Positions 1 through 64,000 of a stretch of 64,000 bases of DNA are shown piece after piece. The stretch is taken from assembly GCA_016208495.1 (NCBI GenBank), contig JACQXX010000107.1, positions 1-64,000 of the forward strand, given 5' to 3'. The notes below the pieces were generated by a model. That model worked only from the letters and a program-made list of their open reading frames with translations. It did no database searches and was not told the origin of the DNA. The translations under genes and the position numbers were made by a program. This DNA comes from Acidobacteriota bacterium. GTDB lineage: Bacteria; Acidobacteriota; Blastocatellia; Chloracidobacteriales; Chloracidobacteriaceae. Numbering within the stretch: the first letter of the stretch is position 1; each line of letters opens with the position of its first letter.

Positions 1-996
1 CTCAACATCAATCAGGCGTGGATTCCCGGCTTCGGTGGTTCCCGGCAGCGTCACCCGCATCAGCAGGTCTTTGCCCGACACCTGGACATTGTACTGGATC
101 TGGATTTCCCGCCCGAGCGTGTCAATGATTTTCGTCAGAATCGAGGAATTGGGTTTGTATTCATAGCGGATGACATTGCCGTTCCGGTCCTGCTGTTTCA
201 CAACCCGGTTCTGGTCAATCGTGAACCGTGTTCCATCGCGCAGCACCACCGTTCCGCTCAAGAACGGCTGGACACTTCCCGCCCCAAGTTTGGACGCCCG
301 ATCCCGAATCTCAACCGGGTTGCCGTTCCCGTCCTGGCTATAAAATGTCGCGGCTGTGCCATCGGTCGAGACCCAGGTGGCGCCACGCGATAGACCTTCA
401 CAGCCATTGACCAGCAGCGGCGCCCCGTTGGCCACCGTGTCGCGAAATTCATATTCCGTCCCATCCGGTGCGGTGAAGGTGATCGTGGTCAACGTCCAGA
501 CATAGCGCGGAAAATACCCGGCGCCGCCGGCGTTCTGGCACGCCACCGGAATGTCATTCCACCCACTCTGCCGCGCTGATAGCCGCCCGGCATGGAGATT
601 CCAGCCCGGAGCGATCATCGGCACGCCCGTGTCCCAGTCGCGAAACACCGGAACTGAAACCGGATCCAGTTCGGTGCCCGGAGGCGCGCCCTGCGACACG
701 GGTCGTCGTTTCTGTTCCGCCCGCCACAGCTTGGCGTTGTAGGACAGCACCACCGCCGCCGTCATCCCGCCGCGTCCCGACAGCGCTCCCAACGGGAAGC
801 GCATCGAGAGATTGCCGTTATAGAGGTTTACGGTATCGAAAGATCCTCCATCATAGCTCCCCAACGGAGGCACGCCTTTGGCCAGTGAAGACGGCGTCGT
901 CACCGACGATGGCGATACCTGTGCCAGAGCCAATGAAGCATTGAGAATGAAGCATGAAAAAACAAGCAGCAGCGGTAGGAGACGGAAATATTTCAT
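1..996 (-). CDS. RHS/YD-repeat-type secreted protein, N-terminal part (cut by window edge)
   Basis: This open frame runs from an ATG at 996 to the window edge without a stop, giving about 332 codons. The protein starts with a signal peptide (MKYFRLLPLLLVFSCF, then a cleavage-like ALAQ). It continues with a beta-rich region of the kind found ahead of RHS/YD repeats, including the stretches YNGNLSMRFPLG, NGNPVEIRD, QDRNGNVIRYEY and DTLGREIQIQY. The YD-like motifs near the edge suggest the repeat body lies outside the window. RHS proteins form large secreted shells that may carry a C-terminal toxin; whether this one does cannot be seen. No Shine-Dalgarno is visible: the leader just before ATG is a (CCCTGAA)n array. 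Confidence 0.75.
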   Translation of the reverse strand, partial: MKYFRLLPLLLVFSCFILNASLALAQVSPSSVTTPSSLAKGVPPLGSYDGGSFDTVNLYNGNLSMRFPLGALSGRGGMTAAVVLSYNAKLWRAEQKRRPVSQGAPPGTELDPVSVPVFRDWDTGVPMIAPGWNLHAGRLSARQSGWNDIPVACQNAGGAGYFPRYVWTLTTITFTAPDGTEYEFRDTVANGAPLLVNGCEGLSRGATWVSTDGTAATFYSQDGNGNPVEIRDRASKLGAGSVQPFLSGTVVLRDGTRFTIDQNRVVKQQDRNGNVIRYEYKPNSSILTKIIDTLGREIQIQYNVQVSGKDLLMRVTLPGTTEAGNPRLIDVE

Positions 997-1000
997 ATAA

Positions 1001-1033
1001 TCAGGGTTCAGGGTTCAGGGTTCAGGGTTCAGG
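1001..1033. repeat. TTCAGGG heptamer array next to a start codon
   Basis: This array holds about four tandem copies of TTCAGGG (CCCTGAA on the coding strand of the RHS-like gene). It ends 4-5 bases before the ATG at 996 and fills the place of the ribosome binding site. The same word recurs at 19133, 21229, 21314, 22266, 22370 and 63813. Confidence 0.9.
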
Positions 1034-1122
1034 AGTTCAACACCGATACTTGAAATCCGAAGTCAGATGAAAGGCGGGCAACCACCAGTGATGGGGTTTT
1101 CTTCTTCATTCTTCATTCTTCA

Positions 1123-1432
1123 CTCCGTTGCGGAAAGGTCGGTTTTCGCCCGGATGGGCGCCGGACAGTAGCCGGTGGGCAGCCTGCTTTGAGGCGCACC
1201 CACCGGAATGCGGGTCAGGAATGGTTCGCGCCCGGATGGGCGCTGGATCAAAATCCGAAGGTCCCCGGAACTTTCGCCGAAACCTGACCGACGAACGCTT
1301 CCAGCGCCCATCCGGGCGCGAGCGGAATGGGCCATGATCCGGTGGTATGCCCAAAGCGGCAAACCACCGGCTACTTTCCGGCGCCCATCCGGGCGGGAGC
1401 TGTCAAGCCCAAGCGACCTTTCCGCAACGGAG
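1123..1432. mobile_element. MITE-like 310-bp palindromic element, copy 1
   Basis: This is a non-coding element bounded by perfect 19-bp terminal inverted repeats (CTCCGTTGCGGAAAGGTCG at 1123-1141 and its complement at 1414-1432). The inside is a nested palindrome. An outer stem runs from about 1145-1180 to about 1363-1396. Inside it are one hairpin built on CCGGTGGG/CCCACCGG, one on GCGCCCGGATGGGCGCTGGA and its complement, and a third around the conserved CCGGTGGTATGCCCAAAGCGG block at 1339. The element sits inside a TTCATTC heptamer array. The flanks ATTCTTCA at 1115-1122 and 1433-1440 are identical (extendable to 15 bp), although the array makes a target duplication ambiguous. Short ORFs inside it are by-products of the palindrome. 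A second copy lies at 7328-7637. Confidence 0.85.
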
Positions 1433-1454
1433 ATTCTTCATTCTTCATTCGGTT

Positions 1455-1925
1455 TCACGGCGTGACCGTGATGGTGCAGCTTCCCACATCGGCATTGGCC
1501 GGATCAGAGAGTTGATAGGTACCAGCAGTCAAAGTCAGTTCCGCCTTGGCGTCGTTGCCTTCCTGGGGAAGGTCGAGCGGCGAGGAATTCGGTCGTGTCA
1601 ACCGATAGGTCGGGGCCACGAGCGTCCCGGTGCAGGTCTGCACATTCAGAACGCGGGTTCCCGCCGGAACGGTTACTTCGGCTGGTTCAAATCCGAATGG
1701 CGTGGCATAGACCACGATCCAGCCCACCTGTTCGCTTTGAACTTTGGCCGGAAGCGGAGCCACCGGGGTCGGGACCGGAGTGGGCACGGCAACCGACGAC
1801 GTACCGCTTTTTGCCTGGGAACTCCGACCAGTCAACCCGATGCCGACGCCAATCAGCACCAGGAGCACCACCAGCGCCAAAAGAACGGGTTTCCTTCGAT
1901 GGAACAAAGTGTTGGTCAATTTCAT
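1455..1925 (-). CDS. Membrane-anchored cupredoxin-like protein
   Basis: The product has 157 residues. The start chosen is the ATG at 1925, because it gives a basic N-terminus followed by a hydrophobic segment (VLLALVVLLVLIGVGIGL, about residues 13-30); the frame stays open upstream but reads into unlikely sequence. A proline-rich spacer (VPTPVPTPVAPLP) leads to a roughly 90-residue beta domain containing FEPAEVTVPAGTRV and a C-terminal GSCTITVTP, the typical layout of a cupredoxin fold. The His/Met copper ligands of plastocyanin-type proteins are absent, so copper binding is doubtful. The membrane segment predicts an exported domain. Function is unknown. Confidence 0.7.
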   Translation of the reverse strand: MKLTNTLFHRRKPVLLALVVLLVLIGVGIGLTGRSSQAKSGTSSVAVPTPVPTPVAPLPAKVQSEQVGWIVVYATPFGFEPAEVTVPAGTRVLNVQTCTGTLVAPTYRLTRPNSSPLDLPQEGNDAKAELTLTAGTYQLSDPANADVGSCTITVTP

Positions 1926-2273
1926 AAAACAAACCTTGAGTGTATGCAGGTATAAACCAGCCGGAAATGAGTCCTTCGTAAAAGGACAGAGACCTACATC
2001 CATTGAAAAGAGAACCAAAATCTCATTGCAATGCAATGATTTCTGAGGTTCAACCAATATTATTATTCGGCATGGTATGTTAGCGCTTCAAAATAACAAA
2101 GCTCATCAGTGTGAGTCAACTGATAATTCCTGCGGAAGAGATAAAAAAGGAATGGAAAAACAGGCTGCTTTGTGAGAGAAGGTTTTTCAGGGAAGCGTCA
2201 CCGACGAAAAAGAAGAACGAAAAACGAAAAGCGGCGTCAAGTGGGCCGCACTCCACAGGCGTCAAGCCGCCAG

Positions 2274-3491
2274 TCAATCTTTTGTTCCGATTGGCCTCGC
2301 CATATAGCCGGCACGGGCGCGAACTTTGGCGTCAGGTTGGGAAACCGTGACTTTCAGCTTGCGGTAGCCGCCATTGTCAACCGGGTTGGTTGGATAATAC
2401 CCAAGGACATAAATGTGGCGGAGTTCTTCGGCAATGTGGGTGAAAACCGATGACAGCGACCCCATTGATTCATATTGATAGAGGTCGCCGCCGGTGGCCT
2501 GGGCTAAATCATTTAAAAACGTATCTTTTGAATAGTAAGGCCGGGCTGTTTGTGGAATGCGGCCTTGCGGTGGTGTGAATGCGGCAGTCATTGGCCACCG
2601 GGTTGGTGGTGTCCCCTGTGGGCGTCGAGGCCAGGGAAGTGGGAATGGATTGCCTGGAATCGGCAGCGGAAACGGAATCCGGTTGGGTCGTCCAGGGGCG
2701 CCGGTCTGACCTGACCAGTCACTCACCGGATATCGAATCACATAGGTCAACACATCGGATTCGACCACGGCATCAATCGCATCGTGATAGGAAACGCCTT
2801 TGCTTGACGTATCTTCACCATCTGTCAGCAGGATGATGGCTTTGCGACCTTCGATGTTGCGCATGTAGTTGCGCACCGTCTTATACACCGCTTCATAGAG
2901 CTTGGTGCTGCCGCCAGAGCGGGTGCGTTCAATGGCATTTTCCAGAACCTGGCGGTCATCGGTGAAGTCACACATCAGTTCAATCGAACTGGCAAACGTC
3001 ACGACGGCCACTTTGTCGTCATCGCGCATGTGATTTACAAACGCCCGCGCCGCGGTTTGAATGTCCGGAGCGCTCAAGATAGTACTCCCGCTCATATCGA
3101 GCACCAGCGCGACATGGAACGGAACCCGTTCCGAGGCAAAAAACGAAATATCTTGTTCGGTGCCGTCTTCAAACAATTTGAACTGGTCTTTGCGCAAAAA
3201 GGGCAGGTAATAGCCGTTGCTATCGCTGACAACCGCCGGGACGGTAATCAACGTGGCATCAATCTTTAAAACTTCATCATCCTGCAATGCCGGGTCATCT
3301 GCCCCAGCCATGATGACTTCTTCTTTGCGCGGCGGTGCCGGTGAGGAAAGATCCTCGGTGTTGGCTTTGACTGGTGGAGAAGATCGTTTTCTGCCCGACT
3401 GGGCCGAGACTGGAAGACAGAGTGCGGTCAAACATATGACACACACAACCGCAAACAAGACAGACGACACCCATCTGAACTGCGACTTCAT
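2274..3491 (-). CDS. Exported VWFA-domain protein, acidobacterial type
   Basis: The product has 405 residues. The start is the ATG at 3491, which begins a signal peptide (MKSQFRWVSSVLFAVVCVIC ending in PVSAQ); an in-frame extension to 3623 is not signal-like. After a short linker comes the strand LITVPAVVSDSNGYYLPFL and EDGTEQDISFF, typical of the VWFA-related acidobacterial family (TIGR03436-like). The VWA domain follows, with a complete MIDAS start (DMSGST) and LLTDGEDT. A Pro/Arg-rich loop of about 50 residues interrupts the region before the C-terminal GYYPTNP element. The family is secreted and probably mediates metal-dependent protein binding; partners are unknown. The family assignment is one of the better taxonomic clues in the window. 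Confidence 0.85.
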   Translation of the reverse strand: MKSQFRWVSSVLFAVVCVICLTALCLPVSAQSGRKRSSPPVKANTEDLSSPAPPRKEEVIMAGADDPALQDDEVLKIDATLITVPAVVSDSNGYYLPFLRKDQFKLFEDGTEQDISFFASERVPFHVALVLDMSGSTILSAPDIQTAARAFVNHMRDDDKVAVVTFASSIELMCDFTDDRQVLENAIERTRSGGSTKLYEAVYKTVRNYMRNIEGRKAIILLTDGEDTSSKGVSYHDAIDAVVESDVLTYVIRYPVSDWSGQTGAPGRPNRIPFPLPIPGNPFPLPWPRRPQGTPPTRWPMTAAFTPPQGRIPQTARPYYSKDTFLNDLAQATGGDLYQYESMGSLSSVFTHIAEELRHIYVLGYYPTNPVDNGGYRKLKVTVSQPDAKVRARAGYMARPIGTKD

Positions 3492-3717
3492 AAAAAACCC
3501 CGGGGAGTGATGGCGAAAGTGGAAAGGCGAGAGAGACAGGCTGCGGGTCTGATGCGACCTGAATCCAGAAGTGTTGTTTTGGTGGTGTTGAAAAATTGTA
3601 TCGTGTTTGACTTCAGCCGTCACCCAGGTTGGTGAATTCGATCAGAAAATGAAGCTTCTAACTATGTCATGCAGCTCATTGCAATGAAACGAAAAGAAGA
3701 ATATTGGTTATACCGGT

Positions 3718-3760
3718 TTGTAGTCAGTAGTCAGTAGTCAGTAGTCAGTAGTCAGTAGTT
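3718..3760. repeat. GTAGTCA heptamer array
   Basis: About six tandem GTAGTCA units lie directly upstream of the gene remnant at 3773. They mark the point where the homologous coding sequence is lost. Confidence 0.9.
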
Positions 3761-3772
3761 CCATAACTTTAT

Positions 3773-4252
3773 TTGATTGAACTACTTAACTCGGGCACAG
3801 CTTCAGTGGTTGTACCAAATGTGCCGATTACCGCTCCGGTGACAACGGCTCGGGTGCGGGTTGAAGCCGTTGGAAACATCTTTTTTGACATTACCGATAC
3901 CAGTTTCACCCTCAATGTGGGTTCAGGCGGGGATGTCACACCGCCACAAGTCACTGTGTTTTCTCCGAATGGCGGGGAAAAGCTGAAGCCAGGTCGGACG
4001 TATCTTCTCGAATGGGAGGCAATTGATGATATCGGAGTCACCACCCAGGAAATTCGACTTTCTTTGGACGGAGCGGAAACCTTTGATATTTCCATTGCCA
4101 CGGGGTTAGCTGGAACTGTTCAGGAGTTTGAATTTACGCCGCCAGCTTCGCGGGAATATCAAACCAAACAAGCCGTCTTGCGAGTCATTGCCGAAGAGGC
4201 GGCGGGAAATAGCGGTTCGGATGACTCGGACGACTTTTTCAGGATCAAATGA
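3773..4252 (+). pseudogene. C-terminal remnant of a secreted multidomain protein
   Basis: The open frame of 159 codons has no ATG; the first possible start is a TTG at 3773, three codons after a stop. The product begins inside a beta domain: the block ARVRVEAVGNIFFDITDTSF resembles the C-terminal region following the catalytic domain in secreted reprolysin-like and subtilisin-like proteins. It is followed by a second beta domain (VTVFSPNGGEKLKPGRTYLLEW). No signal peptide and no catalytic part is present. The break coincides with the GTAGTCA array, so the 5' part was probably deleted or replaced during array formation. It could also be a short expressed domain protein, but nothing supports that. 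Confidence 0.6.
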
Positions 4253-4381
4253 GAAAACCAGGGCTTGGGGCTGAGGGCAATCGAAGGGATGAGGGATGAA
4301 GGATGAGGGATGAGATAAAGCCAATTTCTTCAGCCCGATAATCTTCAGCCCTCAGCCCCAAGCCCCCAGCCCCCAGCCCTT
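4253..4381 (-). repeat. GGGCTGA/TCAGCCC palindromic repeat element, copy 1
   Basis: Imperfect GGGCTGA-type heptamers form one arm and TCAGCCC-type heptamers the other. The core contains a GGGATGA array and the phrase AAAGCCAATTTCTTCAGCCC. Read on the minus strand it matches the elements at 30617-30771 and 47938-48085. Confidence 0.75.
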
Positions 4382-4385
4382 AGTG

Positions 4386-4880
4386 CTATTTCCGCTGGCG
4401 GGTATTTTGATTGAACTGAGGGACTTTTGTCCCCGCGCCGAGTTTTTCGATTTCCTGGCGCATTTGATCAACTAACCGGTTGCGCAGAGTCAGGCGGGTA
4501 CGAAGCGGGCGGTCACCAGCGCGGTCTTCAATCAGGAGCAGCAGGTGTTGCCAGCCTGATTCCAGATCATCGGCAATGCGCGGAATCTGGCTGATGTCGT
4601 ATGGCACCGCCACGGTTGGCACGCCAAGTCGTCCCAAAACTTGGAGATAGCGTGCTGTTCCCAGGTCCGGGCACGAGAGGCGACGGCTCGCAAGTTTAAG
4701 TTCGATACCAAGTAAGGTGTGGTGAATCTGAACTTTTTCAGGAGAAACTTTGGGGGTTTCAGGCGGGAATAACACAAACTGCCGGGTTCGCTCAGTCAAA
4801 ATCTTTTCGCGATAAATGACTGGGATGGCACGCTCTCCAAGAGCTTGATAAATGTCGGCCTGGAGATCAGTAAGTGTCAT
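4386..4880 (-). CDS. Hypothetical protein
   Basis: The product has 164 residues from an ATG at 4880 and I do not recognise the family. The protein is soluble, with no signal peptide or membrane segment. It starts with a helical MTLTDLQADIYQALGERAI, has a central strand-like region (HHTLLGIELKLASRRL) and ends in a basic Asn/Gln-rich tail. The gene follows the etf pair on the same strand, 72 bp downstream of etfA, so co-transcription is possible. Confidence 0.6.
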   Translation of the reverse strand: MTLTDLQADIYQALGERAIPVIYREKILTERTRQFVLFPPETPKVSPEKVQIHHTLLGIELKLASRRLSCPDLGTARYLQVLGRLGVPTVAVPYDISQIPRIADDLESGWQHLLLLIEDRAGDRPLRTRLTLRNRLVDQMRQEIEKLGAGTKVPQFNQNTRQRK

Positions 4881-4952
4881 GAAAGTGAGGTGAGGAAGTC
4901 AGTACCACCCGTTCAGGCAGGTAGTACTGACTGGTTGGACTGGTCAGAGAAC

Positions 4953-5939
4953 TTACTTTTTGGCGCCGAGCGCTTTGGCCTGTTCGGTTAATCGTGGGAG
5001 AACTTCAAACAGATCGCCCACAATGCCGTAGTCGGCCAGTTTGAAAATCGGCGCATCCGGATCTTTGTTGATCGCCACAATGAACTTGGACGATGACATA
5101 CCCGCCAGATGCTGAATCGCGCCTGAAATCCCGCACGCCACATACAGTTGCGGGCTAACGGTTTTTCCGGTTTGACCTACCTGACGTGAATGATCAACCC
5201 ATCCGGCATCCACCACGGCGCGTGAGGCACCAGCGGCACCGCCCAGGGCATCGGCCAGATTTTGAATCAGGTAGTAGTTTTCCGGTCCTTTAATACCGCG
5301 ACCACCTGAGACCACAATGTTGGCTTCGGTCAATTCGACTTTGCCACCAGCGGCGGCCAAAATATCGGTCACTTTGGCTTGCAAACCATCCACCATCACA
5401 CCGCCGACCGCTTTGACTTCAGCCGTTCGGCTGGTGTCTGGGGCACTGGCTGGGAACACATTTGGCCGCAATGTCATAAAGGCCGTGGCGCTCCGGAACG
5501 CGACTTTGGCAAAAGCTTTCCCGGCATAGACCGGGCGAACCACTGACACCGCGCCGCCTTCGACGTGGATTTCAGTGATGTCCGAAGCCAGTCCGATATT
5601 CAGCCGGGCCGTCACTCGTGGCGCGAGGTCCTTGCACAGCGCCGTGGCTGAAGCCAGCACCACCGCTGGTTGCGCCGTTTGGATCACTTCGGCCAGGACT
5701 TTGGCATAGCCGTCGGTCGAGTAGTTTTTCAGGGCAGCATTGTCGGTCACATAGACCGTATCGGCGCCATAGTGGGCGGCTTCGGTTGCCAGTTCGTTGA
5801 TTCCCGACCCGATCACAAGGGCGCTCACTGACTGGCCCAGTTTGTCTGCCAGGCGGCGGCCTTCTGAAAGGGCCTCATAGCTGGCTTTGCGAATTTTTCC
5901 ATCGCGTTGCTCAATAAACACTAACACTCCGTTTGCCAT
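4953..5939 (-). CDS. etfA: Electron transfer flavoprotein alpha subunit
   Basis: The product has 328 residues, the normal length for EtfA/FixB. EtfA binds FAD and, with EtfB, passes electrons from acyl-CoA and related dehydrogenases to the quinone pool. The N-terminal domain (GVLVFIEQRDGKIRKASYEAL) is followed by the diagnostic C-terminal FAD domain: VVSGGRGIKGPENY, GAAGASRAVVDAGW, QVGQTGKTVSPQLYVACGIS and VAINKDPDAPIF. The ATG at 5939 is preceded by AAAGGAATTGAT, a good ribosome binding site. It starts 22 bp after etfB in the same transcription unit. All the family motifs expected in the FAD region are present, so the protein should be functional. Confidence 0.96.
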   Translation of the reverse strand: MANGVLVFIEQRDGKIRKASYEALSEGRRLADKLGQSVSALVIGSGINELATEAAHYGADTVYVTDNAALKNYSTDGYAKVLAEVIQTAQPAVVLASATALCKDLAPRVTARLNIGLASDITEIHVEGGAVSVVRPVYAGKAFAKVAFRSATAFMTLRPNVFPASAPDTSRTAEVKAVGGVMVDGLQAKVTDILAAAGGKVELTEANIVVSGGRGIKGPENYYLIQNLADALGGAAGASRAVVDAGWVDHSRQVGQTGKTVSPQLYVACGISGAIQHLAGMSSSKFIVAINKDPDAPIFKLADYGIVGDLFEVLPRLTEQAKALGAKK

Positions 5940-5961
5940 ATCAATTCCTTTCCTTTTTCTT

Positions 5962-6747
5962 TTAGAGGACCTTCGCTTCGCCTTGCAGGGCTTGAATCAG
6001 GCCAGTGACCTGTTCGTTGACATCGCCTTCGAGTTTGCGCCCAGCCTGACGGGCCGGAGGCAAATACATGCCAGTGATGTAGGTGGCTGAAGCTGCTTCG
6101 CTGACATCAGCCGCTGAGAGCCCCAGATCCGCGATGGTCTTGGTGGCAAACGGTTTTTTCTTGGCTTGCATGATGGCTGGCAGCTTTGGATAGCGCGGTT
6201 CATTCATGCCTTTGTTGGCGCCGATGACAACTGGCAGCGTTGTTTCAATCACTTCCAGACCGCCTTCGATTTCACGTTCACAGCGCACTTTGCGATCATT
6301 GATCTCAAGCTTGACGACCATGGTCGCCTGTGGCAGGCCCAGTAATTCAGCCACGATGGTGTGAACCTGCTGGTTGTCGCCGCCAACCCCGTGTTTGCCA
6401 AAGAAGATAATATCGGCGTTGACTGACTTGAGGGCGGTAGCCAACGCTTTGCCCACCGCGAGTGGATCGTCGGTGGCCACGCCGTTGCTGCTGACATGGA
6501 TGGCTGAATCGCCGCCGCGAGCCAGACCGTCACGCAGAACCGCCGGCACTTCATCTCCGCCAAGACCAACCACCACCACATCACCGCCTTTGGCTTCTTT
6601 GGTCCGAATCGCCTCTTCCAAGGCATATTCGTCATATGGGCTCATAATGTATTTGATTTCGGATCGGTCGATGGACCGACCATCTGCCGCGATTTTAATG
6701 CGGGTGTCGGTATCCGGCACCGCTTTGAGACATACTGCAATTTTCAA
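5962..6747 (-). CDS. etfB: Electron transfer flavoprotein beta subunit
   Basis: The product has 261 residues. It begins KIAVCLKAVPDTDTRIKI and contains SPYDEYALEEAIR and the family signature region VIETTLPVVIGANKGMNEPR. EtfB forms the heterodimer with EtfA and contributes the AMP-binding half. The start is a TTG at 6747, directly preceded by GGAGGT; no ATG is available nearby. It is the first gene of the etfBA operon, with about 1 kb of gene-free repeat DNA upstream, where the promoter must lie. Confidence 0.96.
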   Translation of the reverse strand: MKIAVCLKAVPDTDTRIKIAADGRSIDRSEIKYIMSPYDEYALEEAIRTKEAKGGDVVVVGLGGDEVPAVLRDGLARGGDSAIHVSSNGVATDDPLAVGKALATALKSVNADIIFFGKHGVGGDNQQVHTIVAELLGLPQATMVVKLEINDRKVRCEREIEGGLEVIETTLPVVIGANKGMNEPRYPKLPAIMQAKKKPFATKTIADLGLSAADVSEAASATYITGMYLPPARQAGRKLEGDVNEQVTGLIQALQGEAKVL

Positions 6748-7327
6748 GGTGACCTCCGAGACTATAAAGAGAAGATTAAGACTGAAAACACAATCACTGA
6801 TTTACCCAGATCGCATACTCGTCAGGATGAAGGGGCAACCACAATTGAGAGGAATGAAGAATGAAGAATGAAGAATGAAGAAAATGATAACTTGTTGCGA
6901 ATCAACAGTATAACCTTTTCATAATTCATAATTCATAATTCATAATTCATTTGAGGGCTGGTAAATCAGGGAATTTTGGGTGATGACTGTCAGACCCCCC
7001 TGGAGTCGGTACTGATGAACCGAATCGAAACCGCTTTGGGGAGGATCCAGGGCTCGAAACAGGACATCAATCAAGAGGATGGAGACAGTTGAAATCACGA
7101 GAAGCTGTGAAAATGGAAGGTTTATCACGTTGTGCGATTGGCTGCAATACAGAGAAGTGGAGAAATGACGAATTGCGTCAAAATGCAGCAAAAAACCCTT
7201 GTTTTCGACCAGAATTGCGTTCAGTTTGAGCGACCATCAGCCCACACCAGGGCATACTGTCGAGGACAAAACAGCGTGGCTGTCATATCGTGTCCTCCTG
7301 AGGTGAATGATCTGGAAAAGAAACTCT
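6748..7327. other. Gene-free stretch with heptamer arrays
   Basis: The stretch holds a GAATGAA array at about 6848-6880 and an AATTCAT array at about 6919-6952. The remainder, up to the palindromic element at 7328, shows no gene I can defend; the frame at 6940-7191 on the minus strand resembles nothing. The etfBA promoter should be close to 6750-6800 but no convincing -35/-10 pair was found. Confidence 0.5.
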
Positions 7328-7637
7328 CTCCGTTGCGGAAAGGTCGGATTTCGCCCGGAGGGCGCCGGAAAGTAGCCGGTGTGGAAGCCGGCTTTGCGGC
7401 GCACCCACCGGAATACGGACCGCCAACGGTTCGCGCCCGGATGGGCGCTGGAAGCTTTCATCAGCAAAGTTTCGGTAACCGTTCCATCGTGCCTGGGGTT
7501 TTGATCCAGCGCCCATCCGGGCGCGAGGGAAATGAGCACGAATCCCGGTGGTATGCCCAAAGCGGCAAACCACCGGCTACTATCCAGCGCCCTCCGGGCG
7601 GTGATTGTCAAACTCAAGTGACCTTTCCGCAACGGAG
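7328..7637. mobile_element. MITE-like 310-bp palindromic element, copy 2, with 11-bp target duplication
   Basis: It has the same length and layout as 1123-1432. Its 18-bp terminal inverted repeats (CTCCGTTGCGGAAAGGTC) lie at 7328-7345 and 7620-7637. It is flanked by perfect 11-bp direct repeats, AAAGAAACTCT at 7317-7327 and 7638-7648, the signature of transposition. Against copy 1 the outer stem has lost one base in the left arm (GATGGGCGC to GAGGGCGC) and the matching base in the right arm, which preserves pairing. There is no transposase inside, so it must be mobilised in trans. Confidence 0.88.
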
Positions 7638-7799
7638 AAAGAAACTCTATCCAAACTTTACCAGTTTGGGATTACTTGCTCAGCTTCGCAGGTATTATAC
7701 CATTTTGGAACGGAGTCCTCGTATTAGAAAATAGTCAAGTTATTCATTCAAATGAAGTTCGCGAACTACTGACTACGAACTACTGACCACAAACTGGTA

Positions 7800-8627
7800 T
7801 TATATCTGCCCTGGATCAATACCGAGTTCTTTGAGTTTGGCAGTGAGTTTTTCCAATTGCTGGAGTGCCGCTTCTTTTTCAGTCTTTTCTTGAGTCATCT
7901 GATGCAAAACCGCTTCTTTTTCAGCTTTCGCCTGGGCCGCTTCAGCTTTTGCCTGGGCCGCCTGTTCGTTCGAAGTTGGAATCCAGGTGCCTTCTTTATC
8001 AAACCAGCGCAGCCACAATCGTTGCTTGCCGTCATAACTGCCTTGCCAGAGACCTAACCCAAGTTCGATTGATGGAATCCAAAGCTTTTTTTCTTCGGAT
8101 GAAATGGTCTGATAGCGGTCACCAGACAACTGGAAAAAGTGTAGCTCACCTGTATCACCATTCAATGCAACATAGTACGGAACTCTTAAAAAACGCTCAT
8201 ACACTTCCCATTTGGTTGGAACGCCCTCAACATCACGCAATATCTGGCCCAGGTCTTCTTTTTGTGTTCCCGGTGAGAGTAATTCCACAATGACCAGTGG
8301 ACTGACGCCCTCCTGCCAGACCACATAACTGTTGCGCATGACCTGTCCGTCATACAGCCGAGGCACGCCAACTACGCCAAACCAGTCAGGACGCTTATAT
8401 CGAAGTGGATACCTGACGTCATAGTACAAATTGAGATCCATCGCGGAAAAAACTTCATCCGGTGGAATGCAGGGCGGGCGAAACGTTTCTTTGAGGAAAA
8501 GGGCCTGGATTCCATGAAATTCGTCTGGCATGCCTGGTTCTCCGATGGTTTCACTGGGCAGATCATACATTGTGGGCAATGTCTCACGCGGTGAACGTGG
8601 CGGTGAATCCTTCAAATACATTGACAT
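7800..8627 (-). CDS. Uma2-family (DUF820) PD-(D/E)XK nuclease-like protein with coiled-coil tail
   Basis: The product has 275 residues from the ATG at 8627, chosen because AAAGGTG lies 9-10 bases upstream; an ATG at 8672 would add 15 residues. The family belongs to the restriction-endonuclease fold and occurs in many copies in cyanobacteria and related genomes; its role is unproved. Visible landmarks are KRPDW near residue 80 and PLVIVELLSPGTQKEDLG near residue 115, which hold the acidic residues of the active site. A sugar-like ELHFFQLSGDRY beta region follows, then a C-terminal coiled coil rich in AQAKAEAAQAKAEKEA repeats. It lies downstream of the two CHAT genes on the same strand, 111 bp apart. 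Confidence 0.85.
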   Translation of the reverse strand: MSMYLKDSPPRSPRETLPTMYDLPSETIGEPGMPDEFHGIQALFLKETFRPPCIPPDEVFSAMDLNLYYDVRYPLRYKRPDWFGVVGVPRLYDGQVMRNSYVVWQEGVSPLVIVELLSPGTQKEDLGQILRDVEGVPTKWEVYERFLRVPYYVALNGDTGELHFFQLSGDRYQTISSEEKKLWIPSIELGLGLWQGSYDGKQRLWLRWFDKEGTWIPTSNEQAAQAKAEAAQAKAEKEAVLHQMTQEKTEKEAALQQLEKLTAKLKELGIDPGQI

Positions 8628-8738
8628 AGCGTATTTCACCTTTCTGAAAACCTTGGCTCCAGAATAAGCCAAAACGGGGCGAAATCCCAGGCCCGAATCT
8701 TCCAGCCATCAGCCCCAGACCCAAATGCTTCAGCCCGG

Positions 8739-11700
8739 TTATTTCCATTCACCAGTAAGCTGGAAGGCTGCCCAGTAATAGGGTGATGACCATTTTTTAT
8801 TCTGCTGCAACTTGAGTTGTGCCTGGCGAAGCGCCTCAGCTGGTCGGAGTTTCTCAACCAGAAGTCCCTGATAGAAGTACTTCATGAGTTCTGCCGTGGC
8901 CTGGTCGCTGACGCTCCACAGACTGACCACGACGCGGGACGTTCCAGCATAGAGGAACCCCTGAGTGAGGCCGACCATGCCTTCACCTTTGATTTCTTTG
9001 CCCAGACCGCTCTGGCAAGCCGAAAGGGTCACGAGATCGGCATTGAGGTTGAGGTTAAACACATCGGGCAAGAGCAAGAAACCATTCTGGTCGTTTCCTT
9101 GCCGGTCAACCATCGAAAAAATCAGTCCAGAAAGCTCAGGGTGTTCGCTGTTGACAAACCCGTGGGTGGCGATATGGAGCAGACGAAATTGATCAAGGTC
9201 TGAACGGTTGAAAAAGTCACGGTTGGCGGCAAAGTCAAACGCCTGGGTCATCTGGGTCTTGGGCACGAGTTTGAGAATGGATTCAGCTTCGCGACGCGTG
9301 CCGGGGAGTCGTGGAATTTCTTTGGATTCGTCAATCAGGCCGACTTCCTGAACCGATGATTCGGTTTTTTCCAGTAACAGTTTGCGGCTGAGGGTGAGTT
9401 TCTTCGTCGTGGGTGGAGTCGGTTTGGTTTTTGCGGGGAGTTTTGGAATGCGGTCATCAGTTGGCTCAAATACCGGGTCAGCCACCACCGCCAGGTCTTT
9501 TGATGCTGTGGAGCGATTGAGATTTTCCTTACGCAATAAATCAAGGGCAGACGCCGAAGGCAGCATGACCAGTTCATGGTTGGCCAACAATGGTTCCGAC
9601 TTGCCTTTGCCGGAAGTTGGACTGGTGAGTGTAAGTACCCCAAATGGAATGTAATGCAGCACGCCGTCCGGAACGATCAACAGTCGTTTGTTGCCCAAAT
9701 GCGATGCCACTGGTTCAAGAATCAGGTGGCTTAATTCTGAGATGGCCTGGTCGAGTTCGCGTTTTAATTCCACGGCTGATTTTTTCTGAATATCTTCTTC
9801 CCGGCCAAGGATCCGCTTGAGACTGTTGGTTTGAGACAGCAGGTCATAGGCTTTGCGGGCGGCTGACTGAATTTTCTCTCTTTGAGGAAGCTCAACCGTC
9901 GTCAGCGTGTCGGGAGTGACAACCCACACGTAACTGCCTTGTGGACCCAGTGAATATTCAAGCAGGACAGTATCTGGGGTGACAACCGTGGATTGAATTT
10001 CACTGACCGTGAGTGGTTTCGGTTGAGTCAATGCTGCATAGCGGGGGCTGGTTCGGCGGAGTTCATCTTCAAGTTGCTGATATTCTTTGGTGATCGCGGC
10101 AATCTCGGCCTGAAGGCTGGCTTCAGTTTCTGGGGTGAGTTCCTGGCGAGCCATTAACCGGGTGAGGCTATCAACTTTGTCCGCGAGTTGTTGGCGGACA
10201 GCTCGTTCACGGGCCAGAAGTTCGAGGTTTCCCCCTTGCCGAATGTCCGCCCCAGCTTCATTGAGTAACTCCAGAAGACTTCGGGCTCGGGAGCGTTCGC
10301 TGATGTGCAAAGCCACCCGGTCGTATCCGGCTTTCGGATTTTGGGCATGCCTTTTCATCAGAAGGTGAATGTAGAACTCATAGATCCCCTGATTGTTGGC
10401 AAAAAAACTGGTTCGCAAGGTAGGTTTACGCACTCCGCTGCGGATCAATTCAACCAGCTTCAAGGCTTCTTCAATGGTTGTTTGAGCCGGATCATACTGG
10501 TTGGTTTCGGTATAAAACCGGGCAAGTTGAGAGAGCACCAGGGCTTTATTTCTGGGGTCAACGCCCTGTGGCCACCGGTTGACCACCTCTTTGCTGGTTT
10601 CAAGCGCTTTTTGTTTTTCTCCGCGATCAAAATAAAGTTTGGCCAAATTATTCAATGTACTGAGTTCGCCCATCAGGTCTTTGGCCTGGCGCCGAAGAGG
10701 CAATGCCTCTTCCAGGTATGTGCAGGCATCATCAACTTTTCCCAGCTTATCAACCGCAAACGCAATATTATGAAGGGCCGTTGCTTCGCCAGCTTGATCT
10801 TTGAATTTCCGTGAGAGAGACAGGGCCTGGGTGGCATATTCAAGGGCTTCGGCAAATTGCTGACGCTGCAGAAAGACATTGGCCAGGTTGATAAGGAGTA
10901 CGACTTCCCGCACCGGGTCTCCGATTTTGCGCACAAGCGGTAATGCCTGCCGCATCAGTACCTCTGCCTGTTGAAGTTCCCCAACGTGTAAGTAGAGCAG
11001 ACCGAGACCTTCATAAATTTCTTCCTGAAGTCGGGCATTGCCTGTTTGCTGGTTTAACTGGTCAGCTTCTTCAAACAGGTCGAGGGCTTTTTGAATGTTT
11101 CCTTGTTGGGAGGCCACCAGCGCCAGGCTGTTGAGTGATTCAACAATTCCCATCTGTTGTTGGAGCGTGCGCCTCATTGCCAGTGACTGAGAATGGGTGT
11201 CCGTGGCTTTTTGGTAGTCGCCAAGCTTAAAATAAACCACCCCCATTCGATGCCATATGGCAGCTTTACCTTCCCTGAACCCGGCTTTTTGAAAGCAGTG
11301 CAACGCCTGATCATAATATTTCAGGGTGGTTGCAAACTGATTTTGATTCAGATAGACCCCCGCAATATTGGTCAGTGTTTCACCTTCGCCCTTCACATCC
11401 TGACTGGTTCGGCGTAAAACCAGGGCTTGTTCATACATTTCCAGGGCTTTGGTGGGATTTCCCTGCACGTGAAAGATCAGCGCCAGGTTGGTTGTGGCCT
11501 GTCCAATCAGTTTCGAATCATTGATGGTGCGAGCCATGGCAAGTGACCGCTCATAAAACGTGCGGGCGGTATCCATTTCACCAAACGTGTAATAGCCGTT
11601 TCCAATACCATTCAACAGGTGAGCTGCTGAATCCAGTTTTCCAGCCAGCCGATATTGCTCAGCCGCCGCCTCAAATTTATCCAGTGACTGGCGGGTCCCT

Positions 11701-12242
11701 TCTTTCGTTCCCAATCGGGTAAGCTGATTTCCTTCGCGAATCAATTGGTATGCTTTGATTTGATGCAATTCTTCTGCTGTTGCCGCCCGGTATTCAGTAA
11801 TTTTGAGGGTGTATTGTAGTTGCCCATTCGGAGTAGCCGGGGCAATCTTGAATTGGTGAGGACCAGTTGCCTCCGACAGGAGGACGATCTGATGAATGTT
11901 TTTTTCTGGGACAAAAGTGTCAGTAATCTCATCCCACTCTTTCCCGGGCTCCAGAAGCCAAATGTGAACGTCTTTCTGGTTGGATTGCAGTTCAAGCTCA
12001 AGGTATTCATTCACTCCCAATTGAAAGGTGTGAATCCGTGGCTCAGTGCTGGAGGCTTCAAATTCGACTGCTTTTCCTATCGGCAGCTCCAGGGTCTGGC
12101 TTTGTCCTGGAACACTGATTTTCCAGGCGGGGCTGAACTTCAATGGAGTTGCGAACACGGGAAAGATTGATGTCAGTGTAATCAGGTTAAGACAGACCGC
12201 CGTGATTGCCGGCTTGGGAAACTGCTGAAACAAAAATTGCAT
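8739..12242 (-). CDS. Exported TPR-CHAT caspase-like protease A
   Basis: The product has 1167 residues from the ATG at 12242; a TTG three codons upstream is the alternative. The N-terminus is a signal peptide (FPKPAITAVCLNLITLTSIF, then VFATP). Residues of about 40-150 form a beta domain like the PPC fold, and about 150-600 are tetratricopeptide repeats, for example LTNIAGVYLNQNQFATTLKYY. A helical region with coiled coil follows, and the CHAT peptidase domain occupies about 850-1167. The His of LLHIATHGF (about residue 1025) and the Cys of VTLSACQSGLG (about 1075) form the expected His/Cys dyad, so catalysis looks intact. CHAT proteases are separase/caspase relatives. An exported one probably acts in the periplasm or outside the cell. 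The gene is a tandem paralogue of 12396-15881. Confidence 0.93.
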   Translation of the reverse strand: MQFLFQQFPKPAITAVCLNLITLTSIFPVFATPLKFSPAWKISVPGQSQTLELPIGKAVEFEASSTEPRIHTFQLGVNEYLELELQSNQKDVHIWLLEPGKEWDEITDTFVPEKNIHQIVLLSEATGPHQFKIAPATPNGQLQYTLKITEYRAATAEELHQIKAYQLIREGNQLTRLGTKEGTRQSLDKFEAAAEQYRLAGKLDSAAHLLNGIGNGYYTFGEMDTARTFYERSLAMARTINDSKLIGQATTNLALIFHVQGNPTKALEMYEQALVLRRTSQDVKGEGETLTNIAGVYLNQNQFATTLKYYDQALHCFQKAGFREGKAAIWHRMGVVYFKLGDYQKATDTHSQSLAMRRTLQQQMGIVESLNSLALVASQQGNIQKALDLFEEADQLNQQTGNARLQEEIYEGLGLLYLHVGELQQAEVLMRQALPLVRKIGDPVREVVLLINLANVFLQRQQFAEALEYATQALSLSRKFKDQAGEATALHNIAFAVDKLGKVDDACTYLEEALPLRRQAKDLMGELSTLNNLAKLYFDRGEKQKALETSKEVVNRWPQGVDPRNKALVLSQLARFYTETNQYDPAQTTIEEALKLVELIRSGVRKPTLRTSFFANNQGIYEFYIHLLMKRHAQNPKAGYDRVALHISERSRARSLLELLNEAGADIRQGGNLELLARERAVRQQLADKVDSLTRLMARQELTPETEASLQAEIAAITKEYQQLEDELRRTSPRYAALTQPKPLTVSEIQSTVVTPDTVLLEYSLGPQGSYVWVVTPDTLTTVELPQREKIQSAARKAYDLLSQTNSLKRILGREEDIQKKSAVELKRELDQAISELSHLILEPVASHLGNKRLLIVPDGVLHYIPFGVLTLTSPTSGKGKSEPLLANHELVMLPSASALDLLRKENLNRSTASKDLAVVADPVFEPTDDRIPKLPAKTKPTPPTTKKLTLSRKLLLEKTESSVQEVGLIDESKEIPRLPGTRREAESILKLVPKTQMTQAFDFAANRDFFNRSDLDQFRLLHIATHGFVNSEHPELSGLIFSMVDRQGNDQNGFLLLPDVFNLNLNADLVTLSACQSGLGKEIKGEGMVGLTQGFLYAGTSRVVVSLWSVSDQATAELMKYFYQGLLVEKLRPAEALRQAQLKLQQNKKWSSPYYWAAFQLTGEWK

Positions 12243-12395
12243 AGCACTCAATCGTTAGGAAAGAATTGTTAGGGAATTGGATGTGGAGAGAAAAGAGGCC
12301 AACCACCTGGCCGTTCCCTGATATGGGTTTAAATGTGGCTGGTTGGTTCAGGAGCGGTCAATCACTTTTGGCGTCAACTTCTCGACCAACCGAAG

Positions 12396-15300
12396 CTATT
12401 TCCATTCTCCCGTAAGCTGGAATGCCGCCCAGTAATAAGGCGACGACCATTGTTTATGCTGCCGCAGGTGAAGTTGTGCCCGACGAAGTGCTTCGGCAGG
12501 CCGGAGCTTTTCAACCAGCATTCCTCGATAAAAGTGCTTCATCAGTTCTGCCGTGGCCTGGTCGCTGACGTTCCACAGGCTGACCAGGACCCGCGATGTT
12601 CCCGCATAGAGAAACCCCTGGGTGAGTCCGACCATGCCTTCGCCTTTGATTTCCTTGCCCAGGCCGCTCTGGCAGGCGGAAAGGGTGACCAGATCCGTGT
12701 TGAGTTTGAGGTTAAACACGTCTGGCAGGAGCAAGAATCCATTTTGAGTTTTTCCTTGCTGGTCAAACATTGAAAAAATCAAGCCTGAGAATTCAGGGCG
12801 GTCGCTATTGATAAAACCGTGCGTGGCAATATGAAGCAACCGAAATTGATCGAGATCTGGGCGATCAAAAAAGCTTCGGTTCGCGGCAAAGTCAAACGCC
12901 AGGGCATTTTGGGTTTTGGGAACCAATTTAAGAATGGATTCGGCTTCGCGGCGTGTCCCAGGGAGGCGTGGAATCTGATTGGTTTCGTCAGCAATGCCAA
13001 CTTCCTGAATCGAGGATTTGGTTTGTTCCAGCCGGAGGCTCCGGCTCCGGTCAAGTTTCTGCTTTGTGGGCGTGGCAGTTGTTGAGAGTGCTGCCAGCCT
13101 GGGAAACCGACCATCAGTTGGTTCAAACACCGGATCTGCCACAATCGCCAGGTTTTTGGTTGGTTTTGGACGGTTGAGGGTTTCAGTTCGCAGTAAATCA
13201 AGCGCCGAGGCTGAAGGCAAAACCACCACCTCGTGGCTGGTAAGGAGCGGTTCGGGTTTTGATGGAGCGTTTTCAACTGGAAGCGCCGCAAATGGAATGA
13301 AATGCAAAACGCCATCCGGAACGATCAGTACCCGTTTGTTACCCAGGTGTGAGACAACCGGCTGCAAAATCAGTTGACTCAATTTTGAGAGGGCTTCATT
13401 CAGGTTTGTTTGCGACTGTCCTGGTTTGATGGAATGCAGCCGAATCGCGCGATTGGTGCCACCGGTTTCAGCCATCAAGTCATACGCTTTTCGGGCGAGC
13501 TGTTCAATTTCGGCCTCTTTCGGGAGTTCCACGGTGGTCAGTGAATCTGGGGTCACCACCCACACAAAACTGCGCTCCGGTCCCAGAGAATATTCCAGAA
13601 GCACCGTATCTGGCGCGACGATTCTGGATTGAATTTCATTGACGGTGAGTGGTTTGGGCTGGGATAAAGCGGCATACCGCGGACTGGTTCGGCGGAGGTT
13701 GTCTTCGATTTGTTGATATTCTTTGGAAATCGCCTCAATTTCAGCGCGGAACTCAGCTTCGGTTTCTTTGGTCAGTGCGGAACGTGTTTGCAGACGGGTG
13801 AATCCATCAATTTTATCCGCCAGTCGTTGCCGGATCGTCCGTTCGCGTTCAATCAGTTCAAGATCAACCCCTTGCCGAATATCAACCCCTGATTCATTCA
13901 ACAAATCCAAAAGGGCCCTTGCTCGCGTGCGCTCACTTACTTGAAGTGCCAGCCGATCATAGCCAGCCTGTCGGTCCTGACCATGTTGGGAAATGAGCAA
14001 CTCGATGTAGCGCTGATACACCTTCTGGTTTTGGGCAAAAAATGCAGTCCGCAGCTCGGTTTTCCGCACTTTGCCACGAATTCCCTCAATCAATTGAATT
14101 GCTTCTTCGAGGAGTGTTCTGGCCTGTGAATAGTCTTTGGCTTTCATTCGAAGGACCGCCAGTAAATTGAGTACCACGGCACGTTGGGTTGGCTGAATTC
14201 CTTCTGGCCAGCGGTTCAATATGTCTTGAATGTATTGAATTGCTCTTTGATCTTCCTTACGGTAAACATAGATATCGGCCATGTTGAAGAGGGTACTTAA
14301 CTCACCCATCAGGTCTTTGACCTGACGGCGCAGGACCAGTGCTGCTTCGTAATTTTTGAGCGCTTCATCTTGTTTTCCAAGTTTGTTGCAGGTAAATGCA
14401 ATGTTATGAAGCACATTTCCTTCATCAAATACATTCTTGCGCTCCCTCGAATTGGCCAGAGCCTGAGTGAAATAGTCGAGCGCTTCAGTAAATTGGTTTC
14501 GACCCAGGTACGCGTTTCCAATGTCTACCAGGAAGATGCATTCCCAGCTTCGATTTCCCATCTTGCGAACAAATTCCATCCCTTGACGAAGCGCGGTTTC
14601 TGCCTGCCGATAGTCCCCGATTTGCAGGTAGAGATGTCCCAAACCTCCGAAAGCCAGGGCATGATGGTAGGCTTGACCGCTGTCTTGAATCAGTTGTAAG
14701 GATTCTTCATATAAATCCAGTGCCTTTTGGAATTCTCCCTGGGTGGTAGCGATGTTGGCCAGACTAGAGAGTGACTCCGCAATTTCTGTTTGCTGTTTTC
14801 GAGCACGTCTGATGGACAACCCCAGAGCATACGCATCGGCTGCCTTCTGTAAGTCACCTAATCTGAAATAGATCACCCCAACCTGATTTAACATGTTGGC
14901 CTCGCCCTCTTGAAAGCCATTTTGCTGAAATCGAGTGAGCGATTGATTGAAATAATCCAGGGCTTTATACCACTGATTTTGATCCTGATAGATGCCGCCA
15001 ATATTGGCCAATGTTTCGCCTTCGCCCTGCAGATCACCGCACTTTTGACGTAGGATCAACGCTTCGCCATACAACTCTGCTGCTTTGGTAAGATTTCCCT
15101 GAATATGATATGTCAGGCCACTGTTGGTCATTGCCTGGCCGATCACCTTTGGATCATTGATCTTACGGCCCAGTTCAAGAGATTTTTCATAGTATTCTCG
15201 GGCCAGTGTGAGGTCACCTAACTGGTAAGAATCGTTCCCAATCGTATTGATCGCCTGGGCTTCAGATATCGAATCTTCAGCCAGCCGGTATTGGTCAACC

Positions 15301-15881
15301 GCTGCCTGGACTTTTTCAATTGCTTTCACTAAGCCCGCTTTGGTTTGCTGGTTTCTGAACTGATCTGCTTCTTTAAGCAGTTGAAACGCCGCCAGTTGAT
15401 GAAGTTCACGATCCGTAGGAACGCCAGACCCGACTTGAGTGAGCACATATCTGGCAGGTGCATCTGCTATCGCACTTGAAGAAATTTCGAGCTGGTAGGC
15501 CCCATCTGTTTTGGCCAGAATGAGAATCGGGAAAATGAAAACCCCTGGAGTGAAACTGGTTTGGGGAAGGATCACTTCCTGATTTGGGCCTTGCACACTC
15601 ACGTTAATTTCTTTGTATTGAGATTGCAGGGTCAGCTTGATGAAGTGATTGGCTGCCAGCACAAAGGTGTGAATCCGTGGCTCCGAGCTGGAAACTTTGA
15701 ATTCGACCGTTTTCCCAACCAGTAGTTCCTGGGATTGGGGTTGTGCCGGGAAAGAGGTCCTGCCAGTTGCCCTGAAAGTCACCGGCATTGCAAAAACTGG
15801 AGCAATTGACGTCAGAACAGTCAGGGTGAGGCTCAAGATGACGATTGCTTGCCTGGTAAGTTGTTGAGAAAAAAGGCGCAT
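12396..15881 (-). CDS. Exported TPR-CHAT caspase-like protease B
   Basis: The product has 1161 residues from the ATG at 15881; the frame can also start from a TTG at 15896. Architecture matches its neighbour: signal peptide (AIVILSLTLTVLTSIAPVFA), PPC-like beta domain, about ten TPRs, helical connector and CHAT domain. The dyad is intact (LLHIATHGF and VTLSACQSGLG). The CHAT domains of the two proteins are nearly identical (for example LPGTRREAESILKLVPKTQ, GEGMVGLTQGFLYAGTSRV and the final FQLTGEWK), while the beta and TPR parts differ far more. This fits duplication followed by divergence of the sensing part. The gap to the downstream copy is 153 bp, so they may form one operon. Confidence 0.93.
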   Translation of the reverse strand: MRLFSQQLTRQAIVILSLTLTVLTSIAPVFAMPVTFRATGRTSFPAQPQSQELLVGKTVEFKVSSSEPRIHTFVLAANHFIKLTLQSQYKEINVSVQGPNQEVILPQTSFTPGVFIFPILILAKTDGAYQLEISSSAIADAPARYVLTQVGSGVPTDRELHQLAAFQLLKEADQFRNQQTKAGLVKAIEKVQAAVDQYRLAEDSISEAQAINTIGNDSYQLGDLTLAREYYEKSLELGRKINDPKVIGQAMTNSGLTYHIQGNLTKAAELYGEALILRQKCGDLQGEGETLANIGGIYQDQNQWYKALDYFNQSLTRFQQNGFQEGEANMLNQVGVIYFRLGDLQKAADAYALGLSIRRARKQQTEIAESLSSLANIATTQGEFQKALDLYEESLQLIQDSGQAYHHALAFGGLGHLYLQIGDYRQAETALRQGMEFVRKMGNRSWECIFLVDIGNAYLGRNQFTEALDYFTQALANSRERKNVFDEGNVLHNIAFTCNKLGKQDEALKNYEAALVLRRQVKDLMGELSTLFNMADIYVYRKEDQRAIQYIQDILNRWPEGIQPTQRAVVLNLLAVLRMKAKDYSQARTLLEEAIQLIEGIRGKVRKTELRTAFFAQNQKVYQRYIELLISQHGQDRQAGYDRLALQVSERTRARALLDLLNESGVDIRQGVDLELIERERTIRQRLADKIDGFTRLQTRSALTKETEAEFRAEIEAISKEYQQIEDNLRRTSPRYAALSQPKPLTVNEIQSRIVAPDTVLLEYSLGPERSFVWVVTPDSLTTVELPKEAEIEQLARKAYDLMAETGGTNRAIRLHSIKPGQSQTNLNEALSKLSQLILQPVVSHLGNKRVLIVPDGVLHFIPFAALPVENAPSKPEPLLTSHEVVVLPSASALDLLRTETLNRPKPTKNLAIVADPVFEPTDGRFPRLAALSTTATPTKQKLDRSRSLRLEQTKSSIQEVGIADETNQIPRLPGTRREAESILKLVPKTQNALAFDFAANRSFFDRPDLDQFRLLHIATHGFINSDRPEFSGLIFSMFDQQGKTQNGFLLLPDVFNLKLNTDLVTLSACQSGLGKEIKGEGMVGLTQGFLYAGTSRVLVSLWNVSDQATAELMKHFYRGMLVEKLRPAEALRRAQLHLRQHKQWSSPYYWAAFQLTGEWK

Positions 15882-16009
15882 AATACTCTGTCTCAAATGT
15901 GGAATTGGTGATCAATCAAATCAGGCAGGAACAAAGCCAGGGGCATTCCGATCCTGTGTCAACGGTAGCAAATTCTGTAGTTTGGAAGAGTGTTGATTGT
16001 ATATTGAGG

Positions 16010-16066
16010 TTTGCAAAAGAAAAACGACCAACACAGTCTCAAAGACAAATGTACTGCGTTGGTCGT
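16010..16066 (-). terminator. Rho-independent terminator of gyrA
   Basis: On the minus strand a 14-bp stem (ACGACCAACGCAGT, one mismatch, at 16053-16066 against 16024-16037) is followed by a T-rich run TTTTTCTTTT. It lies about 100 bp after the gyrA stop codon and before the CHAT genes. Confidence 0.8.
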
Positions 16067-16167
16067 CGGAAGGGAAGTGAATCAGATCTGAGTTGGTGTC
16101 GCGAAGAGGTTTAGAACACACAGGTGGTGCACCTGGCTATCTCGCTATCCCGCTCTTTCGCTGGCTT

Positions 16168-18612
16168 CTATTCAACTGGTTCGACATTCTGCATATCAAT
16201 CAGCGAGGCTGAGACCACCCGGTCATCATCGCTCAGATTGATGATCTTGACGCCTTGAGCCGAACGGCTCGTTTCACGGATCGGCTCGACTTCAATCCGC
16301 ACCACCTGCCCCTGCTGGGTAATCACCATCAATTGATCGTCATTTTTGACCGGAAGCGCCGTGATGACGCCGCCCGTCCGATCTGTGACCTTCATATTGA
16401 TGACCCCAACGCCGCCACGGCTTTGAGGTGGGTATTCACTGACCAGTGTGCGTTTGCCAAGACCGAGTTCTGAGAGCGCCAGGATGTGTTCTGTTCCGTC
16501 CACCACGGAAACACCGGTCACATAGTCATCCTGGCGCAGATTGATGCCAATCACGCCATAGGCATTGCGACCCATTGCCCGGACATCGGTTTCCTTAAAG
16601 TGAATGGCCATTCCGTGATAGGTTGAAAGCAGGATGTTTTTGTTGCCGTCGCTCATCTGGATGCCCATCAACACATCACCGTCTTCAATACTGATCGCGA
16701 TAATGCCGTTTGACCGGATGTTGGCAAATTCGGTGAGTTCGGTTTTCTTGATGATGCCGCGTCGGGTGACCATCACCACATATCGGCCTTCGGCAAACTC
16801 CCGAATCGGGAACATGCCCGCGACTTTTTCACCCTGCGGCAGTTCGACCAGATTGACAATTGCTTTGCCGCGTCCGGCGGTGGCTGCATCTGGAATTTCG
16901 TGAACCTTGACCTTATACACCTGACCTTTATCCGTGAAGATCAACATATAGCTGTGCGTTGAAGCAATAAACATGGCATCGAGCACATCTTCGGCCTTGG
17001 TCGCCATTCCACGCCGACCAACGCCACCACGCCGCTGGGTGCGGTATGACGAAAGCGGGGTGCGTTTGATGTAGCCGCCGTGGGTGATTGTGATGACGAC
17101 CTCTTCATCTGGAATCAGGTCTTCGATGGTGAGTTCAGTTTCCTCATCAACGATTTGTGTCCGACGCTCATTGGCAAATTCGCGTTTGACGTCAGCCAGT
17201 TCTTTAATAATCAGGTTCTTGAGTACGGTTTCATTGGCCAGAATTTCGTTGAGTTCGGCAATCCGCTTAATAATATTGGTGTATTCCTCAACGATTTTCT
17301 GCTGTTCCATGCCGGTCAACCGCTGGAGTTGCATATCCAGGATTGACTGAGCCTGGATTTCAGTGAACCCAAATTTCTGAACAAGTCCTTCTTTGGCTTC
17401 CTTGGGCTGTTTGGCGGCCCGAATCAGCGCAATCACTTCGTCCAAAATCCCGAGCGCTTTCTTGAGACCTTCGAGGATATGGGCGCGGGCTTCGGCTTTG
17501 CGCAACTCAAAGAGGGTTCGGCGGCGCACCACGTCTTTGCGGTGGTCAATAAACAACTGCAGGGTATCAACCAGATTGAGCACCCGAGGTTGTCCGTTGA
17601 CAATCGAGAGGTTGATGGTGCCGAAGTTCAACTGCATCTGGGTCTGTTTATAGAGGTTATTGAGCACAACCTGGGCGACGGCGCTGCGTTTGAGTTCGAT
17701 CACAATGCGCATTCCGTCGCGGTCAGATTCGTCACGCAGATCCGAAATATCCTCAATCTTCTTGTCGGTAATAAGTTCAGCAATTTTTTCGATCAGTCTG
17801 GCTTTATTGACCTGGTAGGGAAGTTCGGTCACCACAATCGCCTGACGCTCAGCCCCATTTTTGCCGACATAATCAATCGCTGCCCGGGCCCGCATGGTAA
17901 CTGAACCGCGTCCGGTCAGGTACGCCTGTAAAATCCCTTTCCGGCCACAGATAAAGGCACCGGTCGGGAAGTCTGGCCCCTGGACAAATTTCATCAAATC
18001 TTCAACCGTGGCGGCAGGTTTTTGAACCAGATGAATTGTGGCATCAATAATTTCGCCCAGGTTGTGCGGTGGAATATTGGTCGCCATTCCGACGGCAATT
18101 CCAGATGAGCCATTCACCAGCAAATTAGGGAAGCGGACCGGTAGCACCATCGGCTCCCACTGCGATTCATCGTAATTGGGCTGGAAATCCACCGTTTCTT
18201 TATCAATATCCGCCAGCATCGCCTCTGCTACGCGGGCGAGACGAATTTCCGTATATCTCATAGCAGCCGCGGAATCGCCATCAACGCTGCCGAAATTCCC
18301 CTGACCATCAATCAACGGAATACGGAGGGAAAAATCCTGCACCATGCGCACGATGGAATCATAGACGGCGGAGTCTCCGTGGGGATGGTACTGACCGATG
18401 ACCGATCCGACGATACGGGCGCTCTTTTTGTACGGCTTGTTGTATGTATTGCTTAACTCGTGCATTGCCCACAGGATACGGCGATGGACCGGTTTGAGGC
18501 CGTCGCGGACATCTGGCAGCGCGCGCCCGATGATGACCGACATCGCGTAGTCCAGGTAGCTACGTTTCATCTCGTCTTCGATATTTGCGATGACTAACTT
18601 CTGCTCATCCAT
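16168..18612 (-). CDS. gyrA: DNA gyrase subunit A
   Basis: The product has 814 residues. It is the breaking-and-rejoining subunit of the type IIA topoisomerase that introduces negative supercoils with GyrB. The start is the ATG at 18612 ([15 protein letters not shown]); the frame extends eight codons further to a weaker start. Landmarks are [32 protein letters not shown], the active-site region [15 protein letters not shown] with catalytic Tyr in RYTE, and [12 protein letters not shown]. The C-terminal pinwheel contains the GyrA box QRRGGVG at about residues 530-536, which distinguishes gyrase from ParC. Ser in the quinolone-pocket region [10 protein letters not shown] is wild type. It stands alone on the minus strand. 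Confidence 0.97.
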
Positions 18613-19158
18613 GCTTGTACTCCAAATGAAAATCAACTGAGGTTAGAAAAACTGAATTTTTGTTGTGCCCTGTTACCAGTCACGGATGTGGGTTTGGTTC
18701 AGGTATCCGTCAGAGAATGCAGCCAAATCTCAGGCCAGCCCATCAGTTTTTGAAAGGCAACTGGGAGCGTCCAGAGAGATGTCTGACTGGTTGGTCAACA
18801 GGGGAGCACAGTGTGAGACGTTGTACCCTGTCTATAACTGAGTAATTGTATCAGGTCTTCAAGAAAATCTCCACACTGAATGCAGGGAAACCACCTAACT
18901 TCTTAGGAATGAAGGGTTAAGAGCGGTTTGAAGCGGATTTCTCAAGCGGTTTTTAGAATGGCGGCACTATATCTCAAACCGGCAGGTTTTGCAAACGACA
19001 AACCCCTTGTCTATGATTGAGTTACATCGTGTTTTCGAAGGTGTTTTTTGAGGCTTTCCCCGCGCGATAAACACAATTGCCAAAGTGTCACAGCCACCTG
19101 CCGGAACCGGGCGGCATCACGAGAATGAAGTAAACCCTGAACCCTGAACCCTGAGCTT
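18613..19158. other. Divergent intergenic region, no gene
   Basis: The stretch between the divergent gyrA and patatin genes contains no believable ORF. A candidate plus-strand promoter lies at 18989-19017, and a TTCAGGG-family array (as ACCCTGA) sits at 19133-19154 directly before the patatin ATG. Confidence 0.5.
18989..19017 (+). promoter_or_regulatory. Candidate sigma-70 promoter for the patatin-GTPase genes
   Basis: TTGCAA at 18989-18994 and TATGAT at 19012-19017 are separated by 17 bp. It is the best match upstream of the patatin gene, about 140 bp from the ATG. Confidence 0.4.
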
Positions 19159-19905
19159 ATGTCACCACGCACATCCTCAACTTCTCGTCCGCGCATCGGT
19201 TTAGCCCTCAGTGGAGGCGCCGTCCGAGGTCTGGCACACATTGGCGTTTTAAAAGCCCTGGCCGAACTTGAAATTTATCCCGAGATTATTGTCGGTACCA
19301 GCGTCGGCAGTTTGATTGGCGCAGCATTTGCAGCAGGAAAAAACTGGCAGGGCATTGCGGAAATGGCCACATCGGTTTTCTGGCCAAACCTCCTCAACAG
19401 CCATCTGCTCGAACAGTTTTGCGACTCGCACCTTCCGGCAACCTTTGCCGATCTTGAGCACCCGTTTGCCGCCGTCGTGACTTCGATTGTGGATCACCAG
19501 ACGGTGGTCATTCGCGAAGGTCGGCTGGCCACAGCAATCAATGCCAGTTGTGCTTTGCCGTATGTCCGTCGTCCGGTGGTGCGGGACGGAAAATTGTTTG
19601 AAGATGGCGGCACCACGTGCGTGCTGCCGTCAGAAGTATGTCGTCAGTTCGGGGCTGATTTCGTGATTGCGTCCGATGTCTGGGGATATGGCTGGTGCTT
19701 GCGCGTGGTTGGACTTGACCCGGTGACGAGCCAGGTTTTTCCGGAACATTATCGGCGGGCGCTTCAGTCCACCGACATTTTGATCCAGCCGCCAATTCCG
19801 GTGGTTGGGTATCTGCCCGGTCGTCAGGCTGTCCAGGCAATGGTTTCCGAAGGCGAAACTGCTGCGCGTCAGGCATTGCTAGCTTTACAGGAGAATCAGG
19901 TATGA
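19159..19905 (+). CDS. Patatin-like phospholipase (RssA/NTE-type)
   Basis: The product has 248 residues. It is a lipid acyl hydrolase with a Ser-Asp dyad. The oxyanion loop GGAVRG is at about residues 20-25, the nucleophile elbow GTSVG at about 46-50, and the catalytic Asp is in EDGG at about 149. No signal peptide is present, so it is probably cytoplasmic or membrane-peripheral. The start lacks a Shine-Dalgarno; the leader is an (ACCCTGA)n array ending five bases before ATG. The stop overlaps the next gene's start by 4 bp (ATGA), indicating translational coupling to the COG2403 GTPase. Confidence 0.9.
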   Translation: MSPRTSSTSRPRIGLALSGGAVRGLAHIGVLKALAELEIYPEIIVGTSVGSLIGAAFAAGKNWQGIAEMATSVFWPNLLNSHLLEQFCDSHLPATFADLEHPFAAVVTSIVDHQTVVIREGRLATAINASCALPYVRRPVVRDGKLFEDGGTTCVLPSEVCRQFGADFVIASDVWGYGWCLRVVGLDPVTSQVFPEHYRRALQSTDILIQPPIPVVGYLPGRQAVQAMVSEGETAARQALLALQENQV

Positions 19906-21230
19906 ATCGAAAACGCGTTCTGATTTTAGGTGCCGCTGGTCGAGATTTTCATAACTTCAATACTGTTTTTCGCAACCACAACGTGTGTGAAGTGGTTGCC
20001 TTTACCGCCACCCAGATTCCAAACATTGATGGTCGAAAATACCCGGCGGAACTGGCTGGGGGATTTTACCCACAAGGCATTCCAATTTACCCGGAAGATG
20101 ATCTCGAACGATTGATAAGCCGCCTCAAAGTTGATGAGGTGGTTTTTTCTTATTCGGACATTGCTCATCAGGATGTCATGCATCTGGCTGCACGTGTGAA
20201 TGCGGCTGGTGCTGATTTCCGGTTGTTGGGCACCAAAGCCACGATGATCAAGTCCACCAAACCGGTAATTTCGGTGTGTGCGGTTCGAACTGGGTGTGGC
20301 AAAAGTCCGGCTTCGCGGCGCATTGTGCAACTCTTGCTTGATGCCGGTTTGAAGGTGGCGGTCATTCGTCACCCGATGCCATATGGCGACCTGGTCAAAC
20401 AGCGGGTGCAACGCTTTACCACCCTTGAAGATCTGGCCGCTCAGGACTGCACGATTGAAGAAATGGAAGAATATGAGCCCCACCTGATCAAAGGTGTGAC
20501 CGTTTTTGCCGGCGTGGACTATGAAGGGATTATCCGGCAGGCCGAAACCGAAGCGGATGTTATTTTGTGGGACGGAGGCAATAACGACTTCTCGTTTTAT
20601 GTTCCGGATCTGGAAATTGTGATTGCCGACCCACATCGCCCAGGCCATGAGTTGACATATTTTCCAGGTGAGGTCAATCTGCGCCGTGCTGATGTGATCA
20701 TTCTCAATAAAATTGACTCCGCGACACCAGAAGGTATTGCGCTGGTTCGTGCCAACATCCGCGCAGTGAATCCAACCGCGATGGTGATTGACGCTGCGAT
20801 GCCGTTGACAGTTGAAAAACCAGAGGCGATCCGCGGCAAACGGGTTTTGGTGGTCGAAGACGGGCCAACTTTAACGCATGGTTCGATGAAGTATGGAGCT
20901 GGCGTTCTGGCGGCTGAAAAGTTTGGTGCCCGCGAAATCATTGATCCACGACCATATGTGGTCGGCAGTCTGGCCGAGACATTTCATCATTATCCGGGAA
21001 TTGGCCGACTGTTGCCGGCCATGGGCTATGGTGCCGACCAGATGCACGATCTGGCCGAAACCATCAACCGGATTGACTGTGATCTGGTACTGATTGCCAC
21101 ACCCATCAATCTCTCGCGGGTGATTGACATCAAACATCCAACGTGCCGAATTGGCTATGAACTCCAGGAAATTGGTTATCCAACGCTAGTAGATGCCTTG
21201 AATCCACTATTGAAATCAATGGTTAGATAG
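19902..21230 (+). CDS. COG2403 GTPase, cyclic 2,3-diphosphoglycerate synthetase-like
   Basis: The product has 442 residues. The N-terminus is a Rossmann-like domain (KRVLILGAAGRDFHNFNTVF). The P-loop SVCAVRTGCGKS is at about residues 127-138, and IILNKIDS at about 265 resembles the NKxD guanine-specificity motif. WDGGNND at about 225 fits the metal-binding region. Relatives are annotated as cyclic 2,3-diphosphoglycerate synthetase from archaeal thermophiles, but in bacteria the substrate is unknown. It overlaps the patatin gene by 4 bp, and a DDAH-like hydrolase follows 130 bp later, beyond a heptamer hairpin. This neighbourhood suggests a role in nitrogen or guanidino metabolism rather than osmolyte synthesis; that is inference. 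Confidence 0.85.
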   Translation: MNRKRVLILGAAGRDFHNFNTVFRNHNVCEVVAFTATQIPNIDGRKYPAELAGGFYPQGIPIYPEDDLERLISRLKVDEVVFSYSDIAHQDVMHLAARVNAAGADFRLLGTKATMIKSTKPVISVCAVRTGCGKSPASRRIVQLLLDAGLKVAVIRHPMPYGDLVKQRVQRFTTLEDLAAQDCTIEEMEEYEPHLIKGVTVFAGVDYEGIIRQAETEADVILWDGGNNDFSFYVPDLEIVIADPHRPGHELTYFPGEVNLRRADVIILNKIDSATPEGIALVRANIRAVNPTAMVIDAAMPLTVEKPEAIRGKRVLVVEDGPTLTHGSMKYGAGVLAAEKFGAREIIDPRPYVVGSLAETFHHYPGIGRLLPAMGYGADQMHDLAETINRIDCDLVLIATPINLSRVIDIKHPTCRIGYELQEIGYPTLVDALNPLLKSMVR

Positions 21231-21352
21231 GGTTCAGGGTTCAGGGTTCAGGGTTCAGGGTTTTAAATTCCTGTCCTGCTGGTCCTTTTTGTCACTTTGG
21301 TCCTTTCGTATTGTCCTGAACCCCAAACCCTGAACCCTGAACCCTGAACCCC
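21229..21352. repeat. TTCAGGG inverted-arm element
   Basis: The left arm is about four GGGTTCA units (21229-21262), the right arm about five TGAACCC units (21314-21352), and between them lies a 50-bp core rich in GTCCTTT words. The transcript would fold into a long hairpin. The right arm ends nine bases before the next ATG. Confidence 0.85.
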
Positions 21353-21360
21353 AGACTCCT

Positions 21361-22263
21361 ATGCCGCAACCCCACGTCATTACCACACTTGCCAAAGCCC
21401 AGTCACTTGACAAACTCGCCCTTCCGACTCGTCCTGAGCCGTCCAGGATTTTGATGTGCCCGCCAGACTACTTTGAAATCAAGGATGTCAAAAATGCCTT
21501 TATGCAAGGCAACATTGGAACACTTGATAAAGCTCTGGCGCTGGCACAGTGGGACGTGCTGAAAACCACTTTCGAGCAACTTGGAAAACCGGTTGTTACC
21601 ATTGAGCCGATTCCTGATTTGGAAGACATGGTGTTTTCAGCCAATCAGGTACTTCCGGGACTGGATGAAGACGGTACGCCGTATGTGGTGATTTCCCGGA
21701 TGCGCTATCCATCACGGCAACGGGAAATCCCCTTCTATCGCCAGTGGTTTGCCAGTCAGGGCTATCGCATTCTGGAAATCGAACAGCCTGACGTATGCTT
21801 TGAAGGTCAAGGCGACGCCATCTGGCATCCCGGTCGAAAATTGCTCTGGGGCGGGCACGGCCAGCGCACTGATTTTGCCATCTATCCTGAGTTATCTGAG
21901 CGACTTGGTGTTCCGATTATCGCCATGGAACTCAGCACGCCGGAGTTTTACCACCTCGATACCTGCTTTTGTGCGCTCGATGAACAAAGCGTTTTAATCT
22001 ACCCACAGGCTTTCACCAGCGAAGGGCTGGCGTTGATTCATCGCTTTTTTCCACTGGTTATCGAAGCCCCGTCTGCTGAAGCTCATCAAACCTTTGCCTG
22101 CAATGCGTTTGCTTTTGATGGTCGAAAAGTGGTCATCCAGTGGGGAGCGACCAAAACCGTGGCCGAACTGCGTCGGGTCGGTTTTCACGTCACCGAAGTA
22201 GACACCAGTGAGTTCATCAAATCAGGCGGCAGCGTGTTTTGTATGAAGATGGAAGTGTATTGA
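21361..22263 (+). CDS. Dimethylarginine dimethylaminohydrolase/amidinotransferase-like hydrolase
   Basis: The product has 300 residues from the guanidino-group-modifying (pentein) superfamily, COG1834. Catalytic landmarks are FEGQGD at about residue 142 (acidic residues), FYHLDTCF at about 198 (His) and the terminal GGSVFCMKMEVY, whose Cys at about 295 is the nucleophile. The order Glu/Asp, His, Cys is that of DDAH and arginine deiminase-like enzymes, so hydrolysis of a substituted arginine is the likeliest reaction; the exact substrate is not readable. No Shine-Dalgarno is visible, since the (ACCCTGA)n arm occupies the leader. It probably works with the upstream COG2403 GTPase. Confidence 0.88.
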   Translation: MPQPHVITTLAKAQSLDKLALPTRPEPSRILMCPPDYFEIKDVKNAFMQGNIGTLDKALALAQWDVLKTTFEQLGKPVVTIEPIPDLEDMVFSANQVLPGLDEDGTPYVVISRMRYPSRQREIPFYRQWFASQGYRILEIEQPDVCFEGQGDAIWHPGRKLLWGGHGQRTDFAIYPELSERLGVPIIAMELSTPEFYHLDTCFCALDEQSVLIYPQAFTSEGLALIHRFFPLVIEAPSAEAHQTFACNAFAFDGRKVVIQWGATKTVAELRRVGFHVTEVDTSEFIKSGGSVFCMKMEVY

Positions 22264-22605
22264 GAAACTGGGTTCAGGGTTCAGGGTTTTCGGAAGGGAT
22301 GAGGGATGAAGGATGAGGGATGAAAAAATCACTCTGTCACCTTGTCAGCCAGTCATCCTGTCAGAGCTTTGGGTTCAGGGTTCAGGGTTTTCGAATTGAG
22401 TTTCTTTTGTCCCTTCAGTCCTTTTCGTCCTTTTTGTCTTTTCTCTTCTCAGTCGCGGGATTTTCCACCTCAAAAAACCGGGAACCAACTTCCCGTTCTG
22501 GTGTCAAAGTACACAAATCCAATCAGGACAATCTTTTGAAGAAACAACCGCAGGATGTGTGTCTATCCGTCAAGGCCATCGTGTGGGTGGGAGAGGTCTG
22601 TCTAT
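22264..22605. repeat. Intergenic repeat mosaic
   Basis: The stretch holds TTCAGGG units (about 22266-22290 and 22370-22390), a GGGATGA array (about 22297-22322) and a degenerate CTTGTCA array (about 22333-22365). It then has a core with GTCCTTTTTGTC words like the 21229 element. No gene is visible in it. Confidence 0.7.
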
Positions 22606-25071
22606 ATGCACGTCAAAAAATGGTTGATGCGACTGACCACCGCCATGCTGTGTGTGCTGGCGGTGAGTTTTGGGGTGAAATACAGTTGGGAAATGCCGCT
22701 TTCGGCTGTAGTTCAGGCTCAATCTCAGGAAGCGAGTGAAGGTGGGGCGCTGATTATTCTGGATGAAAAACAACATCCAGTTGGGCAATGTGCTCTGAAG
22801 CACACCGCAGTCAACGCTTCGTTGAGTGGCAATGTGGGTCGAGTCACGGTTGAGCAAACTTTTGTCAATCGGCACTCCAATCGCCTCGAAGCCGTTTATA
22901 TCTTTCCGCTTCCGCAAATGGCAGCGGTTGATCGAATGACGATGAATATTGGAGGTCGTGTGATCGAAGGTGAAATCCTGTCACGCGAAGAAGCCGCCCG
23001 ACTTTTCAAACAGGCACGTGACAATGGTGAAACCGCTGCCTTGCTTGATCAGGAGCGGTCAAATGTTTTCACCCAGTCAGTGACGAATATCCCGCCTGGT
23101 GCAACTGTCGTTATTTCAATCAGTTATGTTGAAACCTTAAAATATGAGGATGGTGAATACGAGTTTGTTTTTCCAATGACAGTTGGGGAACGCTACATTC
23201 GGGGTCAATCGCCACCTGATTCAGAAACAAAAGGATTGGCCGTGACAGTTCCTGATGCAGCCCGTGTTACTCCACCACTGTCAACTCGTCCAGGTCATGA
23301 CATTTCCCTCAAGCTTCAAATTGATGCCGGAGTTCCGATTCAATCGGTTGTTTCACCTACGCATCGGGTCATCCTGGATCAATCGAAAACCATGAGCACT
23401 GCCGCGCTCCATCTCAAAGCGGAGGCTGAGATTCCAAATAAAGACTTTATTGTGCGGTGCAAGGTGGCTGGTCCAGCCGTAACACAGGGAGTGCTGACCC
23501 ACAACGGGCCGCTTGGCGGGTATTTCACATTGATGGTACAGCCACCATCAGAAATTCGGGAAAAAGATCTGACACCAAAGGAGCTGGTATTTGTCCTTGA
23601 TACTTCCGGGTCAATGGAAGGTTTTCCAATCGAAAAAGCCAAAGAAGCCATGGATCACGCGCTCAACGGTTTGTATCCGCAAGACACCTTCAACCTGATT
23701 ACTTTTGCCGGAGACACTCACATTTTGTTTCCGGAACCTGTTTCGGCAACACCTGAAAATTTGGCGACAGCCCGTACCTTTCTCAAATCCCGGTCTGGCA
23801 GTGGTGGAACGGAAATGATGAAAGCAATTCGTGCCGCGCTTGAGCCGTCAGATTCGCAAAATCATCTTCGAGTCGTATGTTTTATGACCGATGGCTATGT
23901 CGGAAATGATCTGGAAATCCTCAGCGAAGTCAAAAAACACCCGAATGCCCGCGTGTTTTCATTTGGAATCGGCAGTTCGGTCAATCGGTTTTTGCTTGAA
24001 GAAATGGCGCGGCTCGGGCGCGGAGAAGTTGAATTTGTGGGGCTTGAGGATGATGGTTCGGCGGCGGCGCAGCGATTTCACGAACGAGTTCGCTCGCCGT
24101 TACTGACTGATATTTCAATTGATTGGGGAAGTTTACCGGTAAAGGATGTCTATCCAGTCAATATTCCGGATTTGTTCAGTGCCACACCAGTTGTGGTTAC
24201 AGGAAGGTTTAATGGGCAGGCTCAGGGCGAAGTTGTGCTCCGTGGAAAGGTGGCTGGGCGGCCAGTTGAGCAGCGAATCCAGATGGAATTACCCGCCACT
24301 GAACCCCGGCACGACGAACTGGCAACGTTGTGGGCCCGGCAGCAACTCCGAGAGTTAATGCGTGAGGACTATGAGGGTTTCCAATACGGAAGGGTATCGT
24401 CCGATCTGGAAGCCAGGGTCACGCAGCTTGGTCTGAAATATCGGTTGATGACACCGTTTACTTCATTTCTGGCGATTGATCGTGGTCCAGTTCAAGGTGG
24501 CAAACTTGAAAAGGAACAGGTTCTGGCAGCAGCCCCAGATAAAGGAGATGGCGACGGATCCGTCGGTCCTCAGGGGCCGGCGACTGGTTTGGCAGGGTTT
24601 GGAGATGGGGATGGGGATTTTGGGGATGGGGAAGCCTCCGGGGCAGTTGCGTCTCCAGTGTTTGCTCCACCGAGGGAGGCACCAAAAGAGATCGTGAACA
24701 CGCCTCCGCCTGCGAAGATAAGCTGTGCTGACCCAAATTTGTTACCTATGCCCGCACCCCCGCCCCCGCCAGGCAGACAACCTGCCCCACCTTCAGTTGT
24801 GAGACGAAGCGAAGGCGTTATGCGCGGGAATGCACTCACTCGGGTCACGCCCGAATACCCGAAGCTTTCTGCACGGGTTGCGGGGGATGTTGTGGTTGAA
24901 CTTGTAATTGACGAAAAAGGGAATGTCGAAAGCGTGCGTGTTGTTTCCGGCCATGCCTTGCTGCGACAGGCGGCTATCAATGCTGCCTGGCAGTGGAAAT
25001 TCAAGCCCACGTTGCTCAATAAAGTTCCTGTCAAAGTCACAGGGATTCTGACATTTCGATTTACCCTGTAG
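22606..25071 (+). CDS. Exported VIT-VWA protein fused to a TonB C-terminal domain
   Basis: The product has 821 residues from the ATG at 22606, chosen because GGGAGAGG lies about 9 bases upstream and a signal peptide follows (WLMRLTTAMLCVLAVSFGV). A VIT domain occupies about residues 40-175, with GRVTVEQTFVNRHSNRLEAV and YIFPLPQ. A VWA domain at about 305-480 has the MIDAS motif DTSGSM and a later MTDG. A Gly/Asp- then Pro-rich linker (about 620-725, PAPPPPPGRQPAPP) leads to a TonB C-terminal fold at about 735-821 with VTPEYPKLSARVAGDVVVEL and AINAAWQWKF. VIT-VWA proteins are common, but the TonB end suggests anchoring across the periplasm or contact with an outer-membrane partner. No TonB-dependent receptor is nearby. 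Confidence 0.9.
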   Translation: MHVKKWLMRLTTAMLCVLAVSFGVKYSWEMPLSAVVQAQSQEASEGGALIILDEKQHPVGQCALKHTAVNASLSGNVGRVTVEQTFVNRHSNRLEAVYIFPLPQMAAVDRMTMNIGGRVIEGEILSREEAARLFKQARDNGETAALLDQERSNVFTQSVTNIPPGATVVISISYVETLKYEDGEYEFVFPMTVGERYIRGQSPPDSETKGLAVTVPDAARVTPPLSTRPGHDISLKLQIDAGVPIQSVVSPTHRVILDQSKTMSTAALHLKAEAEIPNKDFIVRCKVAGPAVTQGVLTHNGPLGGYFTLMVQPPSEIREKDLTPKELVFVLDTSGSMEGFPIEKAKEAMDHALNGLYPQDTFNLITFAGDTHILFPEPVSATPENLATARTFLKSRSGSGGTEMMKAIRAALEPSDSQNHLRVVCFMTDGYVGNDLEILSEVKKHPNARVFSFGIGSSVNRFLLEEMARLGRGEVEFVGLEDDGSAAAQRFHERVRSPLLTDISIDWGSLPVKDVYPVNIPDLFSATPVVVTGRFNGQAQGEVVLRGKVAGRPVEQRIQMELPATEPRHDELATLWARQQLRELMREDYEGFQYGRVSSDLEARVTQLGLKYRLMTPFTSFLAIDRGPVQGGKLEKEQVLAAAPDKGDGDGSVGPQGPATGLAGFGDGDGDFGDGEASGAVASPVFAPPREAPKEIVNTPPPAKISCADPNLLPMPAPPPPPGRQPAPPSVVRRSEGVMRGNALTRVTPEYPKLSARVAGDVVVELVIDEKGNVESVRVVSGHALLRQAAINAAWQWKFKPTLLNKVPVKVTGILTFRFTL

Positions 25072-25082
25072 TCAGTCACCCG

Positions 25083-25115
25083 AGTGGATGGCCCCGTCAG
25101 GCGGGGGCATCCACT
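25083..25115 (+). terminator. Hairpin after the VIT-VWA-TonB gene
   Basis: AGTGGATG and CATCCACT, with a flanking CCCC/GGGG, form a 13-bp stem 12 bp after the stop codon. No strong T-run follows on the plus strand, so it may be a processing or bidirectional stem rather than a full terminator. Confidence 0.55.
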
Positions 25116-25145
25116 TAAATTATTAAAACAAGATAATATGTTGTT

Positions 25146-25509
25146 CTATTCAGTTGAAAGCTGGGCTAAAAACTCAGTTTGAAAGCGATGGGCTTCGCTG
25201 AGTGCATCTGGAGCGGCAAGTCGTGGCCAGGCATTTCTTAGTCCCTGGGCTTTTGTTTGATAGTCACGCTGTGTTTTGCGAATCCGAGTTGCCTTTGATT
25301 GCTGGCTCAGTCGCGCTTCTGGAGCCGGGTAACACTCAATACCTCTTGAAACGGCCTGATCATTTAGAAATAAAGCTGCAACCACCCAGGCTTCAGTGTT
25401 TGAGGACAAACTCGCGGCGACCTTCCAGGATAGAATTCAGGGCTGCTTCAATCACGATTTTGTCTGTCGGTCCTTCGGCGGCTAAGGCAATGCGTAAAGA
25501 GTCAGACAT
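25146..25509 (-). pseudogene. Decayed TOPRIM-like/DUF4276-type partner of the ATPase
   Basis: Two pieces of one protein are visible in different frames. The 5' piece starts at an ATG at 25509 that overlaps the ATPase stop by 8 bp. It reads MSDSLRIALAAEGPTDKIVI and stops at 25393 after 38 codons; the AEGPTD motif is the usual start of this family. The 3' piece, in another frame from about 25406 to 25146, reads TEAWVVAALFLNDQ, IECYPAPEARLSQ and TRIRKTQRDYQ, typical of its C-terminus. The middle of roughly 80-100 residues is missing, so an internal deletion with frameshift inactivated the gene. Such partners normally act as the effector of the ATPase. Confidence 0.7.
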
Positions 25510-26692
25510 TAGGAACGCCTCCAAGCAAGCTTGTCATCCACATGCGAGAAAGTGTCCATTCGGCGTTTGGTCGAGCTTTGAGGGCTGTTGCTAAATCAAT
25601 GTGTCTCACAACTGTGTGCCCGTGGTTATTTCTATCTACTGTAAAAAGCCGGATTTCTGGATTATTCAGTGGTAAGCCATCCAGAATCGCTGGATTATGA
25701 ACCGTGATGAGCCATTGTTGTTTTTTCTCAAGCCTGACAGTCCACGAACACAAAGCCGTCATAAGCCTTTGTGCAAGACGAGGATTGAGCGCCTGATCCA
25801 GATTGTCAACAGCAAGGCAGGAAGGTGATTTGGGATGGAGCGCAAGCACAGCGGCAAAAAGGATGTAGAGTGCTCCTTCGCTGGCATCATATCCGGTCAA
25901 TTTATTTCGCCTTTTGGCCATAAATCGGTCTTCAAACTTAATTACCTGAGGAGACCGTGCCGCTGACGGAGATAGTGGAAGCCCAATTGAAGGACCTGCG
26001 GAAAAATCACTGGCCCAATCAAGCAGGTCACGGACTTCGTCAAGAACCTCAAGCAAAAGGTTCTTTTTTTTTGCAGCCGACAGTATCTCTGTGATTGTTT
26101 CAGGTAACCGCCCACCCGCCAATCCTACAGGCAGTTGCGATTGTTGATCTTGAACAAGACTTCGTAAGGTCGGTGTGTTGGGGCAATGAATACGATATCC
26201 TCGAAGCTCGTCCATAAGAGTTAATGCCGCATCCCCAGGTTCCAGATTTACAACCCCAAGTGCGGCTAAACCTTGTTCTTGATTGCGCTTACCGTGTGTT
26301 TTAACTCCACGAGTTACGACCTTTTTGCCTTCAGCGCCGTTAAGTCTCTCGGTTTTAAATCGCCAGGCTGGCTCAGGATCTGAAATCGGATTCCAGAGAT
26401 TTACTTCATAACGTGCTCCTTCATTTGAGGTGGCACCAAATGTGAGATGAGGTACTTTATCTTTCGTGGGGAAAGCCGCTTTGTAGAGTTTTGGCACCCC
26501 AGGTCGGACCCCACGCCGTAACAGAGCTTCGTCATCTACTCGACCTGATGCCGCAGCACCAAGTACTCCCAATCCCTCTAGCAAATTGCTTTTTCCGCTC
26601 CCGTTTGCACCGATGAAAACATTGATTTGGCCAAGTTCCAATTCAAGCTTTACCAGCGACTTAAAGCGTTCGATTTTCAGGGTTCGAATCAT
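25502..26692 (-). CDS. AAA/ABC-type ATPase (AAA15/21, SMC-like)
   Basis: The product has 396 residues from the ATG at 26692. The N-terminus MIRTLKIERFKSLVKLEL is typical, and Walker A is GANGSGKSN at about residues 30-38. The signature-like GYDASEGALYILFA is at about 285, the Walker B region SCLAVDNLDQALNPRLAQ at about 310, and a His switch in LITVHNPAILDG at about 345. These ATPases pair with a small TOPRIM or DUF4276-type protein in predicted anti-phage modules. Here the partner overlaps by 8 bp but is broken (25146-25509), so the module is probably dead. The gene starts 25 bp after ubiB ends, on the same strand. Confidence 0.85.
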   Translation of the reverse strand: MIRTLKIERFKSLVKLELELGQINVFIGANGSGKSNLLEGLGVLGAAASGRVDDEALLRRGVRPGVPKLYKAAFPTKDKVPHLTFGATSNEGARYEVNLWNPISDPEPAWRFKTERLNGAEGKKVVTRGVKTHGKRNQEQGLAALGVVNLEPGDAALTLMDELRGYRIHCPNTPTLRSLVQDQQSQLPVGLAGGRLPETITEILSAAKKKNLLLEVLDEVRDLLDWASDFSAGPSIGLPLSPSAARSPQVIKFEDRFMAKRRNKLTGYDASEGALYILFAAVLALHPKSPSCLAVDNLDQALNPRLAQRLMTALCSWTVRLEKKQQWLITVHNPAILDGLPLNNPEIRLFTVDRNNHGHTVVRHIDLATALKARPNAEWTLSRMWMTSLLGGVPNV

Positions 26693-26717
26693 ATTTGAGG
26701 TTTGGTTCAGAGTCTTT

Positions 26718-28211
26718 TCATGCAAAATAAAGTGATACCGCGCTTTTGGCCAGCGTGTAGAACCGGTGCCAGTCAAACTTGCCGGAGCGCACATCGTGCA
26801 GGCTTTGCCACACTTTTTCGCGCAATTTGGCGCTGTCACGCCGGAAGAGAAAATCACGCGCATAGGGCCGGGCGACTTCAAGGAAGTTAAATTCCGGGTT
26901 CATCTGGATGCTGATGCCTTCGAGCGTCATCAACGCCCGCATAATGAAGGTAAACGCCGTCGGAGTGGTAAATGGGTATTTGTAAATGATTTCGCCAAGT
27001 TCGTAGGTCAAATCCTTAAAGCGAACTTCCGAAAGCTTGATGTCAACCTTGCGTTTGAAAAGATCCACCACAATCGGACGAAATTCATCAAGGTTGACTT
27101 CTGGCGAGAGAAATTCGAGGCTGATCAGGTCGTTGACGATGCCGTCGAAGTCCCGGTCAAGAATGTGAAAAAACGCGCTCACCATCTGGCTCTGGAGTTT
27201 GGGTGTAATCCGACCAACCATCCCGAAATCAAAAAATGCCAGCCGGCCATCGCGCATCACCAGAATATTGCCCGGATGCGGATCGGCGTGGAAGAAGCCG
27301 TCTTCAAGAAGTTGTTTAAAATAGGCCCGGTGCATGACCTCGTTGACTTGCCGGGCATTGATCCCAGCCGCAGCCAGTGATTTGGTGTCAGTCACTCGAA
27401 TACCCTGGATAAATTCCATGGTCAAGACCTGGGACGTTGAATATTCCCAGTAAATAATCGGGACGTGAACTTCGGGCCAGGATGCAAAATTTTTCTTAAA
27501 TCGCTCGGCATTGCGGCCTTCCATTCGGTAATCCATTTCTTCATGGATCACCCGTTCAAATTCATCAATCATCCCGAGCCAGTCAGCGCCTTTGAAAAAT
27601 TGAGGGTATCGGAGCAGAAACCGGCCAATCCGGCGCAAAATGGCCAGATCCAGGGTAATCAGAGTTTCCAAATGTGGGCGTTGGACTTTGACGACGACTT
27701 CTTTGCCGTTTTGCAGTCGGGCACGATACACCTGACCCAGACTGGCCGCTGCAATCGGGTCGGGTTCAAAACGGGCAAAGACCTGCTGGGGTGGGCGACC
27801 TAATTCGCGTTCGATGATGGCGTAGGCTTCGCGGTTTGGAAATGGAGGGACTCGGTTTTGCAATTTGGCCAGTTCATCTACATAAGCGACCGGAAGCAGG
27901 TCGGCTCGTGTTCCCAGTGCCTGTCCAATTTTGATAAAGGTTGGCCCGAGTTTGATAAGTCGTTCGCGAAGTCGGGCGGCTTGCCGACGCATTCGCTGTT
28001 CGGTGTTTTCATTCTGGCCGCGTTTTCGCAGCCAGCCACGCAGATCGAAATACAAATACAACCCAAACCCAGCCAAAACCCAGATCACATAGACGAGTCG
28101 GAAGCCATACTCCAGTCGGGACGGCGCCTCCGTCTTGGGTCGAACGGCAGGAAGGGACGCCTGTGTGGCAAGGACCTGAATTTCACTCCTTGAGGGCAAA
28201 ACAGTTGACAT
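26718..28211 (-). CDS. ABC1/UbiB-family atypical kinase
   Basis: The product has 497 residues. It belongs to the protein-kinase-like family that supports ubiquinone/isoprenoid quinone metabolism through ATPase activity. Hallmarks are the KxGQ motif (TFIKIGQALGTRADLLP) at about residues 90-105, the Ala-rich nucleotide loop AAASLGQVYRA at about 152, VVVKVQRP at about 172, HADPHPGNILV at about 305 and the metal-binding FFDFGMVG at about 323. A hydrophobic segment near residues 37-55 (YVIWVLAGFGLYLYF) should anchor it in the membrane. The ATG at 28211 has AAAGGAA upstream. Confidence 0.93.
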   Translation of the reverse strand: MSTVLPSRSEIQVLATQASLPAVRPKTEAPSRLEYGFRLVYVIWVLAGFGLYLYFDLRGWLRKRGQNENTEQRMRRQAARLRERLIKLGPTFIKIGQALGTRADLLPVAYVDELAKLQNRVPPFPNREAYAIIERELGRPPQQVFARFEPDPIAAASLGQVYRARLQNGKEVVVKVQRPHLETLITLDLAILRRIGRFLLRYPQFFKGADWLGMIDEFERVIHEEMDYRMEGRNAERFKKNFASWPEVHVPIIYWEYSTSQVLTMEFIQGIRVTDTKSLAAAGINARQVNEVMHRAYFKQLLEDGFFHADPHPGNILVMRDGRLAFFDFGMVGRITPKLQSQMVSAFFHILDRDFDGIVNDLISLEFLSPEVNLDEFRPIVVDLFKRKVDIKLSEVRFKDLTYELGEIIYKYPFTTPTAFTFIMRALMTLEGISIQMNPEFNFLEVARPYARDFLFRRDSAKLREKVWQSLHDVRSGKFDWHRFYTLAKSAVSLYFA

Positions 28212-28340
28212 GATGTGTATTCCTTTGAATGCTTGGAGGACTCACCACTATATCAAAAAACAAAATAAGCACAAAAGCACGACCACGAAAAGGGTGCTGA
28301 TCCTGATACCTGATACAAAGTGTTTGGTGCTCAGTTTTGA

Positions 28341-28412
28341 AAACCCTGAACCCTGGAAGGATGACTGAATGACAAGGTGACAAGATGACAAGGTGGCAGG
28401 ATGACAAGATGA
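28341..28412. repeat. GATGACAAG-type repeat run
   Basis: Degenerate tandem units of GATGACAAG and GTGACAAG follow a short CCCTGAA unit between the divergent UbiB and TMTC-like genes. No gene is seen in the 282-bp gap. Confidence 0.75.
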
Positions 28413-28493
28413 TTTTTCCTATCCGTCATCGCTCATGACTCATCGCTTCCGAAAATCCTGAACTCTAAACCCTGGTTTTCAAACCCTGAACCT

Positions 28494-30617
28494 ATGGCGA
28501 AACAATCCAAAAAAAAGACGGAACTGACAGTCAAAGAGGCTACAACATCGGCGCAACCTCAAAAAACGACCCAATCTTGGGCAACTGGTTTTCAGACCTG
28601 GCTCCGGTCATATCAAGCAGAGCTTGGTATTGCCCTTGGCCTCCTGGTTTGCATCGCCATTGTTTATAGCAATGTGGTCACGTTTGGGTTTGTTGATTTT
28701 GATGACCTTCAGTTTGTGACTTCAAATGCTGAGATCAAAAAGGGATTTACCCTAGAAACAATCAAGTGGGCATTTACCACCACCTATGCTTCAAACTACT
28801 GGATGCCCGTGTCGTGGTTTTCACATATCCTGGACTGGTCGTTATTCGGATCAAAGGCTGGTGGTCACCATCTGACCAATGTGTTGTTTCATGTCGCCAA
28901 TACATTGTTGTTATTTGGGTTATTGCGATATCTCACCGGGCAGGCATGGCTGAGCGGAGTGGTGGCGTTTTTCTTTGCGGTTCACCCCATGCAGGTTGAA
29001 CCAGTCGCCTGGATAGCGGCGCGCAAGGACCTGATTTGTACATTTTTTGGATTTCTGACTCTATGGGCCTATGTCTGGTTTGCCCAACCCAGGCGAAACT
29101 GGCTTGCCTATGGGCTGACCTTGATGTGTTTTATGCTCTCGCTGATGGCCAAGCCGTTGGGGATTGTCGTACCGCCGGTTTTAATCTTACTTGATATCTG
29201 GCCGCTCAATCGCTTACCGGAACCGTTCAGTTTCTCCTGGGTGACTTTGAAAGAACACCTGCTGCCACTGATCCTTGAGAAAATTCCGTTTGGGTTGTTT
29301 GCCCTGGCCATTGTGTTTTTCACCCGAGCCAGTGGAAAAATCGCTGGCGGCTCGGAACTTCAGATTCGAAGACCTTCAACCACATTGATTTGGGATGGGT
29401 TCAGTGGGTATGTCTACTACATCAAAAAGCTGTTTTTACCAACCAATCTGGCCATTTTTTATGATGTTCCGTTAACGCCGTTTTGGCTTGGTCTGCTGTG
29501 TCTGGCGGTACTGGTCTGTCTCTCTGGATGGGTGGTGTTACTGAGTCGTCATGAGCGGGCGGTGCTGGTCGGCTGGCTCTGGTTTGGTGCCACTCTGTTG
29601 CCAATGGTGGGGTTTGCCAATCTGAATACTCCTCGATCTGATCGGTATGCCTACTTTTCATTTATTGGGTTGTTCTTGATTGTGGTTTGGGGAGGGCACG
29701 TGTGGCTTCAATCAAACCAGGCTCACAGAAAAATGCTGCAACTGGCTTTAGGGTTTTTCATGGTGGCCTGTATTGGGTTGTCCTGGGCACAAACCCAGGT
29801 TTGGAAAAACAACCTGACCTTGTTTCAGCACGCGGTTGGTTGCGGAGTCAGTAACTTTGTCACGGAGTCAAATTTAGGGGTGGAGTATCTCAAAAATAAT
29901 CGGCTTGAGGAAGCTGAAAAACACCTCAAGGAAGCCCATCGGATGGATCCGACTTTTGTCACAACGCTCTCTGCATTGGGAAGAATTTATGAGCAACGGG
30001 GAAATCACGCTGAAGCGATCAAATATTACGAACAAGCACTCCGGAAAAGGCCCGAGATGCCTGATCTGTTATTCAACTATGGCAATGCACTGGTAAACCT
30101 CAATCGAGGGAATGAGGCTTTTGAATACCTTCAGGATGTACTGAAGTCTGATCCAAAACACGCCAAAACCTATTGTGCCTTGGGTACCTACTACTTCAAC
30201 AAGAAAATGTACCCGGAAGCCACTCAGCATTACTCCAAAGCCATTGACCTTCAGCCTGATTTCTTTGAAGCCCGTCTCAACCTGGCCAATGTGTTGACCT
30301 CAAATAAAGACCCCAACGCCGCGATTGTCCATTTGAACTATGCCCTTAGGCTCCATCCAGAATCAGCCATCGGATTTCAAATCTTGGGAAATGCGTTAAG
30401 TGCGGCCAATCGTCCCAAAGACGCGATTGATGCCTATCAAAAATCACTCTATCGCGATCCGAATCAGGCTGATGTTCATTATCGCCTGGCTATTTTGCTC
30501 AATTCGAACGGAAAACAACCTGACGCGATTGGCCACCTGCAAACCGCCCTGAAGTTGAAACCAGGGTTAACCGATGCCCAGAATCTGCTCAATTCACTCC
30601 AAACAAAGTCAGGCTGA
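28494..30617 (+). CDS. TMTC-like multispanning membrane protein with TPR tail
   Basis: The product has 707 residues. A Lys-rich cytoplasmic start is followed by about 10-11 transmembrane segments (residues of about 48-435). The first loop carries FGFVDFDDLQFV, the acidic motif of GT-C-fold O-mannosyltransferases of the TMTC type, and FFAVHPMQVEPVAWIAARKDL matches their second conserved region. Residues of about 460-700 are six or so TPRs, for example AIKYYEQALRKRPEMPDLL. The likely role is lipid-linked sugar transfer to exported proteins, but donor and acceptor are unknown. The AACCCTGAACCT just before ATG replaces a Shine-Dalgarno. Confidence 0.85.
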   Translation: MAKQSKKKTELTVKEATTSAQPQKTTQSWATGFQTWLRSYQAELGIALGLLVCIAIVYSNVVTFGFVDFDDLQFVTSNAEIKKGFTLETIKWAFTTTYASNYWMPVSWFSHILDWSLFGSKAGGHHLTNVLFHVANTLLLFGLLRYLTGQAWLSGVVAFFFAVHPMQVEPVAWIAARKDLICTFFGFLTLWAYVWFAQPRRNWLAYGLTLMCFMLSLMAKPLGIVVPPVLILLDIWPLNRLPEPFSFSWVTLKEHLLPLILEKIPFGLFALAIVFFTRASGKIAGGSELQIRRPSTTLIWDGFSGYVYYIKKLFLPTNLAIFYDVPLTPFWLGLLCLAVLVCLSGWVVLLSRHERAVLVGWLWFGATLLPMVGFANLNTPRSDRYAYFSFIGLFLIVVWGGHVWLQSNQAHRKMLQLALGFFMVACIGLSWAQTQVWKNNLTLFQHAVGCGVSNFVTESNLGVEYLKNNRLEEAEKHLKEAHRMDPTFVTTLSALGRIYEQRGNHAEAIKYYEQALRKRPEMPDLLFNYGNALVNLNRGNEAFEYLQDVLKSDPKHAKTYCALGTYYFNKKMYPEATQHYSKAIDLQPDFFEARLNLANVLTSNKDPNAAIVHLNYALRLHPESAIGFQILGNALSAANRPKDAIDAYQKSLYRDPNQADVHYRLAILLNSNGKQPDAIGHLQTALKLKPGLTDAQNLLNSLQTKSG

Positions 30618-30771
30618 AGACTGGGGCTGAGGGCTCAGGGCTGAAGACTTCGGGCTAAAGAAATTGGTTTTATTTCATCCCTCATCCTTCATCCCTCATC
30701 CCTTCCCTTGCTCCGAGCTTGCGAGTCTTCATCCCTGAGCCCCAAGCCCGATGTCTTCAGCCCTGGTTTTG
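30617..30771 (+). repeat. GGGCTGA/TCAGCCC palindromic repeat element, copy 2
   Basis: GGGCTGA-type units on the left and TCAGCCC-type units on the right enclose the conserved phrases AAATTGGTTTTATTTCATCCC and TTGCTCCGAGCTTGCGAGTC. It matches 47938-48085 in the same orientation and 4253-4381 inverted. It begins at the TMTC gene's stop. Confidence 0.8.
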
Positions 30772-30778
30772 AATCACA

Positions 30779-30816
30779 AAAGAAAAAGCCACCGGTTGCC
30801 CGGTGGCTTTTTCTTT
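30779..30816 (-). terminator. Terminator of the tRNA-fMet gene
   Basis: A perfect 17-bp stem (AAAGAAAAAGCCACCGG, loop TTGC, then complement) ends in a T-rich run on both strands. It lies 10 bp after the tRNA 3' end on the minus strand. Confidence 0.9.
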
Positions 30817-30868
30817 GAAGCAAATTGGTTGCGGGGGCGGGATTTGAACCCGCGACCTTTGGGTTATG

Positions 30869-31864
30869 CGTACCACTACAGCTTTCGCTGCCTGAAAATC
30901 AGTTTGTGGTCTGGACTTTCTCTTCACCCTCGGTTGATACCGTTCGGGTGCCTGCCATCTTAACTAATGTCGAATATATCATTTAAAACTGAGAACTTTT
31001 CAACCACTGAGGGAATTGACGGCATCCACGAGGATGCGCATTCCCAGAGCTTTCGGGCCTCATTTTCTGAATAAATGATCTGGGTTCCAGTCGCTCCAGG
31101 TTCATTGTTTTCAGGGGTGAGGTGGCCGGTTGCACCACAGAAACCTGTGATGTGTTCGAGCAACCGTTGTGTACTGGCACGATTGATGTCGGGAAGCTGA
31201 ATTCCAATCGAGTTGGAATCGTGTACAAACCCGCAATCACTCAGAATCACCGCAAGTCCAATCGGATGTGACAAAAAGCGAACCTTATCGGTAATCGTTT
31301 TTTGGTTTGCCCGATGAAACCAATCGTGGATGACTCTCAGTCGGCCTTCCTGCACAAAAGAGAAGCTTGTTTGATCTGCTTGCTGATTTCGAAGAATCTG
31401 AACCGGCAAGCCAAACAATCGTCTCACTTCGGAAGCTTTCCACTCAGCCAGGTCAGTTTGTGCCAGACTGTGAACCACGGTAAACGTAGCGCGCAGTTTA
31501 TGTGGAAGATCCGTTCGGCGCGATGTCGCACCAGCCAGGAGCATTCCGATCACAAATGACCGCTTATATGAAACAGTTATCAAATGATCAATGTCCTTCA
31601 TCAATGTGTCGGACCTCTTCGAACATCAGTGACAGTCTCTACACCTTCCCAAAAACAAACTTCATTTTTGGGCTTGGCTCGGGATTACCCCACCAGTGGC
31701 TTCCCCGAATTTGACAGGTCAACATATGTGAGTTACCCCACATACCGCCCAATGCAAGAACATCTCCCATATCACAGGCAACGACGGTGGTTGTTGTCTG
31801 TAAGTGCCAGCTTTGAATTGGTTTGTAGTTAAGTCAAGGCTGACGGGAAGGGTTTTGCGTCTTG
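30869..31864 (-). ncRNA. Group I intron (tRNA type, IC3-like) in tRNA-fMet
   Basis: The intron is 996 nt long, inserted after U33 and directly before the anticodon. The 5' exon ends in U and the intron ends in G, as group I splicing requires. Core elements are readable in order on the minus strand: P (TTCGGGGAAGCC), Q (GGTAATCCCGAGCCAAGCCC), R (GGAAGGTGTAGAGACT) and S (GAGGGTGAAGAGAAAGTCC), then GGCAGCGAAAGCTG close to the 3' end. These follow the cyanobacterial tRNA-Leu intron almost element by element, although the host gene differs. The span between R and S, the P8 region, is expanded by an ORF (30960-31601). P1 and the internal guide sequence could not be assigned with certainty. Confidence 0.92.
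30960..31601 (-). CDS. Intron-encoded LAGLIDADG-type protein, catalytic residues lost
   Basis: The product has 213 residues from the ATG at 31601; a TTG one codon earlier is the alternative. It lies wholly within the P8 region of the intron. The layout matches the single-chain LAGLIDADG_2 family: motif 1 region SFVIGMLLAGATSRR, then HSLAQTDLAEWKASEVRRLF, RLRVIHDWFHRANQKTIT, motif 2 region PIGLAVILSDCGFVHDS and a C-terminal YSENEARKLWE. In active relatives the eighth residue of each motif is a catalytic Asp (as in LLGDG and FMDDG). Here those places appear to be Gly and Cys, so DNA cleavage is probably lost. A maturase role in folding the intron is possible. Confidence 0.82.
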   Translation of the reverse strand: MKDIDHLITVSYKRSFVIGMLLAGATSRRTDLPHKLRATFTVVHSLAQTDLAEWKASEVRRLFGLPVQILRNQQADQTSFSFVQEGRLRVIHDWFHRANQKTITDKVRFLSHPIGLAVILSDCGFVHDSNSIGIQLPDINRASTQRLLEHITGFCGATGHLTPENNEPGATGTQIIYSENEARKLWECASSWMPSIPSVVEKFSVLNDIFDIS

Positions 31865-31914
31865 AGCCCAACGAGCTACCAGGCTGCTCCACCCCGCGTC
31901 ACTGGAAACGTCGG

Positions 31915-31942
31915 ATTGTACAGATAAACGAGTGTTTGTCAA
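31915..31942 (-). promoter_or_regulatory. Sigma-70 promoter of tRNA-fMet
   Basis: On the minus strand a perfect TTGACA (31937-31942) and TACAAT (31915-31920) are 16 bp apart, ending 16 bp before the tRNA 5' end. It is the strongest promoter seen in the window, as expected for a tRNA gene. Confidence 0.85.
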
Positions 31943-31960
31943 CGACTAATTTTTCCAAAA

Positions 31961-32000
31961 GCAAAGAAAAAGGGAGCTTGAATGATTCAAACTCCCTTAA
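31961..32000 (-). terminator. Terminator of the giant BNR/NHL gene
   Basis: On the minus strand the stem AAGGGAGTTTGAAT pairs with ATTCAAGCTCCCTT and is followed by TTTTCTTTGC. It lies 28 bp after the stop at 32028 and just upstream of the tRNA promoter. Confidence 0.9.
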
Positions 32001-32027
32001 CCTTACCTAAACATTCAGTTTAAAGGT

Positions 32028-35000
32028 TTATCGGATTTTGCTTGGGGCACGAAATTGACCAATGCCGCTTCCCAGGCCATTGGGTGTGCCGACCAGTGTC
32101 CAGGTCGTGCCACTCAACAGTTTGCCTTGAATTCGGTTGTTGGTCGTGTCGCTGACCACCAGGAATTCGCCGCCGGTCAGTGACCCAGCCGTGAACACGC
32201 TGATGGTGACGCCTTCCGGTGCTCGCACTTTGCCCAGCGTTGTGCCGCTTAAGCACAATGCCGTAGCCGTGCCAGAAGTACCTCCAGCAAATCGGATGAC
32301 GCGGTTGTTGCCAGTATCGGCGACATACAGGTTGTTGGCTGAATCAACCGCCAGTCCCTGTGGTGCCCGGACACCTGTCAACCCTGAACTCAAACCAGCC
32401 AGGACCGTGCCCGTGTTGGCGTTGGTTCTGGTATTGGCGTTGGTAACTTTCAGAATGCGGTTGTTGAGGGTGTCGGCGATAAACAGATTGAAGTTGCTGT
32501 CAACTGCCAATCCGTTCGGGGTTCGCACCCGACCGGAGGTCGTTCCACTGGCTGCCAGCAACACACCCGTTCCTGGTGTACCGTCGTTGAAGCGCAGTAC
32601 CCGGTTGTTGCCACCATCGGCCACATACAGGTTGCCGGCTGAATCCAGCGCCAGACCCCGTGGTCCGCTCACCTGATTCAATCCGGTGCCACTGGTGGCG
32701 AAGTTGAACCAGGTGGCACCACTGTTGGTTGACCATTGAATGCGGTTGTTGCCCGTGTCGGCCACATAAATCCGCACACCGTCAAGGCTTGCGGTGACCG
32801 CTTCCGGCGTTAGGAATTGACCATTTCCTGTTCCGGAAACCCCGGTTCCGATCACCGTCCAGGTCGTTCCGTTGAACTTCTGAACCCGGTTGTTGGTCGT
32901 GTCGGCCACATACAGGGTGGCTGAACCGCTGGCGCAGGATGCTACCACGTCAACAATCATTTGGTCTGAACTTGTGCTACAGGGTGAATTTGAGACAGTC
33001 CATTGTAATAGATAGGTTCCAGCCCCCCCAGCCGGTGTAAAGGTAGCATTAAATCCAGTCACAATGCTGAACTGACTACTTGAGGTTGAAGGACCTGACA
33101 CAACTGACCACATTCCACTACCACTTGTTGGATTGGTTGCAGATAGCCCTACTGGAACCCCTGCACATGTTTGCCGATCTGGACCGGCATTCGCCGTACT
33201 CGGGGGCGCAACATAGTTTAGGGCAATAACATCGCTAGTTGGTACACATGGGGACTGTGAAATTGTCCATTGCAATGTATATTGACCAGAAGCGGTTGGC
33301 GTGAACGTTGAGGTTGGTGATGTCGGGTTGCTAAACTGTGAAAGTGAAGTGTTTGGTCCAACAAGGACTGTCCAGGCTCCCGTACCTGGTGATGGGGAAT
33401 TGGCGCCTAAAGTGGTGGTTGTTGGGAAACATAAAGTCTGATTGGATCCAGCTTCAGCCGTTGGTGGCCCAGCATTAACTGTGACTACAACATCATCCGT
33501 TACTGACCCAACACATGGTGAATTAGTAACTGTCCACCGCAAGGTATACGTTCCAGTTGTTGTTGGAGTAAAAACAGCATTTGACACAGTTGTATTACTA
33601 AACTGTGATGTTGATGTGTTGGGGCCATTAAAGACTGACCAAACACCTGTACCTGACGTTTGCGAAGCATTAAGCGCGGCAGCCCCCCCAGTGCAAATAG
33701 TCTGATCAAGCCCAGCATTTGCACCTGCTGGTGGTTGGTTGACGGTCACCACAGCATTACCAATACCTGAAATTGTACAATTGTTGGCATCAGTCCCAGA
33801 TACCAGGTATGTCGTTGATGTTGTGGGTGATACAGAAAAATTAAATGTTGGCCCGGAGCCGTTTTGCGTACCACCACCGTTGCTGATCGTCACCGTGTAT
33901 GGACTGGTTCCACCACTCACTGTGACCGAAACGTTGGTGCTGTTGCCGGAACAAATCGTCGTTGTTCCGCTTACTGTGCCACTTATCGTTGGGCAACCGC
34001 CAGAGCACGACGAGCAGGCTGGTGTGGCAATCGAAACCGTATCCACACGCCAGTTCGGGTTGGTGTTGGCTACTGATGCATCCCAACCACCCCGCCACCG
34101 CAGTTGGATGGATTGACCATTCAGACTGGCTGGCAATGTTGCGGTTGTGGTGACATAACCGGTCTGTGCTCCGGTCCAGGCTTGCCGGGTTGACAGTGGG
34201 TTGCCTGATGAGTTTAAGGCCCCAGTATAGCCACCTTGATCAAATGTTGCTCCAAGGGTGACAGCATCCGTCCAGGTTGAGCCGGCATTCGTGCTAATTT
34301 CAAGCACCCCGCCGTCCCAGGGGCTTTCAAAGTTCCAGGCGTGACGGAAGCTCAGCGTGACCCCTGTGCTGCCAGCCGGAAGCGCAATGGATGGTGAAAT
34401 CAGCGCATTGGACGCAACAGTGGTAATGCCGTTGGTAAAGGTGGTGTTTGCCGCTGTATCCGGGTTGGTCGTCGTGCTCGCCCAGCTTCCAACCGATCCA
34501 GAGAGAACGGATGTGGTCCAACCTGATGGCAGCGCCGGCGCTGTCACACCATCAAAATTCTGACTGAAGATGGTATTGAGTGCACCGCCACCAAGCACAA
34601 ATTGATAAGTGACGGTTGTGGTATAGGTTCCGTCAGTGACATCAAAGGTTGCGGTGATGGTGTCTCCACAGTTTCCATTCGCTGTGAAGGTAAATGACCG
34701 ACTAACAGCGCCGCCGCCACTGGTCAATTGCCCATAGTTTTGGGCGGCGCTCGGCAGGGTGACCCCGCCAGTGGAACGCAATGTCGCTGTGGTATTCGCG
34801 CCGGTATTGGCACTCCCCACGTTTTGCAAGGAAAAGGAAACTGTCACGGTTTCACCTGGGTCAATTGCGGTTGTGGCTGGGCTTCCACAATTCCCGTTCG
34901 TGATGCTAGAGCCAGCCGCAATGACGGATGGTGAAGGAACCGCATTATCAGTAATTTCAGCGGTCCAGATTTCTTCGCGTCCGCCGCTTCGGCGATCCGT

Positions 35001-36674
35001 CCAGCTTGGAAAGAACTTTCCGGCAAACCCTGAGAGTCCATTGTAATCGCCAAACTGATTGCCGGAATCAGCCCCACTGATTGTCTCATCGGTGACAGCG
35101 GTTGTAACTTTGACCGGGACTTCCCAGGTGACGCCATCGTCATAAGAAGCCTGATACCAGACGTTAACGGTTCTCCGGGTAGAGTCTCCGACCGTGTCAT
35201 AATAAATCACCCCAAGCGCGCCGCTGGTTTCGTCAACCACCATCCAGGGGTTGTGCTGGTCATTCAACCCGGCCTGATTGTTGATCATGGCTTTGGCTGA
35301 CCAGCTCGTCCCACCATTGGTTGACCGTGAAAACCAGATTCGAGTTTTGCGTGGTGATGACGCATTTGAGCCAGGTTCGGATCCTGAGGCATCCAGGTCG
35401 GCCCAAATCGCATACACATTGTTTTTGACCGCCGTCCGATAGGCGCCAGCCGTGACATAAATCAACACCCGCCGGTTGTTAAATGACGGAACCCCAATAT
35501 CAAAGCTGTCAAAGGTGGTTGCAATTTGAATCGGGGAACCATAGGAACTTCCACCATTGGTGGATTTCACCAGGTAAATACCTCGACTGCCCGTATCTGG
35601 CCAGAAGCCAAAAACGTCGCCAAACGCATTGGTTTTGACATCTGACCCAATGCCAGTGCCGGTTGTTTCACTCCCGCTAACCTGAATTGGGCTGCTCCAA
35701 CTGCTGAGGCGGCGGCTCATATACACCGGCGCCCCGTTGTGCCAGATGGCATAAATATTGTCTTTAAAGGAAGAACTGCTGCTGTGGTCAACCCACACCA
35801 TTTGCTTATCCACATTGGTTTGGGTTCCGCTAAAGGTTCCATCTTGAGTCCAGGTCACTCCGTTGTTGGTCGAAACGTAACTTCGACCTCGGAGCGTGCC
35901 CCCGGAAATTCCGAGCGTGGTTGACCAGGCACGACCATCCGATGTCCAATCCACAGTTGGGTCAGAATGGAACGAATCGCCTGAAAACAGGCTGAGGTTG
36001 GTTCGTCCCCAGGTTGACCCGCTATTGGTTGAGTAATACTGGCTTTGCATCCCGCTTCCGCCGATATTATTTGAGGCAGAAATAATTTTGGATGGATCCC
36101 AGTAGTTAATTCGGATATCGGATTCACTCTGAGGAACCGATTGAGACCCAGAAACTCGTTTGTCTGTCCCAATGACTGGAACTCGAACTTCATCCGACGG
36201 AGCGACCGGCGGCTCTGGCGTGCCAGGTTGCAGATCAGGATGGGTTACCATCCACTCGTAAATTTCCTTCAGAACAAAGGGATACCCTTTCGTTGGGTCA
36301 TTTGGCTTCCGAACATAATCTGGCCGGGCTTTGCGCCAAAACACGCGTAACCAGGCTGGTACACGAATGGTGTCGGTCGCTTCATCAGGAGTTAGAAGAG
36401 AAAAATCCTGGTTGGCTCGAATGAGAGCTTCGAGGGCACTTCCTTTTGGTGCCCGGGCATTGATCAACTGTTTCTCCACTGATGGCCAGATAGAACCCTG
36501 CGATTGGTTGGTTGATTCTGGTTGACCTGGAAGCGAAACCGAAGCCGTGGGTTTTTGTCTTGGGGATTGTGGGTGCGAAGCGGTGGTATTCCCAACTGGA
36601 TTTACCAGGATTGCTCCACAAATGGCGGCAATGAGCAGCACGACATAGACCGTGCGTCGGGTACAATGATACAT
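32028..36674 (-). CDS. Giant secreted BNR/sialidase-like, Ig-like and NHL repeat protein
   Basis: The product has 1548 residues. The ATG at 36674 is chosen because AGAGGAAA stands upstream and a signal segment follows (VYVVLLIAAICGAILV). Order of parts: a linker to about 170; a BNR/sialidase-like propeller of about 180-590 with repeated S-T-N-G-G-x-S-W motifs; a CARDB-like beta domain (about 590-700); a jelly-roll domain starting SQNFDGVTAPALPSGW (about 710-890). Four repeated Ig/PKD-like modules follow (about 900-1245, TANAGPDRQTC type), then NHL beta-propeller repeats to the end (NLYVADTGNNRVIRF type). No sialidase active site is recognised, so it is probably an adhesin or structural exoprotein. 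Confidence 0.85.
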   Translation of the reverse strand: MYHCTRRTVYVVLLIAAICGAILVNPVGNTTASHPQSPRQKPTASVSLPGQPESTNQSQGSIWPSVEKQLINARAPKGSALEALIRANQDFSLLTPDEATDTIRVPAWLRVFWRKARPDYVRKPNDPTKGYPFVLKEIYEWMVTHPDLQPGTPEPPVAPSDEVRVPVIGTDKRVSGSQSVPQSESDIRINYWDPSKIISASNNIGGSGMQSQYYSTNSGSTWGRTNLSLFSGDSFHSDPTVDWTSDGRAWSTTLGISGGTLRGRSYVSTNNGVTWTQDGTFSGTQTNVDKQMVWVDHSSSSSFKDNIYAIWHNGAPVYMSRRLSSWSSPIQVSGSETTGTGIGSDVKTNAFGDVFGFWPDTGSRGIYLVKSTNGGSSYGSPIQIATTFDSFDIGVPSFNNRRVLIYVTAGAYRTAVKNNVYAIWADLDASGSEPGSNASSPRKTRIWFSRSTNGGTSWSAKAMINNQAGLNDQHNPWMVVDETSGALGVIYYDTVGDSTRRTVNVWYQASYDDGVTWEVPVKVTTAVTDETISGADSGNQFGDYNGLSGFAGKFFPSWTDRRSGGREEIWTAEITDNAVPSPSVIAAGSSITNGNCGSPATTAIDPGETVTVSFSLQNVGSANTGANTTATLRSTGGVTLPSAAQNYGQLTSGGGAVSRSFTFTANGNCGDTITATFDVTDGTYTTTVTYQFVLGGGALNTIFSQNFDGVTAPALPSGWTTSVLSGSVGSWASTTTNPDTAANTTFTNGITTVASNALISPSIALPAGSTGVTLSFRHAWNFESPWDGGVLEISTNAGSTWTDAVTLGATFDQGGYTGALNSSGNPLSTRQAWTGAQTGYVTTTATLPASLNGQSIQLRWRGGWDASVANTNPNWRVDTVSIATPACSSCSGGCPTISGTVSGTTTICSGNSTNVSVTVSGGTSPYTVTISNGGGTQNGSGPTFNFSVSPTTSTTYLVSGTDANNCTISGIGNAVVTVNQPPAGANAGLDQTICTGGAAALNASQTSGTGVWSVFNGPNTSTSQFSNTTVSNAVFTPTTTGTYTLRWTVTNSPCVGSVTDDVVVTVNAGPPTAEAGSNQTLCFPTTTTLGANSPSPGTGAWTVLVGPNTSLSQFSNPTSPTSTFTPTASGQYTLQWTISQSPCVPTSDVIALNYVAPPSTANAGPDRQTCAGVPVGLSATNPTSGSGMWSVVSGPSTSSSQFSIVTGFNATFTPAGGAGTYLLQWTVSNSPCSTSSDQMIVDVVASCASGSATLYVADTTNNRVQKFNGTTWTVIGTGVSGTGNGQFLTPEAVTASLDGVRIYVADTGNNRIQWSTNSGATWFNFATSGTGLNQVSGPRGLALDSAGNLYVADGGNNRVLRFNDGTPGTGVLLAASGTTSGRVRTPNGLAVDSNFNLFIADTLNNRILKVTNANTRTNANTGTVLAGLSSGLTGVRAPQGLAVDSANNLYVADTGNNRVIRFAGGTSGTATALCLSGTTLGKVRAPEGVTISVFTAGSLTGGEFLVVSDTTNNRIQGKLLSGTTWTLVGTPNGLGSGIGQFRAPSKIR

Positions 36675-37218
36675 GGGCAATTTCCTCTTTGGATCGAGCA
36701 AGGCAGACCTTGAAGCAGGCCCGCCGCAAAAGCGTTGGATTTGATTGTTATAAAAAGCAGAGACGCTTTAACGCAAAATGCACTTATGGACTGGTCTCGT
36801 GCCAGCTTGATTTTGGTGAGCGTGGGTATTTTGATTTGGCACAGAGGGGGTGTTTTCTTGTGAGGGTTCGAAAGATGAACGCCTGAACAAGGTAAGTTCA
36901 CAATGACTGAAGTGGGCATCGGAAAAAGTTGAGATGTGTTGGCTTTGGATGAAAGGCAGGAAGGAAGCCCCTGGACCAAAAGAAAGTGCAAAGTGTAGCA
37001 GTCTGATATTGAATGGATCAAGTCAAAATGCAGAAGTTCAGGTTTTATTAGGATTTAACCAGATCTGTGGGCGCTGGGAGAGTCGTGGTTGGTCGGATGT
37101 GATTTTCAATCAGTCTGATTATTCCCTGATCGAAATTTGTCTCATCGGACAATCCCGTGCTATAAGGGGTGGCCAGTCCAAAAAACGCCTGGTTCCGTCA
37201 CTTTCATCCCAGTTCATA
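36675..37218. other. Divergent intergenic region without a gene
   Basis: Frames running through this stretch are not protein-like. Candidate promoters are: for the giant minus-strand gene, TTGCGT (36771-36776) and TATAAC (36747-36752), 18 bp apart; for the plus-strand lipoprotein gene, TTGTCT (37137-37142) and TATAAG (37161-37166), 18 bp apart. Both are weak matches. Confidence 0.4.
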
Positions 37219-38244
37219 ATGAGAAGACGCATGAAACTTCGTCACATCTGTTCGATGAGCATTCTGATTTTTTTTCTGGTTGTTCAGGCTGCCTGCCTGG
37301 ATTTTGAGGAGAAAATTGATGAGGGAGTCGTCATCTCAGACAAGGTCGAGGTCATTAGCTCAACGGCATTGATTCACACCCGGTTAGGGCAGGTGAAAAA
37401 GGGGGATCGGCTCGACATTACTGACCGCATCACCGCCAATGGCATTGATTACGTCAAAATCCGGTTTCAAAATCAGCAGGGCCGCAACCAATACGGCTGG
37501 ATTGAAAGCCGGCATATCGTGAGCCAGAAAATCCTGGCCCGGTGTCAGGAATTGCTTCAGAAAGAAGGGGAAAACCTGCCCACTCAAATCCAGGGAAAAC
37601 TGAAAGTCCAATCCAATCTTCGTCTTTCGGCAAAACGGGATGCTGAAGTTGTGGTGTTGCTCCGCAGTGAAACCGCTTTTGATGTCATCAAACATGCGCG
37701 GGTTGAGGAAAAACTGGTGAAGTCAAATTCAGATGAAACTCCGGACCAGCCTGATGATGAAGAAACAGACACCAGACTGGTTGACTGGTATCTGGTTCGA
37801 TTTCCAAAAGAATCTATCTTCCCAGGTGGATGGGTTTATGGCCCGGCCATGGAATTGATTGCGCCTGAACCATTGCCGAGTCTGGTTGGTTCTGGGCGAC
37901 GTGTGACGGGATGTGTGCCGATTGGCAGCACTAAGGATAAAGAAGGCGTGCTGCAGACTAACTACATTGTTTTGGACAAGAGCACCTTCAACCGTGACAA
38001 CTCAATTGACTTTGATCGGATTTACATCGTCGAATGGGATCCAAAGCGAGAGGAATACACCAGCATCTATCGCGAATCAGACGTCCGCGGGACCTATCCG
38101 ATTGTGTATCAGGTCGGAGATGGCCGAACTGAATTCACTGTTTCTTTGCTCGATAAGCAAAACCGGCCCGTGCGGACAAAATATGAAATTCGACGTGATA
38201 TGAGCAGCGGATTTTTACAGGTGAAGAAAGTTGGCGGTGCTTAA
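37219..38244 (+). CDS. Probable lipoprotein with two SH3-like domains
   Basis: The product has 341 residues from the ATG at 37219; a second ATG at 37231 also fits. A signal segment (CSMSILIFFLVVQAAC) ends in a possible lipobox Cys, although Gln at -3 is unusual. The first SH3b-like domain, about residues 35-95, includes LGQVKKGDRLDITDRI and YGWIESRHIV. The second, about 120-215, includes LRLSAKRDAEVVVLLRS and GGWVYGPAMELI, interrupted by an acidic loop (DETPDQPDDEE). The C-terminal 110 residues form an unrecognised beta domain. SH3b domains usually bind cell wall or other proteins. It stands alone, divergent from the giant BNR gene. Confidence 0.7.
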   Translation: MRRRMKLRHICSMSILIFFLVVQAACLDFEEKIDEGVVISDKVEVISSTALIHTRLGQVKKGDRLDITDRITANGIDYVKIRFQNQQGRNQYGWIESRHIVSQKILARCQELLQKEGENLPTQIQGKLKVQSNLRLSAKRDAEVVVLLRSETAFDVIKHARVEEKLVKSNSDETPDQPDDEETDTRLVDWYLVRFPKESIFPGGWVYGPAMELIAPEPLPSLVGSGRRVTGCVPIGSTKDKEGVLQTNYIVLDKSTFNRDNSIDFDRIYIVEWDPKREEYTSIYRESDVRGTYPIVYQVGDGRTEFTVSLLDKQNRPVRTKYEIRRDMSSGFLQVKKVGGA

Positions 38245-38317
38245 AGGCCAACGTGTAGAGAGAACAAACTGAGGTCCCGGTCTTGTGGTGTACTGGAAAT
38301 CTATTGAAATAAGTGAT

Positions 38318-38680
38318 TTATGCGTGTAAAAGCCAACTTTCAACTTTTGATTTTTCCTGATGTACAAAGATATTCACACCTCGGGTTTCCGCCACTGTTT
38401 TCGCAATCATGTTTATTCTGGCTTTGTCCGCACAAACACCAAGCCGAAATTCCGACCCTAAATGCTCGGCCAGATAAAACCCGATTTTGAATCTGGTTGA
38501 TGAATCTATGTTCCCGATACTGCCAGTCAAATCAATCAAAACATGGCAGTTCTTTCTTTTTTGGGATTCTTGTTTGATTACCTGCACCAGTTGAAACATT
38601 GTTTTTTCATCAACAAATCCAGAATATTTGATTTCCAGGAACTTCGGCCATTCAATCATTTCAACCGTTTCGTCTTCCAT
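38318..38680 (-). CDS. SpoIIAA/STAS-like protein
   Basis: The product has 120 residues from the ATG at 38680, with AGGTGG nine bases upstream. The alternation of strands and helices (FLEIKYSGFVDEKTMFQLV, KNCHVLIDLTGS and FRLGVCADKARINMIAKTVA) fits the SpoIIAA-like/STAS fold. These small proteins act in phosphorylation-dependent partner switching or lipid binding. The place of the regulatory Ser is filled by Ser/Thr in the LTGSIGNIDSSTRF region, but the alignment is not certain. It is followed by dedA on the same side of a 77-bp gap; no kinase or phosphatase partner is next to it. Confidence 0.6.
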   Translation of the reverse strand: MEDETVEMIEWPKFLEIKYSGFVDEKTMFQLVQVIKQESQKRKNCHVLIDLTGSIGNIDSSTRFKIGFYLAEHLGSEFRLGVCADKARINMIAKTVAETRGVNIFVHQEKSKVESWLLHA

Positions 38681-38757
38681 CGGATCCACCTGGTATCATT
38701 AAAATTTGCATCTCCAAGAAAAAACATTGAAAACATTAAGGGAACACGACTGCTTTT

Positions 38758-39414
38758 CTATTCTGCCTGGTGTTTGCTCCCATGGCGTTGCATCCAGAGT
38801 TCAAAGACGGCGGGTAGCACTGAAAGAATAATAATCGCAATGATGACCAGCGAGAAGTTTTTCTTCACAAAGGGAACATTGCCAAAGAAATAACCGGCAT
38901 AGAGCAACAGGCCAATCCACAACAGACCGCCGACGATGTTGTACACCAGAAATCGTGCATAGGTCATGCTGCCAATCCCCGCGACAAACGGGGCAAAGGT
39001 GCGAATAATCGGGATAAAGCGCGCTATAATAATTGTCTTGCCTCCATATTTTTCATAAAACCGGTGGGTTCGTTCAAGGTGAGCTTTGTTGAACAATCGT
39101 GAGTGCTCCTGGCGAAAAACCTTGGGGCCAATCTGGTGACCGATCCCATAGTTCACGGTATCGCCCAAAATTGCGCCGACACTGAGCAGTACAAACAGAA
39201 AATTCACATCCAGCACCTGGCTGGAGGCAGCCAGTGCCCCAACTGCAAATAAAAGCGAATCGCCAGGCAAAAATGGCGTGACCACCAGGCCCGTTTCCAG
39301 AAAAATAATCAAAAACAAAATGCCATAGGTCCAAAATCCATACTGGCTTACCAGTTCGTCCAGGTGCTTGTTTAAGTGTAAAATCAGATCAATCAACGAA
39401 TAGAGGAATTCCAT
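38758..39414 (-). CDS. DedA-family membrane protein
   Basis: The product has 218 residues with five to six hydrophobic segments. It carries the DedA (SNARE-associated/VTT) signature: the re-entrant region ETGLVVTPFLPGDSLLFAVGAL at about residues 40-62, GDTVNYGIGHQIG at about 84 and RFIPIIRTFAPFVAGIGSM at about 133, including the conserved Arg residues. DedA proteins flip polyprenyl-phosphate or phospholipid carriers across the membrane and support envelope integrity. The ATG at 39414 has only a weak ribosome binding site. All key residues are present. Confidence 0.93.
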   Translation of the reverse strand: MEFLYSLIDLILHLNKHLDELVSQYGFWTYGILFLIIFLETGLVVTPFLPGDSLLFAVGALAASSQVLDVNFLFVLLSVGAILGDTVNYGIGHQIGPKVFRQEHSRLFNKAHLERTHRFYEKYGGKTIIIARFIPIIRTFAPFVAGIGSMTYARFLVYNIVGGLLWIGLLLYAGYFFGNVPFVKKNFSLVIIAIIILSVLPAVFELWMQRHGSKHQAE

Positions 39415-39584
39415 AAGCGTAATGACGTGTCCTGACTAAGGGGCGGGGATAAAAGCCGCGCATTCTAGCACTCTCTGGCGAGAAAGAAAGTCTGACTTTC
39501 GACTCAAAAGGAAGGATCGAGCAATCAGGCAGGCTTGATTTTCAGAAAATGAACTCCGAATTTTTCAGTAAAAGCAGGTGAATT

Positions 39585-40814
39585 ATGCCAAAGGAAAAGG
39601 TCCAACTGATTGAAATCAATGGAAATGAATCTTCACTGCCAGATCGTGAGCGACCAGTCAAAGATGCCCGTGAGGGGCGACTCATGCCTGAAAAAATGTC
39701 TTCAGGGAAAGAATTGATGGAGCTGTTATCGCAACATCGAGGCGAGCGGCATATTGTGGCGATTCAAAATTTTCCCGACCCGGATGCCATTGCCTCCGCC
39801 CTGGCTCATCAGATGCTTTCGGCTGAATTTGGAATCACCGTTGATATTGTCTATGACGGATTTATCAGTCATCAGGAAAACCTGGCGCTGGTGCAGTTGC
39901 TGCATATTGAATTGCTGGATTATGACGAAAACCTGGATCTGGGACAGTACCAGGCCAGCGTTTTTGTTGATAACCAGGGCACCACCACTGGCCTGACTGG
40001 AAAACTCAAGGAAGCCGGGGTGAAACCGCTCGTCATTGTGGATCACCACGAGCGCCAGGGAATTATCGAAGCCCCCTTTACCGATTTACGCAAAGTCGGC
40101 GCCACGGCCACGATTTACACTGAATATCTCAAGGACTCACCCATCGCGTTTGAAAAATCAAATCCGCAGCACGTTCGTCTGGCCACAGCGCTGATGCACG
40201 CGGTTCGAAGCGAAACCAATGGGATGATCCGTGCCTGGGACGCTGATTTTCTGGCTGCTGGCTACCTTTCCAATTTTGTTGATCAATCCCTGTTGAGTGC
40301 CATCTTGAACGTGAAGCGATCCAAACGTGTGATTGATGTCATTAAAGCCGCGCTCGAAAGCCGAATTGTGCGTGATAATTACAGCATTGCCGGGGTTGGG
40401 TATGTACGCTATGAAGACCGTGACGCCATCCCGCAAGCCGCTGATTTTCTCCTGACAGAAGAAAATATCCACACCGCCGTGGTGTATGGAATTATCACCA
40501 AGGAAGGTGAACGCGAGGTCATCATTGGCAGTTTGCGCACCACCAAAGTGACCTTGAATCCAGACACATTTCTGAAATCAGCTTTGGGAAAAGATAATCA
40601 GGGAAATTTTTATGGGGGTGGAAAATACGAAGCCGGCGGATTTGAAATCCCAATTGGTTTTCTGTCGGGAACCTATGACGAAGAGTTTATGCGTGCCAAG
40701 TGGAAAATTTATGACTCAATGGTCAAGCGCAAACTCTTTGAAAAGATTGGGGTTGAAAACGTCCAACCGAATACCCACCGCAGTTCAGTCCAGGAAAGGC
40801 AGAATGAAGAATGA
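39585..40814 (+). CDS. DHH-family phosphoesterase (NrnA-like)
   Basis: The product has 409 residues from the ATG at 39585, preceded by AGGTG. An N-terminal extension of about 50 residues leads to the DHH domain with its metal motifs NFPDPDAIASA, VFVDNQ and VIVDHHE (about residues 62, 126 and 150). The DHHA1 part, about 300-395, holds GGGKYEAGGFEI in place of the usual GGGHxxAAG substrate loop, so His is replaced by Tyr. Enzymes of this family hydrolyse nanoRNA, pAp or cyclic dinucleotide products. The last codons and the TGA stop lie inside a GAATGAA heptamer array (40803-40820), so the original C-terminus was probably altered. Confidence 0.9.
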   Translation: MPKEKVQLIEINGNESSLPDRERPVKDAREGRLMPEKMSSGKELMELLSQHRGERHIVAIQNFPDPDAIASALAHQMLSAEFGITVDIVYDGFISHQENLALVQLLHIELLDYDENLDLGQYQASVFVDNQGTTTGLTGKLKEAGVKPLVIVDHHERQGIIEAPFTDLRKVGATATIYTEYLKDSPIAFEKSNPQHVRLATALMHAVRSETNGMIRAWDADFLAAGYLSNFVDQSLLSAILNVKRSKRVIDVIKAALESRIVRDNYSIAGVGYVRYEDRDAIPQAADFLLTEENIHTAVVYGIITKEGEREVIIGSLRTTKVTLNPDTFLKSALGKDNQGNFYGGGKYEAGGFEIPIGFLSGTYDEEFMRAKWKIYDSMVKRKLFEKIGVENVQPNTHRSSVQERQNEE

Positions 40815-40832
40815 AGAATGTGGGTAGTGATA

Positions 40833-40900
40833 GGTGGTTAGTGGTTAGTGATTAGTTCTTGGAATGTATTGAATTCTAACCACTAACCACTAACCACTAA
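40833..40900. repeat. GTTAGTG inverted-arm element
   Basis: About three GTTAGTG units, a core containing TTCTTGGAATGTATTGAATTC, and about four CACTAAC units form a roughly 68-bp palindrome. The core recurs inverted at 52780 and 61337. It separates the convergent DHH and thioredoxin-like genes. Confidence 0.88.
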
Positions 40901-40909
40901 ATTTTGTAC

Positions 40910-41479
40910 TCACTGCTGGGCTCGTTCGATTTCAAGAGTGAGTTGCGACGCCAGATTCACAGTTGGGTCAAATCCTTCACGAGCTGCCGCGGCCAGCTCG
41001 CCTTGCCGGTTTAAAATGATCAGGCTGGGCAGCACCCGTAAGCCCAGCTTTTTAAAGAGCAGGTCTCCGTTGGGATCTCGCAAAACTGGAACCCGCAAAT
41101 TACTGGCTCCAATGGCGGTTTGAAGTTCGGCATCCGAAACAAATGTTCCATCTTTAGGGCGATTGCTGTTGGTTAACACCACATAGACGTTGATTTTCGG
41201 ATGTTTGTCCGCCACGCGCTGAATCTGGGCGAGTGATTCCCGCATCAATGGTAACCCTTTGCATCCAAACAGGATGACCGTGATTTTTCCTTGCACGTCA
41301 TTGCTGTTTACCGTTTGCCCATCAAGGGTTTGAAGCGAAAATTCAACTGGTTGCTGATTGCCTTGTGAAAAGTCGCTGGCCAGCGTGGTCAGGGAAAATC
41401 CCAGGCCAATCACGATGACAAGCAAAAAGCTGGTCAGAGAATTCAGCCGGTTGTGTTGAGTGCGCTTTGAAAAAGTCAT
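40910..41479 (-). CDS. Exported thioredoxin-like protein lacking the second active-site Cys
   Basis: The product has 189 residues from the ATG at 41479, with AGGTG about 8 bases upstream. A signal peptide (LTSFLLVIVIGLGFSLTTLA) is followed by an AhpC/TSA-Redoxin fold: VEFSLQTLDGQTVNSNDVQGK, then VILFGCKGLPLMRES where the CxxC or peroxidatic Cys is expected, and RVLPSLIILNRQG with the cis-Pro. Only one Cys is present in the active region, so a classical thiol-disulfide exchange is unlikely. A one-Cys peroxidase-like or structural function remains possible. Confidence 0.78.
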   Translation of the reverse strand: MTFSKRTQHNRLNSLTSFLLVIVIGLGFSLTTLASDFSQGNQQPVEFSLQTLDGQTVNSNDVQGKITVILFGCKGLPLMRESLAQIQRVADKHPKINVYVVLTNSNRPKDGTFVSDAELQTAIGASNLRVPVLRDPNGDLLFKKLGLRVLPSLIILNRQGELAAAAREGFDPTVNLASQLTLEIERAQQ

Positions 41480-41577
41480 GGTTTCACCTGAAATGGGCAA
41501 AGTGTAGGTTGTTCATCCAATTGATGCGAATGCGAAGCGGAACGTTGGGAAACTACCTTGGATGAAGAATGTGGTTA

Positions 41578-41927
41578 GTGGTTAGGGAGCGTTAAAAAAC
41601 AACTTCCCGTTTTGGTTTGGGGGCAGGTATTTGGATTGAGCATCCCTGTTAGGCTGCCGTTCACATAGCCGGTGGTTGCGAGGTTTTGGGAGCTACCACC
41701 GGGAAACGATTGTCTCCCCGGTCCATCCCTCCCCGCTTCGCCCGCGCCCCGCAGGGCGCGGGCGAAGCGGGGAGGGATAGGGGATAGCCCGTGGATCCGG
41801 TGGTAGGCCCAAAGCGGCCAACCGACCGGCTATCCGAACGGCAACGCTTCGCGGTGCAAAACCAAAACCTGGATGTGACAGAACGCCTGCGCCCCCAGGG
41901 ATTTATTTTTTAACGCTCCGTAACCAC
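41578..41927. mobile_element. MITE-like palindromic element of a third type
   Basis: A 22-bp terminal inverted repeat with one mismatch bounds the element (GTGGTTA then GGAGCGTTAAAAAA at 41578-41599; complement at 41906-41927). Inside are an outer stem (GCCGTTCACATAGCCGGT against ACCGGCTATCCGAACGGC), a CCGGTGGT/ACCACCGG hairpin, and a perfect 24-bp stem with a CGCA loop around 41728-41780. It also has a block CCGGTGGTAGGCCCAAAGCGG that is almost identical to the core of the 310-bp elements. It sits between TTAGTG-type units. No ORF is present. Confidence 0.8.
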
Positions 41928-41946
41928 TTTGTCTTTTCTTCATTCC

Positions 41947-43335
41947 TTACTCATTGATACCGCCTTCAGTCAGTTGTCGTGGATCAAGCAACCGGTCGAG
42001 GTGTTCTGGGGTCAGGTCGGTCATTTCGGCGGCGACTTCTTTGACCTTGCGGTTTTGGGCATAGGATTGTTTGGCGATTTTGGCGCCAAGTTCATAGCCG
42101 ATAACCGGGTTCAGTGCGGTTACCATAATCGGGTTGCGATCAACCAGGTCTCCGATATGGCTTTCATTGACAGTGAATCCAGCAATGGCCCGGTCAGCCA
42201 GCAGTCGGCTGACGTTGGCAAGTAATGTCACGCTTTGCAACAGGTTATAAGCAATCACCGGCAACATGACATTCAACTGGAAGTTTCCTGACTGAGCCCC
42301 CATTGTGATGGTGACATCATTGCCAATCACCTGGGCACAGACCATGGCGACGGCTTCGGGAATCACGGGGTTGACCTTGCCAGGCATAATGCTGCTGCCG
42401 GGTTGGAGCGCCGGCAGGGCAATTTCGGCCAGTCCAGCTTGTGGACCACTATTCATCCAGCGCAAATCGTTGGCAATTTTGGTGAGGCTGGCCGCGACGG
42501 TTTTGAGCTGGCCGCTGAGTTCGCAGGCGGCATCCTGGCTGCTGAGCGATTCAAAATAGTTTGGACTGGTAACAAACGGCAACCCAGTCATTTCAGAAAG
42601 TTTGGCGGCAAATCGAGCCCCAAATTCCGGATGGGCATTGATGCCGGTTCCGACGGCGGTTCCACCTTGAGCAAGTTTCGCCAGTCGGGGAAGGGCAGCT
42701 TCAACCCGCTCGATGCCATAGGCGATCTGGGTGCTCCAGCCGGAAAGTTCCTGGCTGAGCCGGATCGGCATGGCATCCATCAGATGGGTGCGGCCAGTTG
42801 TGACCACGTGATCAACCTGGGCGGCTTTTTCATCGAGTGTTTGCTTGAGGTGACGAAGTGATGGAAGAAGTGCTTCAGCCACTTCCAGATAGGCACTGAC
42901 GTGAATGGCGGTTGGAATCGTGTCGTTGCTGCTCTGGCCCATATTGATGTGATCGTTGGGGTGGACTTTGCGTCCAAGTCGCTGGGTGGCGAGCGTGGCG
43001 ATCACTTCGTTGGTGTTCATGTTGGTGCTGGTTCCAGAGCCGGTCTGAAAAATGTCGAGCGGAAAATGTTCGTCGTGTTGACCGTCGGTGACTTCCTGAG
43101 AAGCGCTCCGAATAGCTTCGGTCATATCGGCTTCCATCAGCCCCAGGCCCAGATTGACCTCCGCAGCGGCGCCTTTGATCATTCCCAGAGCGCGGATAAA
43201 GGCACGTGGAAAGCGGAGTCCGCTAATTGGAAAGTTCTCAACTGCCCGTTGGGTTTGAGCGCCATAAAGGGCAGTTGCCGGAACGCGCATCTCACCCATG
43301 CTGTCTTTTTCAATGCGATAATCCTGTTCGGCCAC
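41947..43335 (-). CDS. fumC: Class II fumarate hydratase
   Basis: The product has 462 residues. It catalyses reversible hydration of fumarate to malate in the TCA cycle as a cytosolic homotetramer. The family signature GSSIMPGKVNPVIPE (about residues 315-330) and the substrate loops TGSGTSTNMNTNEV, GQSSNDTIPTAIH and TTGRTHLMDAMP are complete. These match fumarase better than aspartase or argininosuccinate lyase. The start is a GTG at 43335 with the strong ribosome binding site AAAGGAGAT eight bases upstream. It is a single gene, with MITE-like DNA downstream. Confidence 0.97.
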   Translation of the reverse strand: MAEQDYRIEKDSMGEMRVPATALYGAQTQRAVENFPISGLRFPRAFIRALGMIKGAAAEVNLGLGLMEADMTEAIRSASQEVTDGQHDEHFPLDIFQTGSGTSTNMNTNEVIATLATQRLGRKVHPNDHINMGQSSNDTIPTAIHVSAYLEVAEALLPSLRHLKQTLDEKAAQVDHVVTTGRTHLMDAMPIRLSQELSGWSTQIAYGIERVEAALPRLAKLAQGGTAVGTGINAHPEFGARFAAKLSEMTGLPFVTSPNYFESLSSQDAACELSGQLKTVAASLTKIANDLRWMNSGPQAGLAEIALPALQPGSSIMPGKVNPVIPEAVAMVCAQVIGNDVTITMGAQSGNFQLNVMLPVIAYNLLQSVTLLANVSRLLADRAIAGFTVNESHIGDLVDRNPIMVTALNPVIGYELGAKIAKQSYAQNRKVKEVAAEMTDLTPEHLDRLLDPRQLTEGGINE

Positions 43336-43576
43336 GAGTTGAAATCTCCTTTGTTTCGAAAAATCACTGCGAGTTGTATGAGGAAAGAATGAGAAAAGTG
43401 CGCGCCATTCTGGTCAAGAACCCTTGAAGGCGTCAATGGTTCTTTGTATTGAGACGCCAAACACGGGCTGGTGATTTTCTTGAGAAGCATTTTCGGGAAT
43501 CAGCACTGCGTGATCCAGATCAATGTCAGTATGGCAACTTTTGATACAGGCTGCCTTGAACTGTAAAAATCCATCA

Positions 43577-43605
43577 CTGACAACCATGCTGAAAAGTGGT
43601 ATAAG
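43577..43605 (+). promoter_or_regulatory. Candidate promoter of the Ser/Thr kinase gene
   Basis: CTGACA at 43577-43582 and TATAAG at 43600-43605 are separated by exactly 17 bp. The predicted transcript would start about 55 bases before the ATG at 43669. Confidence 0.5.
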
Positions 43606-43668
43606 ATGACTACCTTCTCACTGAGTTCCCCGAAATCACCGTTTTTGTTCGCTGTTGAGGAGACACGC

Positions 43669-46005
43669 ATGAATACCTGTCCACAATGCGGTTCGACATT
43701 TTCCGATGACAAGAAATTCTGTAATCGTGACGGTCAACGGCTGGTCGCGCTTGTCCCAACACTGGCGGCACCTGCCCCGGCGCCGGTTTCACTTAATAAA
43801 CAAGAGGCGGCAACCCTGGTTGACTCACCCCAAGCAGCGGATCCAATGATTGGAAAGGTTTTAGCCGGGCGCTACCGGATTTTGTCGCTGATTGGGAAGG
43901 GGGGAATGGGAGCGGTCTATCGTGGCGAACACCTCAAACTAGGGCGCCCCAGTGCGATCAAGGTGATTTTGCCTGCCTCCGCTCAGGATGAAACAACGCT
44001 GACCCGCTTTCAACGCGAAGCGGAAACCTCCAGCAAGATCAATCACCCAAACGCCGTCAGTATTTTTGATTATGGGGAAACTGAAGACGGAATGGTCTTT
44101 CTGGCCATGGAACTGATTGAAGGCCAGCAGTTAAAGAGTATTCTGAAGCGTGAAGCCCCATTTTCTCTGGAACGAACGTTGCACATCGCGCGCCAGGTTG
44201 GTCAGGCACTGGGTGCCGCCCATGCCCTGAATGTAGTCCATCGGGATCTCAAGCCGGAAAACATCATGCTTGGCCCAGGTGATACGGTCAAAGTGGTGGA
44301 TTTTGGAATTGCCAAGTCATTGCTGGTTGATCCGAAACATCAGTCGGTCACGCGCACCGGGTTTATTGTTGGAACGCCGCAGTACATGTCGCCAGAACAG
44401 GTGATGGGCGAGTCGCTTGATCCGCGTTCGGATGTCTACAGCCTGGGCCTGGTCATTTATGAAATGTTGACCGGTGCCTTGCCCTTTGAAGGTGAATCAG
44501 CCCAGGCGCAAATGGTGAATCGCCTGGCAAATCCTCCGCAACCGATGAGCCGGGTCCGGCCTGGACTCAATATTCCGGCTGCGGTTGAAGCTGCGGTGAT
44601 GCGGGCGCTTCATTACGAACGTGAGTACCGGTATCCACGGGTCACTGATTTTATTGCGACACTCGAACACTCCATTCACATGGAAACCCAAAACATCGGT
44701 CAGCGAAAAACTGACCCTGCCGGCCTTGAAGCCACCCGGCCAGTGGTTTCGTTTCAAGCCAATATGGCTGGTGGTCAACCTGGTTATGTTTCACCACCGC
44801 CAGTGGCCCCGCCCGGCAGTCCCAGTGGCGGGTACTCCTCTTCACCAAACAGAACGCTTCCGGATACTGAACAGTATCCTCCGCCAGTGTTGGCTCAGGG
44901 GATTCAGGCCGGCATGGGGGGATATCAGCCACCGCCTCAAGGGCATCCTGGTATGGGAGGCTACGTGCCGCCCGGCGCCGGGTATGGTCAGTTGCCCCAA
45001 CCTGGACCTGAATATTCCACGCCACCTCATTCGATACCACCCTATGCACCTGGCGGTGCCGCAATGACCCAGCGGAAAAAGTCTTCAAAAACGCTGATTT
45101 GGGTTTCAGTTGGGGTGCTGGTGATCGTGTTGACGATTGGAGGCGGTGGGATTGCCATTTATCAATACAATGAATATGTCAAAGAGCAAAAACGCATTGC
45201 GGTGGAAAAAGAGCGGCTCCGCGTCGAAGCCGAAACCGCCCGTAAAATAAAAGATTCCATTGACCAGTCACGCAAGTTGCGCGAACAGGGCAAATTTGAA
45301 GATGCCTTAAAAGAAATGGATGCGGTGCTGAAATTAAAGAGTGATTCGTCAGCCGCACTGATTGAAAAAGCCGAATCATTATTTGCGCAAAGCAAACGAG
45401 TTGAATGCAAAGAAATCGTGGACCGGGTGATAAAACAAGACCCCGATTTTGCACCGGCCCATCAGTTTTTGGGGTTGTTTTACTTCCAGGATGGAAAAAA
45501 AGATAAAGCACTGGAAGAACAAAAGAAAACGCTGCAATTGGATCCTGACCCGGAATATGCCTCACTTGCCCATGACATGCTCGCCTTTTTGTATTGGGAG
45601 CAATATTTAAACGACAAAACCACCAATGTAGGGAAGTTACAGGATGCTGAGACGGAAGCTCTTGCTGCGGCTGATGTTGCCCCACGACCAAGCCTTGAAA
45701 TCAGCCCACGCAAAACGTTGATCAAAGTGTATTATGAGCGCCGAAACAATGATCAGGTGCGTGACCAAGCCAATAAACTGATTACCAACTCCAAAGCAAA
45801 GAACCGTGACCAGGCATATGGTCATAATTACCTGGGGTTATTACACTTCAACGCGGGAAACTACTCACAGGCGGCCAATGAATTTTCAACCGCGGCCACG
45901 CTTGATCCAGAAGAAAAACTCTATCGAGACAATTTGGAAACCGCCCGCAACAAAGAAGCGGAAACGTTTTTCCCAGGGTGGAACAATTCCGGGAGTGGAT
46001 ATTGA
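43669..46005 (+). CDS. Zinc-ribbon Ser/Thr protein kinase with membrane anchor and TPR tail
   Basis: The product has 778 residues from the ATG at 43669 (GAGGAGA upstream). A short zinc-ribbon-like head (CPQCGSTFSDDKKFCNRDG) carries only three Cys. The Hanks-type kinase domain occupies about residues 60-325, with GKGGMGAVY, AIKV, VHRDLKPENIM, VVDFGIAKS and GTPQYMSPEQ all intact, so it should be active. A roughly 130-residue Pro/Gly-rich linker follows, then one transmembrane helix (about 465-488, LIWVSVGVLVIVLTI) and an exported region with several TPRs to the end. The design suggests that the TPR part senses something outside and signals to the cytoplasmic kinase. Targets are unknown. Confidence 0.93.
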   Translation: MNTCPQCGSTFSDDKKFCNRDGQRLVALVPTLAAPAPAPVSLNKQEAATLVDSPQAADPMIGKVLAGRYRILSLIGKGGMGAVYRGEHLKLGRPSAIKVILPASAQDETTLTRFQREAETSSKINHPNAVSIFDYGETEDGMVFLAMELIEGQQLKSILKREAPFSLERTLHIARQVGQALGAAHALNVVHRDLKPENIMLGPGDTVKVVDFGIAKSLLVDPKHQSVTRTGFIVGTPQYMSPEQVMGESLDPRSDVYSLGLVIYEMLTGALPFEGESAQAQMVNRLANPPQPMSRVRPGLNIPAAVEAAVMRALHYEREYRYPRVTDFIATLEHSIHMETQNIGQRKTDPAGLEATRPVVSFQANMAGGQPGYVSPPPVAPPGSPSGGYSSSPNRTLPDTEQYPPPVLAQGIQAGMGGYQPPPQGHPGMGGYVPPGAGYGQLPQPGPEYSTPPHSIPPYAPGGAAMTQRKKSSKTLIWVSVGVLVIVLTIGGGGIAIYQYNEYVKEQKRIAVEKERLRVEAETARKIKDSIDQSRKLREQGKFEDALKEMDAVLKLKSDSSAALIEKAESLFAQSKRVECKEIVDRVIKQDPDFAPAHQFLGLFYFQDGKKDKALEEQKKTLQLDPDPEYASLAHDMLAFLYWEQYLNDKTTNVGKLQDAETEALAAADVAPRPSLEISPRKTLIKVYYERRNNDQVRDQANKLITNSKAKNRDQAYGHNYLGLLHFNAGNYSQAANEFSTAATLDPEEKLYRDNLETARNKEAETFFPGWNNSGSGY

Positions 46006-46021
46006 TCCGGGTTCCGGGCCG

Positions 46022-46138
46022 AAACCAAGGGATGAGGGATGAGGGATGAGGGATGAGGGATGAAAAAAATCCCCTGTCACCTTGTCACCCTGTCACCTTG
46101 TCATCCTGTCACCTTGTTACCTTGTCATTCAGTCATCC
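46022..46138. repeat. GGGATGA array followed by CTTGTCAC array
   Basis: About five GGGATGA units (46028-46060) run into CCTTGTCAC-type octamers (46072-46138) between the kinase and purC. The same pairing of words occurs at 22297-22365. Confidence 0.85.
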
Positions 46139-46276
46139 CCCGCTTGACAGTCCCCTCATTGCGCCGAATAATCGCGCCTTTTCCATTCCAACTCTCAATT
46201 TGAACGAAGTGGTGTGCCGCACAGAAGCGACTCGATATCGGTTCAGCACCCAACTTATTCACAAAAGGTGAACCTC

Positions 46277-47203
46277 TTGGATACACAAACTGCCTTACTT
46301 ACCACGGATTTACCTGGGATTCCGCTTTTCCGGCGTGGAAAAGTACGGGATGTCTACGATTTGGGCGATACATTGTTGATTGTGGCGACTGACCGGATTT
46401 CAGCCTTTGATTGTGTGATGCCAAACGGCATTCCTGGAAAAGGATGTGTGTTGACCGCGTTGTCACGTTTCTGGTTTGAGCAAATGAAAGACCTGGTGCC
46501 CAATCACGTGCTGACCAGCTCGGTTTCCGACTACCCGGCGCGACTCCAGCCGTTTGCCGATCAGCTCGAAGGGCGCTCCATGCTGGTGCGCAAGACCGAT
46601 TGTTTCCCAGTCGAGTGTGTGGCACGTGGGTATCTGGCTGGATCAGGGTGGAAAGATTACCTGAAAACCGGAAGCGTCTGTGGGATTGAACTTCCATCTG
46701 GCCTGGTTGAGTCAGCCCAACTGCCGGAGCCGATTTTCACACCCGCTACCAAAGCTGAGACCGGGCACGATGAAAATATCAGCGAATCCCGAATGGCTGA
46801 GATTGTGGGTGCTGAAACCACTGCCCAGTTAAAAAATCTGACATTGACACTCTATCGGCGCGCGGCTCAGTATGCTCACGAACGCGGTATCATTTTGTGT
46901 GATACAAAGTTTGAGTTTGGCCTTCTCAATGACCAGATTATCTGGATTGATGAGGCGCTGACACCTGATTCTTCACGCTTCTGGCCGGCTGACGAATACA
47001 TGCCAGGGCAGTCACAGCGGTCGTTTGACAAACAATTTGTGCGTGATTACCTGGAAACCCTTGACTGGAACAAACAACCACCAGCCCCAGCCTTACCTGA
47101 TCAGATTGTTGCTGCCACGCAGGCACGTTATCTCGAAGCCTATGAACGGCTAACCGGGAAACAGTTGTTTTTAGTTGATAAGTCAGTAGTCAGTCGTCAG
47201 TAG
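46277..47203 (+). CDS. purC: Phosphoribosylaminoimidazole-succinocarboxamide synthase
   Basis: The product has 308 residues; the enzyme makes SAICAR from CAIR, Asp and ATP in purine synthesis. Motifs present are [48 protein letters not shown] and LCDTKFEFG, complete for this family of about 300 residues. I place the start at the TTG at 46277 because AAAGGTG lies six bases upstream; in-frame GTGs at 46214 and 46268 are less likely. The last residues (VDKSVVSRQ) and the TAG stop are encoded by the first GTAGTCA units of the adjacent array, so the natural C-terminus may have been replaced. Confidence 0.95.
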
Positions 47204-47381
47204 TTGATAAGTCAGTCGTCAGTAGTCAGTAGACAAAACCCGGATCGTTGAATCCGTGGGAATTCTTGAAAAGAATTGTTCCTAAATGACGCAAATAGAA
47301 TAAAATACACTTGACAGGCAATTCAAAATCCCAACACTCGACTACTGACTACTGACTACTGACTACTGACTACTGACTACT
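47181..47381. repeat. GTAGTCA inverted-arm element
   Basis: The left arm is degenerate GTAGTCA units (about 47181-47232), the right arm six perfect TGACTAC units (about 47339-47381), around a 105-bp unique core. The left arm provides the purC stop. The right arm ends 21 bases before the CvpA ATG. Confidence 0.88.
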
Positions 47382-47402
47382 TATTCAACCGCAAGCGGTG
47401 CC

Positions 47403-47918
47403 ATGAAAGGGCTTGTGCGCAGCCTGTCAACAACGGCGGGTGTGATTGTCGGGCTGATGCTCGCACTGGTTTTTTACCGCGAAGCCGCGCATTTCTTTCA
47501 GATGATTGGCTTTTCTGAAGTCACGGCACTCTGGTTGGGGATGATTTCTCCCATGGTGCTTGCCCTGGCTGCAAGCGCCGCGCTTTCCTATTCATTACGG
47601 GAAGTGTTGAAAAAATTGGGGTTAACCGTGCTTGATCGAGTTGGTGGCGGTGCGCTTGGTTTGGCGCGGGCCGTGTTGTTTTGGTCGTTGATTTATTTGG
47701 CATTTACCGCCTTTCCAATTCGGTTACAATTTATCGAAGGCGCCCAAACTGGACCAATTTTAAAAGCCGGCGCTCAGGTACTGGCTTTTCTCTCGTCACA
47801 GGATGTGGAAAAACGTTTTGATCAGGGAGTTGCTGAACTCCGCAAACTCAAAGCCGGGCTTTCTTCATCGTCCCCTAAAGACAAAACCCCTCAACCTGAT
47901 TCGAAAGAGCGACGATGA
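47403..47918 (+). CDS. CvpA-family membrane protein, probably lacking its first helix
   Basis: The product has 171 residues. Family members start with a hydrophobic helix followed by a Gly-Leu/Ile-Val-Arg turn; here the protein opens directly at MKGLVRSLSTTAGVIVGLML, which corresponds to about residue 20-25 of normal members. Further helices follow near residues 45-65 and 85-105 (LALAASAALSYSL, ARAVLFWSLIYLAF), and the tail is polar. CvpA is linked to colicin V secretion and envelope stress. The TGACTAC array lies directly upstream where the missing N-terminal codons would be, suggesting that array growth removed them. Whether the shortened protein works is open. Confidence 0.75.
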   Translation: MKGLVRSLSTTAGVIVGLMLALVFYREAAHFFQMIGFSEVTALWLGMISPMVLALAASAALSYSLREVLKKLGLTVLDRVGGGALGLARAVLFWSLIYLAFTAFPIRLQFIEGAQTGPILKAGAQVLAFLSSQDVEKRFDQGVAELRKLKAGLSSSSPKDKTPQPDSKERR

Positions 47919-47937
47919 AAACATCGAGCTGAAAAAG

Positions 47938-48085
47938 CCAGGGCTGAGGGCTTGGGGCTGAGGGCTGAAGACTTCGGGCTGAAAAATTGGTTTTATTTCA
48001 TCCCTCATCCCTTCAATTGCTCCGAGCTTGCGAGTCTTCAGCCCTCAGCCCTGGCTTTTTCAGCCCGACTTCTTCAGCCCAGAGG
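47938..48085 (+). repeat. GGGCTGA/TCAGCCC palindromic repeat element, copy 3
   Basis: It has the same arms and core as 30617-30771 (shared AAATTGGTTTTATTTCATCCC and GCTCCGAGCTTGCGAGTCTT). It occupies the whole gap between cvpA and the histidine kinase, ending a few bases before the latter's ribosome binding site. Confidence 0.85.
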
Positions 48086-48093
48086 TTTTCCCT

Positions 48094-50370
48094 ATGTGGG
48101 GTCAGCTTGGCATTGCCACCTTACAAATACTCATCACCTTGAGCACGATTCTGGCCTTCCATTACTGGAGGAAGAGCTTTGGGCTTGGTCCGTTGTATAT
48201 TGCATTGGGTGGTTTGGAATTATTTGTGACGTTTGTCACCGCCCTGTGGATCAAGATTGATTTACCAAATGAATTGGTCTTTGTGACCGGGTCAACCAGT
48301 TTTTTTGTGGTTGGGTTTACAGCGTTGCTTCTGGTGTATTTGTGCGAAGGCACATTGCAGGCGCGCAACCTGATTTTTTCACTCATTGGATTGCAGGCGT
48401 GTCATATTCTCTGGCGGTTACTGGTTCTGGCCCAGCTTCTGGCAAGTGGCGGCGGGGGGCTTGGCGGAGCAATTCCAACTGCTCTCTTCAGCCCGGATTT
48501 TCGGCTCAATGCGGCTTCGGCTGTGGCTCGGATTGTCACCCTGTTTATCTTTGTCATCTTTTATCAGTGGCTTTCAAACCGGTTTTCAAGCTGGCCCATG
48601 GTTGTGAAAATTTTTGCCAGCCTGCTCACCTCACTGGTCCTGGACGACCTGATTTTTTTCACCTTGGGAATGATCGAATCACCACAGTTCGTGTCAAACC
48701 TGCTCGGAAGTGTTTTGAGCCGTCCGTTCAGTGTCATTTTAATCAGTCCCGTGCTGGCATTTTATTTACAGCTTCCGCAGGTGTCCTATCGAACCACTGA
48801 AGACATTCGGGATCCAATGGATATCCTGCAGAGCAATGCGCTTTTGCAGGCATCACTGGCCGAATCAGAGAAGCGATATGAAAACCTGTTTGAGAATGCC
48901 AATGAACTGATTCTGGTCGTTGAACCAGTGACGGGTTGTATTCTGGATGCCAATCGCCATACTTTTGAGGAGCTTTCCTACAGCCGCGACGAACTTCTCA
49001 CCCGAACCGTGTTTGATTTGTATCCAGCGGAAGATCATCCGGCCATCAAAAAACGGTTAAATCCGCTTCCCGCCCACGAACACTATGCTGACTCAATGGA
49101 CGCCGTGGTGTTATGCAAAGACCGAAGCCATCGTTCGGTTGCCATTCGGGTCTATGATGCCACGCTGGTGGGAAAGCCGGTACTGGTCTTTTTGATGCGG
49201 GATATTACCGAGCGCCAGCAGGCCCTCGAAGGATTGCGACAGGCAAACCGCCTCAAAGATGAATTTCTCCAAAACATCTCGCACGAACTCCGAACACCAC
49301 TCTGCGCCATTGTTGGCTGGAGCGATTTAATTGCTTCGGGTGTGTTGACCACTGAGCAACAAACCACCGGAAATGAACAGATTCGGTCTTCTTCTGAGCA
49401 ATTGCTGCAATTGATCAATGATTTGCTGGATGTGGCCCACATGGAACGGGGCATTATGAATCTGGACATTGAACTGGCGGAAATTAACGAGCCGGTTCAA
49501 AAAGCCTTTGAGATTTTTGAATTTGCGGCCAAAAACAAAGGCATCACGTTTACCCTTAATTTAGAGCCGAATCTCCCACTGCTTCAGCAGGACGTGGTCC
49601 GGATTCAACAGGTTGTGACCAATCTGCTCTCAAATGCCATCAAGTTTACTCCTGACGGCGGTCAGGTAACGGTCTCGGTTCAATCCATTGGGCGCGAAAT
49701 TGAAATCAGCGTCGCTGATACCGGTGTCGGTATTTCACCATCTGCCTTACCCTATATTTTTGAAGGATTTCGACAAGGTGATGGGTCGGCCACCCGTCGT
49801 TTTGGTGGGACAGGTGTTGGACTGGCACTGGTCAAATCGCTGATTGAGCTGCATGGTGGTTCTATTTCAGTCGAAAGCGAAGTCAAACACGGAAGCACCT
49901 TCCGGGTTCGGTTGCCGATCCCACCTCAACCAGTCTCTGGGAGGCGACGGATTACTGGCAATTTCCCGTCTTTGGATGAGCGATCTTCAGCTCCGCCGGA
50001 TGGAGCCCAGGTATTGATTATTGATCATGACCGGGCTTTGCTTGACCTGGCTGGCGCCATGGTGCGCAGTGCCGGGTACAAGGTCGTTTTGGCAACAACC
50101 CTCGAATCCGCCAAAGCCAAGCTCAAAGATGTCTGGCCAACGGTTGTTTTGATAGAGGTGTCATCAGTAATGGAGAGTGAATCACTTCTGGCCTCATTGC
50201 ATTCGATTTGGGTTTTACAATCAGCTAAAGTCATTGCGATGACCACGTCAACCAATCTTCAGGACAAAGAGACTTTTTTGAAACAAGGCTTTGCTGAATA
50301 CTTGTCAAAACCATTCAAAAAAGACCAGTTGGTTGCGGTGGTTCGATATTTTTTCACGGCTGAGCCGTAA
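48094..50370 (+). CDS. Hybrid membrane histidine kinase with a degenerate receiver
   Basis: The product has 758 residues from the ATG at 48094 (AGAGG upstream). Six to seven transmembrane helices (residues of about 5-235) form an unrecognised sensor. They are followed by a PAS domain (about 262-390, YENLFENANELILVVEP), the HisKA box NISHELRTPL with phospho-His at about 417, and an ATPase domain with QVVTNLLSNAIKFTPDGG, ADTGVGIS and FGGTGVGLAL. These kinase parts are intact. The C-terminal receiver (about 640-755) has the acidic pocket IIDHD and the Lys of YLSKPF. At the phospho-acceptor position it reads VVLIEVSS, that is Glu instead of Asp, so it probably cannot be phosphorylated. Confidence 0.92.
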   Translation: MWGQLGIATLQILITLSTILAFHYWRKSFGLGPLYIALGGLELFVTFVTALWIKIDLPNELVFVTGSTSFFVVGFTALLLVYLCEGTLQARNLIFSLIGLQACHILWRLLVLAQLLASGGGGLGGAIPTALFSPDFRLNAASAVARIVTLFIFVIFYQWLSNRFSSWPMVVKIFASLLTSLVLDDLIFFTLGMIESPQFVSNLLGSVLSRPFSVILISPVLAFYLQLPQVSYRTTEDIRDPMDILQSNALLQASLAESEKRYENLFENANELILVVEPVTGCILDANRHTFEELSYSRDELLTRTVFDLYPAEDHPAIKKRLNPLPAHEHYADSMDAVVLCKDRSHRSVAIRVYDATLVGKPVLVFLMRDITERQQALEGLRQANRLKDEFLQNISHELRTPLCAIVGWSDLIASGVLTTEQQTTGNEQIRSSSEQLLQLINDLLDVAHMERGIMNLDIELAEINEPVQKAFEIFEFAAKNKGITFTLNLEPNLPLLQQDVVRIQQVVTNLLSNAIKFTPDGGQVTVSVQSIGREIEISVADTGVGISPSALPYIFEGFRQGDGSATRRFGGTGVGLALVKSLIELHGGSISVESEVKHGSTFRVRLPIPPQPVSGRRRITGNFPSLDERSSAPPDGAQVLIIDHDRALLDLAGAMVRSAGYKVVLATTLESAKAKLKDVWPTVVLIEVSSVMESESLLASLHSIWVLQSAKVIAMTTSTNLQDKETFLKQGFAEYLSKPFKKDQLVAVVRYFFTAEP

Positions 50371-50798
50371 CTTTTGATTTTTTTAACTCCCCCGCGATTC
50401 ATGGAAATGTAACCTCCACCGGTTAGGCTATAAGCGCCAGGATAAGGAAACAGAGTCCAATCTGGACAAGAGGGACAGGGCGACAGGGAGAAAAAGCAAA
50501 TGGTCGCATTCTCCCGCTCTCAATCGGAACTCATTCAAACCGACAACCCCCGTGAATTGTCTCCTTGTCTCCCATCTCCGGGTCCAGATCAGATGTTGTC
50601 CTCTTATCCTGGCGCTTATGGCCGGTTAGGCTGACAGGTTTGAATTCAAAGGCATGGGTGCACTGTGTCTTGCAAACCAAAAAAGAATGAGAAATTTGGG
50701 TTCAGCATCAAGCGCGACTGAATTTTCAGTGACAGTGAGCTTACAGGTTCGCTACTCTCCCAGCTTGATTCGCTCATATCCGCAGGAAAGGAAATTGT
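50371..50798. other. Gene-free gap containing a TIR element
   Basis: No coding frame is credible here. The 192-bp element at 50430-50621 fills most of it; the remainder before the DUF1611 gene contains no obvious promoter. Confidence 0.5.
50430..50621. mobile_element. MITE-like element with ATAAGCGCCAGGATAAG termini
   Basis: Perfect 17-bp inverted repeats stand at 50430-50446 and 50603-50619. The flanks carry the 11-bp direct repeat CCGGTTAGGCT (50419-50429 and 50622-50632, two bases after the right terminus), consistent with target duplication. The inside is not coding and unlike the 310-bp family. A lone terminus of the same sequence occurs at 55244-55260. Confidence 0.78.
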
Positions 50799-51971
50799 AT
50801 GGATGGAACAGCACTGGTTTTATGTGAAGGTGCTTTTGGAACCCCGGCTGGGAAAACCGCGCACGGATTGATTCGATTTACAGAGCGCTACCAGATTCTG
50901 GGTATTCTCGATAGCCAGCAGGCGGGAAAAGATTCAGGTGACGTCCTGGATGGAAAACCGAATGGCATTCCGATTTTTGCTTCGTTACAAGAAGCAGTTG
51001 AAACTTTGGGCACACCGCCCAAATACCTGGTGGTCGGGCAATCTTCACCGACCGGAGGACTTTTGCCCGGCGGGCGAAATATTATTCGGCAGGCGATTAA
51101 TCTCGGTATGAACATTGACAGCGGGTTGCGTCAGTTTTTGACCGAAGACGCTGACTTGCCTGGGCTGGCTCAGTTGCGCGGCATTAGCATCCGGGACGTC
51201 CGGAAGCCCAAAGATCCACGCCAGTTACACCTCTATTCAGGAAAGATCAGCCAGGTTGATTGTGTCAAGATTGCCGTGCTCGGGACTGATTCGCTGGTTG
51301 GAAAGCGAACCACGGCCATCAATCTTCGCCAGGGACTCCGCCATGTGGGGCTCAAGACATTTCTGGTCGGTACGGGACAAACGTCATGGCTGCAGGGAAT
51401 GAAATATTGTGTGATTACTGACACCATGATGAGCCACTATCTGACAGGCGAAATTGAAGATACCGTCTATCAGGCGTACGTGAACGAACAACCGGATGTG
51501 ATTTTGCTCGAAGGGCAGGGAAGTCTCACTGATCCGCTTCGACCCGGAGGGCTCGAACTCCTCTGTGCCGCCCGTCCAGATGCAATCATTGTTCAGCACG
51601 CCCCGAAACGAAAATTTCACACCCAGGCGCTCAACCAGGCCTTGATTCCGCTCAAAGATGAAATCAAGGTGATTGAATTGCTCACCCAAAAACCCGTCAT
51701 CGCCATCACTTTAAATCACGAAGGGATGACGGATGACGAAATTCAGAGTTTGATTGGGGAGTATGAAATTGAGTACCGGGTGCCAACTCTGGATGTGCTC
51801 AAAGAAGGTCCCGCCCGACTGGTCAGCACGGTTCTGCATCGCTTTCCAGAACTGGTTGAAACAATTCACAAAAAGCGAGGGGAGGCACACGACGATGAGT
51901 CGTCACCGATTAACCGAGGAACAAGTCCTTTTATCACTGGTAAATTCCCCGCTGTGGGAACGGCAGAATAA
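50799..51971 (+). CDS. DUF1611 family P-loop protein (DgcN-like)
   Basis: The product has 390 residues from an ATG with AGGAAAGGA upstream. The N-terminal Rossmann-like part holds LVLCEGAFGTPAGKTAHGLI. The C-terminal part carries the P-loop VLGTDSLVGKRTTA at about residues 160-173, LVGTGQTSW and PDVILLEGQGSL, all characteristic of DUF1611. Members are proposed to act in D-glutamate or dipeptide metabolism, but no epimerase gene is adjacent here. The last 25 or so residues overlap the pterin dehydratase gene by 77 bp in another frame and look non-native. Confidence 0.88.
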   Translation: MDGTALVLCEGAFGTPAGKTAHGLIRFTERYQILGILDSQQAGKDSGDVLDGKPNGIPIFASLQEAVETLGTPPKYLVVGQSSPTGGLLPGGRNIIRQAINLGMNIDSGLRQFLTEDADLPGLAQLRGISIRDVRKPKDPRQLHLYSGKISQVDCVKIAVLGTDSLVGKRTTAINLRQGLRHVGLKTFLVGTGQTSWLQGMKYCVITDTMMSHYLTGEIEDTVYQAYVNEQPDVILLEGQGSLTDPLRPGGLELLCAARPDAIIVQHAPKRKFHTQALNQALIPLKDEIKVIELLTQKPVIAITLNHEGMTDDEIQSLIGEYEIEYRVPTLDVLKEGPARLVSTVLHRFPELVETIHKKRGEAHDDESSPINRGTSPFITGKFPAVGTAE

Positions 51972-52182
51972 CGAACTCCGGCGCCAATTCATCTTTCCCA
52001 GCTTTCGCGAAGCAATGGATTTTGTCAATCAGGTGGCTGAACTGGCCGAGGCGGCGGACCATCATCCAGACATCATCATCAATTGGAACAAAGTCACCCT
52101 GTCCTTGACCACGCACGACCGGGGTGGTCTAACGGCCCTGGATTTTGATCTGGCTCACCAGATTGACGTCATTCAACCGTAA
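51895..52182 (+). CDS. 4a-hydroxytetrahydrobiopterin dehydratase
   Basis: The product has 95 residues, the usual size for pterin-4-alpha-carbinolamine dehydratase (PhhB/PCD). It starts at the ATG at 51895, with GGGGAGG upstream. The active-site signature is intact: AEAADHHPDIIINWNKVTLSLTTHDRGGLT. The enzyme recycles oxidised pterin cofactor, usually for an aromatic amino acid hydroxylase, or serves molybdopterin-type pathways. The start lies inside the DUF1611 gene (77-bp overlap), so translation is likely coupled. No hydroxylase gene is present in the window. Confidence 0.93.
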   Translation: MSRHRLTEEQVLLSLVNSPLWERQNNELRRQFIFPSFREAMDFVNQVAELAEAADHHPDIIINWNKVTLSLTTHDRGGLTALDFDLAHQIDVIQP

Positions 52183-52185
52183 CCA

Positions 52186-52275
52186 GTTACGGATGGGAGC
52201 GTGGGCATCCTGCCCGTTTGCGGTTCTATTCCAACCGACGGCGGGCGAGACGCCCGCGCTCCCAGACGGTGGTGT
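52186..52275. repeat. GGGAGCG inverted repeat element
   Basis: GGGAGCGTGGGCATCCTGCC at the left and its imperfect complement GGCGAGACGCCCGCGCTCCC at the right form a strong stem-loop between convergent genes. Similar GGGAGCG/CGCTCCC elements are widely dispersed in several bacterial phyla. Here it could also act as a terminator. Confidence 0.75.
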
Positions 52276-52289
52276 GACTCTTTTGTTCT

Positions 52290-52727
52290 TTACAATTGTT
52301 GAATTTGCTCCACGACGTGTTCCACTACTTTTTCCACAGGTGGAGAGAGCCCAACCCCAGGGCTGAAATTGACGGCTTCAATTCCAAAGACCAGCAGTTG
52401 TTGCGGGAGTATTCCCAGAACCCGGGCCAGTTCAATGGCTTCGGCGACGCTCACGGTGTGAGTGGAACATTGAAAATATTGCCTTGAAATCACTTCGCGA
52501 TGGACATCCAGACGATGAACTGTACCGGGAGGCGCTCCGGATGAAACAGCGTCAACCAGAATCACACCTTCAGCTTGCTGGAAATAATCAAGCAAGGCGG
52601 CACCGTCCGAAGTAAATTCAATGACGGTGAACTGGTTGAGAGGCAGAGCTTTCAGCCTGCGAGCAATAACCAGCCCAACCGCGTCGTCACTGCGAAAATC
52701 ATTCCCGACGCCAATGATGAACTTCAT
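52290..52727 (-). CDS. Hydrogenase maturation protease
   Basis: The product has 145 residues from the ATG at 52727. The HybD/HycI-type peptidase removes the C-terminal tail of the [NiFe] large subunit after nickel insertion. Motifs: IIGVGNDFRSDDAVG with the nickel-sensing acidic residue, ILVDAVSSG with the second acid, and the conserved His in STHTVSVAEAI. It lies downstream of the hydrogenase large-subunit gene on the same strand, separated by about 315 bp of GTTAGTG repeats and a repeat fragment. Confidence 0.92.
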   Translation of the reverse strand: MKFIIGVGNDFRSDDAVGLVIARRLKALPLNQFTVIEFTSDGAALLDYFQQAEGVILVDAVSSGAPPGTVHRLDVHREVISRQYFQCSTHTVSVAEAIELARVLGILPQQLLVFGIEAVNFSPGVGLSPPVEKVVEHVVEQIQQL

Positions 52728-52747
52728 AATGAAGGATGAAGAAACCA

Positions 52748-53021
52748 TTTAGTGGTTAGTGATTAGTGATTAGTGGTTAGAAATCAATACTTTCGAAGAA
52801 GAATCAGGCACCAGTCACCACGCACCAGGAACCAAGGGCGTCCTTTCACATGCAGGTTTTTTGATTTCATCCCGGAGGGAATGACCAGGTTCCCAGGGCT
52901 CGAAGACTCGCTCTGGGCTACGAGCCGGCGTGGGAGTTTCTGGACTGAGAACCAAAAACGGCTTCAACTCTTAGCTGGCACCACTAACCACTAACCACTA
53001 ACCACTAACCACTAACCACTT
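52748..53021. repeat. GTTAGTG inverted arms enclosing a repeat fragment
   Basis: GTTAGTG-type units at 52748-52779 and CACTAAC units at 52980-53021 enclose about 200 bp. The left core has the GAAATCAATACTTTC phrase seen at 40861 and 61337. The right end has GGCTTCAACTCTTAGCTGGCA, matching the terminus of the element at 61065-61320. Confidence 0.8.
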
Positions 53022-53042
53022 TCTTCATGCTCAATTCTTCAT

Positions 53043-54332
53043 TCAACTTCGCTCTATTTCCAGCTTTAGGAAATGCGTTGCGCAGGAAATGCACGGGTCA
53101 TAGTTGCGGATTGCCTGCTCGCATTGCCAGGTGAGGTCTTTGGTTGGCAGGGTCAGGTTTCGGGAGATATACACTTTCAAATCCTGCTCGATGGATTTTT
53201 GGTTCTGTGAGGTCGGCGGGATGATTCGAGCGTCGGTGATAAGTCCTTCCTCATCAACTGAATAGCGGTGATACAGGATGCCGCGCGGGGCTTCGGTACA
53301 ACCATGTCCGGTGCCCGCCACCGGGTGAACTTCGACTGATGGACGATCTGGGAGTTCATAGTTGTCAATGATCCGGATGGCTTCATCGTAGGCATAGAGA
53401 AGTTCAACCCCACGGATCACAATGCTCAAAAACGGATTCAGGCAGGGGACTGGGAGACCCACTTCGCGGGCGGCTTCTTGAGCGAGTGGCGACAGGCGAT
53501 CAAAATTGAGGCTAAAGCGAGCCTGGGGACCGACACAGTAGGCGCCCCGTTCGCGCAACCGGCAGTGGAGCGCGTTTGAGTGCGCGACGTGTTCTTCAAC
53601 AAAATGGGTATGAAAGTCCTGGACGGCACTATCAAGCCCGGCGGTTGAAACCAGTCGGCCTTCATTAAATGGGTATTCATCCGGATGGCGAAGTGCCACA
53701 AATTCATAGTCTTTCTCAAAATCCGGGATAGGGAGCTGTTTTAACCACCCAACAGTCTTCAGTGTTTCATCACGTCCAATCAGCAGTTTTTCCCGAAGTT
53801 CGCGAAGTTCCCGTTTCGATGGAACCTTATAAAAGCCGCCGACTTTGACATTGATCGGATGAATTTCCCGTCCGCCAACCAGCCTGACGATGTCATTGCC
53901 CCACTTTTTGATCTGCAACCCGCGTTGCACAATTTCCGGGTGGTCTTTGGCCATCTGAATGGCGTCTTCGTACCCCAGAAAATCAGGCGCGTGGAGCATA
54001 AACATATGCAGGGCATGGCTTTCGATCCATTCACCACAATAAATCAGGCGACGCAGTGCCCGGAGTTGCCCGGTTACTTTGATTCCAAAGGCATCCTCGA
54101 TGGCGTGAATGGCGCTCATCTGATAGGCAATCGGGCAAATACCGCAAATGCGGGCGGTAATGTCGGGTGCTTCCTGATAGCCACGTCCACGCAGAAACGC
54201 TTCAAAAAAGCGAGGTGGTTCAAAAATCTTGAACTGGATGTCAGTGACCTGGTCGCCCGCAATTTTGACAAACAGGGCGCCTTCGCCCTCAACTCGTGCC
54301 AGATAATCAACCTTGATTGTCTTTTTCATCAT
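53043..54332 (-). CDS. hyhL: [NiFe]-hydrogenase large subunit, group 3b type
   Basis: The product has 429 residues. The start is one of two adjacent ATGs (54332 or 54329) with AAGGAGAG upstream; it overlaps hyhS by 26 bp. The nickel-binding L1 motif [15 protein letters not shown] (about residue 60) and L2 motif [13 protein letters not shown] near the end supply all four Cys. Only eight residues follow the His at the usual processing site. RVEGEG near residue 13 is also conserved. With HyhBGS it forms a soluble bidirectional NADP-linked hydrogenase (sulfhydrogenase type), which exchanges electrons between H2 and NADP. Confidence 0.94.
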
Positions 54333-55101
54333 AAACTTCGCTCTCCTTGCGGAAGGGCTCTGCAAAGGCATTAAAGGTCCGGAACACACGTGAGACTTCG
54401 CCTGACTTCATCCCGAGTTGAACCAGATGTGTCCCCAGCGAAGCTGTATTTGGGGTTTCCATCGGACCAAAGCAGCCATAACACCCACGATGATATGACG
54501 GGCAAATGGCCCCACAGCCGGCATGGGTGACGGGACCCAAACAGGGCGTTCCATGCGCCACCGATACACACACATTTCCATTGAGTTTGCATTCAACACA
54601 GACGCTGTGGTGTGGAATGACCGGTTTGCGGTCATTGACGAAGGCGCTGATGACTTCGACGAGCTGATATTTGTTGATTGGACACCCTCGCAGCTCAAAA
54701 TCAACCGTCACGTGGTAATCAATCGGGGTTGAGTGGCTCAAGGTACTGATGTATTCCGGAGTCGCATACACAATCGAAATAAAATCTTTGACTTTGTTGA
54801 AGTTCCGAAGTGCCTGAACCCCACCAGCCGTGGCACAGGCGCCAATCGTAACCAGTCGTCGGGAGGCACGGCGGACTTCGTGAATACGTTCGGCATCGTG
54901 TTGCGTCGTAATCGAGCCTTCGACCAGCGACAGGTCATAGGGACCTTTGACCACGGCTCGGGTCGCCTCCGGGAAATAGGCAATATCAATGGCGCCTACC
55001 ACACTCAGCAATTCGTCCTCACAATCGAGCAAGCTCAACTGACACCCGTCGCACGAGGCAAATTTCCAGACCGCAAGCTTTGGTTTCTTCTTCGCTTTCA
55101 T
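54307..55101 (-). CDS. hyhS: [NiFe]-hydrogenase small subunit, group 3b type
   Basis: The product has 264 residues. It binds three FeS clusters that carry electrons away from the NiFe site. The proximal cluster motif [15 protein letters not shown] is at about residues 14-28, [10 protein letters not shown] at about 88, RGCPINKYQ at about 138, and further Cys in [11 protein letters not shown] and [21 protein letters not shown]. No Tat signal is present, in line with a cytoplasmic group 3 enzyme. The ATG at 55101 has AAGAAAGG upstream. A 300-bp repeat spacer separates it from hyhG. Confidence 0.94.
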
Positions 55102-55402
55102 GGTGATGCCTTTCTTGGAAGCCGGGTTCCGGGTTCCGGGTTCCGGGTTCCGGGTTCCGGGTTCCGGGTTTTCAAATTTATGCCCCTTATGTCCTTTATG
55201 TCCTTATATGTCCTTTTTCCTAAACCCTGACCCCTGACCCCCATAAGCGCCAGGATAAGAAACCCTGTGTCCTTTCCGTTGGCATTGAACGACGTTCTTG
55301 TTGGGTTTGGGTCTCGTCCTGGCCGTGACCGTAGGCTTCGCACCACGGCTATTGAACAACGACCCTGCGGGCCTCAAACGCCCCTGACCCCTGACCCCTG
55401 AT
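55102..55402. repeat. Repeat spacer between hyhG and hyhS
   Basis: It contains about seven GGTTCCG heptamers (55121-55170), GTCCTTTATG words, CCCCTGACC-type units at both ends, and a single ATAAGCGCCAGGATAAG terminus (55244-55260). The unique core between the terminus and 55380 is not coding. Confidence 0.8.
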
Positions 55403-56257
55403 CTACACTTCCCGTTTCCCAAACAACCCTTGAACCTGATCAAATCGGAACACGGGTCCGTCTTTGCAGATAAAATTTGGGCCGTACTGGCAATGGCCGC
55501 AAAAGCCGACCGCACATTTCATGTTGCGCTCCATCGAAATGAAAATCCGCTCGCTGGGGAGTCCACGTCGGTTGAGTTCAAGCATGGTGAAGTGCAGCAT
55601 GACTTCAGGCCCGCAAACAAAGGCTACGGTATGGTGCGGATCAAACCCGGCCCGTCGGATGAGCGTTGTCACCACACCCACGTGGCCGCGCCAGTTTCCG
55701 GCGGAACGATCCACGGTGACCAGGGCTTCGATATCAAACCGACCGCGCCAGAGTTCAAGTTCTTTGTGATAGAGAATGTCGGACGGGCTCCGCGTGCCAT
55801 AGAGGACCACCACTTTCCCATATTTTTCACGATGCGCCAGAATATGATAGAGCGCCGGTCGAAGCGGGGCCAGCCCAATGCCACCCGCCACCAGCACAAT
55901 GTCGCTTCCTTCCACGGTTTCGATTGGCCAGTGCGTGCCATAGGGCCCCCGAATGCCAATCACATCGCCTCGTTTCGATTGCCGCATAATGTTGGTCACA
56001 GTGCCAACGGCGCGGGTGGTATGGACGAGCATTTCCGGTTTGGAGGGATCTCCGCTGATTGAAATTGGGATTTCCCCCACCCCAAACACATACAGCATAT
56101 TGAACTGGCCCGGTGCGAACCGGAATTCACGATTTCCATTGGACGCAGCCAGTTCCAGGGTGAAGGTGTCGTGTGTTTCATGTTGAACCCGTTGAATGAC
56201 AAAGGGCGTCGGAATCATCGGGTCATTTTCATAGGAAATTTGTACTTTCGAAATCAT
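55403..56257 (-). CDS. hyhG: Hydrogenase FAD/NAD(P)-binding subunit
   Basis: The product has 284 residues. It is the gamma subunit of the group 3b complex and is related to dihydroorotate dehydrogenase electron-transfer subunits (PyrK type). The FAD domain holds [23 protein letters not shown] and the NAD(P) domain [25 protein letters not shown] and FVCGPEVML. The C-terminal 2Fe-2S motif is [23 protein letters not shown]. The ATG overlaps the stop of the upstream cNMP-binding gene by 4 bp (ATGA). Confidence 0.94.
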
Positions 56258-56715
56258 TTCCCGACCCCGTAAATATCGAGCAGTTGAAGGCTGGTCGCTT
56301 CCAGGCGCTGGCTGAGTATGTAGGAAAACCGTTTCAACAATTCATACCCCAGGCTGTGATCGGCTTCACATTTGGTGCGCAGGCACTTTCCATCGAGGGC
56401 AATCGCTCTGGTGAGTTCGGTTGCTTTGGCATCAAAGTGCCAGCGATAGGGTGGAATAAGCCAGGACCATCCCAAAATCTCGCCTTCGCTGACCGTTTGA
56501 ACGGTGATGGCACCTCGGTTTGGGGCAAATAACTCAACCGCAACCCTGCCGTGCCGGATCAGATAGAAACTGTTGGCTTCCTCGCCACATCGAAACAGAA
56601 ATTGCCCCGGCTGAAACCGAACGTTTGAGGCGCAACCGACAAGCAATTTTAAATATTGGGGCTCGATATCCTTAAAAAAAGAATGTTCTGCCAGGTATCG
56701 TTCCAGATTTTCCAT
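56254..56715 (-). CDS. Cyclic-nucleotide-binding-domain protein of the hydrogenase locus
   Basis: The product has 153 residues from the ATG at 56715, chosen for the strong GGAGGCG upstream; the longer open frame is translated repeat array (SPCHLVTL units). It consists of one cNMP-binding domain: [28 protein letters not shown] and [15 protein letters not shown]. There is no helix-turn-helix, so it is not a transcription factor. Such genes commonly accompany group 3b hydrogenase operons and may tune the enzyme allosterically. It overlaps hyhG by 4 bp. Confidence 0.88.
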
Positions 56716-56750
56716 GGACGCCTCCTTTAAAGATCGGGTTAGGAAGACAG

Positions 56751-57103
56751 TAATGACAAGGTGACTGGGTGACAAGGTGACAAGGTGACAAGGTGACAAG
56801 GTGACAAGGTGACAAGGTGACAGGGTGACAGGGTGACAGGGTGACAGGGTGACAAGGTGACAAGCTGACAGGGTGACAGAGTGACAAGGTGACAGAGTGA
56901 CAAAATAATAAATACCTTGCCATAAGTTTTCTAAGATATTGAACTTAGTAAGTGTTTGATTTTTCTCCGTGGTTTCCGTTGTTAAATGTCTGGAATGTTT
57001 CGGTAAAGGACTTACTTATTCACCCTGTCACCTTGTCATTTGTCACCTTGTCATCTGGTCATCCAGTCACCTGGTCACCTTGTCATTTGTCACCTTGTCA
57101 TCC
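56751..57103. repeat. GTGACAAG octamer inverted-arm element
   Basis: The left arm is about 18 GTGACAAG/GTGACAGG units (56753-56904). The right arm is about nine CTTGTCAC-type units (57019-57103). They surround a 115-bp AT-rich core. It is the longest array in the window. The right arm includes the hyhB stop codon, so it lies between hyhB and the rest of the locus. Confidence 0.9.
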
Positions 57104-58228
57104 AGATTCCCGAATCGTCTGAACCTCTTTGGTGATGTCAATTCCGACTGGGCACCAGGTAATGCACCGCCCACACCCGACACAGCCCGAAGTCCCAAAC
57201 TGGTCAATCCAGCTTGCCAGTTTGTGGGTCATCCACTGGCGATACCGGGACTCTGGTGATGAGCGGACCGGGCCGCCGTGGATGTAGGAAAATTCGACGG
57301 TAAAGCACGAGTCCCATCGTCGCCAGCGTTCGGCAATGTCGCCGGTCAGGTCGGTCACATCTTCCACAGTCGAGCAAAAACACGTCGGACATACCAGCGT
57401 GCAGTTGGCACAGGTCAAACACCGTTGCGCAATGGCTTCCCAGATCGGGCTTTCAGAATTTCGATAGAGCAGGTCTTTGATATTTTCGGTGTTGAGGGTT
57501 CGCCCCATTTGTGACGCTGACTGGGTCATCAGGGCGTCAACTTTGGTCGTTTCGGCTGGATCCGCTGTCTGATGTGGAATCTGGTTGAGGACTTCGATCC
57601 CGGCTTCAGTTCCGGCCTCGACCACAAAGTAATGGTGGCCAGCTTCCTGAATTTCAGTCACGGCCAGATCATACCCGGCACTGGCTTTGGGACCGGTTTG
57701 CATTGAGGTGCAAAAACAAGTTCCGCCAACCACGGTGCAATTGACTGCCACAATAAACAGGTTGTGTGATCGAGCTTGATAGCGGGAATCCGTGTACTGG
57801 CCGCTGGTAAAAACCTGCTTTTGAATCGTCAGGGCGTGGAGTTCGCACGAACGCACCCCAATGAACGCCATCGGTTGGATTTCTTCAGGTTCGGTTTCGA
57901 CCTGAAATCCAGCCTCGGTTTTTCTGGCGCTCCAGAGTTTGACACGTGGTGGAAATAAAAACTTTTTCCAGGAGTGTGGGCCAACCACATAGCCAAAATG
58001 GGCGTCATCGGTGCGTTTTTTGATGCGATAGAGAGCGGCTTCCTGTTCATCAGTCCAGCCGATGGGTAAGTCCGACACACCTTCGATTTCATCATACACA
58101 ATCGCTCCATCCCGTAGTGTCGGGCCAATCGTGCGATACCCTTTTTGGTGCAGAACTTCAAACAACCGCTGAAAATGAGCCCGCTCCACGACGACAGTGG
58201 GGAGGGCTGGTCGGTCAGTGTGAGTCAT
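57098..58228 (-). CDS. hyhB: Hydrogenase iron-sulfur subunit
   Basis: The product has 376 residues. It is the beta subunit of group 3b (sulfhydrogenase-type) enzymes. The central region has [15 protein letters not shown] and [13 protein letters not shown]. Two 4Fe-4S motifs lie in the C-terminal part: [16 protein letters not shown] at about residues 267-282 and [16 protein letters not shown] at about 350-365. First gene of the locus; the upstream 231 bp (58229-58459) have no other gene and should contain the promoter. Its TGA stop is contributed by the GTGACAAG-type array, so the final residues may be altered. Confidence 0.93.
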
Positions 58229-58459
58229 CGGTTTTCACGATGCGGTGGTCTGGCTTCCAATCGGCCAAATCACGGCATCGTCCTCCTGGGAAAGCTGCAA
58301 GATAAGCGAAGGTTTTTACTGATTGTCGTGTGGGGCAACAGAACTTCTGAAGTGTTGTGAAGTTCGGAAGAATGGAGGAAGAACCGGCGATTGTCGTTTG
58401 GGTGTCGCTGCAATCGAAACCGCCGGGTAATTGATATCAAAAGATAGGGTTGGAGGCAA

Positions 58460-60970
58460 TTAGCGAGATGGTTTTTCGGGCCATCCAGTCGCTTTTTTCT
58501 TCTTTTTGTAGGTTTGGAAGAGGCTGTCAGGAATTTCTTCGTCAAATGAAACTTTGTCGAGGGTGAAGACAATGTCACCACCTTCGGCAGATCGTTGGGT
58601 GGTTTTAAAGGGAATTTTGATCCCATTCACATCTCGATAGTCTTCAAACAGAATCGTGGCTGGAATTGCAATCCGTTCGGAACTATCACTGACTTGCAGT
58701 ACATCTTGACGCAGAATCAGAAACGTTTTGGCGGAGATATATTCAGTAACTGGTTCGCCGTCTTCCGGAGTCTTGACCACGATGTACACGTCTTCGTCAT
58801 TTACCTTCCCAATCCCTTTGAGCGTGACGGATTTATAGAGTGTTTTCCATTTCAGTTCCGGGAACAGTTCAGCCGCCAACCGAACGGAAGTCAGCTTTTT
58901 CCCAACGTAGGTATCAGGTTCGGCAAAACTGGAGAGACCCGCGCCGGCAGTTCCGTCAAAATATTCCTCGGTGGCGCCAATGGTTTTGCCAATTGCGTGA
59001 AAGGTGGTTGATTCGGCCCACAAATTCGGTCGTTTGTGTTTGGTCACGTTCCGGGCGGTAAACCCCTGGGATTCAAAAGTGAGAGTTCCCTGAGTGATCA
59101 TTGTTTGGCGCCCATTGAGATTGGCTTCTCCACCAACTGCCTCAATGACTTTGGCCATCAGTTCATCCACGGTGAGTGTTGGAATATTGGTTCCACCGCT
59201 TATTCGGACCAGCTCCAGGTCACCTTGCGGTTGTTTGAGCAACGCCCCAGTGATTTTCCCATCCGCCCCACGTCGAAAGGTCAGGTTGAAGGTTTCCGGT
59301 AACCCCTTGAGTCCAAACGAGTCTTTGGTTGGAGTTGCTTTTAAGGTGTAGGGGGATTGGCCGGGAATGGACAGCGTGACTTTGTTTTCAGCCGCGACAA
59401 TGTCCACCGTGAGTCCTGATTCTTTGTGAGTGTAGCTTCCAAATGTTTCCGCCAGCATCAGGGTACTGGCTTCTTCATTGGCGCCGCTGGTTTTGCGCTT
59501 TGGAAAAGCAAAGTTGCCGTTGGGCTGTTCAAGGTAAATTTCAGACTCGCCGGGTTTGTCTTTAACAGAGCGAAACGTAGCGAAAAACCCATCTGGAGCG
59601 GGTGATTCGAGTTTGTAGCGCCGTCCGCTCAGGTTGGCGAGTGGATACGGAGGCTGTCCTGGAACGGTCAACACCAGTTTGCCATCTTTGAGGGCCACAT
59701 CGAGTTCCGCACCACCCGGAAGTTCATAGCTGCCGACTTCCTGTTTCAGGTCGCCTGTTGGTTCGGACGACGCGGTGGCCGACGCTGGTTGGCCGCCACC
59801 TTCGACCAGATTTGACCAGATGGCTTCCATGGCCGTCACCCCAAGCGGCGAAGCTGAGACATTGGTCAACAGGACAAAGCCCAGTTTCTGGTCCGGCATC
59901 ACGGCGACCTGAGCGTTAAAGCCATCAATATTGCCGCCATGTTCGACCACTTTGTGTCCATGCCAGTCACGCAAAAACCAGCCGAGCCCATAATTGACCG
60001 GGCCTTGAATTTTGGTTTGAAGTTTGACCAGTTCGGCAAAGCTGGCTTCTGAAACCAGCCGTTTCCCATTCCATTCACCGCCGTTCAACATCAATCTGAC
60101 CCATTGCGCCATATCGCGGGCGTTTGAGTTAATCGCACCCGCCGGAGCAATGATTTTTAAGTCACGGGTCGGCAACTGACTGGTTTTCTTGACTGAGGGG
60201 ACATAGATGTAACCCAGCGAATGGTCACGGGCTTTTTTCATTTCCGGGACGGAAAGCGTCGTGGCATTCATTCCCAATGGTTTGAAAATCCGCTCTTTCA
60301 AAACAGAGTCATACGGCTTGTGCTGGGCGGCTGCAACACATTCGCCAGCCACCAGAAACATCACGTTTTGATACTGAAATTTTTCGCGGAATTTGGCGCG
60401 CGGTTTGGCCGCACTGACGGCCTGGATGACTTCGTGGGAATTCAAAACCCCGGTGTACCAGAGCAAGTCCGTGCGGCTAAGTCCAGAGTTGTGGCAGAGC
60501 AGGTCGCGAATCGTAATTTTGGTGTCAGCTTCAGTGTCTTGCAATTTGAAATAGGGAATGAACTTCTTTGGGGAGTCTTCCCAGGCCATCTTGCCATCGT
60601 CAATGCTCAAGGCTGTGGCCATGGCCGTAAACGCTTTGGTTGATGAACCGATGGCAAACAATGTGTCGGGGGTCACTGGCAGTTTCTTCTCGATGTTTCG
60701 AAGCCCTAACCCCTTTAAATAAATGATTTTGTCATCTTTGACAATCGCAAGGGCCACACCTGGAATCCCGAGTTCCTTGCGCTGGTCATCTATCTTTTTC
60801 TCAATTGCTGCCAGTTGAGCCGTCAGGTCTGCACTGGTAGCAGAAGGTGTATTTTGAGGTCCGGTTGTTGGTTGATGAGCTGCCAAAATTGGCCAACAGG
60901 GAAGGAGCAAAAGTCCCAGCAAGAGGCTGCTGAGCAAACGGAACGCGCGCTGATTGAAACGGGAAATCAC
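58460..60970 (-). CDS. Exported beta-lactamase-fold serine hydrolase with C-terminal domains
   Basis: The product has 836 residues. I prefer the GTG at 60970, with AGAGAGG seven bases upstream, to the ATG at 61009, whose first codons lie in a GAATGAA array. A signal peptide follows (LLSSLLLGLLLLPCWPILA). The class C beta-lactamase/penicillin-binding fold (about residues 50-400) has SxxK in IGSSTKAF, YxN in QYQNVMF and HGG in VEHGGN, all intact. Two DUF3471-like domains (about 415-510 and 520-610) repeat a VPGQPPYPL motif. A C-terminal LolA-like domain (about 620-815) starts GTNIPTLTVDELMAKV. Probable D-amino peptide or ester hydrolase acting in the envelope. Confidence 0.88.
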   Translation of the reverse strand: MISRFNQRAFRLLSSLLLGLLLLPCWPILAAHQPTTGPQNTPSATSADLTAQLAAIEKKIDDQRKELGIPGVALAIVKDDKIIYLKGLGLRNIEKKLPVTPDTLFAIGSSTKAFTAMATALSIDDGKMAWEDSPKKFIPYFKLQDTEADTKITIRDLLCHNSGLSRTDLLWYTGVLNSHEVIQAVSAAKPRAKFREKFQYQNVMFLVAGECVAAAQHKPYDSVLKERIFKPLGMNATTLSVPEMKKARDHSLGYIYVPSVKKTSQLPTRDLKIIAPAGAINSNARDMAQWVRLMLNGGEWNGKRLVSEASFAELVKLQTKIQGPVNYGLGWFLRDWHGHKVVEHGGNIDGFNAQVAVMPDQKLGFVLLTNVSASPLGVTAMEAIWSNLVEGGGQPASATASSEPTGDLKQEVGSYELPGGAELDVALKDGKLVLTVPGQPPYPLANLSGRRYKLESPAPDGFFATFRSVKDKPGESEIYLEQPNGNFAFPKRKTSGANEEASTLMLAETFGSYTHKESGLTVDIVAAENKVTLSIPGQSPYTLKATPTKDSFGLKGLPETFNLTFRRGADGKITGALLKQPQGDLELVRISGGTNIPTLTVDELMAKVIEAVGGEANLNGRQTMITQGTLTFESQGFTARNVTKHKRPNLWAESTTFHAIGKTIGATEEYFDGTAGAGLSSFAEPDTYVGKKLTSVRLAAELFPELKWKTLYKSVTLKGIGKVNDEDVYIVVKTPEDGEPVTEYISAKTFLILRQDVLQVSDSSERIAIPATILFEDYRDVNGIKIPFKTTQRSAEGGDIVFTLDKVSFDEEIPDSLFQTYKKKKKATGWPEKPSR

Positions 60971-61009
60971 AGAGCAACCCTCTCTTTGAATGAAGAATGA
61001 AGAACCCAT

Positions 61010-61400
61010 TGAGTGGTTAGTGGTTAGTGGTTAGTGGTTAGTGGCTAGTGGTTAGTGATTAGTGATGCAAATTAAGAGTTGAAAAAAGACTGGTTTTGAA
61101 TCCGCGAAGCGGGTGGCATTCTTCAAGCCTCGGGTGCAATGAGCGTCAGCGAATGAAATCCGTGGCCTTCATCACCGGTCAGCGTGGCCTGGGCGACGGC
61201 TGAATTCATCGCCACCGATTTTGTTTTCCACGGATTCCGCTCCGCTCCACCCGAGGCTTTCACTCTTTCGCCCAGTTCCTGGGCTGAAATCCCAAAACCG
61301 TTTCAACTCTTAACTGGCATTAGTGGTTAGTGGTTAGAAGTCAATACCTTCCAAGAATCAAGAACTAACCACTAACCACTAACCACTAACCACTAACCAC
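61010..61400. repeat. GTTAGTG arrays flanking a TIR element
   Basis: GTTAGTG-type units (61010-61062) precede an element with 20-bp imperfect inverted termini (ATGCAAATTAAGAGTTGAAA at 61065-61084; complement at 61301-61320). After it come GTTAGTG units, the core GAAGTCAATACCTTCCAAGAA and five CACTAAC units up to 61400. No gene is seen in the 440-bp gap. Confidence 0.85.
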
Positions 61401-61414
61401 ATTCTCAGTTCTTG

Positions 61415-62122
61415 TCAGTCACGGTCCCGGTCAGTGATTTCCCCTGGAACCTGATCATCAGGGGAAAGCGGATCAAACCGGAAGGTGATACGCGACTTGA
61501 CGCCGGAAAGAGTGTTACCGTCATTTCCACGCTCAATGAGCAGGACCAGCTTACCGTTGGCAAACAGCCATTCCGCACCTTCGGCGTCTTCATAAGTCAG
61601 GGTCGGTTCACCATAGTGTTTGGTGACGATTTCAGAAAAATTATCAACCGTTTCAGCAATTTCCTGACCGTCAATACTGGCGAGGGTGAACGTGGTGCCG
61701 AGCAATGTTTGGTTCCCAGGTGCAGTTCGGAGCGTGACTTCGCACTGGTAATGGGAATTTCCAAGCGTCAGATCAGGGATTTTGGCTTTGAAGGTATCTT
61801 CGGTTGTCTCTGGTGGAGCTGCCGGTTTCCAGGGCTGAAGCACCCTGGCGCCCTTCAGTATTTGTTCTGCTTCCTGACGCAAAAAGGCGGTTTTTCCTGG
61901 GGTGCTGGCGGCAAGTTTCCCGCTGAATTGTGGCAGAAACTGGTCAAGGTAGATAAAAAGATCAATTTGATTTGACTGGTTTGGTGGTGTGGCTGGGTTT
62001 TTGGGAGCGGCTGATGGGAGCTGGCAGGCAGCTCCGGTGAAGAAACCCACCAGGCATACCAGCACAATTCTGGTAACGGCCATAAAACTTTGCGCACGAC
62101 AGGCAAATGACACACCACGCAT
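61415..62122 (-). CDS. Putative lipoprotein, function unknown
   Basis: The product has 235 residues from the ATG at 62122; an internal ATG at 62083 gives a cleaner signal peptide and is equally possible. The segment VTRIVLVCLVGFFTGAAC ends in a lipobox-like GAAC, predicting a membrane-attached lipoprotein. The mature part starts with a Pro/Asn-rich spacer, then a helical region with FLRQEAEQILKGARVL and a mixed alpha/beta domain containing IVTKHYGEPTLTYEDAEGAEW. I do not recognise the family. It is a single gene between repeats and the divergent permease. Confidence 0.65.
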   Translation of the reverse strand: MRGVSFACRAQSFMAVTRIVLVCLVGFFTGAACQLPSAAPKNPATPPNQSNQIDLFIYLDQFLPQFSGKLAASTPGKTAFLRQEAEQILKGARVLQPWKPAAPPETTEDTFKAKIPDLTLGNSHYQCEVTLRTAPGNQTLLGTTFTLASIDGQEIAETVDNFSEIVTKHYGEPTLTYEDAEGAEWLFANGKLVLLIERGNDGNTLSGVKSRITFRFDPLSPDDQVPGEITDRDRD

Positions 62123-62503
62123 CAGAGTTGACAGTCCTTATTGTATAAGTTCGAAAGCTGAATTGATCTTGAGGAAGCGATTGAAAATGACTGGTGCAAA
62201 TTACACCACTGGTTACACAGTTGAAAACGGGAAATCGAAATCAGCCTTCTTCAGTCGTTATTAGGAACCAGCCGTTCGCTTGAAAAATCAATATGTTAGG
62301 TGGCTCCTCACCTGGCGATGATGGTAGTTCCAAAAACAGAGATAAACTTGAAACCACATCTGGGTTTGATTCGTTCTAGGCGGCAACTTCAACCCTTCAA
62401 ATCAAATCACAAAAATTTGGATTTACTCAGCACCTGCGATTCAGTCTGAATCAAAAACAACTGAAGACCTGTCTGAAGCAGCATTTTTACGAGGTTTCTT
62501 GAA
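62123..62503. other. Divergent intergenic region, no gene
   Basis: The 381 bp between the divergent lipoprotein and permease genes contain no plausible ORF, no heptamer array and no clear promoter match. Confidence 0.45.
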
Positions 62504-63757
62504 ATGAACAGCAGTACGCAGACCATGCCTTATCGCGAAGCAATTATGCTGGCCTATGAATCAATCTGGGCGCACAAATTGCGCAGTTTTCTGACCTTGC
62601 TCGGTGTGATTTTGGGCGTGATGGCGGTGGTGGCAGTGGCCTCGTTTATTGAGATGGCCAACAAATCCGTGCTGAATACCGTCACCAATGACTTTGGGGC
62701 CAATACCATTACCCTTGATAAATATGGCCTCATCACCAGCTTTGATGACTTTATTGATGCCCAAAAACGCAATAAAGACATTACTCAGGATGATTTCCGG
62801 GCACTCAAAGAAGGCGTGACGCTGGCCGAAGATATCGGGATTGTGATTAGCCAGTCAGTTGAAACGCTCCGTGTCGGATCCCAGGAACTCTACAGCGTTG
62901 CTATCAATGGCGAGACCCCGGACATGGCCAACATCATGGTCAATGGCACCACGGTGGATGAAGGCCGGTTTATCACTGACATTGATAACGACCAGCGACG
63001 CAACGTGGTGTTTATCGGCAGCAAGCTCAAAGAAACTTTCTTCCCGACGGTCAACCCAATTGGCAAAGAATTGCGGATTCTTGGCGAACCGTTTGAAATC
63101 ATCGGGGTTGCCAAAGCGATTGGATCAACCTTTGGTCAGGAACGCGATAGCTACGCGGTGATTCCATTCCAAACCCATCTGAAGATGTTTGGCGCTCGTC
63201 AGTCACTCACCATTTACTTCAAAGCCCCCAGCCCTGAAAAACAGGAACCCTTACAAGATCAAATTCGCGTGATTATGCGTGCCCGCCACCACCTGATGTT
63301 TTCTGAAAAAGATAATTTCGGTTTTATCAGTGCCGATGCCCTGAACGAACTCTGGCAGAGCCTGTCGAGTTTGATTGCGGCAGTCGCTCTGGCGGTGACC
63401 TCGATTTCGCTCGTTGTCGGCGGCATCGTGATTATGAACATTATGATGGTGTCAGTAACGGAACGAACTCGGGAAATCGGGATTCGCAAATCACTTGGTG
63501 CCCGACAAAAAGATATCCTGCTCCAGTTTCTGGTTGAATCTTCAATGTTGTCAGGTTTTGGCGGGCTGGTCGGAGTGATCTTAATCGGAGCGATTCTCCT
63601 CATTGTTGCCCAGGCATTTTCACTCTCGGTTTCAATGCCGTTGTGGGCCGTCTTTTTATCACTCTTTGTTTCCCTAAGCGTTGGCATTATATTTGGTCTC
63701 TATCCTGCCTATCGAGCAGCGAGACTTGATCCAATTGTGGCCCTCCGGCAGGAGTGA
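62504..63757 (+). CDS. MacB/FtsX-family ABC transporter permease
   Basis: The product has 417 residues. The N-terminal helix (RSFLTLLGVILGVMAVVAV, about 27-50) is followed by a periplasmic MacB_PCD-type domain (about 55-285) and the FtsX domain with three helices (SSLIAAVALAVTSISLVVGG; FGGLVGVILIGAILLIVAQA; FLSLFVSLSVGIIFG). The coupling motif MMVSVTERTREIGIRKSLGARQ at about 315 contacts the ATPase, and YPAYRAARLDPIVALR is the usual end. The family exports substrates or signals across the envelope. No ATPase gene is in the window; a second permease follows. GAGG nine bases before ATG is the ribosome binding site. Confidence 0.93.
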   Translation: MNSSTQTMPYREAIMLAYESIWAHKLRSFLTLLGVILGVMAVVAVASFIEMANKSVLNTVTNDFGANTITLDKYGLITSFDDFIDAQKRNKDITQDDFRALKEGVTLAEDIGIVISQSVETLRVGSQELYSVAINGETPDMANIMVNGTTVDEGRFITDIDNDQRRNVVFIGSKLKETFFPTVNPIGKELRILGEPFEIIGVAKAIGSTFGQERDSYAVIPFQTHLKMFGARQSLTIYFKAPSPEKQEPLQDQIRVIMRARHHLMFSEKDNFGFISADALNELWQSLSSLIAAVALAVTSISLVVGGIVIMNIMMVSVTERTREIGIRKSLGARQKDILLQFLVESSMLSGFGGLVGVILIGAILLIVAQAFSLSVSMPLWAVFLSLFVSLSVGIIFGLYPAYRAARLDPIVALRQE

Positions 63758-63848
63758 TGTGGCTGGTAATAAAGACTGTAAGGGCGCTGTTGCTTTGAAG
63801 TGCGCCCAATTTGAAAATCCTGAACCCTGAACCCTGAACCCTAAAATT

Positions 63849-64000
63849 ATGCAATTCGTCGCTGTTCAAGAATGCCTCAAACAAGCCATGGCCACGGTGT
63901 CGGCCCACAAGTTCCGTTCCTTGTTGACGGTTCTCGGAGTCATTGTCGGTACCACCACCACCATCGCCGTGACCTCTATTATCAGCGGGATGAATGTTCG
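63849..64000 (+). CDS. Second MacB/FtsX-type permease, 5' part (cut by window edge)
   Basis: Fifty codons run to the window edge: MQFVAVQECLKQAM then HKFRSLLTVLGVIVGTTTTI, matching the N-terminal helix of the preceding permease. It lies 91 bp downstream of that gene. The leader again is a (CCCTGAA)n array, ending about 12 bases before ATG, with no Shine-Dalgarno. Probable operon partner. Confidence 0.8.
   Translation, partial: MQFVAVQECLKQAMATVSAHKFRSLLTVLGVIVGTTTTIAVTSIISGMNV

Follow-up and report, generated by a model that had tools for sequence, protein, structure and literature searches.

The window analysed here is a stretch of 64,000 nucleotides from an Acidobacteriota bacterium (contig JACQXX010000107.1). 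Comparison of copies places a repeated element at 41585-41920 (336 bp). The preliminary description had drawn it at 41578-41927; the element is indeed present, but the outermost bases of that interval, GTGGTTA and TAACCAC, belong to a host heptamer repeat and lie outside it. The element is a near-perfect nested palindrome, rich in hairpins, whose parts follow one another in the order terminal repeat, hairpin, REP, centre, inverted REP, hairpin, terminal repeat (Table 1). The inverted termini GGAGCGTTAAAAAA and TTTTTTAACGCTCC are found at its ends. The central stem is perfect, as had been noticed, but comprises 25 bp instead of 24. Structure prediction, proposed as a check, gives a fold of the stretch at -215.2 kcal/mol, compared to -136.9 +/- 6.2 kcal/mol for shuffled sequences (z = -12.7).

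Table 1. Positions of the element, its parts and two related elements in the window
Feature	Position	Strand	Remark
Left target-site triplet TTA	41582..41584	.	flush with the ends
Left terminal inverted repeat, shell B, GGGAGCGTTAAAAAA	41585..41599	+	
Left subterminal hairpin (b)	41640..41657	+	helix 2; same location as hairpin b in the IS-like unit of genome G015
Left REP-like hairpin, foot ATAG, stem CCGGTGGT/ACCACCGG	41665..41702	+	helix 3
Central 25-bp perfect stem, CGCA loop	41725..41778	.	
Right REP-like hairpin, inverted	41797..41833	-	includes the shared block 41797-41823; helix 5
Right subterminal hairpin (b')	41841..41857	-	helix 6
Right terminal inverted repeat, shell B, TTTTTTAACGCTCC plus G (most copies: C)	41906..41920	-	
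Right target-site triplet TAA	41921..41923	.	matches the left TTA imperfectly
Shell-A element, 310 bp, termini CTCCGTTGCGGAAAGG	1123..1432	+	REPs 1168-1206 and 1339-1374; 8-bp direct repeat ATTCTTCA at the ends
Second shell-A element, 310 bp	7328..7637	+	REPs 7372-7411 and 7545-7580; 11-bp direct repeat AAAGAAACTCT at the ends

The initial impression that elements with other termini follow the same internal plan is borne out: different terminal shells hold the same kind of inverted REP pair. The block said to be shared with the 310-bp elements is exact (CCGGTGGTNNGCCCAAAGCGGCNAACC at 41797, 1339 and 7545) and corresponds to the second, inverted REP hairpin of the 336-bp element. These REPs have the form [G/A]TAG-CCGGTGGT...ACCACCGG, two inverted copies standing around the 25-bp stem. 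The foot is GTAG in the shell-A units and mostly ATAG in the shell-B units, and only type A fully matches the form GT[A/G]G.

In the 8.38-Mb genome, the shared block has 136 matches at no more than 3 mismatches, some of them in elements with other termini, and its reversed control has none; it is neither missing from other copies nor found alone at random sites. REP matches number 168, against 0 for the control. Relatives of the whole element (E <= 1e-57) occupy at least 42 places on the plus strand of the same genome, a lower bound obtained by scoring 40 of 240 first-look candidates. These genome counts are drawn from searches and from sampled loci. Among 60 REP loci sampled in contig order, inverted REP pairs were detected at about half, and 37 loci are enclosed by a pair of shell-A, -B or -C ends. 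No plasmid match was found. Six contigs (C7, C68, C134, C139, C152 and C70) end in or beside these palindromes, which suggests that the palindromes break the assembly and, hence, that the copy numbers are lower bounds.

In an alignment of 24 copies, every pair of the left REP is invariant and the REP block belongs to the best conserved segments. In the central stem, 15 of the 25 pairs are changed on both sides between these copies, with pairing kept and the changed pairs mostly Watson-Crick; the covariation of the whole structure exceeds that of all 500 shuffles and of all slid versions. Such covariation can arise from selection on the hairpin or from correction of the palindrome by template switching, and the data fit both. 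Internal deletions are frequent among the copies, and in three of them (L042, L055 and L106) the core is flipped relative to the shell.

Could the element be a functional RNA, as the preliminary description proposed, or has the host selected it as a regulatory site for proteins (a gyrase or IHF site, a terminator or an mRNA stabiliser)? The strong predicted structure points that way, as does the fact that the joined-flank sites of shell-B copies lie inside long open frames in 11% of cases only, versus 76% at random nearby points; this low share is also as expected for repeats tolerated between genes. However, no Rfam family reaches its gathering score for the element, the sub-threshold matches being mostly microRNA models that fit any long perfect stem. 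The element is palindromic on both strands, its copies show target duplications (see below), frequent internal deletions and core inversions, as in a mobile repeat, and the whole element is nearly absent from 20 relatives (one 35-bp match). A functional RNA is thus not supported. We therefore consider host selection a very improbable explanation, secondary host roles being possible.

The outer layer is best described from the bases that flank it. Shell B has an exact 3-bp direct repeat at its ends in 34 of 46 complete copies, nearly always TTA or TAA; mismatched left/right flank pairs show one in 47% of cases. Since TWA is found at nearly every site, the excess is modest. The window copy, flanked by TTA and TAA, has an imperfect duplication. 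Exact 8-11-bp repeats flank 8 of the 22 complete copies of shell A (CTCCGTTGCGGAAAGG; control 0.000), and an exact 3-bp repeat, TTA or TAA, flanks 7 of the 11 copies of shell C (GTACAAGTCCCC; control 39%). Further ends, CTTTCACGTGTAGGTTTTT, define a shell D, for which duplications are not clear. Four loci (L321, L329, L296 and L331) hinted at a fifth shell (E): a further REP-bearing repeat (TAGCCGGTGGTCAGCGTCGCTTTGGACGCGCCACCACCGG) there has ends like AATTAAGGGTTGAAGTGG, but the pattern test gave only one clear case.

The ends of shell B surround a REP pair, parts of a REP pair (143, 172 and 204 bp), or none (118-119 bp and ~213 bp). The ~213-bp form, found at L105, L106, L121, L127 and L129, is a MITE whose unrelated interior carries CACGAAAAACACGAAAAA repeats. 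Arrays of 7- or 8-bp units are found no more than 30 bp away from 18 of the 46 shell-B copies.

Like a DDE MITE, the element carries no transposase gene, is shorter than 500 bp and has terminal inverted repeats; a flush target duplication of fixed length is found for shell B, imperfect in the window copy. The single ISAzo13-family gene of the genome (L163) has the ends GGGAGTCGGAAGAAAATA and a TTA/TTA duplication. Shell B shares with this copy, and with ISAzo13-type MITEs, GGGA... terminal repeats and a TWA duplication, and on this resemblance it may be assigned to the ISAzo13 family; its terminal sequence is similar to that of L163 but not identical. Among the PF01609 genes (two) and the PF07592 gene (one), no DDE transposase gene has exact shell-A, -B or -C ends, and no parent element was found for the shell-B ends. 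Of the two PF01609 genes considered as parents, one has the ends TAGGGTAAACGCATCTTAA and the other lies at a contig end; both are without shell ends. A pattern search for shell-A ends revealed no obvious longer element, many ends being unpaired.

The inner layer points to a different enzyme. The genome contains nine Y1_Tnp matches. Inverted type-A REPs stand on either side of three Y1 genes (L096, L098 and L099). L097 is flanked by type-B REPs, the exact ones lying on the same strand and not inverted, and L095, near a contig end, has one type-A REP. Both L095 (type A) and L097 (type B) retain intact HUH and Y motifs. The remaining type-A genes are damaged: a Y replaces the first His of HUH in L096, L098 is truncated and L099 has an internal stop. 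Six of the seven Y1 proteins scanned reach the IS200 cut-off of NF033573, the seventh being a fragment, and all seven score far below the RAYT cut-off of NF047646 (80 bits). Those with a readable Y motif have Y---Q--HH, a signature present in 73 of 77 proteins when related ones are included; Y---NP was not encountered among the motifs read. The profile scores and the Y motif exclude a RAYT proper (class-2 TnpA-REP) as the cognate enzyme. Just outside the window (G000:C107:73050), a further Y1 gene, L094, is flanked on each side by another kind of REP-like hairpin, GTAGCCCCGGATGCAGCGGAGCGGAATCCGGGG, in both cases on the same strand.

Similar arrangements occur in other genomes. An inverted GTAG/ATAG hairpin pair flanks a Y1 gene in 13 of 66 testable relatives, a lower bound since the strict finder misses some true pairs, whereas each of seven control feet gave 0-1 of 66. 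These relatives come from named genomes of Acidobacteria, Verrucomicrobia, Planctomycetes, Bacteroidetes and others. Three further Y---Q--HH genes (L254, L257 and L258), in genomes belonging to the host's own class, have inverted GTAG/ATAG pairs, and control feet gave none. In one of the same class (G015), a ~690-bp IS-like unit is found at several places with unrelated flanks. Its order, b-REP-d-gene-d'-REP'-b', is that of the window elements with a gene in place of the centre, and it ends at the b hairpins, without an outer shell of this kind.

Taken most simply, the element is probably a two-layer, gene-less composite mobile element, in which a derivative of a REP-bounded Y1 unit sits within the ends of a DDE-type MITE. 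The inner layer, which runs from hairpin and REP through the centre to the inverted REP and its hairpin, would derive from an IS-like transposon by loss of the gene; the Y1 (HUH) transposase of that transposon would recognise hairpins with a [G/A]TAG foot at its two ends. The repeats that form the outer layer would be those at the termini of a DDE-type MITE (shell B, ISAzo13-like), which makes a 3-bp TWA target duplication. The ~336-bp unit would spread by means of a DDE transposase acting on the outer repeats, while the REP core may be mobilised, or at least shaped, by a Y1 transposase; the two layers were presumably joined by insertion or recombination, in either order. Nesting of a REP pair in unrelated transposon ends would thus explain why elements with different ends share their interior. 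Since the same kind of REP brackets Y1 genes here, the ligand to be expected for the block, judging from sequence, is an IS200-like Y1 transposase. The protein-binding core put forward in the preliminary description thereby becomes plausible, the block being an inverted REP of this kind, with binding itself a prediction. What is conserved in the block would be a single-stranded hairpin for transposase binding rather than an RNA.

One may ask whether a single enzyme would suffice. A Y1 transposase could move the whole element, which would then be an IS200/IS605-type MITE or an oversized REPIN with the outer repeats as its outermost stem; the inverted REPs and subterminal hairpins are arranged as in gene-bearing units, and Y1 genes with intact motifs exist in the genome. 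Nevertheless, HUH transposition, as established for IS608 and ISDra2, leaves no target duplication, whereas flush duplications, differing in length, occur at shells A, B and C. The IS200/IS605 features are indeed divided: a TnpA-Y1 with HUH and Y---Q is encoded by the partner genes and not by the element, and the lack of a target-site duplication is contradicted by the TWA or 8-11-bp duplications at the shells. Moreover, shell-B ends also enclose interiors devoid of REPs, and the G015 unit stops at its b hairpins with no such shell. Mobility of the whole element through Y1 is, in our opinion, improbable, and the target duplications argue that it is the outer ends that move the ~336-bp unit.

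Conversely, the element might be an ordinary DDE MITE, the REP-like hairpins being passengers with no link to a transposase. The terminal repeats and TWA duplications are what such a MITE would display, and the existence of REP-less shell-B copies means that the core is dispensable. Against this stand the conservation of the core, which ranks among the most constant parts of the copies, its presence in several unrelated shells and around Y1 genes, and the recurrence of the gene-plus-REP arrangement in other phyla. We regard this explanation as unlikely and retain the two-layer composite.

Among known systems, the REPs, REPINs and REPtrons associated with TnpA-REP (RAYT), for example in Pseudomonas fluorescens and E. 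coli, resemble the inner layer in the GTAG-type foot of a G+C-rich hairpin, the inverted pairs, the high copy number and the Y1 gene lying between REPs (PMC3116915, PMC6006769). They differ in that their protein is a class-2 TnpA-REP with Y---NP (NF047646), whereas the protein here is IS200-like (NF033573) with Y---Q--HH, and the units here, ~310-375 bp long, sit inside shells that show target duplications. TnpA-Y1 subclass 1.2 has the same Y---Q--HH signature and IS200-like core, but was described as generally devoid of typical IS200 terminal structures, not linked to REPs and found mostly in Cyanobacteria and Bacteroidetes (Quentin et al. 2018, PMC6006769); the genes reported here are REP-flanked, multi-copy and present in several other phyla. 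On the sequence evidence, subclass-1.2-type Y1 genes flanked by REP-like hairpins would contradict the published general lack of IS200-type ends. In the open-licence papers searched, neither REPs associated with subclass 1.2 nor REP pairs within MITEs were found described. TnpA-Y1 class 3, known from Planctomycetes, Acidobacteria and Proteobacteria, with ~600 repeat copies in Solibacter, a CnGA foot and Y----Q (PMC6006769), is comparable in its behaviour as an IS/REPtron intermediate and its occurrence in Acidobacteria; however, CnGA pairs flank 0 of the 66 relatives, and class 3 was rejected. TIRYT/TIRtrons, such as those of Koribacter, are likewise acidobacterial Y1 genes with flanking inverted repeats, possibly forming a repeat family (PMC3733652), but the inner repeats here are GTAG/ATAG REPs and there are additional outer repeats with their own target duplications.

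With regard to how REPs arose from IS200-type transposons and how the two are related, class 3 was proposed earlier as an IS-REP intermediate (PMC6006769). Another candidate for such an intermediate is the GTAG-REP-bounded, multi-copy unit with an IS200-like protein of subclass 1.2, seen in Acidobacteria, Verrucomicrobia, Planctomycetes and others. By being nested in several DDE-type shells, a REP core would gain a way to spread without its own transposase, and this nesting accounts for large structured intergenic repeats that have no annotation. One can go further and propose, tentatively and with somewhat less than even confidence, that subclass-1.2 Y1 transposases and GTAG/ATAG REPs form an as yet unrecognised, phylum-crossing, IS-like REPtron family, a living intermediate between IS200 and REP/RAYT, and that in this genome at least three unrelated DDE MITE shells have repeatedly captured its REP ends, one repeat thereby being shared by two transposition systems with different enzymology.

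Other repeats were seen along the way. The window contains two sets of 300-bp direct repeats (8740-9039/12397-12696 and 9828-10127/13464-13763), 72-84% identical and spaced ~3.6 kb apart, which possibly represent a duplicated gene pair. Intergenic arrays are made of the 7-bp units AGTGGTT, GGGTTCA, GAATGAA, AGGGATG and GTAGTCA and of the 8-bp units TGACAAGG. Many lie in the window (for example at 1001-1039, 3720-3759, 46028-46063, 52980-53020 and 61012-61064), and they call to mind the heptamer repeats of cyanobacteria.

Follow-up and report, generated by a model that had tools for sequence, protein, structure and literature searches.

A 192-bp MITE of a large repeat family in an Acidobacteriota genome and its probable IS4-family mover

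The locus and the boundaries of the element

The stretch of DNA analysed here (the window, 64,000 nucleotides, C107:1-64000) belongs to a genome of 8.38 Mb in 177 contigs. Between two plus-strand open reading frames, 48028-50370 (a putative sensor kinase with a receiver domain, as judged by eye) and 50799-51971, lies a 192-bp non-coding element that occupies positions 50429-50620 (Table 1). No ORF of at least 60 amino acids overlaps it, and an Rfam search of the element gave no match to an RNA family. Its inverted arms extend over 42 nt at 79% identity, and as DNA it is predicted to fold into a hairpin-like structure (z -6.1), none of 200 shuffled sequences being as stable.

Table 1. Coordinates of the window element, its flanks and a truncated relative
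Feature	Position in window	Strand	Remarks
Left 11-bp target-site duplication, ACCGGTTAGGC	50418-50428	.	10/11 identical to 50621-50631
Left 18-bp terminal inverted repeat, TATAAGCGCCAGGATAAG, with T for the outer C	50429-50446	+	17/18 to family consensus CATAAGCGCCAGGATAAG
Core type A, non-coding	50447-50602	+	Imperfect arms continue into it and form a hairpin
Right 18-bp terminal inverted repeat, identical to the consensus	50603-50620	-	Family consensus CATAAGCGCCAGGATAAG
Right 11-bp target-site duplication, GCCGGTTAGGC	50621-50631	.	10/11 to the left copy; 11 bp is the family-wide peak
Second, truncated member, core type B	55242 to about 55382-55400	+	Has the exact left terminus but lacks the right one; right limit approximate

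A preliminary description of this DNA had assigned the element 17-bp termini, which are exact at 50430-50446 and 50603-50619; the true terminus, however, is 18 bp long, and the outer C/G belongs to the element. Among the first 28 pairs of ends in the genome, the base outside the 17-mer was C at 25/28 left ends and G at 25/28 right ends, from which it follows that the terminus is CATAAGCGCCAGGATAAG; across both ends of 84 elements the outer C/G is kept in 92%. The 11-bp repeat reported in the flanks, CCGGTTAGGCT, is indeed present twice, at 50419-50429 and 50622-50632. The two-base offset of its right copy, which had seemed to call for an explanation, is seen with 17-bp ends and is gone with the 18-bp boundary (10/11), since it arose from the C-to-T change at the outermost left base, an A/G mismatch and a chance T after the right duplication. 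Read in this register, the duplication is [A/G]CCGGTTAGGC, its first base being the sole difference between the two sides.

Of 63500 window positions, this site is the only one at which a 192-bp span has an exact 11-bp direct repeat on its two sides, to within 2 bp, and just one other 192-bp span of the window has inverted ends matching at 17/18, a low-complexity repeat at 47184. The termini and flank repeat of the window copy are therefore beyond chance. A mutated left terminal base and a diverged core mark this copy as apparently old and probably silent. For the truncated member at 55242, no partner terminus was found within 700 bp; CCCTGACCCC-type repeats flank this member on both sides.

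In a genome of the sister genus (G001), both flanking genes are present in order (downstream protein at 67% identity, upstream one also matching). The syntenic gap has no such terminus, and the whole genome has 0 forward and 0 reverse sites for the 18-mer. As far as such a comparison of sequences goes, the gap shows absence of the element and not an exact empty site, since it cannot be aligned.

The repeat family in the host genome

With the 17-mer terminus and up to two mismatches, 307 sites were detected in the genome versus 0 for a reversed control pattern. The other copies that the preliminary description had proposed to look for are represented, with the 18-mer and up to two mismatches, by 161 + 140 = 301 end sites. 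In the first 28 pairs, flank identity was raised at length 11 only (mean 0.679 vs 0.322 for swapped flanks), and 13/28 flanks agreed at 10/11 or better vs 0 in the swapped control. Addition of 75 further stretches gave 87 left-right pairings, or 84 after three outer nested pairs (L011, L020, L049) had been dropped; core clustering with nested elements kept in merges all 87, and the counts rest on the 84. These 84 elements are a non-random sample, made up of best BLAST matches and exact termini on contigs C2-C91, and solo termini (24 rows, some of them one site in two loci) were excluded from the duplication counts.

Family members are non-coding and 135-315 bp long, and at least three different cores were found behind identical 18-bp ends in this one genome: type A, which is that of the window copy (n = 46, median 193 bp), type B (n = 34, 157 bp), and type C, which is distantly similar to B (n = 4, 157 bp). 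In every core type, flank identity peaked at n = 11 only, with means of 0.715 (A), 0.674 (B) and 0.773 (C) vs 0.348 in the control, which demonstrates that the duplication is exactly 11 bp across the family. Flanks matching at 10/11 or better were observed in 22/46, 13/34 and 3/4 elements of types A, B and C, respectively, vs 1% of the swapped-flank control. Taken together, 20/84 flanks were perfect, 38/84 reached at least 10/11 and 46/84 at least 9/11, while 38/84 fell below 9/11, as expected of old copies, although this is no proof of age. Conservation per position of the 18-bp end was 86-99%, whereas the mean pairwise identity of whole elements was 79% (A) and 87% (B), a contrast that is partly due to selection of the elements by their ends. 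The most similar pairs reached 96% (A) and 98% (B), and the spread of the family was thus not all recent.

Bacterial MITEs are short non-coding elements with inverted ends, a target duplication and many copies. The initial reading of the window element as a MITE agrees with all that was found, that is, a short non-coding sequence with 18-bp inverted ends, many dispersed copies and an 11-bp target duplication. As an instance of short protein-less jumping DNA it is good but ordinary, and its kind is well known, although this member is new; unlike bacterial MITEs in general, several different cores are here carried on one 18-bp end in one genome. In the literature on MITEs, IS231/IS4, MIC231 and Acidobacteria, covered mostly outside subscription journals, no title points to this element.

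A survey of the class with the 18-mer (up to two mismatches) gave any match in 27/162 genomes, and matching genomes other than the host had one or two sites each, approximately the level of the reversed control. The repeat population is therefore large as well as lineage-restricted, with 301 end sites here and a background level in the 161 other genomes of the class. In addition, the exact terminus was scanned over species genomes, a set outside which the host genome and its close relatives may lie. Eleven stretches were returned, 10 of which were isolated single exact matches, and L131 alone among the 11 looks like a true relative.

The probable partner insertion sequence and IS4-family elements of the class

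L131 (JACQYI010000074.1) is a 3.9-kb groundwater contig of a MAG filed as cyanobacterial (Oscillatoriophycideae), and it holds the right half of core B. It also has a second terminus, beyond which the contig continues for 123 bp of A+T-rich DNA and then stops. In the host genome, these 123 bp and the terminus recur at 100% identity where contigs C105 and C166 break off, in both cases about 140 bp inside the left end of an insertion sequence; positions 3768-3908 of L131 are 100% identical to this left end. The L131 contig is possibly mis-binned, and the right end of the insertion sequence is absent from the remainder of its genome.

In the host genome, the right end is found at the tips of C84, C104 and C98, the last of which reaches 34 bp further. 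The insertion-sequence ends carry the same 18-bp terminus as the MITEs, and the copies are 99-100% identical over the five contig tips. The genome search proposed in the preliminary description, for an insertion sequence bearing these termini, has thus located one, by its ends only. With three right and two left ends lying at contig tips, the insertion sequence appears to be multicopy and to have been collapsed in assembly; the partner has been invisible, it seems, because such an element broke the assembly. The near-identity of the copies suggests that it may have been active recently. The 11-mers beside the left end in C105 and the right end in C98 are both GGGCTGAGGGC, which may be the duplication of one copy and is also a common array sequence. 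Past the 18-bp ends, the MITEs have little in common with the insertion sequence, and so they are not simple deletions of the one seen here. In stretches as long as 4.5 kb, the solo termini showed no partner terminus, except for a weak 5-mismatch pairing in L103.

The right end encodes the C-terminal 42 residues of a protein (...SADQVQVLAERPRRRRKLQTLPDEVIAFLTPGVNSQSKALAL), with a stop and then the terminus about 25-30 bp on. The middle of the insertion sequence is missing from the assembly, which places the candidate transposase body and its catalytic residues outside the visible sequence. Searches with the C-terminal fragment gave no convincing match in the rest of the phylum (395 genomes), none in NCBIfam and Pfam, none in viral contigs, and none in plasmids (protein and DNA) beyond one weak Streptomyces match of a 31-residue version. 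A search of the host genome for the IS4 transposase family returned none above the cut-off; L140, with an E of 0.1 in this search and no Pfam match, was rejected as the partner. Both DDE_Tnp_1 genes of the genome (L031 and L032) were also rejected, neither having these ends; L031 matches DDE_Tnp_1_3, and the ends of L032 resemble TAGGGTAAACGCATCTTAA.

Relatives were sought in the class with the NCBIfam IS4 model, which matched 68/162 genomes, and 30 loci were taken. One of them, L178, contains a complete IS4-family element of 1435 bp (400-1834), with 18-bp ends CATACGCGCCAAGTTAAG that agree with CATAAGCGCCAGGATAAG at 15/18 and a single 443-aa ORF that matches PF01609 and NF033592 (IS4), the latter at 111.3 bits against a cut-off of 115. 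Its YREK signature is YRVRWHIELYIKCLK, i.e., Y(2)R(3)E(6)K. L178 was also the best match of the 42-residue fragment among 91 long frames in the 30 loci (score 53), a modest resemblance that 1/300 shuffled queries equalled. Two separate leads, the similarity of the ends and the match of the C-terminus, thus meet in one locus. The flanks of the L178 element agree at 6/11, with no matching duplication; both are near GGGN5CCC (AGGGGTAACCC and GGGAAATACCC), yet they differ between the two sides, as recombination of two copies might leave them. Another IS4-family element of the class, L173, has ends CATGCGCATCAGGCTAAG (13/18).

According to the available part of PMC2266710, IS231 has ends of the form CAT-------AA--TAA--- and a duplication of 10-12 bp, reports of IS231 proper being almost confined to the Bacillus cereus group, while ISH8 has ends of the form CAT-----------T----- and a duplication of 10 bp. 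Compared with the patterns in that part of the source, the ends described here fit ISH8 at CAT and T15, and IS231 at CAT, A11, T15, A16 and A17, with A12 unmatched (G at 12); the duplication of the MITEs with the same ends is 11 bp, vs 10-12 bp and 10 bp in IS231 and ISH8, respectively (PMC2266710). The host differs from both in that its terminus is 18 bp and its own transposase body was not recovered. The single ORF and the YREK signature are shared with the IS4 family as features of the class relative L178.

MIC231 and IS231-related cassettes are transposase-less stretches of DNA between IS231-type ends that are moved in trans and carry passenger genes. The present elements resemble them in having no transposase gene between IS4-type ends, and differ in their short non-coding interior and high copy number. 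We infer that the insertion sequence is the autonomous partner of the MITEs and that its protein is an active IS4 transposase moving them in trans. Most likely the element is moved by a distinct insertion sequence of the IS4 kind, of which only part is assembled, and we would describe the element, with a probability of roughly 0.85, as a non-autonomous 192-bp MITE moved by the DDE transposase of a separate IS4-family (IS231/ISH8-type) insertion sequence. This transposase would recognise the 18-bp ends, excise the element and insert it at a staggered cut of 11 bp, whereby 11 bp of the target would be duplicated. An IS4-like origin had earlier been proposed because duplications of 10-13 bp are typical of IS4-like elements, and, on comparative grounds, the assignment of the predicted mover to IS4 appears well supported by the 11-bp duplication, the partner ends and the L178 relative. 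A large repeat population would thereby be tied to a definite transposase family, with its true boundaries and duplication length fixed.

Alternative readings and target preference

The window also holds a 310-bp family, placed by its terminal 18-mers at 1123-1432 and 7328-7637, and the preliminary description had supposed that a single transposase group moves this family and that of the 192-bp element. One of the two copies (7328-7637) has a perfect 11/11 duplication with AAAGAAACTCT on both sides; the other lies within an ATTCTTC array, and its flanks do not match in register. Equal duplication length, however, would point to related enzymes at most. The ends of the 310-bp family, CTCCGTTGCGGAAAGGTC (short form CTCCGTTGCGG), are unrelated to CATAAGCGCCAGGATAAG, as the same description had recognised, and their 5'-CT is at odds with those IS4 subgroups for which Table 1 of PMC2266710, in the part of that source available, gives 10-13 bp duplications. 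Ends so different speak for another enzyme in the case of the 310-bp family, and a transposase group common to both is improbable.

Spread as REP/REPIN-type palindromes by a RAYT (Y1 tyrosine transposase), without target duplication, would be in line with the many hairpin-forming copies, the intergenic position of the window copy and a stem-loop-like motif read by eye in core B. REP/REPIN elements with RAYT are not known to make a target-site duplication, whereas the family here shows clear 11-bp duplications in all core types and has discrete 18-bp ends in common with an insertion sequence, which renders this origin very improbable. It is just as hard to believe that the flank repeats are simply part of heptanucleotide arrays native to the genome (of the GGGCTGA kind), for, although several insertion sites lie inside such arrays and swapped flanks occasionally reach 10/11, real pairs do so far more often and solely at n = 11, and many duplications have a sequence other than that of the heptads (CCTCGGTAACC, ACTTCACAGGA, TCCCCCAGAAC), the window copy's among them.

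Under the preferred reading of an IS4-type mover, the target itself may be considered. The symmetrised consensus of the 46 sites with at least 9/11 is TNA|GSSCTNAGSSC|TNA, which has a period of 7, and arrays of the GGGCTGA type, common in this genome, satisfy it. Mean 7-bp self-identity was 0.42 at the sites vs 0.26 in the window, and in 26 low-periodicity sites the outer GC and T.A positions remain, albeit weaker. The target-motif score overstates the preference because it was fitted on the same sites. IS231A prefers GGG(N)5CCC. In the available part of PMC2266710, IS231 is described only as inserting with specificity. It is possible, at somewhat less than even odds, that one IS4-type transposase amplified at least three short cores with little in common beyond its 18-bp ends, and that the heptanucleotide arrays, by satisfying its preference for the 7-bp-periodic palindrome TNAGSSCTNAGSSCTNA, serve as landing pads and guide the elements to intergenic DNA. 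If true, a preference for heptad arrays would bear on how such elements avoid genes.

Short intergenic tandem arrays of 7-8 bp units (AGTGGTT, AGGGTTC, TGACAAGG) are located in the window at 52728-53043, 56752-57087, 61000-61413 and 21229-21351, where they form inverted pairs with a few hundred bases between the two members.
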